Assembly: GCA_018823045.1 (NCBI GenBank)
Contig: JAHJIX010000009.1
Span: forward strand, 1-45,840
Direction: 5' to 3'
Source: Patescibacteria group bacterium
GTDB lineage: Bacteria > Patescibacteriota > Patescibacteriia > Magasanikbacterales > UBA922
Length of the DNA: 45,840 nt
A model generated the notes under the pieces. The model saw nothing but the letters and a program-made list of their open reading frames with translations. It was not told the origin of the DNA and made no database searches. The first letter of the stretch is position 1. Every line of letters begins with the position of its first letter. Below are positions 1 through 45,840 of this stretch, in pieces. A program made the translations under genes and the position numbers.

Positions 1-1
1 T

Positions 2-181
2 ATCAAAAAAAATGCCACTTTTCACTCCCTCAGACACTCTTTTGCCACTCACCTACTCGAAAATGGTACTGATGTAAGATATGTCCAAGAACTTCTCGGG
101 CATGCCAATATACAAACAACACAACTCTATACCAAAGTAACCAATCCAAAACTCAAACACATTCAAAGCCCTTTTTCATAA
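2..181 (+). CDS. Tyrosine recombinase/integrase, C-terminal part (5' truncated by window)
   Basis: Reading from base 2 gives 59 codons and a TAA, with no start inside the window, so this is the 3' end of a longer gene; the ORF track omits it. The peptide contains [29 protein letters not shown] and LYTKV. These are the conserved C-terminal boxes of tyrosine recombinases: His-x-x-Arg, the second His in LGHA, and the nucleophilic Tyr in QLYT. All visible catalytic residues are intact, so the enzyme is probably active. The family cuts and rejoins DNA through a 3'-phosphotyrosine link, as in XerC/XerD chromosome dimer resolution or integrase-mediated mobility. The sequence cannot separate a housekeeping Xer protein from a mobile-element integrase. 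The photolyase gene starts 13 bases downstream on the same strand. Confidence 0.85.
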
Positions 182-194
182 AAATATAACCCCT

Positions 195-1538
195 ATGTTC
201 CCCACCCAAAAACTCAAACACCTCAATAACCACCAAGAAAAAGCAGGTAAAGTCATCTACTACATGAACCGAGATATCCGTGCAATCGACAACTGGGCAC
301 TTAGCTTTGCGCAAATGAAGGCTCTCGAATACAAAAGCAACGCAGAGGTTATTTTTTGCCTTGTACCGAACTTTCTCGAAGCAACACGAAGGCAATATCA
401 CTTCTTGCTTGAAAGCCTCAAAGAAGTCGAGATGGAACTTCACAAAAAAAATATTCCTTTTACCCTCCTTCTGGGTGATCCAATAGAAGAAATTCCAAAA
501 TACGTCAAAAAGACTGACACTTCCCTACTCGTTACTGACTTTTTTCCTCTCAAGATCGCTGAAAAATGGAAAAAGGAAATTGCTAGGAGCATCGAAATCC
601 CCATGATTCAAGTTGATACGCATAATATCGTCCCCTGCTGGTTTGCCTCAGACAAACAAGAATTTGCCGCTCGTACATTTCGTCCAAAAGTAAATAAATC
701 ACTTCCTAAATTCTTAAAACTTCCACCAAAAATCAAAAAACAAGATTTTAATATAAAAAATAAAACAAACTGGAAAAAAGCAGAAAAAAGCCTTCAAATC
801 GATGAAAACGTTTTGCCAGTAAAAAGCTTCCCTCCTGGGAGAAAAGCGGCTCTTCAAGTACTCAAAACCTTTATTAATAAAAAACTCACTGGATACGCAG
901 AAAATCGCAATGATCCAAATGCAGAAGCCATTTCCAACCTCTCACCATATATGCACTTTGGCGTCATTTCTCCCGAAGAAATTGCTCTTGCCGCAAAAAA
1001 TGCGAAAGCTCCCCTAGCAGATAGAGAAGCCTTCCTCGAAGAATTTATTGTCCGCCGTGAACTCTCGGATAACTTTTGTTATTACAATAAAAATTATGAC
1101 TCAATCAAAGGCATAGCCAATTGGGCAAAACTCACACTTGAAGCGCACAAAGAAGACCTGCGGGAATATATTTATAGCAAAAAACAGTTTGAAAAAGCAA
1201 AAACGCACGATTCACTTTGGAATGCCGCACAAAACGAACTCTTACAAACAGGAAAAATCCATGGGTATATGCGAATGTACTGGGCAAAAAAAATTCTGGA
1301 ATGGACAAAATCTCCAGAAGTAGCCGTAAAAATTGCCATTTACCTCAATGACAAATATGCGCTCGATGGACGAGATCCAAATGGCTACGTTGGGATTCTT
1401 TGGAGTATCGGCGGAGTGCACGATAGAGCTTGGTTTGAAAGACCTATCTTTGGAAAAATCCGTTATATGAATGATAATGGTGCAAAGAGAAAGTTTGATG
1501 TTCAACAATATATAGAATCATATAATACAGACGAATAA
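195..1538 (+). CDS. phr: Class II deoxyribodipyrimidine photolyase
   Basis: This 447-residue flavoprotein would repair cyclobutane pyrimidine dimers using blue or near-UV light. The N-terminal Rossmann-like part carries MNRDIRAIDNWAL (about residues 24-36), the class II version of the photolyase opening motif. The helical FAD-binding part carries FIVRRELSDNFCYYN (about 284-298), GYMRMYWAKKILEW (about 356-369) and ALDGRDPNGYVGILWSIGG, all typical of class II rather than class I enzymes. Length is normal for the class. The ATG at 195 follows the recombinase stop closely and keeps the expected lead-in KLKHLN. It converges on the lipoprotein gene with an 11-base gap. Confidence 0.93.
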   Translation: MFPTQKLKHLNNHQEKAGKVIYYMNRDIRAIDNWALSFAQMKALEYKSNAEVIFCLVPNFLEATRRQYHFLLESLKEVEMELHKKNIPFTLLLGDPIEEIPKYVKKTDTSLLVTDFFPLKIAEKWKKEIARSIEIPMIQVDTHNIVPCWFASDKQEFAARTFRPKVNKSLPKFLKLPPKIKKQDFNIKNKTNWKKAEKSLQIDENVLPVKSFPPGRKAALQVLKTFINKKLTGYAENRNDPNAEAISNLSPYMHFGVISPEEIALAAKNAKAPLADREAFLEEFIVRRELSDNFCYYNKNYDSIKGIANWAKLTLEAHKEDLREYIYSKKQFEKAKTHDSLWNAAQNELLQTGKIHGYMRMYWAKKILEWTKSPEVAVKIAIYLNDKYALDGRDPNGYVGILWSIGGVHDRAWFERPIFGKIRYMNDNGAKRKFDVQQYIESYNTDE

Positions 1539-1549
1539 ACGACATCGAC

Positions 1550-1819
1550 TTATAATTTTTCCTGACAAATATATCCAAAAGCCATACCACAATCATCACA
1601 ATCTTCCACAAGTGGTTCTTCAAAAAACACTTCCTCACAAGTATCATCAAAATCACAGGGTGTACAAGGCTCTGTATAATTAGCCCCATTACAACGATTC
1701 TCGCATGGGACATCCTTTTCTGTGCTTATTGTTGTATCTCCAACACTCACAGAGGCTCTACCGCAACCAGAAATAACTAAAATACTTAAAAGTAACGGTA
1801 ATAACATGTTTTTTTTCAT
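1550..1819 (-). CDS. Small cysteine-rich lipoprotein
   Basis: An 89-residue protein starting MKKNMLLPLLLSILVISGC. The basic start, hydrophobic stretch and ISGC lipobox (Cys19) mark a signal-peptidase-II lipoprotein. The mature part is short and acidic and has nine further cysteines, largely in C-x2/3-C spacing, which suggests disulfides or metal binding. No named family is recognised. It lies 9 bases downstream of the DUF3592 gene on the same strand and converges on the photolyase gene. The window shows no direct regulatory site for it. Confidence 0.7.
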   Translation of the reverse strand: MKKNMLLPLLLSILVISGCGRASVSVGDTTISTEKDVPCENRCNGANYTEPCTPCDFDDTCEEVFFEEPLVEDCDDCGMAFGYICQEKL

Positions 1820-1828
1820 AGAAAAATA

Positions 1829-2305
1829 TTAATTATTATGTTTATAATGTTTAAAAATATGATAAATCAAAAAGGTCCCTAAAAAGAAAAAGAGAAGGCT
1901 TACGAAACTTATCATAATAATAAAAAAGTAATCAATACCACCAGGCTCTAAGCATGACTTATTTGGATCTTTAGAATCATAATATACATCGACTGTTGTA
2001 AAAAGAGGGTATTCTTGAAATTTATTATCTGCCATTAATTTAGTATATTTTATCCTCGGATATCCTAATTGGTCATTTATGTATTCTTTACCATTTACTA
2101 TATAGCTATAATAAATCCTTAAAGAATACTGACGACCTCTTAAATATTTAGATAAATCATGCTTAATGATAATCGCCGTACTTTTTTCCCAATTTAAACT
2201 TTTTATAGATAAGTTAGTATCATGATATACCCAATATATACCTCTAAAACTTAAAGAAAATGCTACAATAATGATAATAACTGTTGATAGATATTTTTTT
2301 ATCAT
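1829..2305 (-). CDS. DUF3592-like membrane protein
   Basis: 158 residues with one N-terminal membrane segment (about 5-27) and a second near the C-terminus (about 126-150). They enclose a beta-rich extracytoplasmic domain with YYSYIVNGKEY and the segment VDVYYDSKDPNKSCLEPGG. The pattern V-x-Y-x-x-x-x-P-x-x-x-x-L-x-P-G before the last membrane helix is the hallmark of DUF3592 proteins, whose function is not established. It sits in a very A+T-rich accessory patch with the lipoprotein and VOC genes, all on the minus strand. Confidence 0.72.
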   Translation of the reverse strand: MIKKYLSTVIIIIVAFSLSFRGIYWVYHDTNLSIKSLNWEKSTAIIIKHDLSKYLRGRQYSLRIYYSYIVNGKEYINDQLGYPRIKYTKLMADNKFQEYPLFTTVDVYYDSKDPNKSCLEPGGIDYFFIIMISFVSLLFFFLGTFLIYHIFKHYKHNN

Positions 2306-2336
2306 ACCAGTATTTTTATTACTTTAATATATCATA

Positions 2337-2699
2337 TTATTTATCAGACCAAACGGCTAATTCATTTCCAGATGGATCTGTAAAATGGAAGCGTTTACCC
2401 CCAGGGAATTCAAATACCTCTTTTGATATTTTACCACCTGCATCAATAATTTTTTGTTGCACCTCATCTAAATTATCATAATATAAGACAATCAAAATGC
2501 TGTTTTGAATATTTTCATCTGTTTGTTCAAATCCACCCATGACTCCACTATCTGCAAATGAAGTGTATTGTTCACCAAAATCTTTAAATGTCCATCCAAA
2601 AACATTTGAATAGAATATTTTTGTTTCTGCTATATCTGTTGATTTAAATTCAATGTAGGTAATGGTATTGTTTTGCATATGATTATTCTTTTCTTTCAT
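2337..2699 (-). CDS. VOC-family (glyoxalase/bleomycin-resistance fold) protein
   Basis: 120 residues forming one VOC module: ITYIEFKSTDIAETKIFYSNVFGW near the start (about residues 14-37) and FTDPSGNELAVWSD at the end. These match the first and last strands of the beta-alpha-beta-beta-beta fold. VOC proteins are metal-dependent enzymes or ligand binders; the substrate cannot be inferred. The listed start overlaps the upstream membrane-protein gene by 17 bases. The second ATG (MQNNTITYIE, first base at 2678) removes the overlap and resembles family N-termini, so it may be the real start. Confidence 0.8.
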   Translation of the reverse strand: MKEKNNHMQNNTITYIEFKSTDIAETKIFYSNVFGWTFKDFGEQYTSFADSGVMGGFEQTDENIQNSILIVLYYDNLDEVQQKIIDAGGKISKEVFEFPGGKRFHFTDPSGNELAVWSDK

Positions 2700-3537
2700 A
2701 ACTTTTATGTATAGTTAATTCTTTATTAAAATAAGATTGTTCAAACTCTTTATCATCTTTCTCATTCAATTCAATATTATTGACATTAATATATGTAACT
2801 ATATCATCTACAAAACAAACTTGAGTATCAAAATCTTTATTAAAATAAATAATACAATCATAATACATACCGGGTCTGACCTTTTGTTTTACCTCACAAA
2901 AATAGTCCCTATTTTCATATTTTAGATTTCTTTCAAGCCCAAATCTTACCATTTTCTCAAAATATGCAGGATTCTTTCTTGCATCATAAATATTTAATTT
3001 ACTCTCAAAATCATGAGGATCCTCTAATTTTGTATTTTCACAAATAACTGGAATAAAGAGACCACGATCTTCTAAATATTCCTTCACCTTATCCTTTGTA
3101 TGGGCACGCTCTACATGTTTAATCGTCCCATGTATGTTACGTTTAAAAAAAGTTACCTCTCTTCCTTCTTCTGTCAGATTATAAAAAACAAGATATTCAA
3201 CAAATAATACCAAACTGATAGATAGTATCCATAAAAGTAACTTCCACAATCCACTTAATCTTTTATTCTTAAAAATAAAATACATTGGATATGATAATAT
3301 GAGTGTTTTTATAATAAGACTCAGTAATCCACCCACAATATCATATTGTATAGATGCAAAAAATAAAAAACCAAAAATTAACTGAATAATTCCTTCAGAT
3401 GGAGGTATATATAGCATCTGACAAATATGCCAACAACCACCGATAGATATTGTTGGTGTAAAAAAAGCAATAATAAAACCAAACATAGCACTATACATAA
3501 ATGGCTTTTCTTGAAAATATTCTTGTAATCGAGACAT
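2683..3537 (-). CDS. Membrane protein of unknown function
   Basis: 284 residues. The first 125 or so hold about four hydrophobic helices (FIIAFFTPTISIGG, IIQLIFGFLFFASI, LLSLIIKTLILSYPMYFIF, LLLWILSISLVLFVEYLVFY). The rest is a soluble, charged domain with an acidic end (ELNEKDDKEFEQ). No family is recognised. The gene has a good promoter just upstream (TTGTAG, 18 bases, TATACT) and its stop lies inside the start region of the VOC gene, so the two are probably co-transcribed. Base composition is very A+T-rich even for this window. Confidence 0.65.
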   Translation of the reverse strand: MSRLQEYFQEKPFMYSAMFGFIIAFFTPTISIGGCWHICQMLYIPPSEGIIQLIFGFLFFASIQYDIVGGLLSLIIKTLILSYPMYFIFKNKRLSGLWKLLLWILSISLVLFVEYLVFYNLTEEGREVTFFKRNIHGTIKHVERAHTKDKVKEYLEDRGLFIPVICENTKLEDPHDFESKLNIYDARKNPAYFEKMVRFGLERNLKYENRDYFCEVKQKVRPGMYYDCIIYFNKDFDTQVCFVDDIVTYINVNNIELNEKDDKEFEQSYFNKELTIHKSYERKE

Positions 3538-3565
3538 AAAAAAGAAGTAAATGATTATGTCTATA

Positions 3566-3595
3566 AGTATACCAGAAATACCTTCTAATCTACAA
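3566..3595 (-). promoter_or_regulatory. Sigma-70-type promoter for the membrane-protein gene
   Basis: On the minus strand TTGTAG (3595-3590), an 18-base spacer and TATACT (3571-3566) form a good -35/-10 pair. The predicted transcript starts near 3559, about 20 bases before the ATG at 3537. The -35 hexamer abuts the stop codon of the helicase gene. Confidence 0.6.
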
Positions 3596-5377
3596 TTACT
3601 TCAACACAATCAATTGTTCAATCGCCCGGGTTAACCCCACATATTTAAGATCTTTTTCTTGCTTGAGTTTTTCTTCATAAAGATCTGGGTGGCTTTTTTT
3701 ATACTTCTCTATATCCCCTACTTTATCAAATTCAGCAAAAATAACTACATTAAACTCTAACCCCTGCGCTTCATGTAGGGTGAGTAGATGAACATTATCT
3801 GATTGTGAACCAAATATATCAAAATACGCTTTATTTCTTGCCAATACGGCAATTTGTTTATCTGTATGCTCTTGTAGAACAATCTCAATGAATTCTTTTT
3901 CTTCTTTTTGTGAATTAAACGATCTTTCTATGACTGGCTTGCCCAACACTAAATTCTCCCCTATTTCAATATCATAGCCTTGTCCTTGAATATACTCCAA
4001 AATATGTTTTGTATTTCTATATACTTTTTGAAGAACGACTTGTCTATCCTCTGCAAAATGCTCATGCACATCCTCCCACTTTTGTAGACTCATCAATTTT
4101 GTTTGTTGTGCAATATCTCCTACATACATAATAGCCTGCTTTTGTTCATCCACAGTACTTTTTGCAAGTAAAATTTCTTCTGGCAGGTAATTTTGAAATT
4201 CATCAAAAATCATAAGAGAATATGACACCGGGAAACGTCCAACAGATTTTTGTGCTTCATTCCCCTTTTTCATCTTATAATAATCTTGCATGAGGGTAAT
4301 CTGGCCATATTTTTTCTTAAATAATTGAAGCAATATTACCATATCAAAACGATCAAGCACCTTTCGTTTTTTTTGTTTTTGAAATACTAGATGTTCTTTT
4401 TCACTAAACATATGAGAATAAACTTTTTCAAGTATCCCGTATATATCTTTAGCAAATTCAACTTTATGCATAAAAGAAAAAGCTTGTTTCTTTTTATATT
4501 CATACACATCTTTCTCGATTTCATCATCACCAAATCGATATACTTCTTTATATGATTGATCTAAATCTAAAATACCACATCCCCATTCAAAAAAAGTCAT
4601 AATATGTACTCCATGAATACCCAAATCTGGCAACAATGCAGAAAAATATTCTTTTGATCCTTTATCTTGAACAAAAACAATAATAGAATGCGGTTTAAAA
4701 TAATCGGACAACTCTGGAGATTGAGCTAAATATGCTACCCGATGCAGTGCAAGTGTGGTCTTTCCAGAACCAGCGGGACCAGAGATAAGCAATGACCCTT
4801 TTAGATGAGCACGAATGACCTTATCTTGTGCCTCTTCCATTTGTGCCACAATTTCGGCTAATACAAATCCTTTCTTTTGGCGCGAAAAATAATCTTGATA
4901 AATAAGTTCTCTCTCATACTCGGTTGATTCACTTGCAAAAAATAAAATCTTCCCAGCAGTGATCATAAATTGATCTTTTTGAAGCAATTGTCCTCGCATG
5001 ATTTCGCCTTCTGGCCCAGTATAAGAGACGTCTCCTGGTTTTTTAAAACGTAAACTCGCAATAGGAGTCACCCAAGAATAAATACGTTCTTCTGGAACAG
5101 AAAACTTCCCCAAATAAAAGTTTTTATCACGAGACAAGTGACATTTCATAAAATAAGGAGATGGCACTGACTTTTCTAATTCCTCTATTCTCTTTTTATT
5201 ATAGAGATATAATTTTCCTTGTACAAATTTATCCCCATCTTGAAGATCTTTATACTCTTTCTTTAAGTTTTGTGTTTTTAACTCAAGATCATGTTTATAA
5301 TCCTGGATATGAGAAATATGTGTGGATAATTCCTCTTTTGCGGCCGCAAAACGTTTATTTTTTTCTTCTTGATTCAT
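3596..5377 (-). CDS. HelD-like superfamily I (UvrD-like) helicase/ATPase
   Basis: 593 residues with all main SF1 motifs: Walker A GPAGSGKTTLALHR (about 197-210), Walker B MIFDEFQNYLPEE (about 387-399), GDIAQQTKL, VYRNTKHI, LHEAQGLEFNVVIFAEFD and the arginine-finger motif KYVGLTRA (about 576-583). The N-terminus is a charged coiled coil followed by a beta-rich segment ending EEAQDKVIRAHLKGSLLISGPAGSGKTT, the arrangement of HelD/helicase IV proteins. HelD of Firmicutes strips and recycles stalled RNA polymerase; whether this distant homologue does so is inference. It is somewhat shorter than typical HelD (about 700 or more residues). It lies downstream of the tRNA-Tyr terminator, so it is a separate transcription unit. 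Confidence 0.82.
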   Translation of the reverse strand: MNQEEKNKRFAAAKEELSTHISHIQDYKHDLELKTQNLKKEYKDLQDGDKFVQGKLYLYNKKRIEELEKSVPSPYFMKCHLSRDKNFYLGKFSVPEERIYSWVTPIASLRFKKPGDVSYTGPEGEIMRGQLLQKDQFMITAGKILFFASESTEYERELIYQDYFSRQKKGFVLAEIVAQMEEAQDKVIRAHLKGSLLISGPAGSGKTTLALHRVAYLAQSPELSDYFKPHSIIVFVQDKGSKEYFSALLPDLGIHGVHIMTFFEWGCGILDLDQSYKEVYRFGDDEIEKDVYEYKKKQAFSFMHKVEFAKDIYGILEKVYSHMFSEKEHLVFQKQKKRKVLDRFDMVILLQLFKKKYGQITLMQDYYKMKKGNEAQKSVGRFPVSYSLMIFDEFQNYLPEEILLAKSTVDEQKQAIMYVGDIAQQTKLMSLQKWEDVHEHFAEDRQVVLQKVYRNTKHILEYIQGQGYDIEIGENLVLGKPVIERSFNSQKEEKEFIEIVLQEHTDKQIAVLARNKAYFDIFGSQSDNVHLLTLHEAQGLEFNVVIFAEFDKVGDIEKYKKSHPDLYEEKLKQEKDLKYVGLTRAIEQLIVLK

Positions 5378-5396
5378 AGAAAAAAGATAGATAAAT

Positions 5397-5448
5397 AAAA
5401 AATCTAGAACACCTTAATGAATACATATAATTCACCCTTGTTCTAGAT
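5397..5448 (-). terminator. Rho-independent terminator after tRNA-Tyr
   Basis: A perfect 10-bp stem ATCTAGAACA / TGTTCTAGAT encloses a loop with a weaker inner hairpin. On the minus strand a run of T follows. It closes the tRNA-Thr/tRNA-Tyr transcript and separates it from the helicase gene. Confidence 0.7.
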
Positions 5449-5478
5449 CTTTCACTGTGCGCTGAAGTAATTGATGTG

Positions 5479-5560
5479 TGGGCAGAGGAGGATTCGAACC
5501 TCCGAAGGCGGAACCAACAGATTTACAGTCTGTCCCCTTTGACCGCTCGGGAATCTGCCC
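5479..5560 (-). tRNA. tRNA-Tyr (anticodon GTA)
   Basis: The minus strand folds as a class II tRNA with a long variable arm. Acceptor GGGCAGA pairs with TCTGCCC and the discriminator is A. The anticodon arm ACAGACTGTAAATCTGT gives GTA, and the T arm GGAGGTTCGAATCCTCC is canonical. CCA is not encoded. It is co-oriented with and just downstream of tRNA-Thr. Confidence 0.96.
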
Positions 5561-5571
5561 ATATAGGAAAT

Positions 5572-5594
5572 AAAATCGCATATAATGCGATTTT
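5572..5594. other. Perfect 10-bp hairpin between the two tRNAs
   Basis: AAAATCGCAT, a 3-base loop and ATGCGATTTT form a perfect stem between tRNA-Thr and tRNA-Tyr. It may be a weak terminator or a processing signal that separates the two tRNAs. It is A+T-rich, and it ends in T on both strands because of its symmetry. Confidence 0.45.
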
Positions 5595-5595
5595 G

Positions 5596-5668
5596 AGCCA
5601 ACTCGGGGACTCGAACCCCGGACCGACGGTTTACAAAACCGTAGCTCTACCAGCTGAGCTAAGTTGGC
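5596..5668 (-). tRNA. tRNA-Thr (anticodon TGT)
   Basis: Acceptor GCCAACT pairs with AGTTGGC and the discriminator is T. D arm GCTCAGCTGGTAGAGC, anticodon arm ACGGTTTTGTAAACCGT with anticodon TGT, and T arm CCGGGGTTCGAGTCCCCG are all canonical. CCA is not encoded. It probably lies in one minus-strand transcript with the TPR gene upstream and tRNA-Tyr downstream. Confidence 0.96.
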
Positions 5669-5672
5669 GTAA

Positions 5673-5695
5673 ACTTCCTTCTTTACGAAGGAAGT
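5673..5695 (-). other. 9-bp hairpin spanning the end of the TPR gene and the tRNA-Thr leader
   Basis: ACTTCCTTC / GAAGGAAGT form a perfect 9-bp stem with a 5-base loop, overlapping the TPR stop codon just upstream of tRNA-Thr. There is no T run, so it is more likely a processing or mRNA-end signal than a true terminator. Confidence 0.4.
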
Positions 5696-6612
5696 GTCTC
5701 TATTTTTTGTTTTAAAGATATAAGCCGTGGATTATCTGGATCAAGTAAGCGTAATCTCTCGTAATAATCTACTGCTTTATTTTTATCTGCTACCATTATA
5801 CCAAGTTCTACAGAATTGTCAAGCAAATCTATATTATCAGTATCAAGCTCTAATGCTTGCTCAATCGCCTCAAATGCAGCTTCATATTCCTTTTCTTCAG
5901 TAAACAATTTGGCTAATTGTGCAAACCATGCTGGATTATTGTCAGCAAGGAGAACCGCCTTTTGATAATGGGCTATCGCCTTCCCCCGCTCACCCTGCAT
6001 CTCAAAAATTTGCGCTAAACGTACGTGCGTTTTATCATCTTCAGGGTCAAGTTGTAGGAGAAATAATGCTGTTTCTTTGGCTTCAATGAATTGTTTTTGT
6101 TCAATATACACATCAATCAATCCACGATATGCACGAACATTTTTATGATCAACACGAATTGCTTCGATATATTTTGCCTCTGCTCGCTCTAATTTTTGTT
6201 GTTTTGTCGCCTCTTCAGCATTACGTAAAATCTGTGTTGTTTCTTCTTCAGTCTCTTTATTGTGGATAACTTTCTCAGGAATTTCTTGTTTTTGTTGCGC
6301 GTGTTGGGTAAATTGTTCTTGTTTTTTTCTATGTATCCGATGTTCTACTTGTCCAACATATCCCCGAAATTGTGCCTGTACTTTATTAAATTTCTTTGAT
6401 AAGGCTTTTGCACCAACCGCATGTTTTTTCTTTATTTCTTCTGTTTTCTTTTCTGCTCGTTTTTTAATATACACATGTTTTTTCTGCTTTTCTTTTATCT
6501 CTGGCAAATTTTCTACATCAAGCAATGTTAATTGTGGAAATTTTCGTACAATAATAAATATACCTATTGCCAAGGACACAATGAGAACAATAAATGGAAG
6601 GATAGTATACAT
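5683..6612 (-). CDS. Membrane-anchored TPR-repeat protein
   Basis: 309 residues. One N-terminal membrane helix (about 3-22) is followed by a very basic, Lys/Glu-rich, probably coiled segment (about 40-120). From about residue 125 to the end come about five tetratricopeptide units, for example AEAKYIEAIRVDHKNVRAYR, AIAHYQKAVLLADNNPAW and AFEAIEQALELDTDN. TPRs are protein-protein scaffolds, so a role in organising an envelope complex is plausible but unproven. It begins 3 bases after the tpiA stop and is probably in the M16 peptidase-tpiA-TPR operon, which runs on into tRNA-Thr. Confidence 0.85.
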   Translation of the reverse strand: MYTILPFIVLIVSLAIGIFIIVRKFPQLTLLDVENLPEIKEKQKKHVYIKKRAEKKTEEIKKKHAVGAKALSKKFNKVQAQFRGYVGQVEHRIHRKKQEQFTQHAQQKQEIPEKVIHNKETEEETTQILRNAEEATKQQKLERAEAKYIEAIRVDHKNVRAYRGLIDVYIEQKQFIEAKETALFLLQLDPEDDKTHVRLAQIFEMQGERGKAIAHYQKAVLLADNNPAWFAQLAKLFTEEKEYEAAFEAIEQALELDTDNIDLLDNSVELGIMVADKNKAVDYYERLRLLDPDNPRLISLKQKIETLPS

Positions 6613-6615
6613 AGA

Positions 6616-7356
6616 TTAACGTGACTCCTGCACTGCACCCAGCAGTGAAATTAATGAATCATAGTGTGTTGACGCTCCTCCAACTAACACTCCATCAACA
6701 CAGTCTAATTTAATATATGATACCACATTTTGAGCATCAACACTACCTCCATATAATAATGGAACCTCTGCATCTGTGTATGATTTGATCTCTTTTCGAA
6801 TGAGCGTATGCATTTCTATGACATCTTGAGGCGCACATTGCTTACCTGTCCCAATAGCCCACACTGGCTCATAAGCAATAATCAATTGGTTATCTTTTAC
6901 ACTCAAACCCTCAAGTGCTTTCATAATCTGCTTTTTTATACGATATTCCCTATTCCCTTCTTCCAAATCTTTTGTTGTCTCTCCTATACAGACAACAGGC
7001 GTTATTCCTGAATCAAAACAGGCTTCGATTTTTTTTCGCACGACAGTATTTGTTTCAGCAAAAATATATCGTCGTTCAGAATGACCTACCAATGCATAAG
7101 AAAGTCCAATTTCTTTTGCTATAAAAGCTGAAACAGCACCTGTGTATGCCCCAGCGGGCGTCCAAGCGAGATTTTGTGCACCAACTTGTATTGCAGTATC
7201 CTCTAATAGTTCTTTTACTGCAGCAGTTGTAATCATATTTGGAAATACTCCTAAAGTTACATCATCTGGAATAGACACGGTCTGCAATTTTCTGGCAAGA
7301 GCAAGCCCTTCTTTATGTGTAAGATACATCTTCCAATTGGCAAAAATATACGTCAT
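6616..7356 (-). CDS. tpiA: Triosephosphate isomerase
   Basis: 246 residues from the chosen start MTYIFANWKMYLTHKEG. The enzyme interconverts dihydroxyacetone phosphate and glyceraldehyde 3-phosphate in glycolysis. Visible motifs are ANWKMY (Asn and Lys), LVGHSERR (electrophilic His), AYEPVWAIGTGK (catalytic Glu, flexible loop 6), LYGGSVDAQNV and DGVLVGGAS. The ORF track begins 26 codons earlier, but that extension overlaps the M16 peptidase gene and adds sequence foreign to the family, so the ATG at 7356 is preferred. No clear Shine-Dalgarno is seen, as for several genes here. Confidence 0.95.
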   Translation of the reverse strand: MTYIFANWKMYLTHKEGLALARKLQTVSIPDDVTLGVFPNMITTAAVKELLEDTAIQVGAQNLAWTPAGAYTGAVSAFIAKEIGLSYALVGHSERRYIFAETNTVVRKKIEACFDSGITPVVCIGETTKDLEEGNREYRIKKQIMKALEGLSVKDNQLIIAYEPVWAIGTGKQCAPQDVIEMHTLIRKEIKSYTDAEVPLLYGGSVDAQNVVSYIKLDCVDGVLVGGASTHYDSLISLLGAVQESR

Positions 7357-7381
7357 ATACGTGAGATAAGAAATAAAAATA

Positions 7382-8647
7382 TTACAGATGTTTGAGTATA
7401 TCTTTTTCTTGTGCATCTCCAATAATGGCAACACGCATCTGTGTTAATTTAAAGATATTTTTAGCGACTGCCACAACTTCTTCTTCAGTTACTGATTCAA
7501 GTGCTTGTACATATTGCTCTGGTGTTTGCATATTTCTTGCAAACAACGCCTCTTTTGCATACCAATTTGCTCCAAAACTTGAATTTTCTTGTGCCAAGGT
7601 TAATGCACCACGTACATGTGTTTTTGCATCTTGTAATTCTCGTTTAGAAATGCCTTTTGTTATAAATTTTTCAATTTCAGATTTTACTACATTAATTGCT
7701 TTTCCAATATTTTTTGGGTCAAGACCTGCACGCACATACACATATCCCGTATCACGCAATGTTTCTCTTCCCATATTAATCATATAAGCCAGCCCCCTTC
7801 TCTCACGAATTTGAATAAACAAACGTGAACTCATTGACCCGCCTAAAATACTACTCATAATAGCAACGGCTGGATTTTCTTTTGCATTATAATCAAATGC
7901 AGGAAATCCAATCATCAATTGTGCTTGATCTGTTGGTTTTTGTTGAATGACTAAACGATCTTTTTTCACTACAGAACCGAACGTAGCAGGTTTATATGTT
8001 TGTATTGGTTTTCGTGTATCTTTTTCTTCTCCAAAATAGGACTCTACCAATGCTTCTGTTTTTTCATCAACATTTCCTGCAATCACAATCTTCATATTAC
8101 TTGGTTGGTAATATTTTTCTTTGTATGCGAGTACGTCATCACGCTTATAGCTTTTCACATGCTCTACTGTTCCTGCAATATCTCTCCCTAACGGACAACC
8201 CGCAAATAATAACTCTTCAAAAATAGTCTCAATATTCATCATTGGATTATCATTGTACATGCGGATCTCTTCAATAATTGGTCCTTTTTCTCTTTCCATC
8301 TCTTTTGGATCAAATATAGAACCAAATAACATATCTGACAATATGTCTAGTGCAGTCTTTACATATACTCGGTCGGTTTTAATATAATATCCTGTATATT
8401 CTTTCCCGGTAAAGGCATTATATTGTGCACCTAAACGATCAATTTCCCTCATGAGTATTTGTGTATTTTTTCTTTTTTTTGTTCCTTTAAACATGAGATG
8501 CTCAATATAATGAGATACCCCTGATAATTTTTCTGATTCATAACGAGATCCCACAGGATACATCACCATCACAGTTACTGCTTGTGTATCTTGCTGCGGC
8601 GCTAAAATAATTTGGGCTTTATTTGCTAATGTATATGTTTTGTACAT
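7382..8647 (-). CDS. M16-family zinc metallopeptidase (pitrilysin/processing-peptidase type)
   Basis: 421 residues with the inverted zinc motif HYIEH at 46-50 and the distal Glu in PIIEEIRMYNDNP (about 120-130). The C-terminal half is the structural M16 domain (YNAKENPAVAIMSSILGGSMSSRLFIQIRE), including the conserved RxxxGLAY-like RERRGLAYMIN. Single-subunit bacterial enzymes of this size degrade peptides or trim proteins. No signal peptide is visible, so it is probably cytoplasmic. It is the first gene of a minus-strand run continuing into tpiA 25 bases later. Confidence 0.9.
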   Translation of the reverse strand: MYKTYTLANKAQIILAPQQDTQAVTVMVMYPVGSRYESEKLSGVSHYIEHLMFKGTKKRKNTQILMREIDRLGAQYNAFTGKEYTGYYIKTDRVYVKTALDILSDMLFGSIFDPKEMEREKGPIIEEIRMYNDNPMMNIETIFEELLFAGCPLGRDIAGTVEHVKSYKRDDVLAYKEKYYQPSNMKIVIAGNVDEKTEALVESYFGEEKDTRKPIQTYKPATFGSVVKKDRLVIQQKPTDQAQLMIGFPAFDYNAKENPAVAIMSSILGGSMSSRLFIQIRERRGLAYMINMGRETLRDTGYVYVRAGLDPKNIGKAINVVKSEIEKFITKGISKRELQDAKTHVRGALTLAQENSSFGANWYAKEALFARNMQTPEQYVQALESVTEEEVVAVAKNIFKLTQMRVAIIGDAQEKDILKHL

Positions 8648-8674
8648 AAAATATAGATAATATGAAATAAAATA

Positions 8675-10048
8675 CTAGAGTTTTTCTTGAATATACCCAA
8701 CGAGCTCCTCAATCTTCACTCTCTCCTGTTCCATAGTATCTCTATCTCGCACCGTCACGGTATCATCTTCAAGTGAATCAAAATCAATAGTCACACAGAA
8801 TGGCGTACCGATTTCATCTTGTCTACGATAACGTTTTCCAACATTTCCATTATCATCAAACTCCGCTTTGAAAATCATTGAAAGATTTGCAAATACTTCT
8901 TCCGCCTTCGCTACCAATTCTGGCTTATTTTTGAGAAGTGGAAAAACAGCGACCGTAACAGGGGCAAGATTTCTTGGAAATTTCATCACAATGCGACTTC
9001 CCTCTTCGAGTTCTTCTTCAGTGTACGCAGCCACAAGCGCTGTCAAAATAGATCGATCAAGCCCAAAAGTTGGTTCAATCACATGAGGAACAAAGCGACG
9101 ATTATTTGCGGCATCAAAGTATTCTAACTTCGTTCCACTCGCTTCAGCATGTGCTTTCAGATCAAAATCTGTTCGATGTGCAAGACCAAAAAGCTCTTTA
9201 AACCCTCCAAATGGAAAATTATACTCAATATCCACAGTTTTCTTTGAGTAATGTGATAATTTTTCTTGTGCATGTTCATAACGTCGAATATCTTCTGGTT
9301 TTGCACCAAGCGCCATGGCAAATTGTTCTTGTTTAAGAAGCCAATCTTCAAATAATTCTTCCCATGCTAATTCTGGATCAATGAAATATTCAATTTCCAT
9401 TTGTTCAAATTCACGAAGACGAAAAATGAAGTTTCCCGCAACGATTTCATTTCGGAAAGCCTTCCCAATTTGAGCAATACCAAAAGGTACCTTCACACGA
9501 GAAGAATCAACAACATTTTTAAATTCAATAAAAATAGCTCCAGCCGTTTCTGGACGAAGATAGGCTATGTTTTCTTCCCCACCTTCAGTCGTATTCATTT
9601 CTGTTTTAAACATAAGATTAAACACACGAACTTCTGACCAATCTGAAGAACCACAAACTTTACATTTTACTTTTTCGTTTACGAGAACTTCTTGCATTTT
9701 CTCAAGTTCTCCTTCAAAATCTTGACCCGTTGCTTCTTCTACAAGATGATCAGCTCTGAAACGCTTTTTGCACTGTTTACAATCTACCATGGCATCATTA
9801 AATCCTCCCACATGTCCAGAAGCTTCCCAAAGTTTTGGGTGAAGGATAATAGGCCCATCGATTCCAACCATGTCTCTTCGGCTTGAAACAAATGTTTTCC
9901 ACCAAAGATCTTTGATATTTTTTTTGAGTTCTGATCCATAAGGACCATAGGTATATGAATTGGCAAATCCTCCATAGATTTCACTAGCAGGAAATACAAA
10001 TCCTCGACGTTTACAAAGGGCTACCAACTTCTGCATTTTGTCTTGCAT
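8675..10048 (-). CDS. glyQS: Glycyl-tRNA synthetase (homodimeric alpha2, eukaryote-like type)
   Basis: 457 residues. This class II synthetase charges tRNA-Gly. The start KRRGFVFPASEIYGG, the motif 2 region GKAFRNEI...FRLREFEQMEIEYF (about 195-222), and EPTFGLDRS for motif 3 define the alpha2 GlyRS rather than the alpha2-beta2 GlyQ/GlyS form. Two zinc-knuckle pairs are present (CKQC at 90-93, CKVC at 129-132). The C-terminal anticodon-binding domain ends the protein. A T-box riboswitch occupies the leader, so expression should rise when tRNA-Gly is uncharged. The coiled-coil gene lies upstream on the same strand. Confidence 0.95.
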   Translation of the reverse strand: MQDKMQKLVALCKRRGFVFPASEIYGGFANSYTYGPYGSELKKNIKDLWWKTFVSSRRDMVGIDGPIILHPKLWEASGHVGGFNDAMVDCKQCKKRFRADHLVEEATGQDFEGELEKMQEVLVNEKVKCKVCGSSDWSEVRVFNLMFKTEMNTTEGGEENIAYLRPETAGAIFIEFKNVVDSSRVKVPFGIAQIGKAFRNEIVAGNFIFRLREFEQMEIEYFIDPELAWEELFEDWLLKQEQFAMALGAKPEDIRRYEHAQEKLSHYSKKTVDIEYNFPFGGFKELFGLAHRTDFDLKAHAEASGTKLEYFDAANNRRFVPHVIEPTFGLDRSILTALVAAYTEEELEEGSRIVMKFPRNLAPVTVAVFPLLKNKPELVAKAEEVFANLSMIFKAEFDDNGNVGKRYRRQDEIGTPFCVTIDFDSLEDDTVTVRDRDTMEQERVKIEELVGYIQEKL

Positions 10049-10071
10049 ATAAGTATCTTTTATCTGTAATT

Positions 10072-10208
10072 AAAAAACCCGGCAAACTCTCTATATGGAT
10101 ATAGAAATATTTACCGGGGTCCTTAATGTTTTAGGACGGTTCCACCCGTAATTTTACTTTTTAGATTGTGACCACTCGAAGGGTTCCATTCCTTGTCATC
10201 ATGGAGTG
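10072..10208 (-). promoter_or_regulatory. T-box riboswitch in the glyQS leader
   Basis: Read on the minus strand, the leader contains the T-box core CGGG-TGGAACC-GTCCT, a 9-base loop, AGGAC-CCCG. This is the antiterminator (10115-10148), with helix A1 CGGG/CCCG, the classic 7-nt bulge UGGNACC, and helix A2 GTCCT/AGGAC. The alternative terminator (10078-10118) pairs CCCGG with CCGGG, is followed by TTTTTT, and consumes the CCCG arm of the antiterminator, so the two folds exclude each other. The bulge reads UGGA, whose A would pair with U73, the usual discriminator of tRNA-Gly, matching the downstream gene. The upstream stem region (CACTC...GAGTG) is short and not a canonical Stem I, and I could not assign the specifier codon with confidence. 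Confidence 0.88.
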
Positions 10209-10871
10209 TTATGCCGCTTGTACTTGCTGCTCTAATATAGTCATACGCCCATCTAATAACTTAATATCTGAAAAAGCAGCCTCCACATCTTTTCTATTTT
10301 CTGAATCTGCATTTCTTAATACTTTTTCTGCATTTGCAAGTATTTTTTTTATGTCTTCTAACTCTTTATATATACCAGCTTTTCCACCATTAAACTCATC
10401 CTCTAAAAAATCTGTTTTATTGGCAATACTCATATATATTTTATCTTCTAGATGAACAAGATCATTTTTTGTCGCAACTGTTTCTGATAAAAATTGCATA
10501 ATTTCATCACGCCCCGTTTCGGCTTCTTTAAATCCTTGTTCTCTTGCTACTTTTGCTTCTTTAAATCCTTGCTCTCTTGCTTCTTTTGCTTCTTTAAATC
10601 CTTGTTCTCTTGCTACTTTTGCTTCTTTAAATCCTTGTTCTCTTGCTACTTTTGCTTCTTTAAATCCTTGTTCTCTTGCTACTTTTGCTTCTTTAAATCC
10701 TTGCTCTCTTGCTTCTTTTGCTTCTTTAAATCCATCCTTCATCTCTTGTTCTACATTATCAAAACGTTTGTCCATCTTGTCGAAACGTTTATCCATACTA
10801 TCAAAACGATCATTCATCTTAAGTATATGACCAGTCAAGATATCGAGTTGTTTTTCAATGGATGAAGACAT
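10209..10871 (-). CDS. Hendecad-repeat coiled-coil protein
   Basis: 220 residues. The N-terminus has three KRFD-type repeats (SMDKRFDKMDKRFDNVEQEM). Six near-identical 11-residue units GFKEAK(V/E)AREQ and a seventh diverged one follow (about residues 48-123). The C-terminus (about 125-220) is another helical, charged segment. An 11-residue period is a hendecad coiled coil, so a long rod or oligomeric stalk is expected. There is no signal peptide or membrane helix. The function is unknown. It is the gene directly before the glyQS T-box leader, with its own upstream boundary set by the dtd terminator. Confidence 0.72.
   Translation of the reverse strand: MSSSIEKQLDILTGHILKMNDRFDSMDKRFDKMDKRFDNVEQEMKDGFKEAKEAREQGFKEAKVAREQGFKEAKVAREQGFKEAKVAREQGFKEAKEAREQGFKEAKVAREQGFKEAETGRDEIMQFLSETVATKNDLVHLEDKIYMSIANKTDFLEDEFNGGKAGIYKELEDIKKILANAEKVLRNADSENRKDVEAAFSDIKLLDGRMTILEQQVQAA
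10523..10738 (-). repeat. 33-bp tandem repeat inside the coiled-coil gene
   Basis: About six and a half copies of a 33-bp unit (containing CTTCTTTAAATCCTTG on the plus strand) encode the GFKEAKxAREQ hendecads. Copies differ mainly at the V/E codon and a T/C change (ccttgttctc against ccttgctctc). The near identity points to recent expansion and possible copy-number variation. Confidence 0.85.
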
Positions 10872-10882
10872 AACAAAAAAAG

Positions 10883-10914
10883 AAAAAACGTATTAAAGAT
10901 AGTATACGTTTTTT
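10883..10914 (-). terminator. Terminator after dtd
   Basis: AAAAAACGTAT and ATACGTTTTTT form an 11-base-pair stem with T runs on both strands. It lies between the dtd stop and the coiled-coil gene start. Confidence 0.6.
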
Positions 10915-10936
10915 TTATATAAACTGTCAAGGAAAA

Positions 10937-11380
10937 CTATGAATCTAAAATAAGCGTAATTGGACCATCATTTATAAGTTCAAGCTCCATATGTTCACCA
11001 AAAGCCCCTATTTCTACATGAAGACCCGCTTCAACACATTTATGCACTACAGCACCATATAATTCTTTAGCCAGCTCCTTTGGAGCAGAATTAGAAAAAC
11101 TTGGTCGTGTCCCCTTTTGACAATCACCATATAAAGTAAATTGGCTTACAATCAATAAACTTCCTTCTACATCAACAATACTCTTATCCATAAAGCTATC
11201 ACTACCATCACCGGCAAATAATCGTAATTTGAGTATTTTTTCAACCAAACGATCCGCATCAACCTTTGTATCATGTTTGTGAATAGCAACTAACAAGACA
11301 TACCCCTCAGCAATTTGGGCGATGGTCTTTCCGTCAACATCCACCATTCCACGTTTTACTTTTTGAAGTACAATTCTCAT
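10937..11380 (-). CDS. dtd: D-aminoacyl-tRNA deacylase
   Basis: 147 residues from MRIVLQKVKRGMVDVDGK. Dtd hydrolyses D-amino acids (and glycine) mis-attached to tRNA. The signature SQFTLYGDCQKGTRPSF (about 77-93) and the cross-subunit motif NDGPITLILDS near the C-terminus, the family's Gly-cisPro element, are both present. The ORF track starts three codons earlier with MVY, but the internal ATG at 11380 gives the normal family N-terminus. It follows frr on the same strand, with a hairpin terminator in between. Confidence 0.94.
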   Translation of the reverse strand: MRIVLQKVKRGMVDVDGKTIAQIAEGYVLLVAIHKHDTKVDADRLVEKILKLRLFAGDGSDSFMDKSIVDVEGSLLIVSQFTLYGDCQKGTRPSFSNSAPKELAKELYGAVVHKCVEAGLHVEIGAFGEHMELELINDGPITLILDS

Positions 11381-11385
11381 ATATA

Positions 11386-11426
11386 CCAAAATAAATACGT
11401 CATTGACTATATATTCAATGACGTAT
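11386..11426 (-). terminator. Terminator between frr and dtd
   Basis: A perfect 12-bp stem ATACGTCATTGA / TCAATGACGTAT (11395-11426) with an 8-base loop. On the minus strand it is followed by TTATTTT, so it should end the frr transcript. Confidence 0.65.
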
Positions 11427-11434
11427 AGTAGAGA

Positions 11435-11983
11435 TTAAATAGTCGTAATTTCTTTTTCTTTATCTTCTCCAACTTGTTTTATTTTTTCATTGTATTCCTT
11501 CACTAACATTTCTAATTTATCTTGTAACAAAAACTTTTCATCCTCAGAAATTTCTTTCGCTTTTTCTCCTTTATCAATATTTGAACGAACTTCTTCTCTA
11601 ATCTTACGATTTGCAATGCGTGCATCTTCTAATTTTTTATGCAAAATCTTAATCAAATCACTTCGACGCTCTGCAGTTAATTCTGGTAATGGTAAACGAA
11701 TTATTTTTCCATCATTAACAGGACTAATACCGACATCTGAATTACGAATTGCTTGCTCAACAGCTTGCATCAAACTCTTATCCCAAGGATCGACAGTTAG
11801 TGTTTTTGCATCTGCAACAGAAATATTTGCAACTGACCGAAGACTTTGTTTAGTTCCATATGCTTCAACAACTACATCTTCTACTAATGCAGGAGTTGCT
11901 CGTCCAGTTCGAAGTGATGAAATTTCTTGACGTAAATGTTCAATCGTTTTATTAAATTGTTCTTTATACACATCAATATCCAT
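11435..11983 (-). CDS. frr: Ribosome recycling factor
   Basis: 182 residues, the standard length. RRF works with EF-G to split post-termination ribosomes. The sequence opens MDIDVYKEQFNKTIEHLRQEISSLRTGRATPALVEDVVVEAYG and contains the conserved LTVDPWDKSLMQAVEQAI, RLPLPELTAERRSDLIK and NIDKGEKAKEISEDE segments. It is 25 bases downstream of the BNR lipoprotein gene on the same strand. Confidence 0.96.
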   Translation of the reverse strand: MDIDVYKEQFNKTIEHLRQEISSLRTGRATPALVEDVVVEAYGTKQSLRSVANISVADAKTLTVDPWDKSLMQAVEQAIRNSDVGISPVNDGKIIRLPLPELTAERRSDLIKILHKKLEDARIANRKIREEVRSNIDKGEKAKEISEDEKFLLQDKLEMLVKEYNEKIKQVGEDKEKEITTI

Positions 11984-12008
11984 ATCTAAAATACTAATAA
12001 TAAAATAC

Positions 12009-13091
12009 TTATTCCTTTGGAGGGATAGTAAACCCTAAATACAACTGGTTGTCAATACTTGGGTGCACACGCAATGCTGTTGGTAATTGTTTTGATGGTA
12101 ATTCTTTCGTAATCCAACTTACCCCCCCATCAATACTTTTATAAAAAGTAGAACGATCATTAATGGTTGCTGTATAATAAATCTCATTTTTATTTTGTGG
12201 ATTAACATCAAATCCATAAATCTTTGCACTTCCAGCAGGATGAATTAATTCTAACGTCTCCCAACTATCACCTGCATTTTCAGACACATGAATACCATAA
12301 GTAGACACATAATATAAATAATGTTCTTTTCCTGTATATGGAATAAAACGTCTAAATTCAAGGGCATCAGATAAATCTGCAATATCTTCATTAGCACTTA
12401 CCCATGTTTGTCCTGCATCAAAAGATCTATACATGCCATATTCTTTTGTCGCAACATACACACGATCTTTTACAAATGGGTCAACAAAGGCTTCTGCAAT
12501 TGGATAGCGAAATTGAAACACCGTTTGCCAACTTACTCCCGTATCTTTACTCACAAGAAATCTTCCTTTTGTAGTTGCTAAATATACATCATATGGTGCT
12601 ACCGGACTAATAAGTACTGACACAACATTATCGCTACTTGATTCCCGATGAACTTCTGACCATGTTCGAGTACAATCAGTACTCTTATATACTAATTTCC
12701 CATTTGTTACATAGAGTGTACATTTATCTTTTGGATGCACCGCTACTCCATAAATAAATCCTTGCGTTAATGATGGTGACAATGGCTGTTGCCAAGTTAT
12801 TCCATTATCATGCGTAAAAAACAACCCATGACCACGAGATGCCCAATACATAGTGCTAGGATCTTGTGGATCATCAAAAATACGATACACACTCACCCCA
12901 GACATATTCTTTATTCCATCAGACTTTGGCAACGTTGATACAGGCTGCCAACTTTCTCCTTTATTGCTCGATGCAAACATGCCAGCAGGCCCACTACTAT
13001 TAGAAGACGAAGACCCAAAAGAAACACACCCTTGTCCTATAAATAAAAGGCTCAGTGCACACAAACTCAATAGACGAACATATGTTTTCAT
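12009..13091 (-). CDS. Lipoprotein with BNR/Asp-box beta-propeller (sortilin/Ycf48-like)
   Basis: 360 residues. The signal peptide ends in a lipobox, FIGQGC (Cys22), so the protein should be lipid-anchored. The body consists of about seven blades, each with an Asp-box-like S-x-D-x-G-x-[ST]-W: SSNKGESW, THDNGITW, SKDTGVSW, SFDAGQTW, SENAGDSW and SIDGGVSW among them. Such propellers occur in sialidases, sortilin and Ycf48. Here there is no catalytic sialidase signature (no RIP motif), so a binding or assembly role is more likely. It lies between holB and frr on the minus strand. Confidence 0.85.
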   Translation of the reverse strand: MKTYVRLLSLCALSLLFIGQGCVSFGSSSSNSSGPAGMFASSNKGESWQPVSTLPKSDGIKNMSGVSVYRIFDDPQDPSTMYWASRGHGLFFTHDNGITWQQPLSPSLTQGFIYGVAVHPKDKCTLYVTNGKLVYKSTDCTRTWSEVHRESSSDNVVSVLISPVAPYDVYLATTKGRFLVSKDTGVSWQTVFQFRYPIAEAFVDPFVKDRVYVATKEYGMYRSFDAGQTWVSANEDIADLSDALEFRRFIPYTGKEHYLYYVSTYGIHVSENAGDSWETLELIHPAGSAKIYGFDVNPQNKNEIYYTATINDRSTFYKSIDGGVSWITKELPSKQLPTALRVHPSIDNQLYLGFTIPPKE

Positions 13092-13102
13092 ATGTGATGT
13101 TA

Positions 13103-14044
13103 TTATGGAATAGCAAGTAAAATTTGTTCCACGGATAATCGTGGGTGAATATTTTGGCGTAATAATGTTTTTGTTGTAAAAATATGTTCTGCAATATCAA
13201 TAATCGCCTTTTTTGGCAACACAACTGACTTTGGGAACTGATGTATATTATACTCTAAGTCATTATTTGTCGCAATTAAACTCATGTCTCGAATAATCAA
13301 TAACCAAATATCAAGAACTCGAATTAAGGACTCTCTTGTTAAAATATGATCACTTTTATCACCAAATAATTCATCTGTTGCCGCAATTTTTTTATATAAC
13401 GGCGCATGAATTAATGATAAAAAACGTCGCACTTCTTGTTTATATTCATCAAATGAATCAGGATCCTTTGCCCAACGCATCGCTTGCCCAGGACACCCTC
13501 GTGCAAAACGCGCCATTTCTTCTACCAGCCCATCATAGCCTTCTTTTTTTAAAGCGTCCTCGATTTCTTTTGTTGCTACTTCATGCAAATAGACGGTATG
13601 ACAACGAGAACGAATAGTCGCAAGTAATTGTGTATCATCATATGTCAATAAAAAAAAGATCGTTTTTTGCGTTGGTTCTTCAATTGTTTTTAATAAGGCA
13701 TTACTTGCATGGATATTCATTTTTTCTGCTCCATCAATAATCACAATCTTATACCCTTTCATTGATGCATATTGTCCAATCACTTGACGCATTTCTCGAA
13801 TTTGTGTCACATCAATATTCTTTTTTGTTTTTCCTGTTTTGAGATTTTTTTCTTGTGAAAGAATATAAAAATCCGGATGCACACTTAAGGCATCTTTTGT
13901 TGTATCAAGAAGAGTTGCCGCTATTGTCTTTGCAAGAGTCTTTTTCCCTACATGAGGGGCACCGACAATACAATATGCGTGATGCAAAGCCTCTTTTTGT
14001 CGTAATGTCTCAAATTGTTGATAAACGTCCTTATGTCCAATCAT
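13103..14044 (-). CDS. holB: DNA polymerase III delta' subunit (clamp loader)
   Basis: 313 residues. The AAA+ clamp-loader fold is clear: P-loop GAPHVGKKT (28-36), IVIIDGAEKMNIHASNALLKTIEEP (Walker B and sensor region) and the SRC motif in ATIRSRCHTVYL. The intact-looking P-loop and SRC fit either delta' or a short DnaX-like paralogue; length and lack of a zinc module favour delta'. The product would help load the beta clamp at replication forks. It is preceded by the GT4 gene and followed by the BNR lipoprotein gene. Confidence 0.85.
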   Translation of the reverse strand: MIGHKDVYQQFETLRQKEALHHAYCIVGAPHVGKKTLAKTIAATLLDTTKDALSVHPDFYILSQEKNLKTGKTKKNIDVTQIREMRQVIGQYASMKGYKIVIIDGAEKMNIHASNALLKTIEEPTQKTIFFLLTYDDTQLLATIRSRCHTVYLHEVATKEIEDALKKEGYDGLVEEMARFARGCPGQAMRWAKDPDSFDEYKQEVRRFLSLIHAPLYKKIAATDELFGDKSDHILTRESLIRVLDIWLLIIRDMSLIATNNDLEYNIHQFPKSVVLPKKAIIDIAEHIFTTKTLLRQNIHPRLSVEQILLAIP

Positions 14045-14059
14045 AGTATGTCTAGTGTA

Positions 14060-15205
14060 TCATAATTCTTTCTCTTCAACAACGGACAATAGGACCTTCG
14101 CTGTTTCCTCTCCGGTCTTCTCCCAAGAAAACTTCTGCGCTTGTTTTTGACCCTCTCGCACCAATCGTTGATGCTCTTCATCATTTCGAAGCAACACATA
14201 CAAACTATCTACCATTTGCCCAATATCTGTTGGAGCCACATAAAACGCTGCATGCCCTGCAATATCCTCAAAACTCAATCCTTTTGAACAAATCACCGGA
14301 ACTCCTGCAGCCATTGCTTCAAGCACTGGAATACCAAATCCTTCATATAAACTCGGAAACAAAAAGACAGTAGCCCCTTGCATAATAACAGGTAAGTCTT
14401 CACTCTCAATCCATCCTAATACCACGATATCTTTTTTAAACGGACTCTCTTCCAAAGCTTCTTCTACTGCCTCATACCCATATCCGGGCTTCCCCACCAA
14501 TACTAAAAGCGTTTCTTTATCACTCGTTCTTTTTTTATACTGCTCAAATGCATGAATAATCGATACCGTGTTTTTCTTTTCTTCTAAACGACTTACGGAC
14601 AAAATATACGGTGCGGTTATATTGTACTGTTTTTTCACTTTTTCAATCTGTTCTTTTTGTATTTCTTCTCCAAATCGCACATCATAACCATGTGGAATTA
14701 TATGTATCTTTGCATCCTTTTCTCCCTCATTACATAAACGAAGAATTTCTTTTTTAGTAAACAAACTTGGAGTCAAAATGTCAGAAAGTGATTTCATCGC
14801 ATATTTTGCAGACCAAAGTGAATACCAACGCTCAAATATATTATAACTGTTTGGAAAAACTGCCGCAGCCACATCATGCACCATCATAATAGTCTTTTTT
14901 GGGTGAATCATTGGTGGCACATGTGCTAGGATAAATAATACATCTGGTGCACGACGAAACATTTCCCAACTTAAACGAATCTGCGTCCATAATCGTTTTG
15001 GTGGCCATTTTAACTCTACGACTTCCCAATTATCTGGCATACCATCAAGAACATCTTTTGCCAATGGCTCAGCTATATAGAGCCTCACGGTAATATCATC
15101 ACCAACAAGATGTTTTTTTAATTCTTGCAACACAAAAAAGGCGTACCATTCTACACCGGTTCTTTTTTTTTCTGCTAATCGTGATGCGTCTATGCCTATG
15201 ATCAT
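14060..15205 (-). CDS. Glycosyltransferase family 4
   Basis: 381 residues with the GT-B fold: N-terminal IGIDASRLAEKKRTGVEWYA, the central SVSRLEEKKNTVSIIHAF (about 203-220), and the C-terminal donor-site motif PSLYEGFGIPVLEAMAAG with the E-x7-E glutamates. It transfers a sugar from an activated donor, probably to an envelope glycan or lipid; donor and acceptor cannot be told. No membrane helix is seen. The gene is isolated between holB and a decayed zinc-ribbon remnant. Confidence 0.88.
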   Translation of the reverse strand: MIIGIDASRLAEKKRTGVEWYAFFVLQELKKHLVGDDITVRLYIAEPLAKDVLDGMPDNWEVVELKWPPKRLWTQIRLSWEMFRRAPDVLFILAHVPPMIHPKKTIMMVHDVAAAVFPNSYNIFERWYSLWSAKYAMKSLSDILTPSLFTKKEILRLCNEGEKDAKIHIIPHGYDVRFGEEIQKEQIEKVKKQYNITAPYILSVSRLEEKKNTVSIIHAFEQYKKRTSDKETLLVLVGKPGYGYEAVEEALEESPFKKDIVVLGWIESEDLPVIMQGATVFLFPSLYEGFGIPVLEAMAAGVPVICSKGLSFEDIAGHAAFYVAPTDIGQMVDSLYVLLRNDEEHQRLVREGQKQAQKFSWEKTGEETAKVLLSVVEEKEL

Positions 15206-15230
15206 ATTTACTGATTCAATAACAATATAA

Positions 15231-15400
15231 CTAAGCCAATGCTTTTACATCTTCTACTGCACTCAAAAATGCTTCATATGCTTCTTCTGTTAATACAAAA
15301 TCAAATTCTTTTTTAGATGTATCAAAAAATACTTTTTTATCTTCTTTGTCTCTCTAGAATTACATTTTGGACACCTTTTTTACCTACACACTATCTCACT
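15231..15400 (-). pseudogene. Frameshifted remnant of a small zinc-ribbon protein
   Basis: On the minus strand one frame reads RCPKCNSRET, a zinc-knuckle start. After a 2-base shift at the AGAGAGAC run the next frame reads RDKEDKKVFFDTSKKEFDFV... and ends VEDVKALA with TAG at 15231. Joining the frames gives CPKCNSRDKEDKKVFF, which looks like one original protein. An in-frame stop also precedes the CPKC part and no start codon is usable. I infer a decayed gene; the intact family is not recognised. Confidence 0.45.
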
Positions 15401-15444
15401 TTTTAGCACCACCTACTTTTCCATTAACCCTTTATATTCAATTC

Positions 15445-16452
15445 TTACTTCGTCGCAGAAATACTTCGTTTATAGTTATCTAAATTTTCAAGTGCAATAC
15501 CGGTTCCTTTTGCTACACACAGTAATGGCTCGTCTGCAACGTAGCAAGCTACTCCTGTTGCTTGAGCAACTAATTCATTTAAATGACGTAATTGACTTGA
15601 TCCACCGGACATAATAATCCCTTTATTCATAACATCCGCAGACAACTCTGGTGGTGTATCGTGCAGTACTTGTTTTACAGCTTCAATTAATCCTTCTAAA
15701 TCGTGCTGTAATGCTTCTGTTGTATCATTTGAAGTTACGGTAATGTTTCTCGGGAGACCAGTAATCATATCCCGTCCTTTGACTTCCATTTCTAAGGGTT
15801 CATCCATAAACAAAGCAGAACCCACATGAATTTTCACTTCTTCGGCAGAGCGATCACCAATTGCTAAACCATATTTTTTACGAATAAATTCAGCAATAGA
15901 AGCATCAAAACGTGTTCCCCCAATACGAACAGATCCGCAAGAAACAATACCACCTAAAGAAATAACAGCAATTTCACTTGTTCCTCCACCAATGTCAATT
16001 ATCATATGCCCTGATGCTGTCCCAATTGGAATATCAGCGCCAATAGCGGCAACAATAGGCTCTTTAATAATGTATGCCGCGCGCGCACCTGCTGCCATTG
16101 CGGCATCAATCACTGCACGACGTTCAGTTGAAGTAATCCCCGCAGGGACAGCAATCATCACCTCAGGACGAAACAAGCGAATACCACCCAAGGCACGATT
16201 AATGAAATAGCGAAGCATGGCTTCTGTTGTTCTATAATTTGCAATAACTCCATCTTTTAATGGACGCTCCGCAATAATACTATCTGGTGTTCTCCCAATC
16301 ATTTCTTTTGCTTCAAGGCCAACGGCAAGTACTCGATTATCATCTTTAGAAATAGCTACAACTGACGGTTCATTAATGACTATTCCATGCTTTGGTTGAA
16401 ACACAATGACATTCGTTGTTCCAAGATCAATCGCAATTTTTTTTATCCACAT
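15445..16452 (-). CDS. mreB: Rod-shape-determining protein MreB
   Basis: 335 residues, normal length. MreB is an actin-like ATPase that guides side-wall peptidoglycan synthesis. ATP-site motifs are visible: IAIDLGTTNVIVF (phosphate 1), IIDIGGGTSEIAVISLGG (phosphate 2) and IIMSGGSSQLRHLNELVAQ (adenosine). The segments VPAGITSTERRAV and EPIVAAIGADIPI are also typical. It lies 23 bases downstream of the DUF4012 gene. No mreC or mreD is adjacent. Confidence 0.95.
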   Translation of the reverse strand: MWIKKIAIDLGTTNVIVFQPKHGIVINEPSVVAISKDDNRVLAVGLEAKEMIGRTPDSIIAERPLKDGVIANYRTTEAMLRYFINRALGGIRLFRPEVMIAVPAGITSTERRAVIDAAMAAGARAAYIIKEPIVAAIGADIPIGTASGHMIIDIGGGTSEIAVISLGGIVSCGSVRIGGTRFDASIAEFIRKKYGLAIGDRSAEEVKIHVGSALFMDEPLEMEVKGRDMITGLPRNITVTSNDTTEALQHDLEGLIEAVKQVLHDTPPELSADVMNKGIIMSGGSSQLRHLNELVAQATGVACYVADEPLLCVAKGTGIALENLDNYKRSISATK

Positions 16453-16475
16453 ATATTATGCTCGTTGACTATTAT

Positions 16476-17948
16476 TTATAAATTAACCGAAAAATATCTA
16501 TCTTCTCTTAAATCGGTATGAATGGTATATGCATTATCATACCATTCTTTTTCTTCTTCGGCGGGAAGAGCTCCTTGTATAGTTGTACCAAATTCATGCA
16601 AAAGCGTCAAACCATGCGCTTCTGTCCCCAGTTGTTTTTGTACGGTTAATTGATATGTTCCTGATTGAATTTGTTGCACAATATCAGGATCAAGAAGATA
16701 GCGGAAAATAAGATGTTCTTCTTTCCCAGGTTCTATAACCGTAAATATACCAAACCAACGTTTTCCTTGTTCAAAACCTTGGTCTACTTGTGCTGGATCA
16801 ATACGAATATGATTTCCTTGGGGATCTACAATCTCAACTTCTTGCAATACTGAACCTGCAGGCACATATATTCGCGCATAGGTACGATAACGAGTGGTAC
16901 GCCAATCAAAAGTCCCTGTATGCGTATAGGTCATACTTGCTTGCCCAATAAACTGCTCTTCTTGTTTACTAATATGATAGGTCACATGTCTTTCCATGGC
17001 ATGATCAGTTTTTAGTGCGGCTAAATTTGCATCAGCCCATAGCAAATAATCTCCATCTGTTTTTTCCATAGAACCATCCCAACCTTGCTCTTGTGCCATA
17101 GTAGCAATAGCTTCTTCTACTCCATAAATCATGATTTGTTTTTCTTTCAACAAATCCATAAATAATGCCATATACTCTTCACTATCAAACAAGGCATTAT
17201 ACCCGACTCGTTTAATAATTTCATCAAAAAATGGACGCATGATTTGTTTTCTATCGCTAAAATGAATTCCTCTATCTTGAAAATCGTACTCCACTTCTTT
17301 TTCGAGTAATTCAATAACATTACTCGCATTAAAGGTTAGCCCCTGTACTTCAATTGGTCCTGTTTTTTCAAGAATTGCTTCAAGCACATGCGTGGTTACT
17401 CCAATAACTCCATCAATTTCTTTTGCAGCAACTCCTCCTTCTGCTTCATAAAACTCAAGAGAACGTTTTGTACTTTGTATAAAATCAGGTGACCAGTTGC
17501 TATCTCTAAAATACCATCGGTCAACATATAATTCTTTTGTAAGAATTGTAGGTGGCGTCACCTTCCAATTTGCAGGAGCACGTCCATCAATTCCTTCTGT
17601 TCCTTCCATCATCAAAATATGTGGTACACCTTTTTCTACTTCAAGTGTTGCATATGAACCAATAAATCCCCCACCTGGACGCATTTCTGTATTATTTAAA
17701 AAGAGAAGTAAATAGGTTTTCTTTTCTTCAAACCCAAGTAAACTTGGCAATTGATCAACAATATCTTCATGCTCTTCTCCAATGACTTGTTTTAATTGTT
17801 TTTGAATAATTGGATTTGAAACGATATTTTCACGTAAATATTTATACGTCAAAAAACCACCAATGCCCATAAGTACTATTGCTAAAAAAACAATATATGG
17901 CCAGCGTCTTTTTTTATCTCTTTTTCTTTGAAACATATGATAATGCAT
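16476..17948 (-). CDS. DUF4012 membrane-anchored protein
   Basis: 490 residues. A basic start (MFQRKRDKKRRW) is followed by one membrane helix (about 18-40) and a large outside domain. LLLFLNNTEMRPGGGFIGSY (about 80-99), the DSNWSPDF element and the GVIGVTTHVLEAILEKTGPIEV region are the core signature of DUF4012, which is related to the LytR-CpsA-Psr-like region in several Gram-positive and CPR proteins. Its role is not established, though a cell-surface function fits the neighbouring mreB and glycosyltransferase genes. A second ATG (MFQRK) a few codons in could be the start. Confidence 0.85.
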   Translation of the reverse strand: MHYHMFQRKRDKKRRWPYIVFLAIVLMGIGGFLTYKYLRENIVSNPIIQKQLKQVIGEEHEDIVDQLPSLLGFEEKKTYLLLFLNNTEMRPGGGFIGSYATLEVEKGVPHILMMEGTEGIDGRAPANWKVTPPTILTKELYVDRWYFRDSNWSPDFIQSTKRSLEFYEAEGGVAAKEIDGVIGVTTHVLEAILEKTGPIEVQGLTFNASNVIELLEKEVEYDFQDRGIHFSDRKQIMRPFFDEIIKRVGYNALFDSEEYMALFMDLLKEKQIMIYGVEEAIATMAQEQGWDGSMEKTDGDYLLWADANLAALKTDHAMERHVTYHISKQEEQFIGQASMTYTHTGTFDWRTTRYRTYARIYVPAGSVLQEVEIVDPQGNHIRIDPAQVDQGFEQGKRWFGIFTVIEPGKEEHLIFRYLLDPDIVQQIQSGTYQLTVQKQLGTEAHGLTLLHEFGTTIQGALPAEEEKEWYDNAYTIHTDLREDRYFSVNL

Positions 17949-17962
17949 TATTGATTATATAT

Positions 17963-18078
17963 CCCTCCCCTATAAGGGGAGGTTAGGTGGGGTCTTTCGG
18001 AGGAGATAAAGAATAATTATATTCTCACCATCTGAATTGCAAAGACGGACCCCCTCTAACTCCCCCTCATAGGGGGAG
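17963..18078. repeat. Palindromic repeat element A, copy 1
   Basis: A roughly 116-bp element with long imperfect inverted arms (CCTATAAGGGGAGGTTAGG ... CTCTAACTCCCCCTCATAGG). Each arm also contains its own small hairpin. Copy 2 is at 33501-33614. The arms and the inner AATTGCAAAGA are conserved while the centre differs. The size and layout suggest a MITE/REP-like mobile palindrome without coding capacity. Confidence 0.85.
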
Positions 18079-18089
18079 AACCTTTTTAT

Positions 18090-19613
18090 TTATTTTTTTC
18101 TTTTTTTCTGTGACACATTAAACCCTAAATACTTTCCAAACATTAAATGAGTTACTGCATCAATCGCAGGCACTGCACTCACTAAAATCATAGTTAATGG
18201 GAGCAATGCCCATTGAAGTAACATAAAAATATAGCGATGTTTTGGGTGAGATTTTGGCCGCTGTGGCAACAATGGGAAACTCAGCAGTGCTGACAAGACC
18301 ATACCCATTAATGCCATTTTCATCAAAAAACCAAGCAAATATGGCGTGTTAAAAAACAAAGCACTCTGTCTTACTGATTGTGGCGCCATCCACATTGGGA
18401 GTTGCCCCAAAATAGTAATTAAAATAGCAACACAACCCCAAGACCATTTTCCTTCCCATTCAAGAAACACCCATTTTACTTTTTTCCATAACGGAATCAA
18501 CTTTCCTTTTTTTCTAAATTCTGTAATCAAATACGGCACATGCTCAACCCCCCATGCCCAACGACGCTGTTGTTTATATAAATTTTTAATACTCGCCCAC
18601 CAATTATCATCTCGCACTGTATCCATAGATACTGGTAAATACAATGGAGTCACACGATAGTCCCCGTTATAGTGAATCAAACATTGATAAAAAATACGAG
18701 AATCTTCACTCACAATACGTTTTTCATGAAAACCAACATCAACGATCGCTTGCCAACTCATAGAGTGAGAAGAAAAAGTCACTAATCCATCTTGGCGCGC
18801 CAAACTCATAAAGGTCCAAAAGGTGGTACCAAATGACATAATACGAAGTGGCGCTGGTGAATCCCAAATATTATTATTATAAAGAGCAATAGGCTGAAAT
18901 GATGTGCGTGTCGGTGTCGGGTGCGTACAATACAAATACGTTAAATAGGCAAAATATTGCACATGACAAATCGTATCAATATCAAAAATCGTTGTAATAA
19001 CTTTTGTATAATCCCAACCTTGTTTATCAATATATTCTTTCATCTGTGACTCAGCATAATGCAAGTTTGATCCTTTTCCTGCAATTTCTCCTGTTAAATC
19101 TTTTGGATGAAGTGTGCCTACAATATCAAAAAAATGCTCCCCAAATTTTACTTTTGCTTTTTCAAGCACATCATAATATTGTTCTTTTGCCCGTTCCTCT
19201 CCTGCAATCACAATAATAAATCGATCTTTTTGATATACTGCATCAACAATACTTTGAATACCTGTTTCTACTACTTCCCATTCTTCTTTATATAAAGTCA
19301 AAAAAATAACATGCCGTTTTTCTTCCCAATCAGTAAGTTCATGACGCATTAAATCCTTCCAATCAATTTTTCTCACCTTATGAAAGCGCATCCAAGAAAC
19401 GGTCAAATAAAATGAAAAATTAATAACACGTAATACCCAATAAATATCAAATAAAATAACCACATAAATCATCCAAAGTGGTTGTGTAACTGATAACACA
19501 AGAGCAGTAATTAAGGTGACCCAAATACTTAAACCAGGGAGTATCTCAAGTAGTCTATATTTTTGGAATGTTGTAAGCATATTTTTTTGTGTAACATGTA
19601 ACTTAATAGTCAT
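18090..19613 (-). CDS. Membrane glycosyltransferase family 2 (cellulose-synthase-like)
   Basis: 507 residues from the chosen ATG (MTIKLHVTQK). Two N-terminal membrane helices precede a GT-A catalytic domain with IFDIDT (DxD-type), VSEDSRIFYQ (ED base) and QQRRWAWG (Q-x-x-R-W), the processive GT2 set. Three or more C-terminal helices follow. It probably polymerises or transfers a surface sugar at the membrane. The track start at 19709 adds 32 residues encoded by repeat element B, so it is rejected. A later ATG at 19580 is also possible. Repeat A lies just downstream. Confidence 0.85.
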   Translation of the reverse strand: MTIKLHVTQKNMLTTFQKYRLLEILPGLSIWVTLITALVLSVTQPLWMIYVVILFDIYWVLRVINFSFYLTVSWMRFHKVRKIDWKDLMRHELTDWEEKRHVIFLTLYKEEWEVVETGIQSIVDAVYQKDRFIIVIAGEERAKEQYYDVLEKAKVKFGEHFFDIVGTLHPKDLTGEIAGKGSNLHYAESQMKEYIDKQGWDYTKVITTIFDIDTICHVQYFAYLTYLYCTHPTPTRTSFQPIALYNNNIWDSPAPLRIMSFGTTFWTFMSLARQDGLVTFSSHSMSWQAIVDVGFHEKRIVSEDSRIFYQCLIHYNGDYRVTPLYLPVSMDTVRDDNWWASIKNLYKQQRRWAWGVEHVPYLITEFRKKGKLIPLWKKVKWVFLEWEGKWSWGCVAILITILGQLPMWMAPQSVRQSALFFNTPYLLGFLMKMALMGMVLSALLSFPLLPQRPKSHPKHRYIFMLLQWALLPLTMILVSAVPAIDAVTHLMFGKYLGFNVSQKKRKK

Positions 19614-19660
19614 TCTGTGAGTGAAGCTCAGCGGAGTCGAAGAATCTCCTGTCAGTACGA
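19614..19660. repeat. Short palindrome-type repeat fragment next to element B
   Basis: The stretch CTGTGAGTGAAGCTCAGCGG...GTCGAAGAATCTC resembles the dispersed motif seen again, in inverted order, at 29881-29948 (GAGATTCTCCC...CTGTCGAA). It abuts element B and the start of the GT2 gene. Confidence 0.5.
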
Positions 19661-19754
19661 TGCTGGCTCCATAGTCCCGATAGGGCTGTGGAGCCCTCGT
19701 GCTCAGCATATAAGCTCCACAGCTTCCGTTTCACTCCAGACTATGGAGCTAGCA
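19661..19754. repeat. Palindromic repeat element B, copy 1
   Basis: The element has outer arms TGCTGGCTCCATAGT and ACTATGGAGCTAGCA and inner arms GGGCTGTGGAGC and GCTCCACAG. Copy 2 at 36809-36904 has the same arrangement. It supplies the spurious N-terminal extension of the GT2 ORF. Confidence 0.85.
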
Positions 19755-19757
19755 ATT

Positions 19758-20447
19758 CTATTTCTTTTTATTATACACTAGCAGAACAAATTCTCCCTTC
19801 GCTGGAGTTTTTATATTCAATATTTCATCAATAGTACCACGAGCAATTTGCTCAAATTTTTTAGTTAGTTCTCGACAAACACAAACAAGCGATCCTTTTG
19901 GAAGCACTTCTTGTAATTGCAATAACGCTTTGTCTATACGATGACAAGACTCATAAAATGCCACAGTATATTGTGCTTCTGCAACTTCTTTAAAAAATTT
20001 ATTTCGTTTATTTTTATGTGGAGGAAATCCTAAGAACAAAAACTTATCTGTAGGGAATCCCGAAATACTCAAGGCAGCAACTATCGCTGATGCACCTGGA
20101 ATTGGACTAACAATAATATCCGTTTGTTGGTTTACTGCAGAAATAAGCATATTACCTGGATCTGAAATTCCAGGAGTTCCTGCATCAGTCACCAAAGCCA
20201 AATGCATACCTTCTTGCAACAATGCAATAATCTCTCCTACTTTTGTTTCTGTTGAATGTTGATGATAACTCATGGTTTTTGTCTCAATCTCGTAGGCATC
20301 AAGTAATCGTTTAGTCACACGAGTATCTTCGCACAAAATTAAATCAACACTTCGAAGGGTATCGAGTGCTCTTATGGTAATGTCAGCTAAATTGCCAATG
20401 GGAGTCGCAACTATATGTAATTGCCCTTTTATATCATTTTCAGCCAT
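19758..20447 (-). CDS. rsmI: 16S rRNA (cytidine(1402)-2'-O)-methyltransferase
   Basis: 229 residues from MAENDIKGQLHIVATPIGNLADIT. RsmI methylates the ribose of C1402 in the decoding centre, using SAM. Family motifs are ATPIGNLADIT, LCEDTRVTKRLLDAY, ALVTDAGTPGISDPG, SPIPGASAIVAALSISG and FYESCHRI. The start at 20447 has the Shine-Dalgarno-like AAGGGACA upstream, and the promoter maps inside the longer track ORF (20489), so the shorter form is right. The C-terminal helical extension of some RsmI proteins is missing. Confidence 0.94.
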   Translation of the reverse strand: MAENDIKGQLHIVATPIGNLADITIRALDTLRSVDLILCEDTRVTKRLLDAYEIETKTMSYHQHSTETKVGEIIALLQEGMHLALVTDAGTPGISDPGNMLISAVNQQTDIIVSPIPGASAIVAALSISGFPTDKFLFLGFPPHKNKRNKFFKEVAEAQYTVAFYESCHRIDKALLQLQEVLPKGSLVCVCRELTKKFEQIARGTIDEILNIKTPAKGEFVLLVYNKKK

Positions 20448-20479
20448 ATTGTCCCTTTTTTTATGAAAATATTGTTTAG

Positions 20480-20508
20480 AGTATAGCAAAAAATGGGAAT
20501 AATTGCAA
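20480..20508 (-). promoter_or_regulatory. Promoter of rsmI
   Basis: Minus strand TTGCAA (20508-20503), 17 bases, TATACT (20485-20480). The predicted start of transcription is near 20473, about 26 bases before the ATG at 20447. It is divergent from the promoter of the 20588 gene. Confidence 0.75.
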
Positions 20509-20522
20509 TTAAAATCATCCCA

Positions 20523-20552
20523 TTGATTTCATCGCTAAATATATGCTATACT
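20523..20552 (+). promoter_or_regulatory. Promoter of the lysozyme-like/S11 peptidase gene
   Basis: TTGATT (20523-20528), an 18-base spacer and TATACT (20547-20552), giving a leader of about 30 bases before the ATG at 20588. Confidence 0.6.
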
Positions 20553-20587
20553 TCCTCTATATTATAGTATAATGAACCATTTTCTCT

Positions 20588-22855
20588 ATGAACAATAAAA
20601 CGATTATTATAAGCTTTTTGTGTTTAATTGCCACAATACTCGGACCACAAACCCTTCACGCAGTCTCTGCAGATGATTTTAATCCAAATTACATCATTTC
20701 CGATGCTGAGATGCAAGACAAAAACACTATGGATCGGAGCGATATTTCTGTATTTCTTGAAGAAAAAAACAGTTATCTCTCAACATTTAAAACAAGCGAT
20801 TGGGAAGGCCAACATAGGACAGCTGCAGATATTATTTATCGCGCAAGTCAAGAACACAATATTAACCCAAAATACTTGCTCGTGAAACTCCAAAAAGAGC
20901 AAAGCCTCATTACTGACAAGACACCCACCGATAATCAATTAAACGGTGCTACTGGTTACGGGATTACTGATGGTTGTGGTTGGAGTTGTGATATGTATCT
21001 CAACAACAAAGGATTTGGGAAACAAGTTGACAAGGCGGCTGGAGTTATCCGTTGGTATTATGATCATAAAGGAGAAGAATCTTGGATCAAACAAGCCAAT
21101 AACACCTATACAATCGATGGGCAGCGTATCACACCACAGTCAGATGCCACAGCCTTTTTATATACCTACACACCACATATTCAAGGAAACCAAAACTTTT
21201 GGCTCCTCTGGCAAAATTGGTTTGCCAATCAAGCCTACCCAGACGGAACACTTCTTCAAGCCCTTGGCGAAGATACCGTCTACATTATTGAAGATGGGAA
21301 AAAACGTGCCTTTACCACAAAAGTAGCACTAAATACTCGGGTAGATGCTCGTCGTATTATTACCGTTCCAACAACAGAAATTAACCGTTATGACACAGGA
21401 CATGCTATTTCTCTTGCAAATTATTCTATTTTAAAACAAGGAAGCAAACATTATTTGCTTGATTTTGATACCATTCGACCATTTGCAGATGCACAAACAG
21501 TACGACAATTAGGCTATCACCCTGATGAAATTATTGAAGTATCAACAGCTGATATTGCACACTTTACACTCGGAAAAACAATTACAGCAGAGACCGATGC
21601 CCCACTCGGACGTCTTGTACGTCCTGAAGATGGTGTCTTATATTATATGAAAGATGATACTATTGCACCAATTGTTGATGATAGCATGGCTGAAATTAAT
21701 TTTCCTTATTTAGATATCGAAGAGACAAGCTTTGCAGAGCTTGGAAGCAAAACACTCATTGATCCAGTTCTCTTTACCGATGGAACACTTATTTTAGTCA
21801 AAGGATACAATTCTGTCTATGTTATTGAGCATGGGAAAAAACGACATATTGCCTCAGAAGAAGTGTTTAATGGTCTTGGATACAAATGGGACCAAATTAT
21901 TAGAATTTCTTCTATGGCAGGTTCAATTCACCAAACAGGATCACCGCTTTATTTAGACCGAACTATTAGTAAAGAACCACTTATTGCGCAACAACCAAAA
22001 GGAGACGAAGAATCTGAAAACATAACGACACCACAAAAAACAATATCATCCATGCAAAAAACAGATACAACAAAGACGGTATATACTGGTCCAACATTTG
22101 AAACAGATATAGACGCTTACACTATTTATGACGTAAAAACAGATACTATCCTTGCAAGTAAAAATGCAGACGTTGTTCGTCCACTTGCATCACTGACAAA
22201 AGTCATGACAACTTATGAAACAATCATGCAAGGACTTCGTGTGAATACAGCAGGGACATATGAAGCCGCTGATCATAAAGCCATGTACCATTACTTCCGT
22301 ATTACTGAAGGTGAAAAAATCATGTACAGAGATCTTCTTGATGCTGCGTTAGTTTCTTCTCTCAACACACCAGTACGCATGCTTGTGGATGCTGTTGAAG
22401 AAGATGAAGACGTCTTTATTGCTTCACTTAATACACAAGCAAAAGAATGGGGATTAAACAATACTCATTTTACCAGTGTCACAGGTGAAAGAGAAACAAC
22501 TGTTGGTACTGCAAACGATTATGCCTATATCTTTAAAAAAGCAATGTTTCAAAAAACACTTAAATCATATTTAAGTAAAACATACTACGCATATGATGAA
22601 GCTCTTGACATTGATGGAAAAAAACATCATTATGACTATCATTCAAACGAATTACTTGAACGAACAGATCTTCCATATAAGATTGAAGGAAGTAAAACGG
22701 GATATCTCCCAGAATCTGGGGCAAACTTAGCTATGATGATTACCCGCCCAAGCGATGGAAAACAATTTATTGTAATCACCCTCGGAAATCCTGAAATTAC
22801 TAAACGGTTTGAAGAACCAGATGCATTGGTACGCTGGGCGATCAAAACATTCTAA
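20588..22855 (+). CDS. Secreted fusion: lysozyme-like domain + propeller-like repeats + S11 D,D-carboxypeptidase
   Basis: 755 residues. A signal peptide (about 1-25, ending LHAVSA) is followed by a goose-lysozyme/lytic-transglycosylase-like domain (about 75-205: AADIIYRASQEHNINPKYLLVKLQKEQSL). Three or four short repeats come next, such as VYIIEDGKKRAF and VYVIEHGKKRHIASEEVFNGLGY (about 215-460). A Thr/Lys-rich linker leads to an S11 penicillin-binding domain with SLTK (Ser535, Lys538), SLN (about 591) and SKTGYLPESG (about 702-711). It probably cuts glycan strands and trims D-Ala from stem peptides in the wall. It has its own promoter and divergent neighbour rsmI. Confidence 0.85.
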   Translation: MNNKTIIISFLCLIATILGPQTLHAVSADDFNPNYIISDAEMQDKNTMDRSDISVFLEEKNSYLSTFKTSDWEGQHRTAADIIYRASQEHNINPKYLLVKLQKEQSLITDKTPTDNQLNGATGYGITDGCGWSCDMYLNNKGFGKQVDKAAGVIRWYYDHKGEESWIKQANNTYTIDGQRITPQSDATAFLYTYTPHIQGNQNFWLLWQNWFANQAYPDGTLLQALGEDTVYIIEDGKKRAFTTKVALNTRVDARRIITVPTTEINRYDTGHAISLANYSILKQGSKHYLLDFDTIRPFADAQTVRQLGYHPDEIIEVSTADIAHFTLGKTITAETDAPLGRLVRPEDGVLYYMKDDTIAPIVDDSMAEINFPYLDIEETSFAELGSKTLIDPVLFTDGTLILVKGYNSVYVIEHGKKRHIASEEVFNGLGYKWDQIIRISSMAGSIHQTGSPLYLDRTISKEPLIAQQPKGDEESENITTPQKTISSMQKTDTTKTVYTGPTFETDIDAYTIYDVKTDTILASKNADVVRPLASLTKVMTTYETIMQGLRVNTAGTYEAADHKAMYHYFRITEGEKIMYRDLLDAALVSSLNTPVRMLVDAVEEDEDVFIASLNTQAKEWGLNNTHFTSVTGERETTVGTANDYAYIFKKAMFQKTLKSYLSKTYYAYDEALDIDGKKHHYDYHSNELLERTDLPYKIEGSKTGYLPESGANLAMMITRPSDGKQFIVITLGNPEITKRFEEPDALVRWAIKTF

Positions 22856-22873
22856 TTACTTTAATTTTTTGCT

Positions 22874-23668
22874 ATGCCACTCGTGTTTGCCGGAATTACG
22901 CCACACACTCCCCTGCTTATTCCTTCCATTGGAAAAGAAAAAGCACAACAAGATCTTGAAAAAACAATCAATGGCTTAGCCCAATTAGAAGAAGAACTCT
23001 ACGTGAGCAAGGCTGAAATTATTTTTATTATTTCTCCCCATCAAAAACAATTGTCCAACACTTTTGTTATTAATGGTGCAAAAGAATATCATGCAAGTTA
23101 TGAACAATTTGGTGATCTATCAACTAAACACGAATGGCCTGGAGCTCCACTGATGGTCGAAGCACTTATTCGTCATCTCAAAAATAGCGCGACTCCAGCA
23201 ATCATAAATGCAGATAGAACACTTGACCATGGCGCGAGCGTTCCACTATCTTTTTTAACAACACATACGCCAGACATTCCCATTATTCCAATGGGGTTTT
23301 CTCATCTTTCTCCAAAAATGCATATTCAATTTGGCCAAGCACTTCAAGCATTTATTCAAGAAAGACCTGAGCGCATTGCTGTTATTGCTTCTGGTGATTT
23401 ATCTCATTGTTTAACCAAACAATCTCCCGCTCCATTTGATAAAGAAGGAGCATTATTTGATAAACGACTCATGCAATTACTTGATACCAAAAATACGATG
23501 GGAGTAGCCACTATGAATACGGAAATGCTCAAAGCAGCACAAGAATGTGGGTATCGCTCTATTTTAATTTTACTCGGTGTTTTGTCTGAAATGCATTATA
23601 CTTGCACACGCTATTCATATGAATACCCATTTGGTGTTGGTTATTTAGTTGCTAATTGTGCCCTCTAA
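22874..23668 (+). CDS. LigB/Memo-superfamily protein (class III extradiol dioxygenase-like)
   Basis: 264 residues. GITPHTPLLIPSIGKEKA at the start, IISPHQKQ, DHGASVPLSFL and ASGDLSHCLT carry the four conserved His positions of the LigB/Memo fold, as in 'AmmeMemoRadiSam system protein B'. Related proteins are non-haem iron dioxygenases or Memo-type redox proteins; the substrate is unknown, and no aromatic-degradation genes are nearby. It starts 18 bases after the peptidase gene and ends just before priA, so the three may form an operon. Confidence 0.8.
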   Translation: MPLVFAGITPHTPLLIPSIGKEKAQQDLEKTINGLAQLEEELYVSKAEIIFIISPHQKQLSNTFVINGAKEYHASYEQFGDLSTKHEWPGAPLMVEALIRHLKNSATPAIINADRTLDHGASVPLSFLTTHTPDIPIIPMGFSHLSPKMHIQFGQALQAFIQERPERIAVIASGDLSHCLTKQSPAPFDKEGALFDKRLMQLLDTKNTMGVATMNTEMLKAAQECGYRSILILLGVLSEMHYTCTRYSYEYPFGVGYLVANCAL

Positions 23669-23702
23669 TCCTTTCTTAAATTGCGTAACGATTGAACTGA
23701 CT

Positions 23703-25547
23703 ATGCTGGTTGATATCATCCCAATTAAACGATTTCCAAAACACGTCAAAACATACACGTACCAAGTTCCTAAAGAACTGACAAAACGTATTGCAGTCGG
23801 ACAGTTAGTAAGCATTCCACTGCGATCATCACAAATTTATGGTATTGTGCTTGCTTGTTATACACCAAAACAATTACTTACCCATCCGGTAAAATCACTC
23901 CTCGATATTATACAAGATGAAGCACTTGTTTCTTTTGAATATCTTCAACTATGGGAAACTTATGCAGCGTGGTATGGTATTTCTCTTGCAAGCATGACAA
24001 AAAAAGCACTTCTTCCTTTGCAAAAAAGAAAATTAAGCAAACTAACATTACACCCATTCCCAAAAAATTCTACAAAAAACAGCCATACAGAAACACAATC
24101 AATATACCCAACAAAAGACATGCGCCAAACAAGTATTGCAGAACATACGGCAAAAAAAGGACAAACACTTTTACTCGTGCCAGGTGTGGCTTCTCTTGAA
24201 CAGGTCTTTGATGCACTTGACTCAGATATACAACAACACGCAGTTATTTTTCATGCGGGGCTTTCGATAAAAGAACAGTTTAGTCGCTGGATAGATATTC
24301 GCAATGGTATATATACACTTATTATCGGAACACGTGGTAGCATATTACTTCCTTTTTTTGATTTACAATCAATTATTATTGATGAGGCCCACAGTATTGA
24401 TCATAAACACTGGGATCAAAATCCTCGCTTTGATGCACGAGATATTGCTAAACACTTGGCAAAAATAAAAAATATTCCCCTTACATTTATTACGCACAGC
24501 CCGAGTGTAGACATGCTTGCACATCAAGAAAATACAGAAATTCCTGCAATAAAAGAACTCCCAACGATTATTGATATGCGCAGTGCCTATGCAAAAGGTC
24601 ACTATAGCCCATTTGCCCCATCAGTTGAACAAAGTCTGCTTGATGACCAAACACAAAACGTTTTTTTCTTTTTAAATAGGCGTGGATACGCAGCATCTCT
24701 GCGCTGCCAAGATTGTGGTTTTGTGCACACTTGCCCTGAATGTGATCTTCCACTCACCTATCACCAAAGTAGCAATGCACTTCATTGCCACTATTGTCAT
24801 ATTAAGAAAACAATTGAAGCTACTTGCCCATCATGCCAATCACACATGGTAAAATTACGTGGTGGTATAGGAACAGAACTTGTTGAAGAGGCACTCAAAA
24901 AACTTCTTCCAGAAAGAAATATTTATCGCATAGATAGTGCTGAAATTCCTGAGATAGACCACACAAAGCCACACATTATTATTGGAACAAAACGTGCCAT
25001 GGCTCACCTAGATTGGGATACACTTGATCGCATTGTCTTTTTAGATATTGACCGACAATTAGCACTTCCAGAATATCGTGCACAAGAAGAAATCTGGCAT
25101 CTTATTCATGAAGTTGCATTTAAAAAAACAGAACACTGTGAATATATTATTCAAACCAGACAAGCTGATCATGTATTATTTACCGCACTAGGAAATCCTA
25201 TTGAATTCTACAAAAAAGAATTAGCTGCAAGAAAAACACTGGGTTACCCACCATACAGCTACCTCATTCGCTACATGTATCGTCATGCAAAAGAAGATAC
25301 CGCCAAAGCGTCTGCAACAAAACTTTTAGCTCATATACAACAACAAACCAATCAGGCCAATATACAAATAAAAATACAAGGTCCTTTTGCCTTGCATCCA
25401 CAGTATTATCGTCAACAATATTGGTACGCACTCTTAGTGCACATTCAAACAGCTGATTGGGAGCGCTACGCCACAAGCATTCACCCCGGCATTCCAAATG
25501 ATTGTACTATTGACCCAGCACCATATAGCATTTTATCACCATCGTAA
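23703..25547 (+). CDS. priA: PriA-like primosomal protein N', ATPase motifs degenerate
   Basis: 614 residues from MLVDIIPIKRFPKHVKTYTYQVP, the usual PriA start; the track's 23649 start is a TTG that overlaps the LigB gene. The 3'-DNA-binding domain, DEAH box (IIIDEAHSIDHKHWDQ), RFDARDIAKHL, eight-Cys zinc region (CQDCGFVHTCPEC ... CHYCHIKK ... CPSC) and GGIGTELVEEALKKLLP are recognisable. However, the Walker A GSGKT is absent (the region reads TSIAEHTAKKGQTLLLVPG) and motif VI QVAGRAGR is replaced by HEVAFKKTEHC. PriA reloads DnaB at stalled forks. This form could bind DNA and partners but probably cannot hydrolyse ATP. Confidence 0.88.
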   Translation: MLVDIIPIKRFPKHVKTYTYQVPKELTKRIAVGQLVSIPLRSSQIYGIVLACYTPKQLLTHPVKSLLDIIQDEALVSFEYLQLWETYAAWYGISLASMTKKALLPLQKRKLSKLTLHPFPKNSTKNSHTETQSIYPTKDMRQTSIAEHTAKKGQTLLLVPGVASLEQVFDALDSDIQQHAVIFHAGLSIKEQFSRWIDIRNGIYTLIIGTRGSILLPFFDLQSIIIDEAHSIDHKHWDQNPRFDARDIAKHLAKIKNIPLTFITHSPSVDMLAHQENTEIPAIKELPTIIDMRSAYAKGHYSPFAPSVEQSLLDDQTQNVFFFLNRRGYAASLRCQDCGFVHTCPECDLPLTYHQSSNALHCHYCHIKKTIEATCPSCQSHMVKLRGGIGTELVEEALKKLLPERNIYRIDSAEIPEIDHTKPHIIIGTKRAMAHLDWDTLDRIVFLDIDRQLALPEYRAQEEIWHLIHEVAFKKTEHCEYIIQTRQADHVLFTALGNPIEFYKKELAARKTLGYPPYSYLIRYMYRHAKEDTAKASATKLLAHIQQQTNQANIQIKIQGPFALHPQYYRQQYWYALLVHIQTADWERYATSIHPGIPNDCTIDPAPYSILSPS

Positions 25548-25757
25548 TTTTTGTTGCTCCTGAGAATAAAATTCTTTTTCATTTTTTTCTAATTCTAAAA
25601 ATTGCTGTTCTTCTGGAGAATAAATATACTGAATAAATGTTTTATGATCAAGTGCTAAATCAGAAAATATAATAATATACAAACCCACACCAATCATAAG
25701 TATAGTAATAATGATTCCAACAATGGTTACCGACTGTCCTGGCCATGCCTCATCCAT
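25536..25757 (-). CDS. Small single-pass membrane protein
   Basis: 73 residues with one strong helix, VTIVGIIITILMIGVGLYIIIF (about 10-31), and a charged Glu/Gln/Lys tail. No family is recognised. Its end overlaps the end of priA by 12 bases in convergent orientation. It lies downstream, on the same strand, of the 41-residue membrane protein gene, but a terminator separates them. The hydrophobic organisation supports a real gene; no good Shine-Dalgarno was identified. Confidence 0.5.
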   Translation of the reverse strand: MDEAWPGQSVTIVGIIITILMIGVGLYIIIFSDLALDHKTFIQYIYSPEEQQFLELEKNEKEFYSQEQQKLRW

Positions 25758-25811
25758 AGATACAAATTTATTAATAACATGCTTTTTATAAGTATACCAT
25801 ATTTTTTCTGT

Positions 25812-25844
25812 ATAAAAAAAGAAAGCACCGGACGAATCCGATGC
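25812..25844 (-). terminator. UUCG-capped terminator
   Basis: On the minus strand GCATCGGA-TTCG-TCCGGTGC forms an 8-bp stem (one G-T pair) closed by a UUCG tetraloop, followed by TTTCTTTTTTT. It ends the transcript of the 41-residue gene. Confidence 0.85.
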
Positions 25845-25877
25845 AACAGCAGTATCATAATCAATTCCTCACCCTCT

Positions 25878-26003
25878 TTATTCTTTTATAAACAAAGATA
25901 GCAGAGTAATAGGTATAACAAATAAAACGATGACCCATATTGACTGGGTAGGTGTTCCTTGCGTTGAAGGAACTGTTATCCCCGCATACAATATGACGAG
26001 CAT
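25878..26003 (-). CDS. 41-residue membrane miniprotein (not in ORF track)
   Basis: The minus strand reads MLVILYAGITVPSTQGTPTQ and continues into one hydrophobic helix (SIWVIVLFVIPITLLSLF) ending KE and TAA. Support comes from signals on every side: AAAGGAG five bases before the ATG, a TTGACA-17-TAGGAT promoter (26067-26039), a leader of about 28 bases, and a UUCG-capped terminator downstream. A 41-codon ORF falls below the track's length limit. No family is recognised; small single-pass peptides often regulate membrane complexes or act as toxins, but nothing here decides this. Confidence 0.72.
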   Translation of the reverse strand: MLVILYAGITVPSTQGTPTQSIWVIVLFVIPITLLSLFIKE

Positions 26004-26038
26004 TTTTTCTCCTTTAACAAGATACGACAACTACTGTC

Positions 26039-26067
26039 ATCCTATCCTATTTTAAGGCATTTGTCAA
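26039..26067 (-). promoter_or_regulatory. Promoter of the 41-residue membrane miniprotein
   Basis: Minus strand TTGACA (26067-26062), 17 bases, TAGGAT (26044-26039). The consensus -35 and ideal spacing suggest strong expression. It is divergent from the def promoter. Confidence 0.75.
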
Positions 26068-26094
26068 TATTATTCCCTCAATCTAGCAAAAAAC

Positions 26095-26123
26095 TTGAAA
26101 AATTCTTTTGTTTTTGTTATACT
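26095..26123 (+). promoter_or_regulatory. Promoter of def-fmt
   Basis: TTGAAA (26095-26100), 17 bases, TATACT (26118-26123). The predicted start is near 26130, leaving a leader of about 18 bases of mainly A and T without a Shine-Dalgarno. Confidence 0.75.
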
Positions 26124-26147
26124 CGAATAAATATATCTATTTTTTTT

Positions 26148-26630
26148 ATGATTCTCCCAATTACTACCTACCCAACCCCATCATTATTTGAAGCATCTGA
26201 GCATATTGATGCGCCTTTTTTGTTACGAAAAGAAACGCAAACGCTTATTGATAATATGATTGATACGATGTATGCAGATGATGGTATTGGACTAGCGGCT
26301 CCTCAAATTGGGAAAAATATTCAACTCTGTGTGATAGGAAGAGATGCCTTTAAAGATCATGATAATCCCCAAGATACAGCACTTATCAACCCACGTTGGG
26401 AACCAATGAGTCGCAAAAAAGTCTGGGACACAGAGGGTTGTTTATCTGTACCAAAAACATACGGAAAAGTACGACGATATAAAGAAATTCGTGTAGTAGC
26501 AAAAGACCGTACAGGGAAAGAACTCATCTTTGAAGCAAAAGGATTTTTAGCCCGAGTCATTCAGCACGAAGTTGACCACTTAAACGGCATTCTATTTATT
26601 GATAAAGCAAAAGGAATTTATACGGTATGA
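26148..26630 (+). CDS. def: Peptide deformylase
   Basis: 160 residues from MILPITTYPTP. The enzyme removes the N-formyl group from nascent proteins. All three metal-site motifs are present: GIGLAAPQIG (46-55), EGCLSVP (96-102) and QHEVDH (139-144). The track start is an upstream TTG (26061) that would include the promoter, so the ATG at 26148 is chosen. The stop TGA overlaps the start of fmt (ATGA), which also shows UGA is a stop here. Pairing def with fmt joins the two sides of the formyl-Met cycle. Confidence 0.95.
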   Translation: MILPITTYPTPSLFEASEHIDAPFLLRKETQTLIDNMIDTMYADDGIGLAAPQIGKNIQLCVIGRDAFKDHDNPQDTALINPRWEPMSRKKVWDTEGCLSVPKTYGKVRRYKEIRVVAKDRTGKELIFEAKGFLARVIQHEVDHLNGILFIDKAKGIYTV

Positions 26631-27565
26631 TCCATTCTCCTATTTCTGTTACCTTTTTTGGCACACATGCCTTTGCTTGTACCATATTACAAGCGCTTAT
26701 TGATGATGTACGCTTTAATGTACATACCGTTATTACCCAACCAGACAAACCTGTTGGACGCAAAAAAGTCATGACTCCCCCACCAGTAAAACTATTAGCA
26801 GAAGCAAACAATATTACAGTAATACAAGCAGAAAGTTTAAAAAATTTTGATACAAGCATACTTTCAACAAGTGACATTTCTGTTGTTGCTCAATATGGAA
26901 AACTCATTCCTGAGGCTGTTATTGAAGCACCCAAATATAAGACACTCAATGTGCATACATCTCTTTTACCAACATATCGCGGGGCATCTCCTATTCAAAC
27001 AGCACTCATGAATGGAGACACACAAACAGGTGTAACCATTATGCAAATGAATAGAGGGCTTGATACAGGACCAATTCTCAGCCAAAAATCAATTGATATT
27101 CTTCCGACAGAATGTTATCTCGATCTTGATGCTCGTTTAGCAACACTTGCAGCGCCCTTGTTACTTGATACCATTCCAAAGTACATAGATGGTAGTATTG
27201 TGCCACAAAAACAAAACGATGCTGAAGCCACACTCTGTGGGCAATTTTCTCGAGAAGATGGAGCAATTAATTGGACACAAGACGCACAAAGTATTTACAA
27301 TCAATATAGAGGCATGACTCCTTGGCCAGGCATTTGGACTACAATTGAAGGAAAACGCCTTAAACTCTTAGATATTTCTCTTGCAGAAAACATATCACCT
27401 ATTCCCGCTGGCACCATTCAATTTATTGATCAAAATATTTATATCGGTACAACAACGATTCCTCTAAACATACAGCATATTCAAATTGAAGGAAAAACAG
27501 CAATGGATGCGGAAACATTTATTCGTGGCAACAACTCTTTACACGACTCAACACTCGGAGCCTAA
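26627..27565 (+). CDS. fmt: Methionyl-tRNA formyltransferase
   Basis: 312 residues, normal length. It formylates Met on initiator tRNA using 10-formyl-THF. The N-terminal formyltransferase domain shows VTFFGTHAFACTILQAL, QPDKPVGRKKVMTPPPVK, NVHTSLLPTYRGASPIQ (the HxSLLPxxRGxxP core) and NGDTQTGVTIMQMNRGLDTGPIL. The C-terminal tRNA-binding domain includes YRGMTPWPGIWT. It is translationally coupled to def through ATGA. Confidence 0.95.
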   Translation: MIHSPISVTFFGTHAFACTILQALIDDVRFNVHTVITQPDKPVGRKKVMTPPPVKLLAEANNITVIQAESLKNFDTSILSTSDISVVAQYGKLIPEAVIEAPKYKTLNVHTSLLPTYRGASPIQTALMNGDTQTGVTIMQMNRGLDTGPILSQKSIDILPTECYLDLDARLATLAAPLLLDTIPKYIDGSIVPQKQNDAEATLCGQFSREDGAINWTQDAQSIYNQYRGMTPWPGIWTTIEGKRLKLLDISLAENISPIPAGTIQFIDQNIYIGTTTIPLNIQHIQIEGKTAMDAETFIRGNNSLHDSTLGA

Positions 27566-27592
27566 TGCTTCAAACTTAATCATCTTCTTTCT

Positions 27593-29086
27593 ATGGCACA
27601 TCTATCACTCAATCGTTCCATTTTTTTTCATCGCCAAACACTCATTCTTCTTTTTTTATTCTTTGCTGTCCGCATAGCTTCTTATTTTGCTATGGGGCAT
27701 GTACTGATAGGAAGCACCATTACACTTGCCCTTATTTCTCTTATGGTCGTTTTATTTTTTTATCGACCACAATGGGCTTGGTATATTGTTCTCGGAGAGC
27801 TCTTTATTGGAGGCACAGGCCATTTGTTTGAACTATTTGGCATATCTATTCGTTCTGCCTTTTTTATCAGCTTTGTCGGCCTCTGGTTGCTCTACAGTAT
27901 TTTCAAAAAACAAATCAAACATATTCATATTCCTCATCGTTTATTTTTTTTCATTCTTTTGTATTGCAGTTATTTATTTTTTTCTGCACTCTATGGCCTA
28001 AATCAAGGCCACCCACTATCTCATGTTGTGCAAGACGCAATTCCGTATGCATTTTTCTTCTTTATCATCCCTTTTTACTACCTCCACACCTATAAAGAAC
28101 TTCATCATTTTATTATTCGCTTACTCATTGTCTGGCTGATTGGCACAACTCTATTTACTCTCTATAATGAAATCCTCTTTAGCAGTAACATGCAATTTAT
28201 TCATGGAGAATATTATACATGGCTCCGTGATGTACTGATGGCAAAAATTACCGATATGGGCACTGGATTCTTTCGGATTGTTGAACCATCTCATTTACTC
28301 ATCGCCCCTGTACTTTTGTTGATTTCTTCTTTATTAATGAAAAAAGAAAAACATCATATCCTTTGGTATGTCATGCTTTTTTGTTCATATATACTAGTCG
28401 TATTAAATTTTTCTCGCGCATACATGCTTGGTATTGCTGCAGGATTTTTTGTTCTTCTCTACACACATCATATAAAACAATGGCTCCGTGTGGGAGTCAT
28501 TAATGCCGTCATGTTTGTTACTATTCTTCTCTGCTCAAATCTCATTGCGAGCCAAGGAGACTCTACTGGTCTTGATCTCTTAGGACTTCGTTTTGGTGGA
28601 ATTATTGCGCCCTCTACTGAAGTAAGTGCATACACAAGACGCATGCTATTAACTCCAACACTTGCAGGCATACAAGCACAACCATTGCTTGGTGTTGGCA
28701 TAGGAGCGACACTCACTTTCCAAAACCCAAATACATTTGAAGCCGTTTCAACAAGACATTTTGATTGGGGTTATTTTGAAATTCTTTTTGAACAAGGTAT
28801 TATTGGTGGTATACTATTTCTCTTAATTATAGAAGAAATTACTCGTGGACTTCTCAAACACATTAAACAAAGAAAAGAATATCGAGATTTTCATGTTGGT
28901 CTCTTTGCAGGAATTATATCGCTTGGCGTTATTCAACTATTTGGTCCAGCATTTACTCATCTCTTTGGCATTGTCTTTCTCTCTATTATTTTTGTTATCT
29001 CTACAAAACAACCCAATGTCATTGAAACAATCACCGGATACATTTATCAGACATTTCACAAAGATACACTCGACAAATTAACTTAA
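27593..29086 (+). CDS. O-antigen ligase/polymerase-like membrane protein (Wzy_C/WaaL type)
   Basis: 497 residues with about ten to twelve hydrophobic helices. A long loop precedes the C-terminal helices and contains RRMLLTPTLAGIQAQPLLGVGIGATLTFQNP, matching the family pattern of an Arg-rich loop followed by P-x-x-G-x-G. HFDWGYFEILFEQGIIGGILF is also typical of Wzy_C proteins. These enzymes ligate or polymerise surface glycans from lipid carriers. In an organism with no outer-membrane genes in view, the acceptor is unclear. It begins 28 bases after fmt. Confidence 0.8.
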   Translation: MAHLSLNRSIFFHRQTLILLFLFFAVRIASYFAMGHVLIGSTITLALISLMVVLFFYRPQWAWYIVLGELFIGGTGHLFELFGISIRSAFFISFVGLWLLYSIFKKQIKHIHIPHRLFFFILLYCSYLFFSALYGLNQGHPLSHVVQDAIPYAFFFFIIPFYYLHTYKELHHFIIRLLIVWLIGTTLFTLYNEILFSSNMQFIHGEYYTWLRDVLMAKITDMGTGFFRIVEPSHLLIAPVLLLISSLLMKKEKHHILWYVMLFCSYILVVLNFSRAYMLGIAAGFFVLLYTHHIKQWLRVGVINAVMFVTILLCSNLIASQGDSTGLDLLGLRFGGIIAPSTEVSAYTRRMLLTPTLAGIQAQPLLGVGIGATLTFQNPNTFEAVSTRHFDWGYFEILFEQGIIGGILFLLIIEEITRGLLKHIKQRKEYRDFHVGLFAGIISLGVIQLFGPAFTHLFGIVFLSIIFVISTKQPNVIETITGYIYQTFHKDTLDKLT

Positions 29087-29098
29087 TTTTGCTATACT
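29070..29098 (+). promoter_or_regulatory. Promoter of the 29129 membrane-protein gene
   Basis: TCGACA (29070-29075), 17 bases, TATACT (29093-29098), overlapping the end of the O-antigen-ligase-like gene. The leader would be about 25 bases. Confidence 0.6.
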
Positions 29099-29128
29099 AC
29101 GCATATAATTAATCATAATTATCCTCAT

Positions 29129-29830
29129 ATGGAACAAGTTCGTGTACCTATTAAAGAATCTCTTTTATATGGATGGGAAGAATTCAAAAAACGTCCATGG
29201 TTTTTTATTGGACTTATTCTTGCAATATATATTGTCTCAGGAATTGGACAATATTTACTTGAGATGACAAAGTCTGATCTTCTTTTCCGGCTTGTTTATC
29301 TTGCTACACAAATTATCAACTTAATCATGTCAATTGGACTAATACATATTTCATTTAAAGTATATAGAAAAGAAACTCCTGAATTTTCAGAATTATTTTC
29401 ACATACAGATCAAATCTGGGATGCTATCCTCCTTTACATCTTATACTCATTAATTGTATTAGGTGGACTGATTCTCTTTATTGTTCCTGGTATTATCTTT
29501 ATATTCAGGTATAGCCAATCTTTCTACTTACTTCTTGATAAAAAATTATCGCCAACAGAAGCGTTGAAAGAAAGTCGCCGCATTACAGAAGGAGCAAAAA
29601 TGGATATCTTCCTTGCGGCAATTCTCTTTGGAGTAATTGCCCTCCTCGGATTGCTTGCATTATTTGTTGGTATTTTTGTAGCAATTCCTGTCGTGATGCT
29701 TGCTGGAACATTCATTTACTTCCGACTTTTAGAGACAGCAGCTGGGGATGAAACACCCGCTATAAAAGAGGATAAAGGGAAAGAAGTTCCTTCGACAAAA
29801 ACTCAGGATAAAAAAGAAGAGAAAAAATAA
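29129..29830 (+). CDS. DUF975/YciC-like integral membrane protein
   Basis: 233 residues with about five to six helices. KESLLYGWEEFKKRPWFF at the start and LLLDKKLSPTEALKESRRITEGAKMDIF in the middle follow the pattern of DUF975/YciC-type proteins (A-L-x-x-S-x-x-x-x-x-G-x-x). The C-terminal tail (about 205-233) is Lys/Glu-rich and disordered. Function is unknown. It has its own promoter and a clean terminator, so it is a single-gene unit. Confidence 0.72.
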   Translation: MEQVRVPIKESLLYGWEEFKKRPWFFIGLILAIYIVSGIGQYLLEMTKSDLLFRLVYLATQIINLIMSIGLIHISFKVYRKETPEFSELFSHTDQIWDAILLYILYSLIVLGGLILFIVPGIIFIFRYSQSFYLLLDKKLSPTEALKESRRITEGAKMDIFLAAILFGVIALLGLLALFVGIFVAIPVVMLAGTFIYFRLLETAAGDETPAIKEDKGKEVPSTKTQDKKEEKK

Positions 29831-29846
29831 CCATATCATTTAATAT

Positions 29847-29877
29847 AAAAACATCCTCAATAACTGAGGATGTTTTT
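29847..29877 (+). terminator. Terminator after the 29129 gene
   Basis: AAAACATCCTCA / TGAGGATGTTTT, a perfect 12-bp stem with a 5-base loop and T run. It works in both directions and may also serve the convergent GT2 gene. Confidence 0.8.
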
Positions 29878-29880
29878 ATA

Positions 29881-29948
29881 TTGTCATTCGAGATTCTCCC
29901 ATACTCTGTCGAAACTTCTTCCGCTTCGCTCCAATCGCTCAAGATAAC
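29881..29948. repeat. Dispersed palindromic repeat fragment
   Basis: TTGTCATTCGAGATTCTCC ... CTTCCGCTTCGCTCC ... CAAGATAACA resembles the GAAGAATCTC-type stretch beside element B at 19614-19660, and its CTTCGCTCC core also occurs in element B copy 2. Confidence 0.45.
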
Positions 29949-29956
29949 AAAATTAA

Positions 29957-30667
29957 TTATATTTTGTGTTTTTTTTGTATAATTTTTTTTGCTTCTTCAT
30001 ATGCCTTTACTCTTGAAGAGATATATGGCAAATATTTAAATGGTGCTCTGTAGGCAAAACGTGGCAACCATGTACTCATACCTCCCTTGTCTATTACCCG
30101 ATACAGATATTCATCAACATGCACACCTATTTTTCCTTCTTCTGCCATAGATAACCAATAATCCCAATCCTGAAAACGCTTGAGTGACTCATCCCATGGG
30201 ATTGCAGAAGATTTTTTTACTAAAGTCATCGATGAAATATAATTTGCTTGTTTTAATGTTTGAATATCAAATGCTTTTGCTCTCAACTTTTTACCATTCC
30301 ACAAATAAAAATTACTATATGCAAAATCAACGTTTTCTTTTTTTATTGCCTCTTGCATATCTGCAATCATCGTTGGCGCGCATTCAATATCTGCATCAAG
30401 ACAAATCACATATTCACCTTGTGAGAGATATAAACCAACATTACGAGCAACAGGTGCTCCTGCATTTTCTTGACGATGAACAGTAAGCGCTATGCGGGCT
30501 GGTAACAGCTCAAGATTTACTTTAACAGGAACTTTGCTTCCGTCATCAACAACAATAATTTCAATCTGCTCATATGTTTGCGCTGCAATTGACGTAATAA
30601 CTCGATCAAAAATATGTTGTTTTGGATTGTATGCAGGAATAATAATACTAACAAATTCTTTTTTCAT
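29957..30667 (-). CDS. Glycosyltransferase family 2 (A)
   Basis: 236 residues from MKKEFVSIIIPAYNPKQ. This GT-A enzyme shows VSIIIPAYN, IEIIVVDDGS, QENAGAPVARNVGL and the metal-binding VICLDADIE. The second half is short (FQDWDYWLSMAEEGK), as in rhamnosyl- and other single-sugar transferases. The track start 14 codons earlier is less family-like. No membrane helices are seen. Donor and acceptor cannot be inferred. It is not visibly linked to the GT4 and membrane GT2 genes elsewhere in the window. Confidence 0.88.
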   Translation of the reverse strand: MKKEFVSIIIPAYNPKQHIFDRVITSIAAQTYEQIEIIVVDDGSKVPVKVNLELLPARIALTVHRQENAGAPVARNVGLYLSQGEYVICLDADIECAPTMIADMQEAIKKENVDFAYSNFYLWNGKKLRAKAFDIQTLKQANYISSMTLVKKSSAIPWDESLKRFQDWDYWLSMAEEGKIGVHVDEYLYRVIDKGGMSTWLPRFAYRAPFKYLPYISSRVKAYEEAKKIIQKKHKI

Positions 30668-30697
30668 ATGCCTATAGTATACATTGATTTTTAAAAT

Positions 30698-30729
30698 AAA
30701 AAAAGACAAAGATCTGGCAATCCTGTCTT
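30698..30729 (-). terminator. Terminator of the 167-residue orphan gene, with a 5'-end-complementary loop
   Basis: On the minus strand AAGACA ... TGTCTT closes a 15-base loop and TTTT follows. The loop contains TGCCAGAT, the exact complement of ATCTGGCA at the predicted 5' end of the same transcript (31317-31310). Confidence 0.75.
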
Positions 30730-30756
30730 GGTTCCCCTTTATATGTTGATGTTAGA

Positions 30757-31260
30757 CTATAAAGCCCTCCTGATTCGATACTCTGGTGGAGCTAATTTCT
30801 CGACCAATGGCAAATTGCCGTTCACCTCATGGATGGTCAAGAGACGCACGATCGCGGCATAGATGATGGTGTCTGGATTAGCGCTTCCATTGGCCCAGAA
30901 TCGATATTCCAACTCTCGAACCAATTTTCGTGCGAAGTCATTCCTGACGAATGCATGTTGGTTGTGAGCCAACTGCACCACACCGATGATCGGGGGCTTG
31001 TAGACCTCGTGGAAAAGCTCTGTGAACTCACTGATTTCCATCTGTGAGAACATGGGATCGATTAAAACCCCCAAGAGCGAGTGTTGGACCCGGCGGAGGA
31101 CATCCCGAGATGGGAAATTCGCCAAGAGAGGAAACTTGACCCGCGGAAATTTTTCCCGCAAGAGTAAGCTTTGGGCATATTCACCGAAAAGACTCTGGAT
31201 AGCCAAGCTATCCGAGACAATTGGCAACAAGATGACGTCACTGACGCCGTTACTACTCAT
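30757..31260 (-). CDS. Orphan soluble protein of unknown function (167 aa)
   Basis: 167 residues with no signal peptide or membrane helix and no recognised family; it begins MSSNGVSDVILLPIVSD. The middle looks helical (EFTELFHEVYKPPIIGVVQLAHNQHAF, RKLVRELEYRFWANG). Codon use is richer in G+C than its neighbours: bases 30841-30900 are 33/60 G+C, against 25/60 in the GT2 gene at 30361-30420. It is a single-gene unit with a TTGTTG-17-TATAAT promoter, AAAGGA before the ATG and its own terminator. An in-gene hairpin (31193-31216) has a 10-bp stem. The leader shares motifs with the next orphan gene. Confidence 0.72.
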   Translation of the reverse strand: MSSNGVSDVILLPIVSDSLAIQSLFGEYAQSLLLREKFPRVKFPLLANFPSRDVLRRVQHSLLGVLIDPMFSQMEISEFTELFHEVYKPPIIGVVQLAHNQHAFVRNDFARKLVRELEYRFWANGSANPDTIIYAAIVRLLTIHEVNGNLPLVEKLAPPEYRIRRAL

Positions 31261-31324
31261 GAAATTATCCTTTATGTTGTTTGTCTATTTTTTTCTGTAT
31301 AGACGTTCATGCCAGATAAGAACC

Positions 31325-31353
31325 ATTATACACTATTTTATTAAAAACAACAA
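31325..31353 (-). promoter_or_regulatory. Promoter of the 167-residue orphan gene
   Basis: Minus strand TTGTTG (31353-31348), 17 bases, TATAAT (31330-31325). Transcription should begin near 31318-31317, at ATCTGGCA. The leader is about 58 bases, with a small GTCTAT/ATAGAC hairpin. Confidence 0.75.
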
Positions 31354-31364
31354 GAACAGATAAT

Positions 31365-31419
31365 AAAAAAAGACCGTTCAGATAGGCGTACAATATATAC
31401 AATCTAATATGACGGTCTT
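31365..31419 (-). terminator. Terminator of the 145-residue orphan gene
   Basis: Minus strand AAGACCGT / ACGGTCTT, an 8-bp stem around a 34-base loop, followed by TTTTTTT. The loop includes TTGTATA, complementary to the predicted 5' end of the transcript. Confidence 0.8.
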
Positions 31420-31444
31420 GCCCCAAATACGTTGTGATTCCCCC

Positions 31445-31882
31445 CTAGGAAATTGTGTTCATGGTCATCGCTACTAATTGATTAATGAGTTCATATCGAT
31501 CACCTGCACTGAGGTGAGAAAATTGATGATCCACAAACTGTGCAGCCCCCTGCTCCAAATAAGACCTCAGCAGTTCGGGATCGGCGCGTAAAACTTGCGG
31601 TGTAAAGTGATGCTCCACACCATACATTTTACTCGCCAGAGAAACCAAGAGTCGTTCGAAGAACGGATCCCAAGCGTTTCCCTTTCGGAAAGTAGCCAAG
31701 GTTGGCACCTCGGACTTCTGCGCAGCGGCATCTTTCATCAGTCTGATGAAGAGACCTTTATGTCTACGCATCCGCGCGTTAAACTCGAGAAAGTACTCTT
31801 CAAAATTGGCCGGTTTTTTCTGATCCTCAGAAATCAAAAGAGCCATGGGATCGGCGGCGATCGCGACGTTTGAGCTAAACAT
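31445..31882 (-). CDS. Orphan soluble protein of unknown function (145 aa)
   Basis: 145 residues, helical and charged (NFEEYFLEFNARMRRHKGLFIRLMKDAAAQ; ADPELLRSYLEQGAAQF). No signal peptide is certain, although the start MFSSNVAIAADPMALLI is mildly hydrophobic. No family is recognised. It is G+C-rich relative to the window (33/60 at 31681-31740). It has a consensus promoter TTGACA-17-TATACT, AGGAGA before the ATG, and its own terminator. It shares leader motifs (TGTATAGA and TTTATGTTGT on the plus strand) with the 167-residue orphan, though the proteins are not clearly related. Confidence 0.72.
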   Translation of the reverse strand: MFSSNVAIAADPMALLISEDQKKPANFEEYFLEFNARMRRHKGLFIRLMKDAAAQKSEVPTLATFRKGNAWDPFFERLLVSLASKMYGVEHHFTPQVLRADPELLRSYLEQGAAQFVDHQFSHLSAGDRYELINQLVAMTMNTIS

Positions 31883-31935
31883 GAGAGTCTCTCCTGTTTT
31901 TGGTTTATTTTATGTTGTATTTGGTTGTATAGAGT

Positions 31936-31964
31936 AGTATACACAAAAAATTGACCTCTGTCAA
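31936..31964 (-). promoter_or_regulatory. Strong promoter of the 145-residue orphan gene
   Basis: Minus strand TTGACA (31964-31959), 17 bases, TATACT (31941-31936), close to the sigma-70 consensus. The start of transcription is expected near 31930, giving a leader of about 47 bases that begins close to TATACAACCAAATAC. Confidence 0.85.
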
Positions 31965-32009
31965 GAGTTATAAGATTTAAAAATAACCAAAATTAGATAA
32001 ATTCAGAAC

Positions 32010-32046
32010 AAAAACCCGCCACGGAAACGTCGGCGGGTGGAGTTTT
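32010..32046 (-). terminator. G+C-rich terminator after dnaJ
   Basis: CCCGCC ... GGCGGG stem with an inner ACG/CGT stem and a 4-base loop, flanked by T runs on both strands. It ends the heat-shock cluster downstream of dnaJ. Confidence 0.8.
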
Positions 32047-32059
32047 TTTATAGACCAAT

Positions 32060-33163
32060 TTACTTTTCCAACTCACTTTGTAACTCTTCTATCAATTTTT
32101 TTGCTTTTTTACTCACTTTCTTTGGAATATATACAATCACGGTCACAAACATATCCCCTTTTCCACTGCGTTGGAGTCGCTCTATACCAAGCCCACGAAG
32201 ACGGAATTCTTGATGAGATTTCGTTCCGCTTGGAACAACAAATTTTTTCTTTCCTTCAAGTGTATCAATTTCAATCGTATCACCAAGTACCGCTTGAGGA
32301 TAGCTTACTTCGAGATCAAGATAGATATCTGAACCTTTTCTTTCAAATTGTTTGCTTTCTTTCACATGCACAACCACATACATATCCCCTGCTACTCCAC
32401 CAGTTCCTGGAAATTCTCCTTTTCCTGAAAGCCGAATTGATTGTCCATTATCTATCCCAGCTGGAATTTTTACGGTAAATTTACTTTCGCTTCGGACTGT
32501 TCCATCCCCGCCACAGTGTTTACATGTTTTTTCAGGAACAGACCCTGTTCCATGACAAATATTACAGGTATGTGCACTTTGCATTGGGCCAAACATGGTT
32601 TGTTGTACGCGTGTTACTTGGCCTTGTCCTTTACATTCGTCACAAGTTTTCGTTGTGCTTCCAGGTTCGGCTCCTTTACCATCACAGACATCACAAGCGT
32701 TATTTTTTTGTACTTTTAATTCTTTTTCTACGCCAAAAACAGCTTCTTCAAAAGTGATTTCAATATCCATTTGTACATCTCGTCCGCGTGCTTTTCCTCT
32801 TGAACGGCTTCTGCCACCGCCAAATCCAAACAAATCTCCAAGGTCAATACCACCAAAATCAAATTGAACGCCTCCATTACCAAATCCACCGCCCCCTCGT
32901 GCAGCGTTCATGAAGTCTTCCCATCCTGCTCCCCCACCAAATCCACCCTGTTGGTCAAAGTTTGATCCAAATTGATCGTATTGTTGACGTTTTCCTTCAT
33001 CTCCAAGAACTTGGTATGCTTCATTTACTTCTTTAAATTTTGCTTCATCACCCGTTGCTTTATCTGGATGATATTTATGTGCTTTCTTTCGAAAAGCTTT
33101 TTTGATCTCGTCTTGTGTGGCATTTTTTTCTACTCCGAGAGCTGCGTAATAATCTTTTGACAT
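32060..33163 (-). CDS. dnaJ: Chaperone DnaJ
   Basis: 367 residues. The J domain has the HPD tripeptide (32-34), followed by a Gly/Phe-rich stretch (GGFGGGAGWEDFMNAARGGGGFG). Four CxxCxGxG zinc modules follow (CDVCDGKG, CDECKGQG, CNICHGTG, CKHCGGDG), then the C-terminal substrate-binding domain. It stimulates DnaK ATPase and delivers unfolded clients. It is the last gene of the CIRCE-controlled cluster, 7 bases after the DUF3467 gene, and is closed by a strong terminator. Confidence 0.96.
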   Translation of the reverse strand: MSKDYYAALGVEKNATQDEIKKAFRKKAHKYHPDKATGDEAKFKEVNEAYQVLGDEGKRQQYDQFGSNFDQQGGFGGGAGWEDFMNAARGGGGFGNGGVQFDFGGIDLGDLFGFGGGRSRSRGKARGRDVQMDIEITFEEAVFGVEKELKVQKNNACDVCDGKGAEPGSTTKTCDECKGQGQVTRVQQTMFGPMQSAHTCNICHGTGSVPEKTCKHCGGDGTVRSESKFTVKIPAGIDNGQSIRLSGKGEFPGTGGVAGDMYVVVHVKESKQFERKGSDIYLDLEVSYPQAVLGDTIEIDTLEGKKKFVVPSGTKSHQEFRLRGLGIERLQRSGKGDMFVTVIVYIPKKVSKKAKKLIEELQSELEK

Positions 33164-33170
33164 AAAAATT

Positions 33171-33470
33171 TTATCTTACAGGAAATCCATTAACCGTATC
33201 AGGCCCTTGTGCTTCTTTAATCACACCAAACTTTTTTTCGTACATGTCAATATTCTTTTGGAGTGACACGAGCAATCTTTTTGCATGTGCTGGGCTAATG
33301 ATAGAACGATTGTTCAAAGTGCCAGCTGGTGGAAATACACTCATAAAATCAAGCACAAATTCTTCTTCTGTATGGACAATTTGTACTGCATTTGCATAAT
33401 TTCCTGCAAGTACCTCATCATTTGCTTTAATTTGAAGTTGTTTTTGATTTTTTTTATTTTCTTGTGTCAT
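33171..33470 (-). CDS. DUF3467 protein
   Basis: 99 residues. YANAVQIVHTEEEFVLDFMSVFPPAG, then IISPAHAKRLLVSLQKNIDMYEKKFG, match DUF3467, a small family of unknown function. In this window it sits between DUF4230 and dnaJ, which suggests co-expression with the DnaK system, but repeat element A separates it from the DUF4230 gene. No start ambiguity is evident. Confidence 0.85.
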   Translation of the reverse strand: MTQENKKNQKQLQIKANDEVLAGNYANAVQIVHTEEEFVLDFMSVFPPAGTLNNRSIISPAHAKRLLVSLQKNIDMYEKKFGVIKEAQGPDTVNGFPVR

Positions 33471-33500
33471 ATATGTGCTTATTATGTTTATTATTATAGT

Positions 33501-33614
33501 CCCTCCCCTATGAGGGGAGGTTAGGTGGGGTCTTTCGGAGCGTTAAAGAAGGATCCATGTAGACCCATCTTAATTGCAAAGATGGACCCCCTCTAACTCC
33601 CCCTCATAGGGGGA
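33501..33614. repeat. Palindromic repeat element A, copy 2
   Basis: Same inverted-arm structure as copy 1 (CTATGAGGGGAGGTTAGGTG ... CTCTAACTCCCCCTCATAGG), 114 bp, inserted between DUF3467 and DUF4230. The arms agree closely with copy 1 and the middle is diverged. Confidence 0.85.
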
Positions 33615-33625
33615 TAATTATTTTT

Positions 33626-34216
33626 TTATTTAATCTTCACATCAATAACCTTATCTTCTTCAATAAAGCGAAGCAGGCGTTCTACCGTATCGATAGCGCT
33701 TTGCTCAGCAATAAGGCGAAATTGATCTTTTTTAGCGGTTTCTCGTGCACTTTCTTGTAACTGTCCAAGTGCTGGATTATATCCGTCGTTATCATCAAAG
33801 AGTTTCTTTAAAATACCTTGATTATTTTCTACTTCCACTTCACCCATAAGCTCAACAGCATGAATCGTCACTGGTGGAAGGAGCACTTCTACTGCTTCAT
33901 CGCTCATGACCACATCTTCTGCTGTAAGCGTTGATAAATCAACTCCAGAGCTTACTTGAAGCGTTGCACGTGCAATAATATCTTGCCCCCAAAAAAAATC
34001 TTTCCATGCACTCCCAGTAGATTGTTCAATTGTTACTTTTTCATCAAACATAGCAACTTGACTCACAAGGAATCCTTCATCTCTAAGTGCTGTTAACAAC
34101 ACATCACGACTTACCGTTGTTTCTTCTACTGTATCTTTACTAAATAATACATAGCCCCCATATAATCCTGCTGCAAATAACAGCGCTGCGAGAATAGGTA
34201 CAATAATTCTTTTCAT
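33626..34216 (-). CDS. DUF4230 membrane-anchored protein
   Basis: 196 residues from MKRIIVPILAALLFAAGLYGGYVLF, one N-terminal membrane helix. The outside domain starts VSRDVLLTALRDEGFLVSQ and includes ARATLQVSSGVDLSTLTAEDV and VTIHAVELMGEVEVENNQG, matching DUF4230 (function unknown). The track start at 34258 adds 14 unrelated residues. It is placed 69 bases after dnaK on the same strand, so it may be heat-induced. Confidence 0.8.
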   Translation of the reverse strand: MKRIIVPILAALLFAAGLYGGYVLFSKDTVEETTVSRDVLLTALRDEGFLVSQVAMFDEKVTIEQSTGSAWKDFFWGQDIIARATLQVSSGVDLSTLTAEDVVMSDEAVEVLLPPVTIHAVELMGEVEVENNQGILKKLFDDNDGYNPALGQLQESARETAKKDQFRLIAEQSAIDTVERLLRFIEEDKVIDVKIK

Positions 34217-34285
34217 AATATATTTATCAAATAAACCCCTAACCCCATACATGTGCATAGGGTTAGTTCGTTTATCTATAAAAGA

Positions 34286-36232
34286 TTATTTTGCTTCTTC
34301 ATCTACAACTTCCCCTTCTACAGGTCCGTCTTCTTTCTTTTCTTCTGAAGCTTCTTCGCCTTCAGCTTTCGGAGCTTCCCCTTCTCCCTTAGCAGCTTTT
34401 TGCTCAGCTTCATACATTTTCATACCAATAGCTTGTGCATCAGTAGAAAGTTTATCAGAGACTGATTTGATTTTTTCTAAATCATCTGTTTCTTTTACTT
34501 CTTTGAGCTCTTTTAATCCATCTTCTACTTTTTGTCTTTCTTCATCAGTGATTTCAATTTTCTTTTCAGCAACATCTTTCATCATCTTTTCTGTTGTGTA
34601 AACAATGGTATCAGCTGTATTTTTTACATCAACCAATTCACGTTTTTTTGCATCTTCATCAGCATGCGCTTCTGCATCTTTTTTCATCTTTTCGATTTCT
34701 TCATCAGAAAGTCCACTTGAAGCTTCGATACGAATTGATTGCTCTTTTCCTGTACCTTTATCTTTTGCTGATACAGAAAGGATACCACTTGCATCAATAT
34801 CAAATTTCACTTCAATTTGTGGTACTCCACGTGGTGCTGGTGGAATTCCATCGAGGATAAACTTCCCAAGTTGTTTGTTGTCAGCAGCCATTTGACGTTC
34901 ACCTTGAAGTACATTGATCTCTACACTTGGTTGACTATCTGCCGCAGTAGAAAATACTTGTGTTTTACTTGTTGGGATAGTCGTGTTTTTTTCGATAAGC
35001 TTTGTCATCACTGATCCCATGGTTTCAAGTCCAAGTGAAAGTGGAGTAACATCAAGAAGGAGAATATCTTTTCCAAGATCCCCTTGAAGTTGTCCTGCTT
35101 GAATTGCAGCCCCTGTTGCTACGACTTCATCTGGATTTACGGTTACGTTTGGTTTTTTCCCAAAAAATTCTTCTACTTTCTTTTGAATAAGTGGCATACG
35201 TGTCATTCCACCTACGAGAATAACTTCGTTGATTTCCGCTTTAGAAAGTTTTGCATCACTGAGTGCTTTTTCTACAGGACCCATTGTTTTGTCAGCAAGG
35301 TTCATGACAAGCTCTTCCATCTTTGAACGGCTAAGCTTCATGTTCAAATGTTTTGGACCTTCCGCTCCTGAAGTAATAAATGGTTCATTGATTTCTGATT
35401 CTGGAGTACTAGAAAGTTCGATTTTTGCTTTTTCTGCTGCGTCCTTTACACGTTGGAGTGAAAGTGGATCGCCAGAAAGATCAATTCCTTCTGTTTTTTT
35501 GAATTCAGCAAGAATCCATTCGATAATTACTTTATCAAAATCGTCTCCTCCAAGATGAGTATCACCATGAGTAGAAAGAACTTCTACAGTAGAAGATCCA
35601 TCTTCACTATCATGAGAAATATCAAGAATAGAAACATCAAATGTACCACCACCGAGGTCATACACAGCGATTTTTTGATCTTGTTTTTTGTCAAAACCAT
35701 ATGCAAACGCAGCTGCAGTAGGTTCGTTAATCACACGAAGAACTTCAAGCCCTGCGATTTCACCAGCATGCTTTGTTGCTTGTCGTTGTGAATCATCAAA
35801 GTATGCAGGAACCGTGATCACTGCTTGAGTGATTTTTTCTCCTGTTTTTTCTTCTGCATCTGCTTTTAATTTTTGGAGTACCATCGCAGAAATTTCTGGT
35901 GGAGCATAGGTTTTATCTCCCATTTTTACTTTCAGTTTGTCTCCTTCTGAAACAATTTCATAAGGAACATGTTTCTTCACATCTTCTACTTCTTTGTCTC
36001 CTGCTTTACGACCGATAAGACGTTTTACTGAGTGAAGTGTGTTTGCAGGGTTGGTTACGGCTTGACGTTTTGCAAGTTGTCCTACAAGACGTTCACCAGT
36101 TTTTGACATAGCAATTACTGATGGTGTTGTTCTGTTTCCCTCTTTGTTTTCGAGGACTTTTGGTTGTCCTCCTTCAACGATGGCCATACAACTGTTTGTT
36201 GTACCAAGGTCGATTCCTAGAATTTTTGGCAT
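34286..36232 (-). CDS. dnaK: Chaperone DnaK (Hsp70)
   Basis: 648 residues. ATPase motifs: [52 protein letters not shown] and [17 protein letters not shown]. The linker and substrate domain follow with [13 protein letters not shown]. The C-terminal lid ends in an acidic tail ([17 protein letters not shown]). It folds and protects proteins with DnaJ and GrpE, both in this cluster. The order hrcA-grpE-hsp20-dnaK on one strand, behind a CIRCE site, indicates HrcA control. Confidence 0.97.
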
Positions 36233-36310
36233 AGGTTTTTATATTAAATAATATATGATTAAATAAGTTTTTTTTACCTGAAATTTTTTTCGCTTTCAGA
36301 ACCCCTTTTT

Positions 36311-36373
36311 CTCATAACTCATATCACGTAACTCGTAACTTTTGCGATACGAGTTATGCGTTAAGAGTTACAC
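36311..36373. repeat. Repeat D (GTAAC/GTTACACG type), copy near dnaK
   Basis: An A+T-rich imperfect palindrome CGTAACTCGTAA...GATACGAGTTATGCG followed by GCGTTAAGAGTTACACG. The last motif recurs at 37555-37573 (GCGTTAAAAGTTACACG), and related words lie at 36921-36950. It overlaps the hsp20 stop codon. Confidence 0.55.
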
Positions 36374-36775
36374 GTCCCTTTGAATCTCAATCTTTTTCAC
36401 TTCTTTCTTCTCCGCCTTTGGACAAATGATCTTCAGCATTGAACCATCGTACTTTGCTTCGATCTTTTCTTCCATTACGGGTACAGGAAGAGCAATTTGG
36501 CGATAAAATGATCCACTTCGAATTTCTTTTCGATAATAATTTTTTTCGTCAATCTCGTGTTCCTTGTAACTCGTCCCCTGAAGAATAAGGATATTATTTT
36601 CAAGTGAAATATCTACATCATCAATATGCACTCCGAGAAGCGGTGTTTCGATGACGAGATCATCACCCTTTTCATACATATTGATCGCTGGAACAAAAGC
36701 GTTCTTTTTTGATTTTTCTATTCCCTTTCCTACGAAATCTTCGACCATAGGAAGGAGGCTGTTTTCATCGTTCAT
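36368..36775 (-). CDS. hsp20: Small heat-shock protein (Hsp20/alpha-crystallin)
   Basis: 135 residues. The alpha-crystallin domain (about 27-125) contains INMYEKGDDLVIETPLLGVHIDDVDISLENNILILQG and YRKEIRSGSFYRQIALPVPV, ending with the A-x-x-x-x-G-x-L-x-I element AKYDGSMLKII. It holds unfolding proteins for DnaK. Its place between grpE and dnaK implies co-induction. The final codons and stop (DV, TAA) lie inside the repeat word GTTACACG, so the repeat has set its C-terminus. Confidence 0.92.
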   Translation of the reverse strand: MNDENSLLPMVEDFVGKGIEKSKKNAFVPAINMYEKGDDLVIETPLLGVHIDDVDISLENNILILQGTSYKEHEIDEKNYYRKEIRSGSFYRQIALPVPVMEEKIEAKYDGSMLKIICPKAEKKEVKKIEIQRDV

Positions 36776-36808
36776 AAAATTATGAATTATGAGTTATTAT
36801 TTACATTA

Positions 36809-36904
36809 TGCTGGCTCCATAGTCCCGAAGGGCTGTGGAGCCTTAGTGCTGTATTGCAAGTAGGCTCCACAGTCTCCGCTTCGCTCCGAACTATGGAGCC
36901 AGCG
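36809..36904. repeat. Palindromic repeat element B, copy 2
   Basis: TGCTGGCTCCATAGTCCCGA ... GGGCTGTGGAGCC and GGCTCCACAG ... ACTATGGAGCCAGC form nested arms. It matches 19661-19754, and lies between hsp20 and grpE within the heat-shock cluster. Confidence 0.85.
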
Positions 36905-36942
36905 TAATTTTGTATTTTTTGGTACGTGTTACGTGATATGTG

Positions 36943-37497
36943 TTACGTGTTTTTACAAACCACAACTCTCGCAGCTCTTAAAACCTTTTCCCCTGCAAGA
37001 TATCCTCCCGCAAGCTCACGGATAATTTGTCCATCGGCGTGTCCCTCACTTGCTTCTTCACTTACCGCTTCATGCAAATTTGGGTCAAACATCTTTCCAA
37101 CAACTTCCATTTCCTTTACACCATGAGATTCGAGGACATCTCCGAATTGCTTCATGATAAATTCAATTCCCTTTTTCCAATTTTCCCAAGAAGAATTTTC
37201 TTCTCCAGCAGGATGTTTGAATGCTGTTCGGAAGTTTTCATATATAGGAATAAATTCTTCGAGGATTTGAATCTCACTCATCCGAGCCCATTCACTTCTT
37301 TGCTTACTTGTTTCCATTTGCAAATTTTTGTAATCCGCTTGCGCCCGCATCCAACCTGATTTGTATTCTTCGCAGTTTAGACAATCTTCTGGGCGTTCTT
37401 CTTTTTGAGCAGGCATATCTACTACCTCTACCCCATCTTCATTTAGAATATCCTCTAATGGATTTTTATCTTGTTGTTTTTTCTTATTTTTTGGCAT
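36943..37497 (-). CDS. grpE: GrpE nucleotide-exchange factor
   Basis: 184 residues from MPKNKKKQQDKNPLED. GrpE releases ADP from DnaK. The helical part has WMRAQADYKNLQMETSKQRSEW and EFIPIYENFRTAF. The C-terminal beta domain has FDPNLHEAVSEEASEGHADGQIIRELAGGYLAGEKVLRAARVVV. The track start at 37548 adds 17 residues of repeat-derived sequence. The last codons (NT, TAA) fall in another GTAAC-type repeat. It lies between hrcA and hsp20. Confidence 0.95.
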   Translation of the reverse strand: MPKNKKKQQDKNPLEDILNEDGVEVVDMPAQKEERPEDCLNCEEYKSGWMRAQADYKNLQMETSKQRSEWARMSEIQILEEFIPIYENFRTAFKHPAGEENSSWENWKKGIEFIMKQFGDVLESHGVKEMEVVGKMFDPNLHEAVSEEASEGHADGQIIRELAGGYLAGEKVLRAARVVVCKNT

Positions 37498-37612
37498 AAT
37501 AAATCTTTTAACTTTATATCTTATAACTTTTAACCTAATGTTTTCCATGTACCTTTGCGTTAAAAGTTACACGCTACAAGTTACACGAAATACTTTTTTT
37601 TAAAAAATAAAC

Positions 37613-38296
37613 TTACTCTATGAGACCAAGTATCTTATTGAGATAAGAGATATTCCTCCCATAATCCATCCTCATGGGTCCGGTCAGGAGAAACAATCCA
37701 TTCTCACCAAAGCTCCCAAGAAGTGTTGAACAATGTTCACTGAGTGGATTTTCCTTCCCGATAAGATAATATTTTCCCTTTTCTTTTTCTTTTTTAAGCG
37801 TTTCTAAACAAGACTCGCATTTATCAAAAATCGCTGAAACCGATAGCGCTTTTTCATACTCACGAAACTCTGGCTCAGAAAAGAGTGAAGAAAATCCCGT
37901 ATAATACATACTATTGCGGTCAAAGACAACAATAATAGCTGTACCACTCACCTCAGCAAGATACTTTGCAAAAAACTTTTGTTTTTGCTGCTTGTCATAC
38001 TCACTTTTGGCAATGATATCAAATTCTTCTTGAGCTTTGTTTCCTATTTCTTTCAAAACAAGAAGCTCCTCTACAAAAAACCGATAACCCGATTCAGTAG
38101 GGATTCTTCCTGCTGATGTGTGTGGATGGGTGAGATAGCCTGCCTCTTCAAGTGCCCGAAGCTCATTTCTAATCGTTGCTTCACGAATATCAAAAACACC
38201 ACTTTCTGCAAGGAATTTAGAACCTATTGGTTCAGCTGTTTTGATATATTGTTCAATTACAAATTGGAATATTTGTAGTTGACGATCTGTGAGCAT
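37613..38296 (-). CDS. hrcA: HrcA heat-inducible repressor, short form
   Basis: 227 residues, clearly shorter than the roughly 340 of classical HrcA. The winged-helix DNA-binding part is complete (LTDRQLQIFQFVIEQYIKTAEPIGSKFL, IREATIRNELRALEEAGYL, HPHTSAGRIPTESGYRFF). The GAF-like effector domain that follows is reduced. HrcA binds CIRCE and represses chaperone genes, needing a chaperone partner for activity in known systems. Its own gene is preceded by a CIRCE-like operator, so autoregulation is expected. Confidence 0.92.
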   Translation of the reverse strand: MLTDRQLQIFQFVIEQYIKTAEPIGSKFLAESGVFDIREATIRNELRALEEAGYLTHPHTSAGRIPTESGYRFFVEELLVLKEIGNKAQEEFDIIAKSEYDKQQKQKFFAKYLAEVSGTAIIVVFDRNSMYYTGFSSLFSEPEFREYEKALSVSAIFDKCESCLETLKKEKEKGKYYLIGKENPLSEHCSTLLGSFGENGLFLLTGPMRMDYGRNISYLNKILGLIE

Positions 38297-38309
38297 ATAA
38301 GAAATGTGT

Positions 38310-38342
38310 ATATTATCACTCTTGACTTACGAGTGATAATAT
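38310..38342 (-). promoter_or_regulatory. CIRCE operator upstream of hrcA
   Basis: TTATCACTC (38313-38321), 9 bases, GAGTGATAA (38331-38339): the 9-9-9 layout of CIRCE (consensus TTAGCACTC-N9-GAGTGCTAA) with one symmetrical change per arm. Arms extend outward as TATA, giving 13-bp symmetry. It overlaps the -10 box and start region of the hrcA promoter, as expected for repression. Confidence 0.92.
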
Positions 38343-38366
38343 ACCATATACTACACAAAGCGTCAA
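38338..38366 (-). promoter_or_regulatory. Promoter of the heat-shock cluster
   Basis: Minus strand TTGACG (38366-38361), 17 bases, TATATT (38343-38338). The -10 box lies on the edge of the CIRCE operator; transcription should start near 38331, inside the operator. Confidence 0.8.
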
Positions 38367-38392
38367 GAGCTTAATATTTAGCTATACAAAGC

Positions 38393-38422
38393 AAAAAAGC
38401 CATCTAATCAGATGACTTTTTT
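38393..38422 (-). terminator. Terminator after the SPFH gene
   Basis: AAAAAAGCCATCT / AGATGACTTTTTT stem with a 4-base loop and one mismatch, and a T run on both strands. It separates yidC-SPFH from the heat-shock promoter. Confidence 0.75.
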
Positions 38423-38438
38423 CATATATTATAACCAA

Positions 38439-39038
38439 TTATTCCCTTGCAGCTCGTTCATAATCTCCTATATCTCCAATTTCACTGAGCAATATATTTT
38501 CTACAAAAATTCCACGAGAATAAAATATGCGCTCTAATTCATTTTTTAACTCAGTTTCTACAGAATCTCGTTTTTGCCCCATGATTTCTTCTTTGGTAAA
38601 ACGACTCGCAACCATACGAATACGACTTCTTACTGTTGGACGAATAATTTTTGCGACAAAATCTTCTCCAATTGTTTGCCAAATAGCAGGGATTTGATGA
38701 ATATCTAAGCGTAAAAGAATCGTTCCTTCTACCCCAATACGCACACCATCTTCAGATACTGCTGCAATTGGAATATCTCCAAGTGCTTTTTCATTTTGTG
38801 GATTAAATTCACGGCTAATACTATACTCTAATGTTTGTGTATTAAACAATTTTGCTTTTTGCCAAAATGGAATCTTAAAATGAAGCCCTGGAGTTAATAC
38901 TTTTTTGAGCACTCCACGCCCTAAATCATAAACACAAGCTACATAACCCGGTGGAACATAAATAAAAAAACCTTTCAGGACATCCTCCATTACAAAGGAG
39001 TACATAAGTTTATCTAGTGATTGTTCTGACATAAGCAA
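38439..39038 (-). CDS. SPFH/band-7 domain protein
   Basis: 199 residues. GFFIYVPPGYVACVYDLGRGVLKKVLTPGLHFKIPFWQKAKLFNTQTLEYSI is the start of a prohibitin/stomatin-like SPFH domain, which runs through VSEDGVRIGVEGTILLRLD and FTKEEIMGQKRDSVETELKNELERIFYSRGIFVENILL. It has no clear N-terminal membrane anchor and lacks the long C-terminal coiled coil of flotillins and prohibitins. It ends soon after the SPFH core. It begins 3 bases after yidC, so the two are probably translated together. A membrane-protein quality role is inference. Internal ATGs (MSEQ) are possible starts. Confidence 0.82.
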   Translation of the reverse strand: MLMSEQSLDKLMYSFVMEDVLKGFFIYVPPGYVACVYDLGRGVLKKVLTPGLHFKIPFWQKAKLFNTQTLEYSISREFNPQNEKALGDIPIAAVSEDGVRIGVEGTILLRLDIHQIPAIWQTIGEDFVAKIIRPTVRSRIRMVASRFTKEEIMGQKRDSVETELKNELERIFYSRGIFVENILLSEIGDIGDYERAARE

Positions 39039-39041
39039 TAA

Positions 39042-39767
39042 TTAAGATTTTTTAACTTCTTCCTTTTTTTCTTTTTTGGAAGGAGTAAATATAATTTTAC
39101 TAAATTGGTGCACAATAAAAGAAAAGATAATTGATGTTAAAATAAACAATGCTTTTACCATTGGCAAAATATACAACGTAGCAAACACTGCGATCGGAAA
39201 CAAAATAAAATACATCAAATCAGATGATCCTGATCCTTCTTTTTGCTTGCGTAATTCCATATAAATTTCAAACATCAATATAGCAGCAACAAGCCCTGCC
39301 CAAAACACACTATGTACCATCCCTAAATCAAACCCATAAAACACGGTATTCATTTTGCCAGGGAATTCAATAAACGGATATAATACTCGTAAAATCTTTT
39401 CTCCAGTAATTCCTTGCAAAAACACTTGATACAAAAGAACCAAAACCAATGCTTGTATACCAAGAACGATCGCTTTTGCCCAAGGACGCACCTTACGTTT
39501 TTTTAATACTTTTCTTACTTCTTCTTTTTTAAGAACGGGATCTTTAGCAAATTCACGATTAATACGATTAAGTTCTTTTTGAAGTTCTAAATTATCTGCT
39601 TTTGCCTTTTCATTTACCATAGTAAATGGTAAAAGTACTACACGAGATAATACCGCTAAATAAACAATAGCCCACCCAAGACTATTATTCGTCCAGTTAT
39701 TATATATCCAAATAAGCCCATTAAACACAGGCCGATAAAGTAAATCATTCCAAATAATTTCTAACAT
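39042..39767 (-). CDS. yidC: YidC/Oxa1/Alb3 membrane insertase
   Basis: 241 residues, short Gram-positive-like form without the large periplasmic domain. LEIIWNDLLYRPVFNGLIWIYN, then SLGWAIVYLAVLSRVVLLPFTM (with the conserved Arg in the groove), a charged cytoplasmic hairpin (QKELNRINREFAKDPVLKKEEVRKVLKKRK) and further helices match the family. A Lys-rich tail (KKEKKEEVKKS) may contact ribosomes. It inserts membrane proteins. The usual rpmH-rnpA neighbours are absent; an SPFH gene follows at once. Confidence 0.93.
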   Translation of the reverse strand: MLEIIWNDLLYRPVFNGLIWIYNNWTNNSLGWAIVYLAVLSRVVLLPFTMVNEKAKADNLELQKELNRINREFAKDPVLKKEEVRKVLKKRKVRPWAKAIVLGIQALVLVLLYQVFLQGITGEKILRVLYPFIEFPGKMNTVFYGFDLGMVHSVFWAGLVAAILMFEIYMELRKQKEGSGSSDLMYFILFPIAVFATLYILPMVKALFILTSIIFSFIVHQFSKIIFTPSKKEKKEEVKKS

Positions 39768-39837
39768 ATTAGATATAATATAGCAGATTTATAAGAAAAA
39801 CACAATAAAAAGAATCCCCTCTTTTACAATATTTTTC

Positions 39838-39866
39838 TTGACAAAATAAGTGAAACGTGATGAAAT
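39838..39866 (+). promoter_or_regulatory. Promoter of tRNA-Phe
   Basis: TTGACA (39838-39843), 17 bases, TGAAAT (39861-39866). The expected start near 39873 leaves a 10-base leader before the tRNA. Confidence 0.65.
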
Positions 39867-39882
39867 GAATATAAGGAGCCGT

Positions 39883-39959
39883 GGTAAGGTAGCTTAATTG
39901 GTCAAAGCCTAAGGGCTGAAACCCCTTATGTATGGTGTGTTCGACTCCACCCCTTACCA
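39883..39959 (+). tRNA. tRNA-Phe (anticodon GAA), unusual T arm
   Basis: Acceptor GGTAAGG pairs with CCTTACC, discriminator A, and D arm GCTT...AAGC is normal. The anticodon arm TAAGGG-CTGAAAC-CCCTTA gives GAA with U33 and A37. The anticodon stem is one base pair longer than standard after C26, and the T stem GGTG(T)G / CCACC needs a bulged T. Total length is 77. It has its own promoter and terminator. The anomalies are read directly from the sequence and could reflect a functional variant or sequencing error. Confidence 0.8.
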
Positions 39960-39983
39960 CCTTTGTATAGTATTTTTCTATAC

Positions 39984-40017
39984 AAAAAAACCCCTATGAT
40001 ACACAATAGGGGTTTTA
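39984..40017. terminator. Bidirectional terminator between tRNA-Phe and cca
   Basis: AAAACCCCTAT / ATAGGGGTTTT, an 11-bp perfect stem with an 8-base loop and T runs on both strands, serving tRNA-Phe (plus) and cca (minus). Confidence 0.85.
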
Positions 40018-40035
40018 TATTTTACAAAAATATTA

Positions 40036-41478
40036 CTATGTATCTTTTTCCCAATCAAGAGCACCCTCAAGATATGTATCTTTAATCGTATCAAAATACG
40101 CACGAGCAGGTTCATATTCATTTGAAATTTCTCCGTCAAGAATTGCTCGCTCAATTTCTTCTTTAATCTTTCCAACTGTTGGTCCTGGTTTTAAGCCACA
40201 AAGCCCCATAATTTCTTCTCCTCGTACAGGAGATTGAAATGCACGAAGTTGATCTTTTTCTAATACTTCTTCAATACGTTTTTCTAAATAATCATAATTT
40301 TTAAGGCGACGTACTTTTTTCTTTTGATTTCCAGTAGTAATATCTGCACGACAAAGTACCAATAAATCAGGAAGCTTGTCTTCTAAATTGACAATTAAAC
40401 GACGAACAGCGCTATCTGTTACTCCTTTATCCATTAAAGCAATTGGTTGCAAATGCCACCGAACTAATTCAGCAACATAGTAAATGTCAGATTTTTTCAT
40501 GCGCAAACGTTTCCCAATTTCCCAAGTAATTTTTTTCCCTAAATGTTCATGCATGTCAAACGTCCAACCACGTCCTTGTTCAAACTCTTTTGTTTGTGGT
40601 TTTGCAATATCATGCATAAGCCCTGCAAAACGAAGCAAGACATCATCAGAATATTCTGCAATATTATCAAGTACCGCCAAAGTATGAGAAAAATTATCTT
40701 TATGTGTATATCCGGCAACTTCTTCTACCCCGGCGAGCGCAACAACTTCTGGCAAAAATATTTCAAGCAAACCCGTTTGGAATAGTAAGACAAAACCAAT
40801 AGACGGTTGTTTTGCTTTGAGCAATTTAAATAATTCTTCAGAAATACGTTCTTTTGAAATAATTGCTAAACGATCTTTATTGCGTGCCATTGCACTGAGT
40901 GTTTCTCCGTCTATGGCAAACTCAAGTTGCGCTGCAAATCGAGCCGCACGAAGCATACGAAGTGGGTCTTCTGAAAATGTTTCATTCGGGTCAAGCGGTG
41001 TTTTCAATACTCCTCTTTCTAAATCAGTTTGTCCGTCAAACAGGTCCACAATATCTTTACTAATCCCATCTGCTTCAACTTTTCTCGCCATCGCATTAAT
41101 GGTAAAATCACGACGTTTCAAATCTTCTTCTAAAGAAGTCGCAGTAACTACTGGTTTTCTTGATGTTTCATCGTATACTTCAGTTCGAGCACCTGCAAAT
41201 TCTAATTCAAGTAATACACGATTATTATCTTCTCGATCAACAAATACATAGCGTGCAGTATCAAAATCAGGAAATTCAACTAAAGAACCAGCTTCTTCCA
41301 TTTCTACGTCCAGTGCTTTAGCAAACTCAAGACCACTTCCAAGTACCACAAAATCCACATCTTTTTTGAATGCTTTTTTAAGTAATTCATCACGCACAAA
41401 ACCACCAACAACATAAATATCTGTTTTGGTTTGTGCCGACACAAGGTAAATTATCGGTAATACATCTTCTAATCGCAT
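40036..41478 (-). CDS. cca: tRNA nucleotidyltransferase/poly(A) polymerase family with HD domain
   Basis: 480 residues. Nucleotidyltransferase motifs IYVVGGFVRDELLKKAFKKDVDFVV (G-S-like G-G-x-V-R-D and D-x-D), RRDFTINAMARK and EDPLRMLRAARFAAQLEFAI are followed by an HD domain (GLMHDIAKPQTKE ... HEHLGKKI). It adds or repairs the 3' CCA of tRNAs. None of the three tRNA genes in this window encodes CCA, so such an enzyme is needed. The promoter TTGACT-17-TAAGAT is just upstream. Confidence 0.93.
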   Translation of the reverse strand: MRLEDVLPIIYLVSAQTKTDIYVVGGFVRDELLKKAFKKDVDFVVLGSGLEFAKALDVEMEEAGSLVEFPDFDTARYVFVDREDNNRVLLELEFAGARTEVYDETSRKPVVTATSLEEDLKRRDFTINAMARKVEADGISKDIVDLFDGQTDLERGVLKTPLDPNETFSEDPLRMLRAARFAAQLEFAIDGETLSAMARNKDRLAIISKERISEELFKLLKAKQPSIGFVLLFQTGLLEIFLPEVVALAGVEEVAGYTHKDNFSHTLAVLDNIAEYSDDVLLRFAGLMHDIAKPQTKEFEQGRGWTFDMHEHLGKKITWEIGKRLRMKKSDIYYVAELVRWHLQPIALMDKGVTDSAVRRLIVNLEDKLPDLLVLCRADITTGNQKKKVRRLKNYDYLEKRIEEVLEKDQLRAFQSPVRGEEIMGLCGLKPGPTVGKIKEEIERAILDGEISNEYEPARAYFDTIKDTYLEGALDWEKDT

Positions 41479-41502
41479 AAATTTTATAAAAACAATGCCT
41501 CA

Positions 41503-41531
41503 ATCTTAGCTTATTTAAGAGAAAAAGTCAA
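41503..41531 (-). promoter_or_regulatory. Promoter of cca
   Basis: Minus strand TTGACT (41531-41526), 17 bases, TAAGAT (41508-41503), about 25 bases before the ATG. Confidence 0.7.
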
Positions 41532-41539
41532 TGAAAACA

Positions 41540-42538
41540 CTATAATGATTGAATAAACTCTTCCATCGCTTCTTTTACTGCCTTTTCTCCACAAACACAA
41601 GCAGAAATCATTTCTGTAAATGGAAGAAAAAGATGATGTTGTTTTTTAATCAACATCATGGCATCCAAAGCGTCTATTCCTTCTACTATTTGTGCTACTT
41701 TTTCACAAGCAATATCTGGATGGTCTCCTTGACCAAGGTATTCTCCAAAACGACGATTGCGACTTTCTGGCGCAAGCGCAGTCCCTATTAAATCTCCCAA
41801 ACCGGCTAAGTCATATGCTGTTTCCTTTTTTCCTCCCATTGCCTCAACAACAGTTGCAATTTCTTTTATTGCATAGGTCAACAATGCCGCTTTGGTATTT
41901 AACCCATATCCTAAAGCATCGCACATACCCATAGCGATTGCATAGACATTTTTACACGCGCCTCCTACTTCTACACCAATCAAATCTTCTGTAGCAATTA
42001 ATCGAACGGGAGAACTCTCTACTAAGGCTTGTACAGCATGTACGGCATCTACATGAGTAGAAGTAATATTCATGAGTGTTACTCCACCTAATGCCATTTG
42101 CTTTGCCACAGCTGGCCCTGAAATAGCGACCACTTGATCTTTCATTGACTCAGGCAATGCACGAGCAATCATATCAGGAGTAAAGGTCATCGTATCAGGG
42201 TCAAAACCTTTTGATAAATCAACAATCACCATATCTTTTGTTATATATGGAACAGCCAAAGTAATTGTTTGTGCCATATTTGCACTCGGAATTGCTAAAA
42301 ATACAGCAACGACTCCGTCTAATGCTTCCTCAATATCTTCTATAGGTGTAATATTCTCTGATAATGCAACACCGGGTAAATATGTTTTATTTTCACGATC
42401 TGATTTAATTTCTTTTAGTGGTGCAGGGTCCCCTTCCCAATTCCAAAGATGCACTTGATGTCCGTTATTTGCTAATACTTGAGCAAAAGCAGTACCAAAA
42501 CTTCCTGCGCCTAATACCGCTATGTTTTTTCTATTCAT
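41540..42538 (-). CDS. gpsA: NAD(P)H-dependent glycerol-3-phosphate dehydrogenase
   Basis: 332 residues from MNRKNIAVLGAGSFGTAFAQVLANNGH. It reduces dihydroxyacetone phosphate (linked to TIM in this window) to sn-glycerol 3-phosphate for lipids. The nucleotide-binding GAGSFGTA, VDLSKGFD, the AISGPAVAKQMALG region and the lysine-containing GGACKNVYAIAMGMCDALGYGLNTKAAL are all conserved. The track start at 42556 overlaps uppP and adds six residues. Only two bases separate it from the uppP stop, so it is in an operon with uppP. Confidence 0.95.
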   Translation of the reverse strand: MNRKNIAVLGAGSFGTAFAQVLANNGHQVHLWNWEGDPAPLKEIKSDRENKTYLPGVALSENITPIEDIEEALDGVVAVFLAIPSANMAQTITLAVPYITKDMVIVDLSKGFDPDTMTFTPDMIARALPESMKDQVVAISGPAVAKQMALGGVTLMNITSTHVDAVHAVQALVESSPVRLIATEDLIGVEVGGACKNVYAIAMGMCDALGYGLNTKAALLTYAIKEIATVVEAMGGKKETAYDLAGLGDLIGTALAPESRNRRFGEYLGQGDHPDIACEKVAQIVEGIDALDAMMLIKKQHHLFLPFTEMISACVCGEKAVKEAMEEFIQSL

Positions 42539-42540
42539 AT

Positions 42541-43359
42541 TTACATCACAATCCAACTAATTAAAGCAATACCTAATACAATTCTATATATAACAAAAGG
42601 AGTGAAATTCCATTTTTGTACAATTTTCATGAGACCAGCAATGGCAACAAAACCACTCAGAGCCGAAGCAATAAATCCAACAAACAACACGGTCACCGTT
42701 AAGTCACCCATGCCACTTTGAATTAACTCAAGCACTTTTAATCCACCAGCAAGTGCAATAATTGGAATACTCATGAGAAAAGAAAATTCAGCAACGGCTT
42801 TTTTATCGAGTCCTGCAAAAAGCCCAGCAGTCATGGTAATACCTGACCTGGATGTCCCTGGGATAAGAGCAATTGCTTGAGCACACGCCACAAAAAGCAT
42901 TTGCTTCCCGCTGAGATGATTAATGTCTACAAGCTCTTTTCCTTCTTTTTTCCATTTTTGATTGAGCCTATCTCCAAAAAACATCACAATACCCCAAAAA
43001 ATAAGCCCAAAAGCAATAACAGATACTGAACGAAGATTTTCTTCAATAAGTGATTTACCAAATAAACCAACAATGCCAGCTGGAATAATACTAAGTATAA
43101 TAAGAATAGCAAGACGTTGATTGAGTTTATCATCTACACCACGCTTCATACAACTTTGTATGATCGCCATGATCTTTTTACGAAAATAAACGACAACTGC
43201 ACCAAGTGTCCCTAGATGCACAATAGCATCAAAGGCAATGCCCTGATCTTGCCATCCAAAGAGTTGTGGTAAAAAAATAAGATGTCCTGATGATGAGATA
43301 GGGAGAAATTCAGCAATACCCTGAATAACCCCTAAAATAATTGCTTGTAATATAGTCAT
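42541..43359 (-). CDS. uppP: Undecaprenyl-diphosphatase (BacA type)
   Basis: 272 residues, about eight helices. It recycles the lipid carrier for wall and glycan synthesis and can give bacitracin resistance. The two active-site loops are EFLPISSSGHLIFLP (about 17-31) and PGTSRSGITMTAGLFAGLDKKAVAEFSFLMSIP. The start MTILQAIILGVIQGIAEFLP is the normal family N-terminus. The -10 box is so close that the mRNA may be leaderless. gpsA follows directly. Confidence 0.95.
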   Translation of the reverse strand: MTILQAIILGVIQGIAEFLPISSSGHLIFLPQLFGWQDQGIAFDAIVHLGTLGAVVVYFRKKIMAIIQSCMKRGVDDKLNQRLAILIILSIIPAGIVGLFGKSLIEENLRSVSVIAFGLIFWGIVMFFGDRLNQKWKKEGKELVDINHLSGKQMLFVACAQAIALIPGTSRSGITMTAGLFAGLDKKAVAEFSFLMSIPIIALAGGLKVLELIQSGMGDLTVTVLFVGFIASALSGFVAIAGLMKIVQKWNFTPFVIYRIVLGIALISWIVM

Positions 43360-43367
43360 ATGGATCT

Positions 43368-43395
43368 ATTTTAACATAAATAACAAAAGAATCAA
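43368..43395 (-). promoter_or_regulatory. Promoter of uppP-gpsA
   Basis: Minus strand TTGATT (43395-43390), 16 bases, TAAAAT (43373-43368). The expected transcript start is within two or three bases of the ATG at 43359. Confidence 0.5.
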
Positions 43396-43406
43396 AGCTA
43401 CTGATC

Positions 43407-43435
43407 TTGCCATTTTTACATATATATGCTATGGT
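43407..43435 (+). promoter_or_regulatory. Promoter of the receiver-domain orphan gene
   Basis: TTGCCA (43407-43412), 17 bases, TATGGT (43430-43435). The start of transcription is expected near 43442, immediately before TGTCTGCTGAACATG. Confidence 0.75.
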
Positions 43436-43443
43436 AGCGTCGT

Positions 43444-43461
43444 TGTCTGCTGAACATGTCA
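43444..43461 (+). promoter_or_regulatory. 5'-end element complementary to the 3' stem-loop
   Basis: TGTCTGCTGAACATGTCA at the predicted mRNA 5' end is complementary at 17 of 18 positions to 43833-43850, which includes the whole loop of the 3' hairpin. Confidence 0.8.
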
Positions 43462-43482
43462 AACACAAAGGAAAATGATACG

Positions 43483-43830
43483 ATGAAGAAAAGAATTCTC
43501 TACATCGACAACGCTCCCATGATCGCCCTCGTAATACAGCGTATCTTGGGAGAAAAATACAAGATCCTGTTTGCCTCTTCAGTACAAGAAGCACGGCAAA
43601 TCTCGAATACACAGACGATTTCACTCGTCATCGCTGAACCATACATCGATGAAGAGGGAGTATTAAACTTCCTCAACCAAAAGGGAGGGGGAACTTCCAT
43701 ACTCATTTTGACCGGATCACTCCCCAAATTGGGATACTTTTACTCTCAATTGAGAGTAAAATACACCACTCTGGAAAAACCCTTTAATACGAAGGGTTTC
43801 ATCAAAATCGTAGAAGAACTGACAAGCTAA
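43483..43830 (+). CDS. Single-domain response-regulator receiver, Glu at the phospho-acceptor site
   Basis: 115 residues from MKKRILYIDNAPM; AAAGGA lies 10 bases upstream. The track start at 43456 lies in the complementary leader element and has no ribosome site, so it is less likely. The CheY-like fold shows ILYIDN (D9, N10), SLVIAEPYID (position 52, normally Asp, is Glu), ILILTGS (Thr77) and LEKPF (Lys99-Pro100). Without the Asp it should not be phosphorylated, and Glu may imitate the active state. There is no output domain and no kinase next to it. A 24-bp palindrome lies in the coding region. Confidence 0.82.
   Translation: MKKRILYIDNAPMIALVIQRILGEKYKILFASSVQEARQISNTQTISLVIAEPYIDEEGVLNFLNQKGGGTSILILTGSLPKLGYFYSQLRVKYTTLEKPFNTKGFIKIVEELTS
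43738..43761. repeat. 24-bp perfect palindrome inside the receiver gene
   Basis: TTTTACTCTCAA followed by its exact inverse TTGAGAGTAAAA. It encodes residues in the alpha4-beta5 part of the receiver domain (FYSQLRVK). It can form a hairpin or serve as a dyad protein-binding site. Confidence 0.9.
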
Positions 43831-43859
43831 GATGTCATGTTCAGCAGACAGACATCTTA
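43828..43859 (+). other. 3' stem-loop whose 14-nt loop matches the mRNA 5' end
   Basis: TAAGATGTC / GACATCTTA is a 9-bp stem beginning at the stop codon. The loop ATGTTCAGCAGACA is the exact complement of the leader bases 43444-43457. No T run follows, so it is not the terminator, which comes 10 bases later. Confidence 0.85.
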
Positions 43860-43868
43860 CTATATACC

Positions 43869-43903
43869 AAAACACCCCACCTTCATCGGTAGGGTGTTTT
43901 TTA
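43869..43903. terminator. Terminator of the receiver gene and metK
   Basis: AAAACACCC ... GGGTGTTTT with an inner ACC/GGT pairing, and T runs on both strands. It lies between convergent genes. Confidence 0.8.
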
Positions 43904-43913
43904 CTGTTCTTTT

Positions 43914-45068
43914 TTATACACTCAGTGCTGTTTTCAATTCTTCTAATCTTGATAATTTTTCCCAAGGGAATTCATCTCGTCCAAAATGACCATAGGCTGC
44001 TGTTTTTCGGTATATGGGTTGAAGCAAGTCTAACTCTTGTACCATTTGTGCAGGGCGCGCATCAAATACAGTAAGCAATGCTTTTTCAATCGCTCTATCA
44101 TCTCCTGTACCAAAAGTATTTACATGCACAGAAACTGGTTTTGCTACTCCAATAGCATAACTTAATTGCACTTCACACTTTTTTGCGGCACCAGCTGCCA
44201 CCACATGTTTTGCCATATAGCGTGCATAGTACGCTGCACTTCGATCTACTTTTGATGGATCTTTTCCTGAAAATGCTCCACCACCATGACGACCATGTCC
44301 ACCATAAGTATCGACAATAATTTTTCTTCCTGTCAACCCAGTGTCTGCATGTGGGCCACCTAAAATAAACTTCCCTGTTGGATTTACATGATAGACAGTA
44401 TTTTCATCTAACAATTCAGCAGGAATAACTTTTTTAATAACTTGCTCAATAACAAATTCACGAATGTCTTCAAGTGAAATATTATCATCATGCTGCGTTG
44501 AAATAACTATAGTATCAATACGGTTAAGTACATCACCTTCATATTCTGCAGTGACTTGTGATTTACTATCAGGGCGCAACCAAGCAACCTCACCTGCATG
44601 ACGAACTCGTGCCAACTCTTGAAGTAATTTATGTGAATACACAGCTGTTGCTGGCATCAGTTCTGGCGTTTCATCCGTTGCATAGCCAAACATAAGTCCT
44701 TGATCTCCTGCTCCTTGCTCAAGATCAAGACCTTCTCCCTCATTTACTCCTTGTGCAATATCTGGTGATTGCTCATCAATTGACACCATCACACCACAAG
44801 AATGAGCATCAAAACGATACTCCCCTTTTGTATAGCCAATGTCTGCGATCACCCCACGAGCGATTTTGTTCATATCAACATAGGCGTTGGTAGAAATTTC
44901 TCCAGCAACGACAACAAGACCTGTGGTGACAAGTGTCTCACAGGCAACACGAGACTTTGGGTCTTGAATTAAACATTCATCTAAAATTGCATCTGAAATT
45001 TGATCAGCAACCTTATCTGGATGCCCTTCTGATACAGATTCAGAAGTAAAAAAATACTTGTTTTCCAT
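43914..45068 (-). CDS. metK: S-adenosylmethionine synthetase
   Basis: 384 residues from [23 protein letters not shown]; the track adds MFF before it. It makes SAM from methionine and ATP, the donor for RsmI among others. Motifs: [38 protein letters not shown] (ATP loop) and [25 protein letters not shown] (P-loop). Length is normal. The gene has a leader of about 140 bases with a hairpin but no SAM riboswitch that I can recognise. The CRISPR array lies upstream on the same transcribed strand. Confidence 0.97.
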
Positions 45069-45142
45069 AAAAAACAATTAGAAATAAGAAGATATACAGA
45101 TAGATATCTATTTCGACAATAGACATGTTTGAAGTAAACGGA

Positions 45143-45186
45143 CGTTGTTGATCAGTAATTCTATTGAATAAAACCAAGCAACAACG
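45143..45186 (-). other. Hairpin in the metK leader
   Basis: CGTTGTTG / CAACAACG is a perfect 8-bp stem closing a 28-base loop within the metK 5' leader. A 12-base palindrome ATAGATATCTAT lies nearer the start codon (on the minus strand). Either could take part in regulation; no known riboswitch class is recognised. Confidence 0.4.
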
Positions 45187-45212
45187 CACACCATCTTGTA
45201 AACCTATGTAGA

Positions 45213-45242
45213 ATTATAGCACGATTACTTGTTTTTTCACAA
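45213..45242 (-). promoter_or_regulatory. Promoter of metK overlapping the terminal CRISPR repeat
   Basis: Minus strand TTGTGA (45242-45237), 18 bases, TATAAT (45218-45213). The -35 hexamer lies within the degenerate last repeat, whose changed bases create it (intact repeats read TTGTAG there). Confidence 0.65.
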
Positions 45243-45840
45243 GAGTAGAAATTGGATGTATGTTTTAAACTAATGATGGAGAATGGCATACTGTTGCGGA
45301 TCTACAAAAGTAGAAATTGGATGTATGTTTTAAACGATAATTCAGAAAACCAAACAGAGATTATCTACAAAAGTAGAAATTGGATGTATGTTTTAAACCA
45401 AGCTCGCATTGTTCTAGTATTTCCAATCTACAAAAGTAGAAATTGGATGTATGTTTTAAACATTTGGATGAAGCGAGCGTACCACAAATCTACAAAAGTA
45501 GAAATTGGATGTATGTTTTAAACTATATTCTGCTTAAACAATCGCACTATGATCTACAAAAGTAGAAATTGGATGTATGTTTTAAACGCGTTGCTAGCAA
45601 GGACAATCCACAAATCTACAAAAGTAGAAATTGGATGTATGTTTTAAACAATAATGCAATACACAGGACTAAAAGAATCTACAAAAGTAGAAATTGGATG
45701 TATGTTTTAAACTATACTCGAACTAGATGATTTGCATGAAATCTACAAAAGTAGAAATTGGATGTATGTTTTAAACAAATTTATGACCACCAAAGCTACC
45801 CAAATCTACAAAAGTAGAAATTGGATGTATGTTTTAAACA
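45235..45840 (-). CRISPR. Type V-A (Cas12a-type) CRISPR array, trailer end, cut by window edge
   Basis: Ten 36-bp repeats, nine spacers of 26-29 bp. Repeats start at 45235, 45300, 45363, 45426, 45488, 45552, 45614, 45677, 45741 and 45804. Nine are identical (ATCTACAAAAGTAGAAATTG then GATGTATGTTTTAAAC). On the minus strand the repeat ends AATTTCTACTTTTGTAGAT, the Cas12a crRNA handle with stem TCTAC/GTAGA. The leftmost copy has four mismatches, all in the handle end, marking it as the terminal repeat, so transcription runs right to left and the leader lies beyond base 45840. No cas gene is in the window. Confidence 0.97.

Follow-up and report, generated by a model that had tools for sequence, protein, structure and literature searches.

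Complementary transcript ends in a small receiver-like gene of a Patescibacteria genome and in related genes

Complementary ends of the predicted window transcript

In a 45,840-nucleotide stretch of a Patescibacteria genome (the whole stretch analysed, hereafter the window), we found that the predicted mRNA of a small gene begins with a segment complementary to the loop of its own 3′ hairpin, and that relatives keep this pairing with other letters through compensating changes on both sides. The leader arm (43444-43461, TGTCTGCTGAACATGTCA) and the trailer arm (43833-43850, TGTCATGTTCAGCAGACA) are complementary at 17 of 18 positions (94% over 18 nt, with a spacing of 371 nt in an inverted-repeat search), the only mismatch being a T opposite a T, which confirms what a first-pass annotation of this DNA had reported for the leader and the 14-nt loop. 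The hairpin (43828-43859, plus strand, TAAGATGTC[ATGTTCAGCAGACA]GACATCTTA) begins at the stop codon and has a 9-bp stem and a 14-nt loop; the trailer arm consists of the full loop and the final four bases of the 5′ strand of the stem. The annotation had also argued that such a match is unexpected by chance, and indeed only 1 in 100,000 dinucleotide shuffles of leader and trailer equalled its score. Among the 1133 open reading frames of the genome that were scanned, the window gene is one of the top two leader-trailer matches, and its arm is found at no second place in the genome.

The arms lie close to the predicted ends of the transcript. A sigma-70 type promoter (43407-43435, plus strand, TTGCCA-17-TATGGT, with a TG before the −10 as in extended −10 promoters; 9/12 in a consensus scan) predicts a start at about 43442, and since the promoter ends at 43435, the leader arm would begin within a few bases of the mRNA 5′ end, as the annotation had proposed. 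Downstream of the hairpin, an inverted repeat with a T run indicates an intrinsic terminator (43869-43905, plus strand, hairpin at 43869-43900). Weak minus-strand promoter-like sites in the region of the gene are consensus matches only. From the sequence, the start codon is likely the ATG at 43483 (MKKRILYIDN), which is preceded by the likely ribosome-binding site AAAGGA (43467-43472, plus strand), and not the ATG at 43456. With this start, the leader arm precedes the ribosome-binding site and ends about 21 nt before the ATG; it is thus unlikely that the pairing hides the start codon at 43456, as had been suggested. The local 3′ hairpin has a predicted energy of −13.6 kcal/mol (z −3.8) and the 5′-3′ duplex one of −29.2 kcal/mol, and in predicted folds of the full transcript, the 5′ arm pairs with the 3′UTR at a probability of 1.0.

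The coding region (43483-43830, plus strand) encodes a protein of 115 aa that matches PF00072 (Response_reg) at 17.0 bits (E 0.0067), missing the curated cut-off of 30.2. A homologue at the same site in G014, a genome of the same family, scores 71.3 bits against this model, so the window protein, despite its own score, is best read as a diverged stand-alone receiver domain. This homologue is the only protein match of the window product among 192 related genomes (26% identity), and its gene is positioned as the window gene is, between uppP and metK. A genome of the same genus (G001) is without the gene and has an ABC-transporter-like gene in its place. A candidate link to phages was rejected, as the viral-contig match of the window protein turned out to be a frame antisense to a terminase-like gene; two further scans gave one weak match each. 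In Rfam, neither the window region nor nine related loci gave a match at the gathering score, with weak unrelated matches only.

The predicted end helix in relatives

The annotation had proposed a search for other genes with matching leader and trailer elements, and the same architecture, in other letters, does occur in relatives and elsewhere in this genome. Of 12 small genes between uppP and metK, 8 carry arms and 4 are without them. Besides the window gene, the armed receivers at the site are those of G014 (TGTCCGGTCGGCCTCC at the gene start and GGAGGCCGATCGGACA past the stop codon), G034 (TGTCTGGTCAGCCTCC, 16/16), G031 (CCGGGCGGCCTCCT, 14/14), G025 (GTCCAGGCGGCCTACTCT, 17/18), and G002 (CGCCGTGCCT, 10/10), while the armed gene of G026 and G038 (GCAGGTGGAGCTGC, 14/14 in both) encodes a small membrane protein and not a receiver. 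Armed receivers are also found off this site, in G025 contig 7 (GAATCCCTGGCAGG, 14/14) and in G013 contig 16 (G013_C16; ATCCCCCGACGG, 12/12), and further candidates in the window genome are a lipoprotein-like gene with a less clear promoter (GAGCGGGGAGCTCT, 14/14) and another that has a coiled-coil-like tail (CCTAGAGGGGT, 11/11). In the receiver and membrane-protein genes, 5-10 nt separate the −10 from the beginning of the 5′ arm, and the 3′ arm of armed genes lies within a local hairpin that precedes the terminator; in a single gene, the arm is within the terminator itself. Some matches in G000 that are weaker or not so well placed, on the minus strands of L062 (CCCAAGCGCGCC) and L075 (TTGAAGATAGAAA), were left uncounted. 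A blind genome-wide scan for promoter, arm, and hairpin, which was underpowered, gave real counts equal to null counts except for a few best cases, and sampled parts of G014 and of G025 and G013 gave no additional case above null; the feature is thus rare, at about 1-3 genes per genome.

High leader-trailer scores fall on each gene's own pair. For 12 small genes chosen by their position at the uppP site, each leader was scored against every trailer, and the scores of leaders with their own trailers sum to 313, against 193 ± 17 when permuted, with none of 200,000 permutations as high (p ≤ 5e-6). The set holds two pairs of related genomes, and the cross scores within these pairs make the null higher. 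Reading frames in G044 and G030 at this site were omitted because their transcripts could not be delimited. In five homologous receivers at the site, 93.8% of cells are paired, compared with 75% in shuffles and 29-41% in slid controls, a percentage that is somewhat inflated because G025, G031, and G000 were recognised partly by their arms (the permutation test, based on selection by site, is unaffected). In the same five receivers, the check for compensating changes that the annotation had proposed found that both partners had changed in 9 of 16 pairs, and none of 500 shuffles reaches the observed values; given the small number of sequences and their common ancestry, both figures count cells and not independent events. 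Predicted folds of full transcripts give a probability of leader-3′UTR pairing of 0.97-1.0 in all 12 armed genes and of 0-0.33 at most in 4 unarmed ones.

Between G014 and G034, which belong to one genus, the helix differs by two double compensations and one change from G-C to G-U, and the odd pairs in G014 and G025 are likewise G-U. Such pairs form in RNA and not in DNA. Judging by the sequences, the covariation and the G-U pairs point to pairing in RNA and against a mobile cassette. The first suggestion of the annotation, namely that the ends of one mRNA pair and so protect or control it, is strongly supported by the covariation among homologues as far as pairing is concerned, while its effect is something that we infer.

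The genomic site has features of its own. In the family, the space upstream of uppP (L010-L039) recurrently holds orphan genes that are small and GC-rich; most encode receivers and some encode membrane proteins, and the space looks like a preferred location for genes of this type. In G014, G034, G026, and G038, the GC content of the small gene is 0.52-0.61, against 0.34-0.39 for the adjacent uppP. In L012 and L013, the 3′UTR of the membrane-protein gene contains a second short frame (MDTYDSRADLSTDGAT... or MHTYDSRADLSTDGAT...) that follows the stop codon in both genomes and extends into the 3′ arm, and which may be coding or merely reflect conserved structure.

Other repeats were seen in the window and in G000. 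Inverted repeats around an hsp20-like gene (window 36315-36337 and 36923-36945) were considered and set aside, as they are imperfect low-complexity copies of the AACACGTAACAC and AACACGTAAC types, unlike the arms. At the contig end, from 45252 to 45521 of the window and beyond, a translated unit (IYKSRNWMYVLN) is repeated, in what is probably a direct-repeat array of a CRISPR. In L074 (G000:C15:40001-60000), a small gene at 8924-9359 lies between inverted CCCCTATGAGGGG repeats, with similar repeats elsewhere in the genome; the gene appears to resemble the DUF559 endonuclease-like family, and together with its repeats it is more like a mobile cassette than the window gene is. Finally, L070 (G000:C22:1-20000) holds an inverted repeat of at least 25 nt (for example, CTGTTTCCACTCATAAATAAGTCCC) at about 14915 and 16016, some 1.1 kb apart.

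Predicted folding of the coding region

The structure of the coding region is a feature that the first-pass annotation did not contain. The predicted fold has −143 kcal/mol in the window transcript and −96 kcal/mol in its dinucleotide shuffles (z about −8), and the coding region alone still reaches a dinucleotide z of −6.4. When codons were shuffled synonymously, with both the protein and the codon usage held fixed, none of 100 shuffles folded as well. A perfect 24-nt palindrome within the coding region (TTTTACTCTCAATTGAGAGTAAAA, 43738-43761, plus strand) is paired in the predicted fold. Across all 12 armed genes, the full-length transcript has a z of −4.7 to −9.6, and all 12 coding regions beat their synonymous shuffles (z −1.9 to −4.3, with 0 to 2 of 100 shuffles as good). 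These energy models leave out ribosomes, which would unfold the coding region.

Such structure is stronger in armed genes than in ordinary ones. The mean codon-shuffle z of 35 ordinary genes of the window genome is −1.0, and they differ from the armed genes with a Mann-Whitney p of 2.7e-5. About a tenth of these ordinary genes nevertheless match the armed ones in structure, and several GC-rich orphans that have no arms surpass them, so that coding-region structure is not exclusive to armed genes. Among unarmed genes, those of G019 and G015 do not go beyond their synonymous shuffles, while G013_upp2 does. For the related genes of G026 and G038, the protein is under purifying selection (dN 0.22, dS 0.90), and the conservation of base pairs in the coding region (0.67 against 0.62 ± 0.03) is not significant. 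As conservation of individual pairs is not detectable between these two genes, it seems to be the amount of structure that is selected. Their aligned 3′UTRs look more alike than their coding regions.

Highly structured GC-rich orphans occur beyond the armed genes, with a GC content of 0.55-0.63 against a gene average of about 0.36. They include L062 (G000:C9:20001-40000) 6882-7790, 7907-9127, and 12009-12596, all on the minus strand, L083 1139-1648, and L075 7182-7976 on the minus strand. Those tested by codon shuffling are extremely structured (for instance, L062 6882-7790 folds at −500 kcal/mol, with a codon-shuffle z of −11.8), and most of the group are without clear arms. They possibly belong to a wider class of structured coding RNAs. 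In the window itself, two neighbouring GC-rich orphans on the minus strand (30757-31260 and 31445-31882) have neither a Pfam match nor arms, and the second has a z of −2.3 against codon shuffles.

Proposed capture of the 5′ end, its alternatives, and known systems

We think it rather likely that the armed genes produce a closed, structured mRNA in which the 3′ hairpin captures the 5′ end and would make it inaccessible to 5′-dependent decay, provided that the transcript ends are as predicted. In such a scheme, a short monocistronic mRNA would close on itself. The loop of the hairpin between the stop codon and the terminator would expose a sequence complementary to the 15-18 nt with which the RNA begins; the 5′ end, being free, would nucleate on this loop and then displace the hairpin, and the resulting helix of 15-18 bp would join both ends around the highly folded coding region. 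In the window gene, the models predict that the 3′ hairpin (−13.6 kcal/mol) gives way to the full duplex (−29 kcal/mol). In compact members, among them the window gene, about 13-21 nt lie between the end of the helix and the start codon downstream of it, so the ribosome could still initiate. The 5′ end would meanwhile be shielded from 5′-pyrophosphate removal and from RNase J, which could give a long-lived mRNA that needs both of its ends intact. RNase J can attack free 5′ ends. As a paired 5′ terminus is the common denominator of the armed genes, and RNase J is encoded in the window genome, we favour protection from 5′-dependent decay. The 4 unarmed genes among the 12 at the site and the same-genus genome without the gene count against this reading, as do the predicted openness of the ribosome-binding site in the window gene, which is the same with the 3′UTR as without it, the lack of conserved coding-region pairs between G026 and G038, and the omission of ribosomes from the energy models.

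A more far-reaching reading, which we offer tentatively, is that the whole mRNA, coding region included, has been selected as a compact closed RNA, with a private covarying end helix and a codon order that favours folding, much as some RNA viruses have ordered genomes. In those viruses, the excess folding is termed genome-scale ordered RNA structure (GORS). The likeness lies in coding RNA that folds beyond codon-shuffled controls; the armed genes differ in being single bacterial genes and not viral genomes. If this reading were true, compact closed RNAs could be long-lived stored messages, or could act or travel as folded particles besides coding.

Two alternatives give the end pairing a role in translation. 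It is possible, though in our view unlikely, that the pairing switches translation off, with a full-length mRNA that is inert and stable until its 3′ end is trimmed. The armed mRNAs are very structured, and their architecture is close to the 5′-3′ long-distance interaction of hok and aapA (PMC6733600), but in the window gene the helix does not include the ribosome-binding site, which remains open in the predicted fold, and the products are receivers and a membrane protein. Moreover, the 3′UTR raises, and does not lower, the predicted openness of this site in G014 (0.02 to 0.30), G031 (0.02 to 0.37), G013_C16 (0.17 to 0.41), and G002 (0.17 to 0.39).

These same increases could argue for the opposite, slightly less probable alternative, in which pairing switches translation on: a leader GGCCTCC would mask the Shine-Dalgarno sequence, and a 3′ arm GGAGGCC, present in complete mRNAs only, would unmask it, so that intact mRNAs are read. 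Leader hairpins in G031 (GCCTCCTagacAGGAGGC) and G014 (CCTCCTacgcAGGAGG) occlude the site, with the arm overlapping the masking strand, and in G013_C16 the pairing reaches into the anti-Shine-Dalgarno strand. However, this does not apply to the window gene or to G034, G025, G026, and G038, where the predicted openness is no higher; in the window gene it is 0.77 without and 0.76 with the 3′UTR, so no translational effect is predicted there. A general rule by which 3′ pairing frees the ribosome-binding site was therefore rejected, as it holds in four members and fails in the window gene. Switching on may thus be a further role confined to certain members. In G014, G031, G013_C16, and G002, the leader also conceals its Shine-Dalgarno sequence, and the capturing helix could there take up the anti-Shine-Dalgarno, so that the finished 3′ end would open the ribosome-binding site.

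It is very improbable that the arms act as DNA, that is, as terminal inverted repeats that bound a mobile or invertible cassette of one gene and that recombination keeps alike, an alternative that the annotation had raised and that the comparison speaks against. Inverted repeats do surround a single, compositionally odd gene, and conversion between the arms could mimic compensation. Yet there is no second copy in the genome, the promoter and terminator lie outside the arms, and the same uppP-metK site is used in several genera with arm letters that differ between genera but remain complementary, G-U pairs included. Transcription is also predicted to start close to the beginning of the 5′ arm, the hairpin with the 3′ arm precedes the terminator or is part of it, and the codon order favours RNA structure. 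Equally improbable is an action of the 3′ hairpin between molecules, its loop binding the 5′ ends of other copies to form dimers or to bring about dose-dependent self-silencing. A long loop complementary to a 5′ end is comparable to antisense recognition loops, but a partner in the same molecule has a far higher local concentration, and the single-molecule models are already fully paired.

The proposed capture of the 5′ end has several precedents, and the statement of the annotation that it knew of no described element of this form was too strong, since hbs, icaR, RNAIII, hok, and aapA are known, though not in this form. In Bacillus subtilis hbs, a 14-nt interaction of the 5′ and 3′UTRs protects from RNase Y, and its 3′UTR has been reported not to be conserved among close relatives (review PMC7821165). 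In Staphylococcus aureus RNAIII and icaR, the 3′UTR pairs with the leader of its own mRNA (review PMC7821165; PMC3868564). In icaR, it is a short UCCCC motif that occludes the ribosome-binding site, and RNase III cleavage follows. The mRNAs of the hok and aapA type I toxins have a 5′-3′ long-distance interaction that keeps the full-length mRNA stable and inert, together with competing leader hairpins (PMC6733600).

The window gene has complementary UTR segments, as do 5′UTR-3′UTR interacting mRNAs of the hbs, icaR, and RNAIII kind, and the armed family shows compensating changes, a stricter test than these cases have passed. As in hbs, the UTRs of one mRNA pair over a similar length, with protection as the proposed role; unlike in hbs, covariation keeps the pairing across genera, and the paired segment is 5′-terminal, meets its partner in a hairpin loop, and is accompanied by a structured coding region. 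The window gene shares with icaR and RNAIII a 3′UTR that pairs with the leader of the same mRNA, but its helix, unlike that of icaR, is long and precedes the ribosome-binding site. Pairing between the ends of a short, stable, highly structured mRNA is also a feature of hok and aapA, and competing leader hairpins occur in both groups; here, however, the product is receiver-like and not a small hydrophobic toxin, and the ribosome-binding site is predicted not to be occluded by the pairing.

The few bacterial mRNAs closed from 5′ to 3′ that the papers cited here describe are single cases, of which hbs at least is reported to be poorly conserved (PMC7821165). The armed genes provide a natural series in reduced genomes, in which compensating changes maintain the end pairing from genus to genus and the order of codons in the coding region favours folding. 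They make it directly testable whether bacteria set the lifetime of messages through closed-loop mRNAs and whether ordinary codon choice can yield to selection on mRNA structure. The closest precedents for this series are hbs, icaR, RNAIII, and hok/aapA, from which it is set apart by covariation across genera, a 5′-terminal position, the display of the 3′ arm in a loop, and structure in the coding region.
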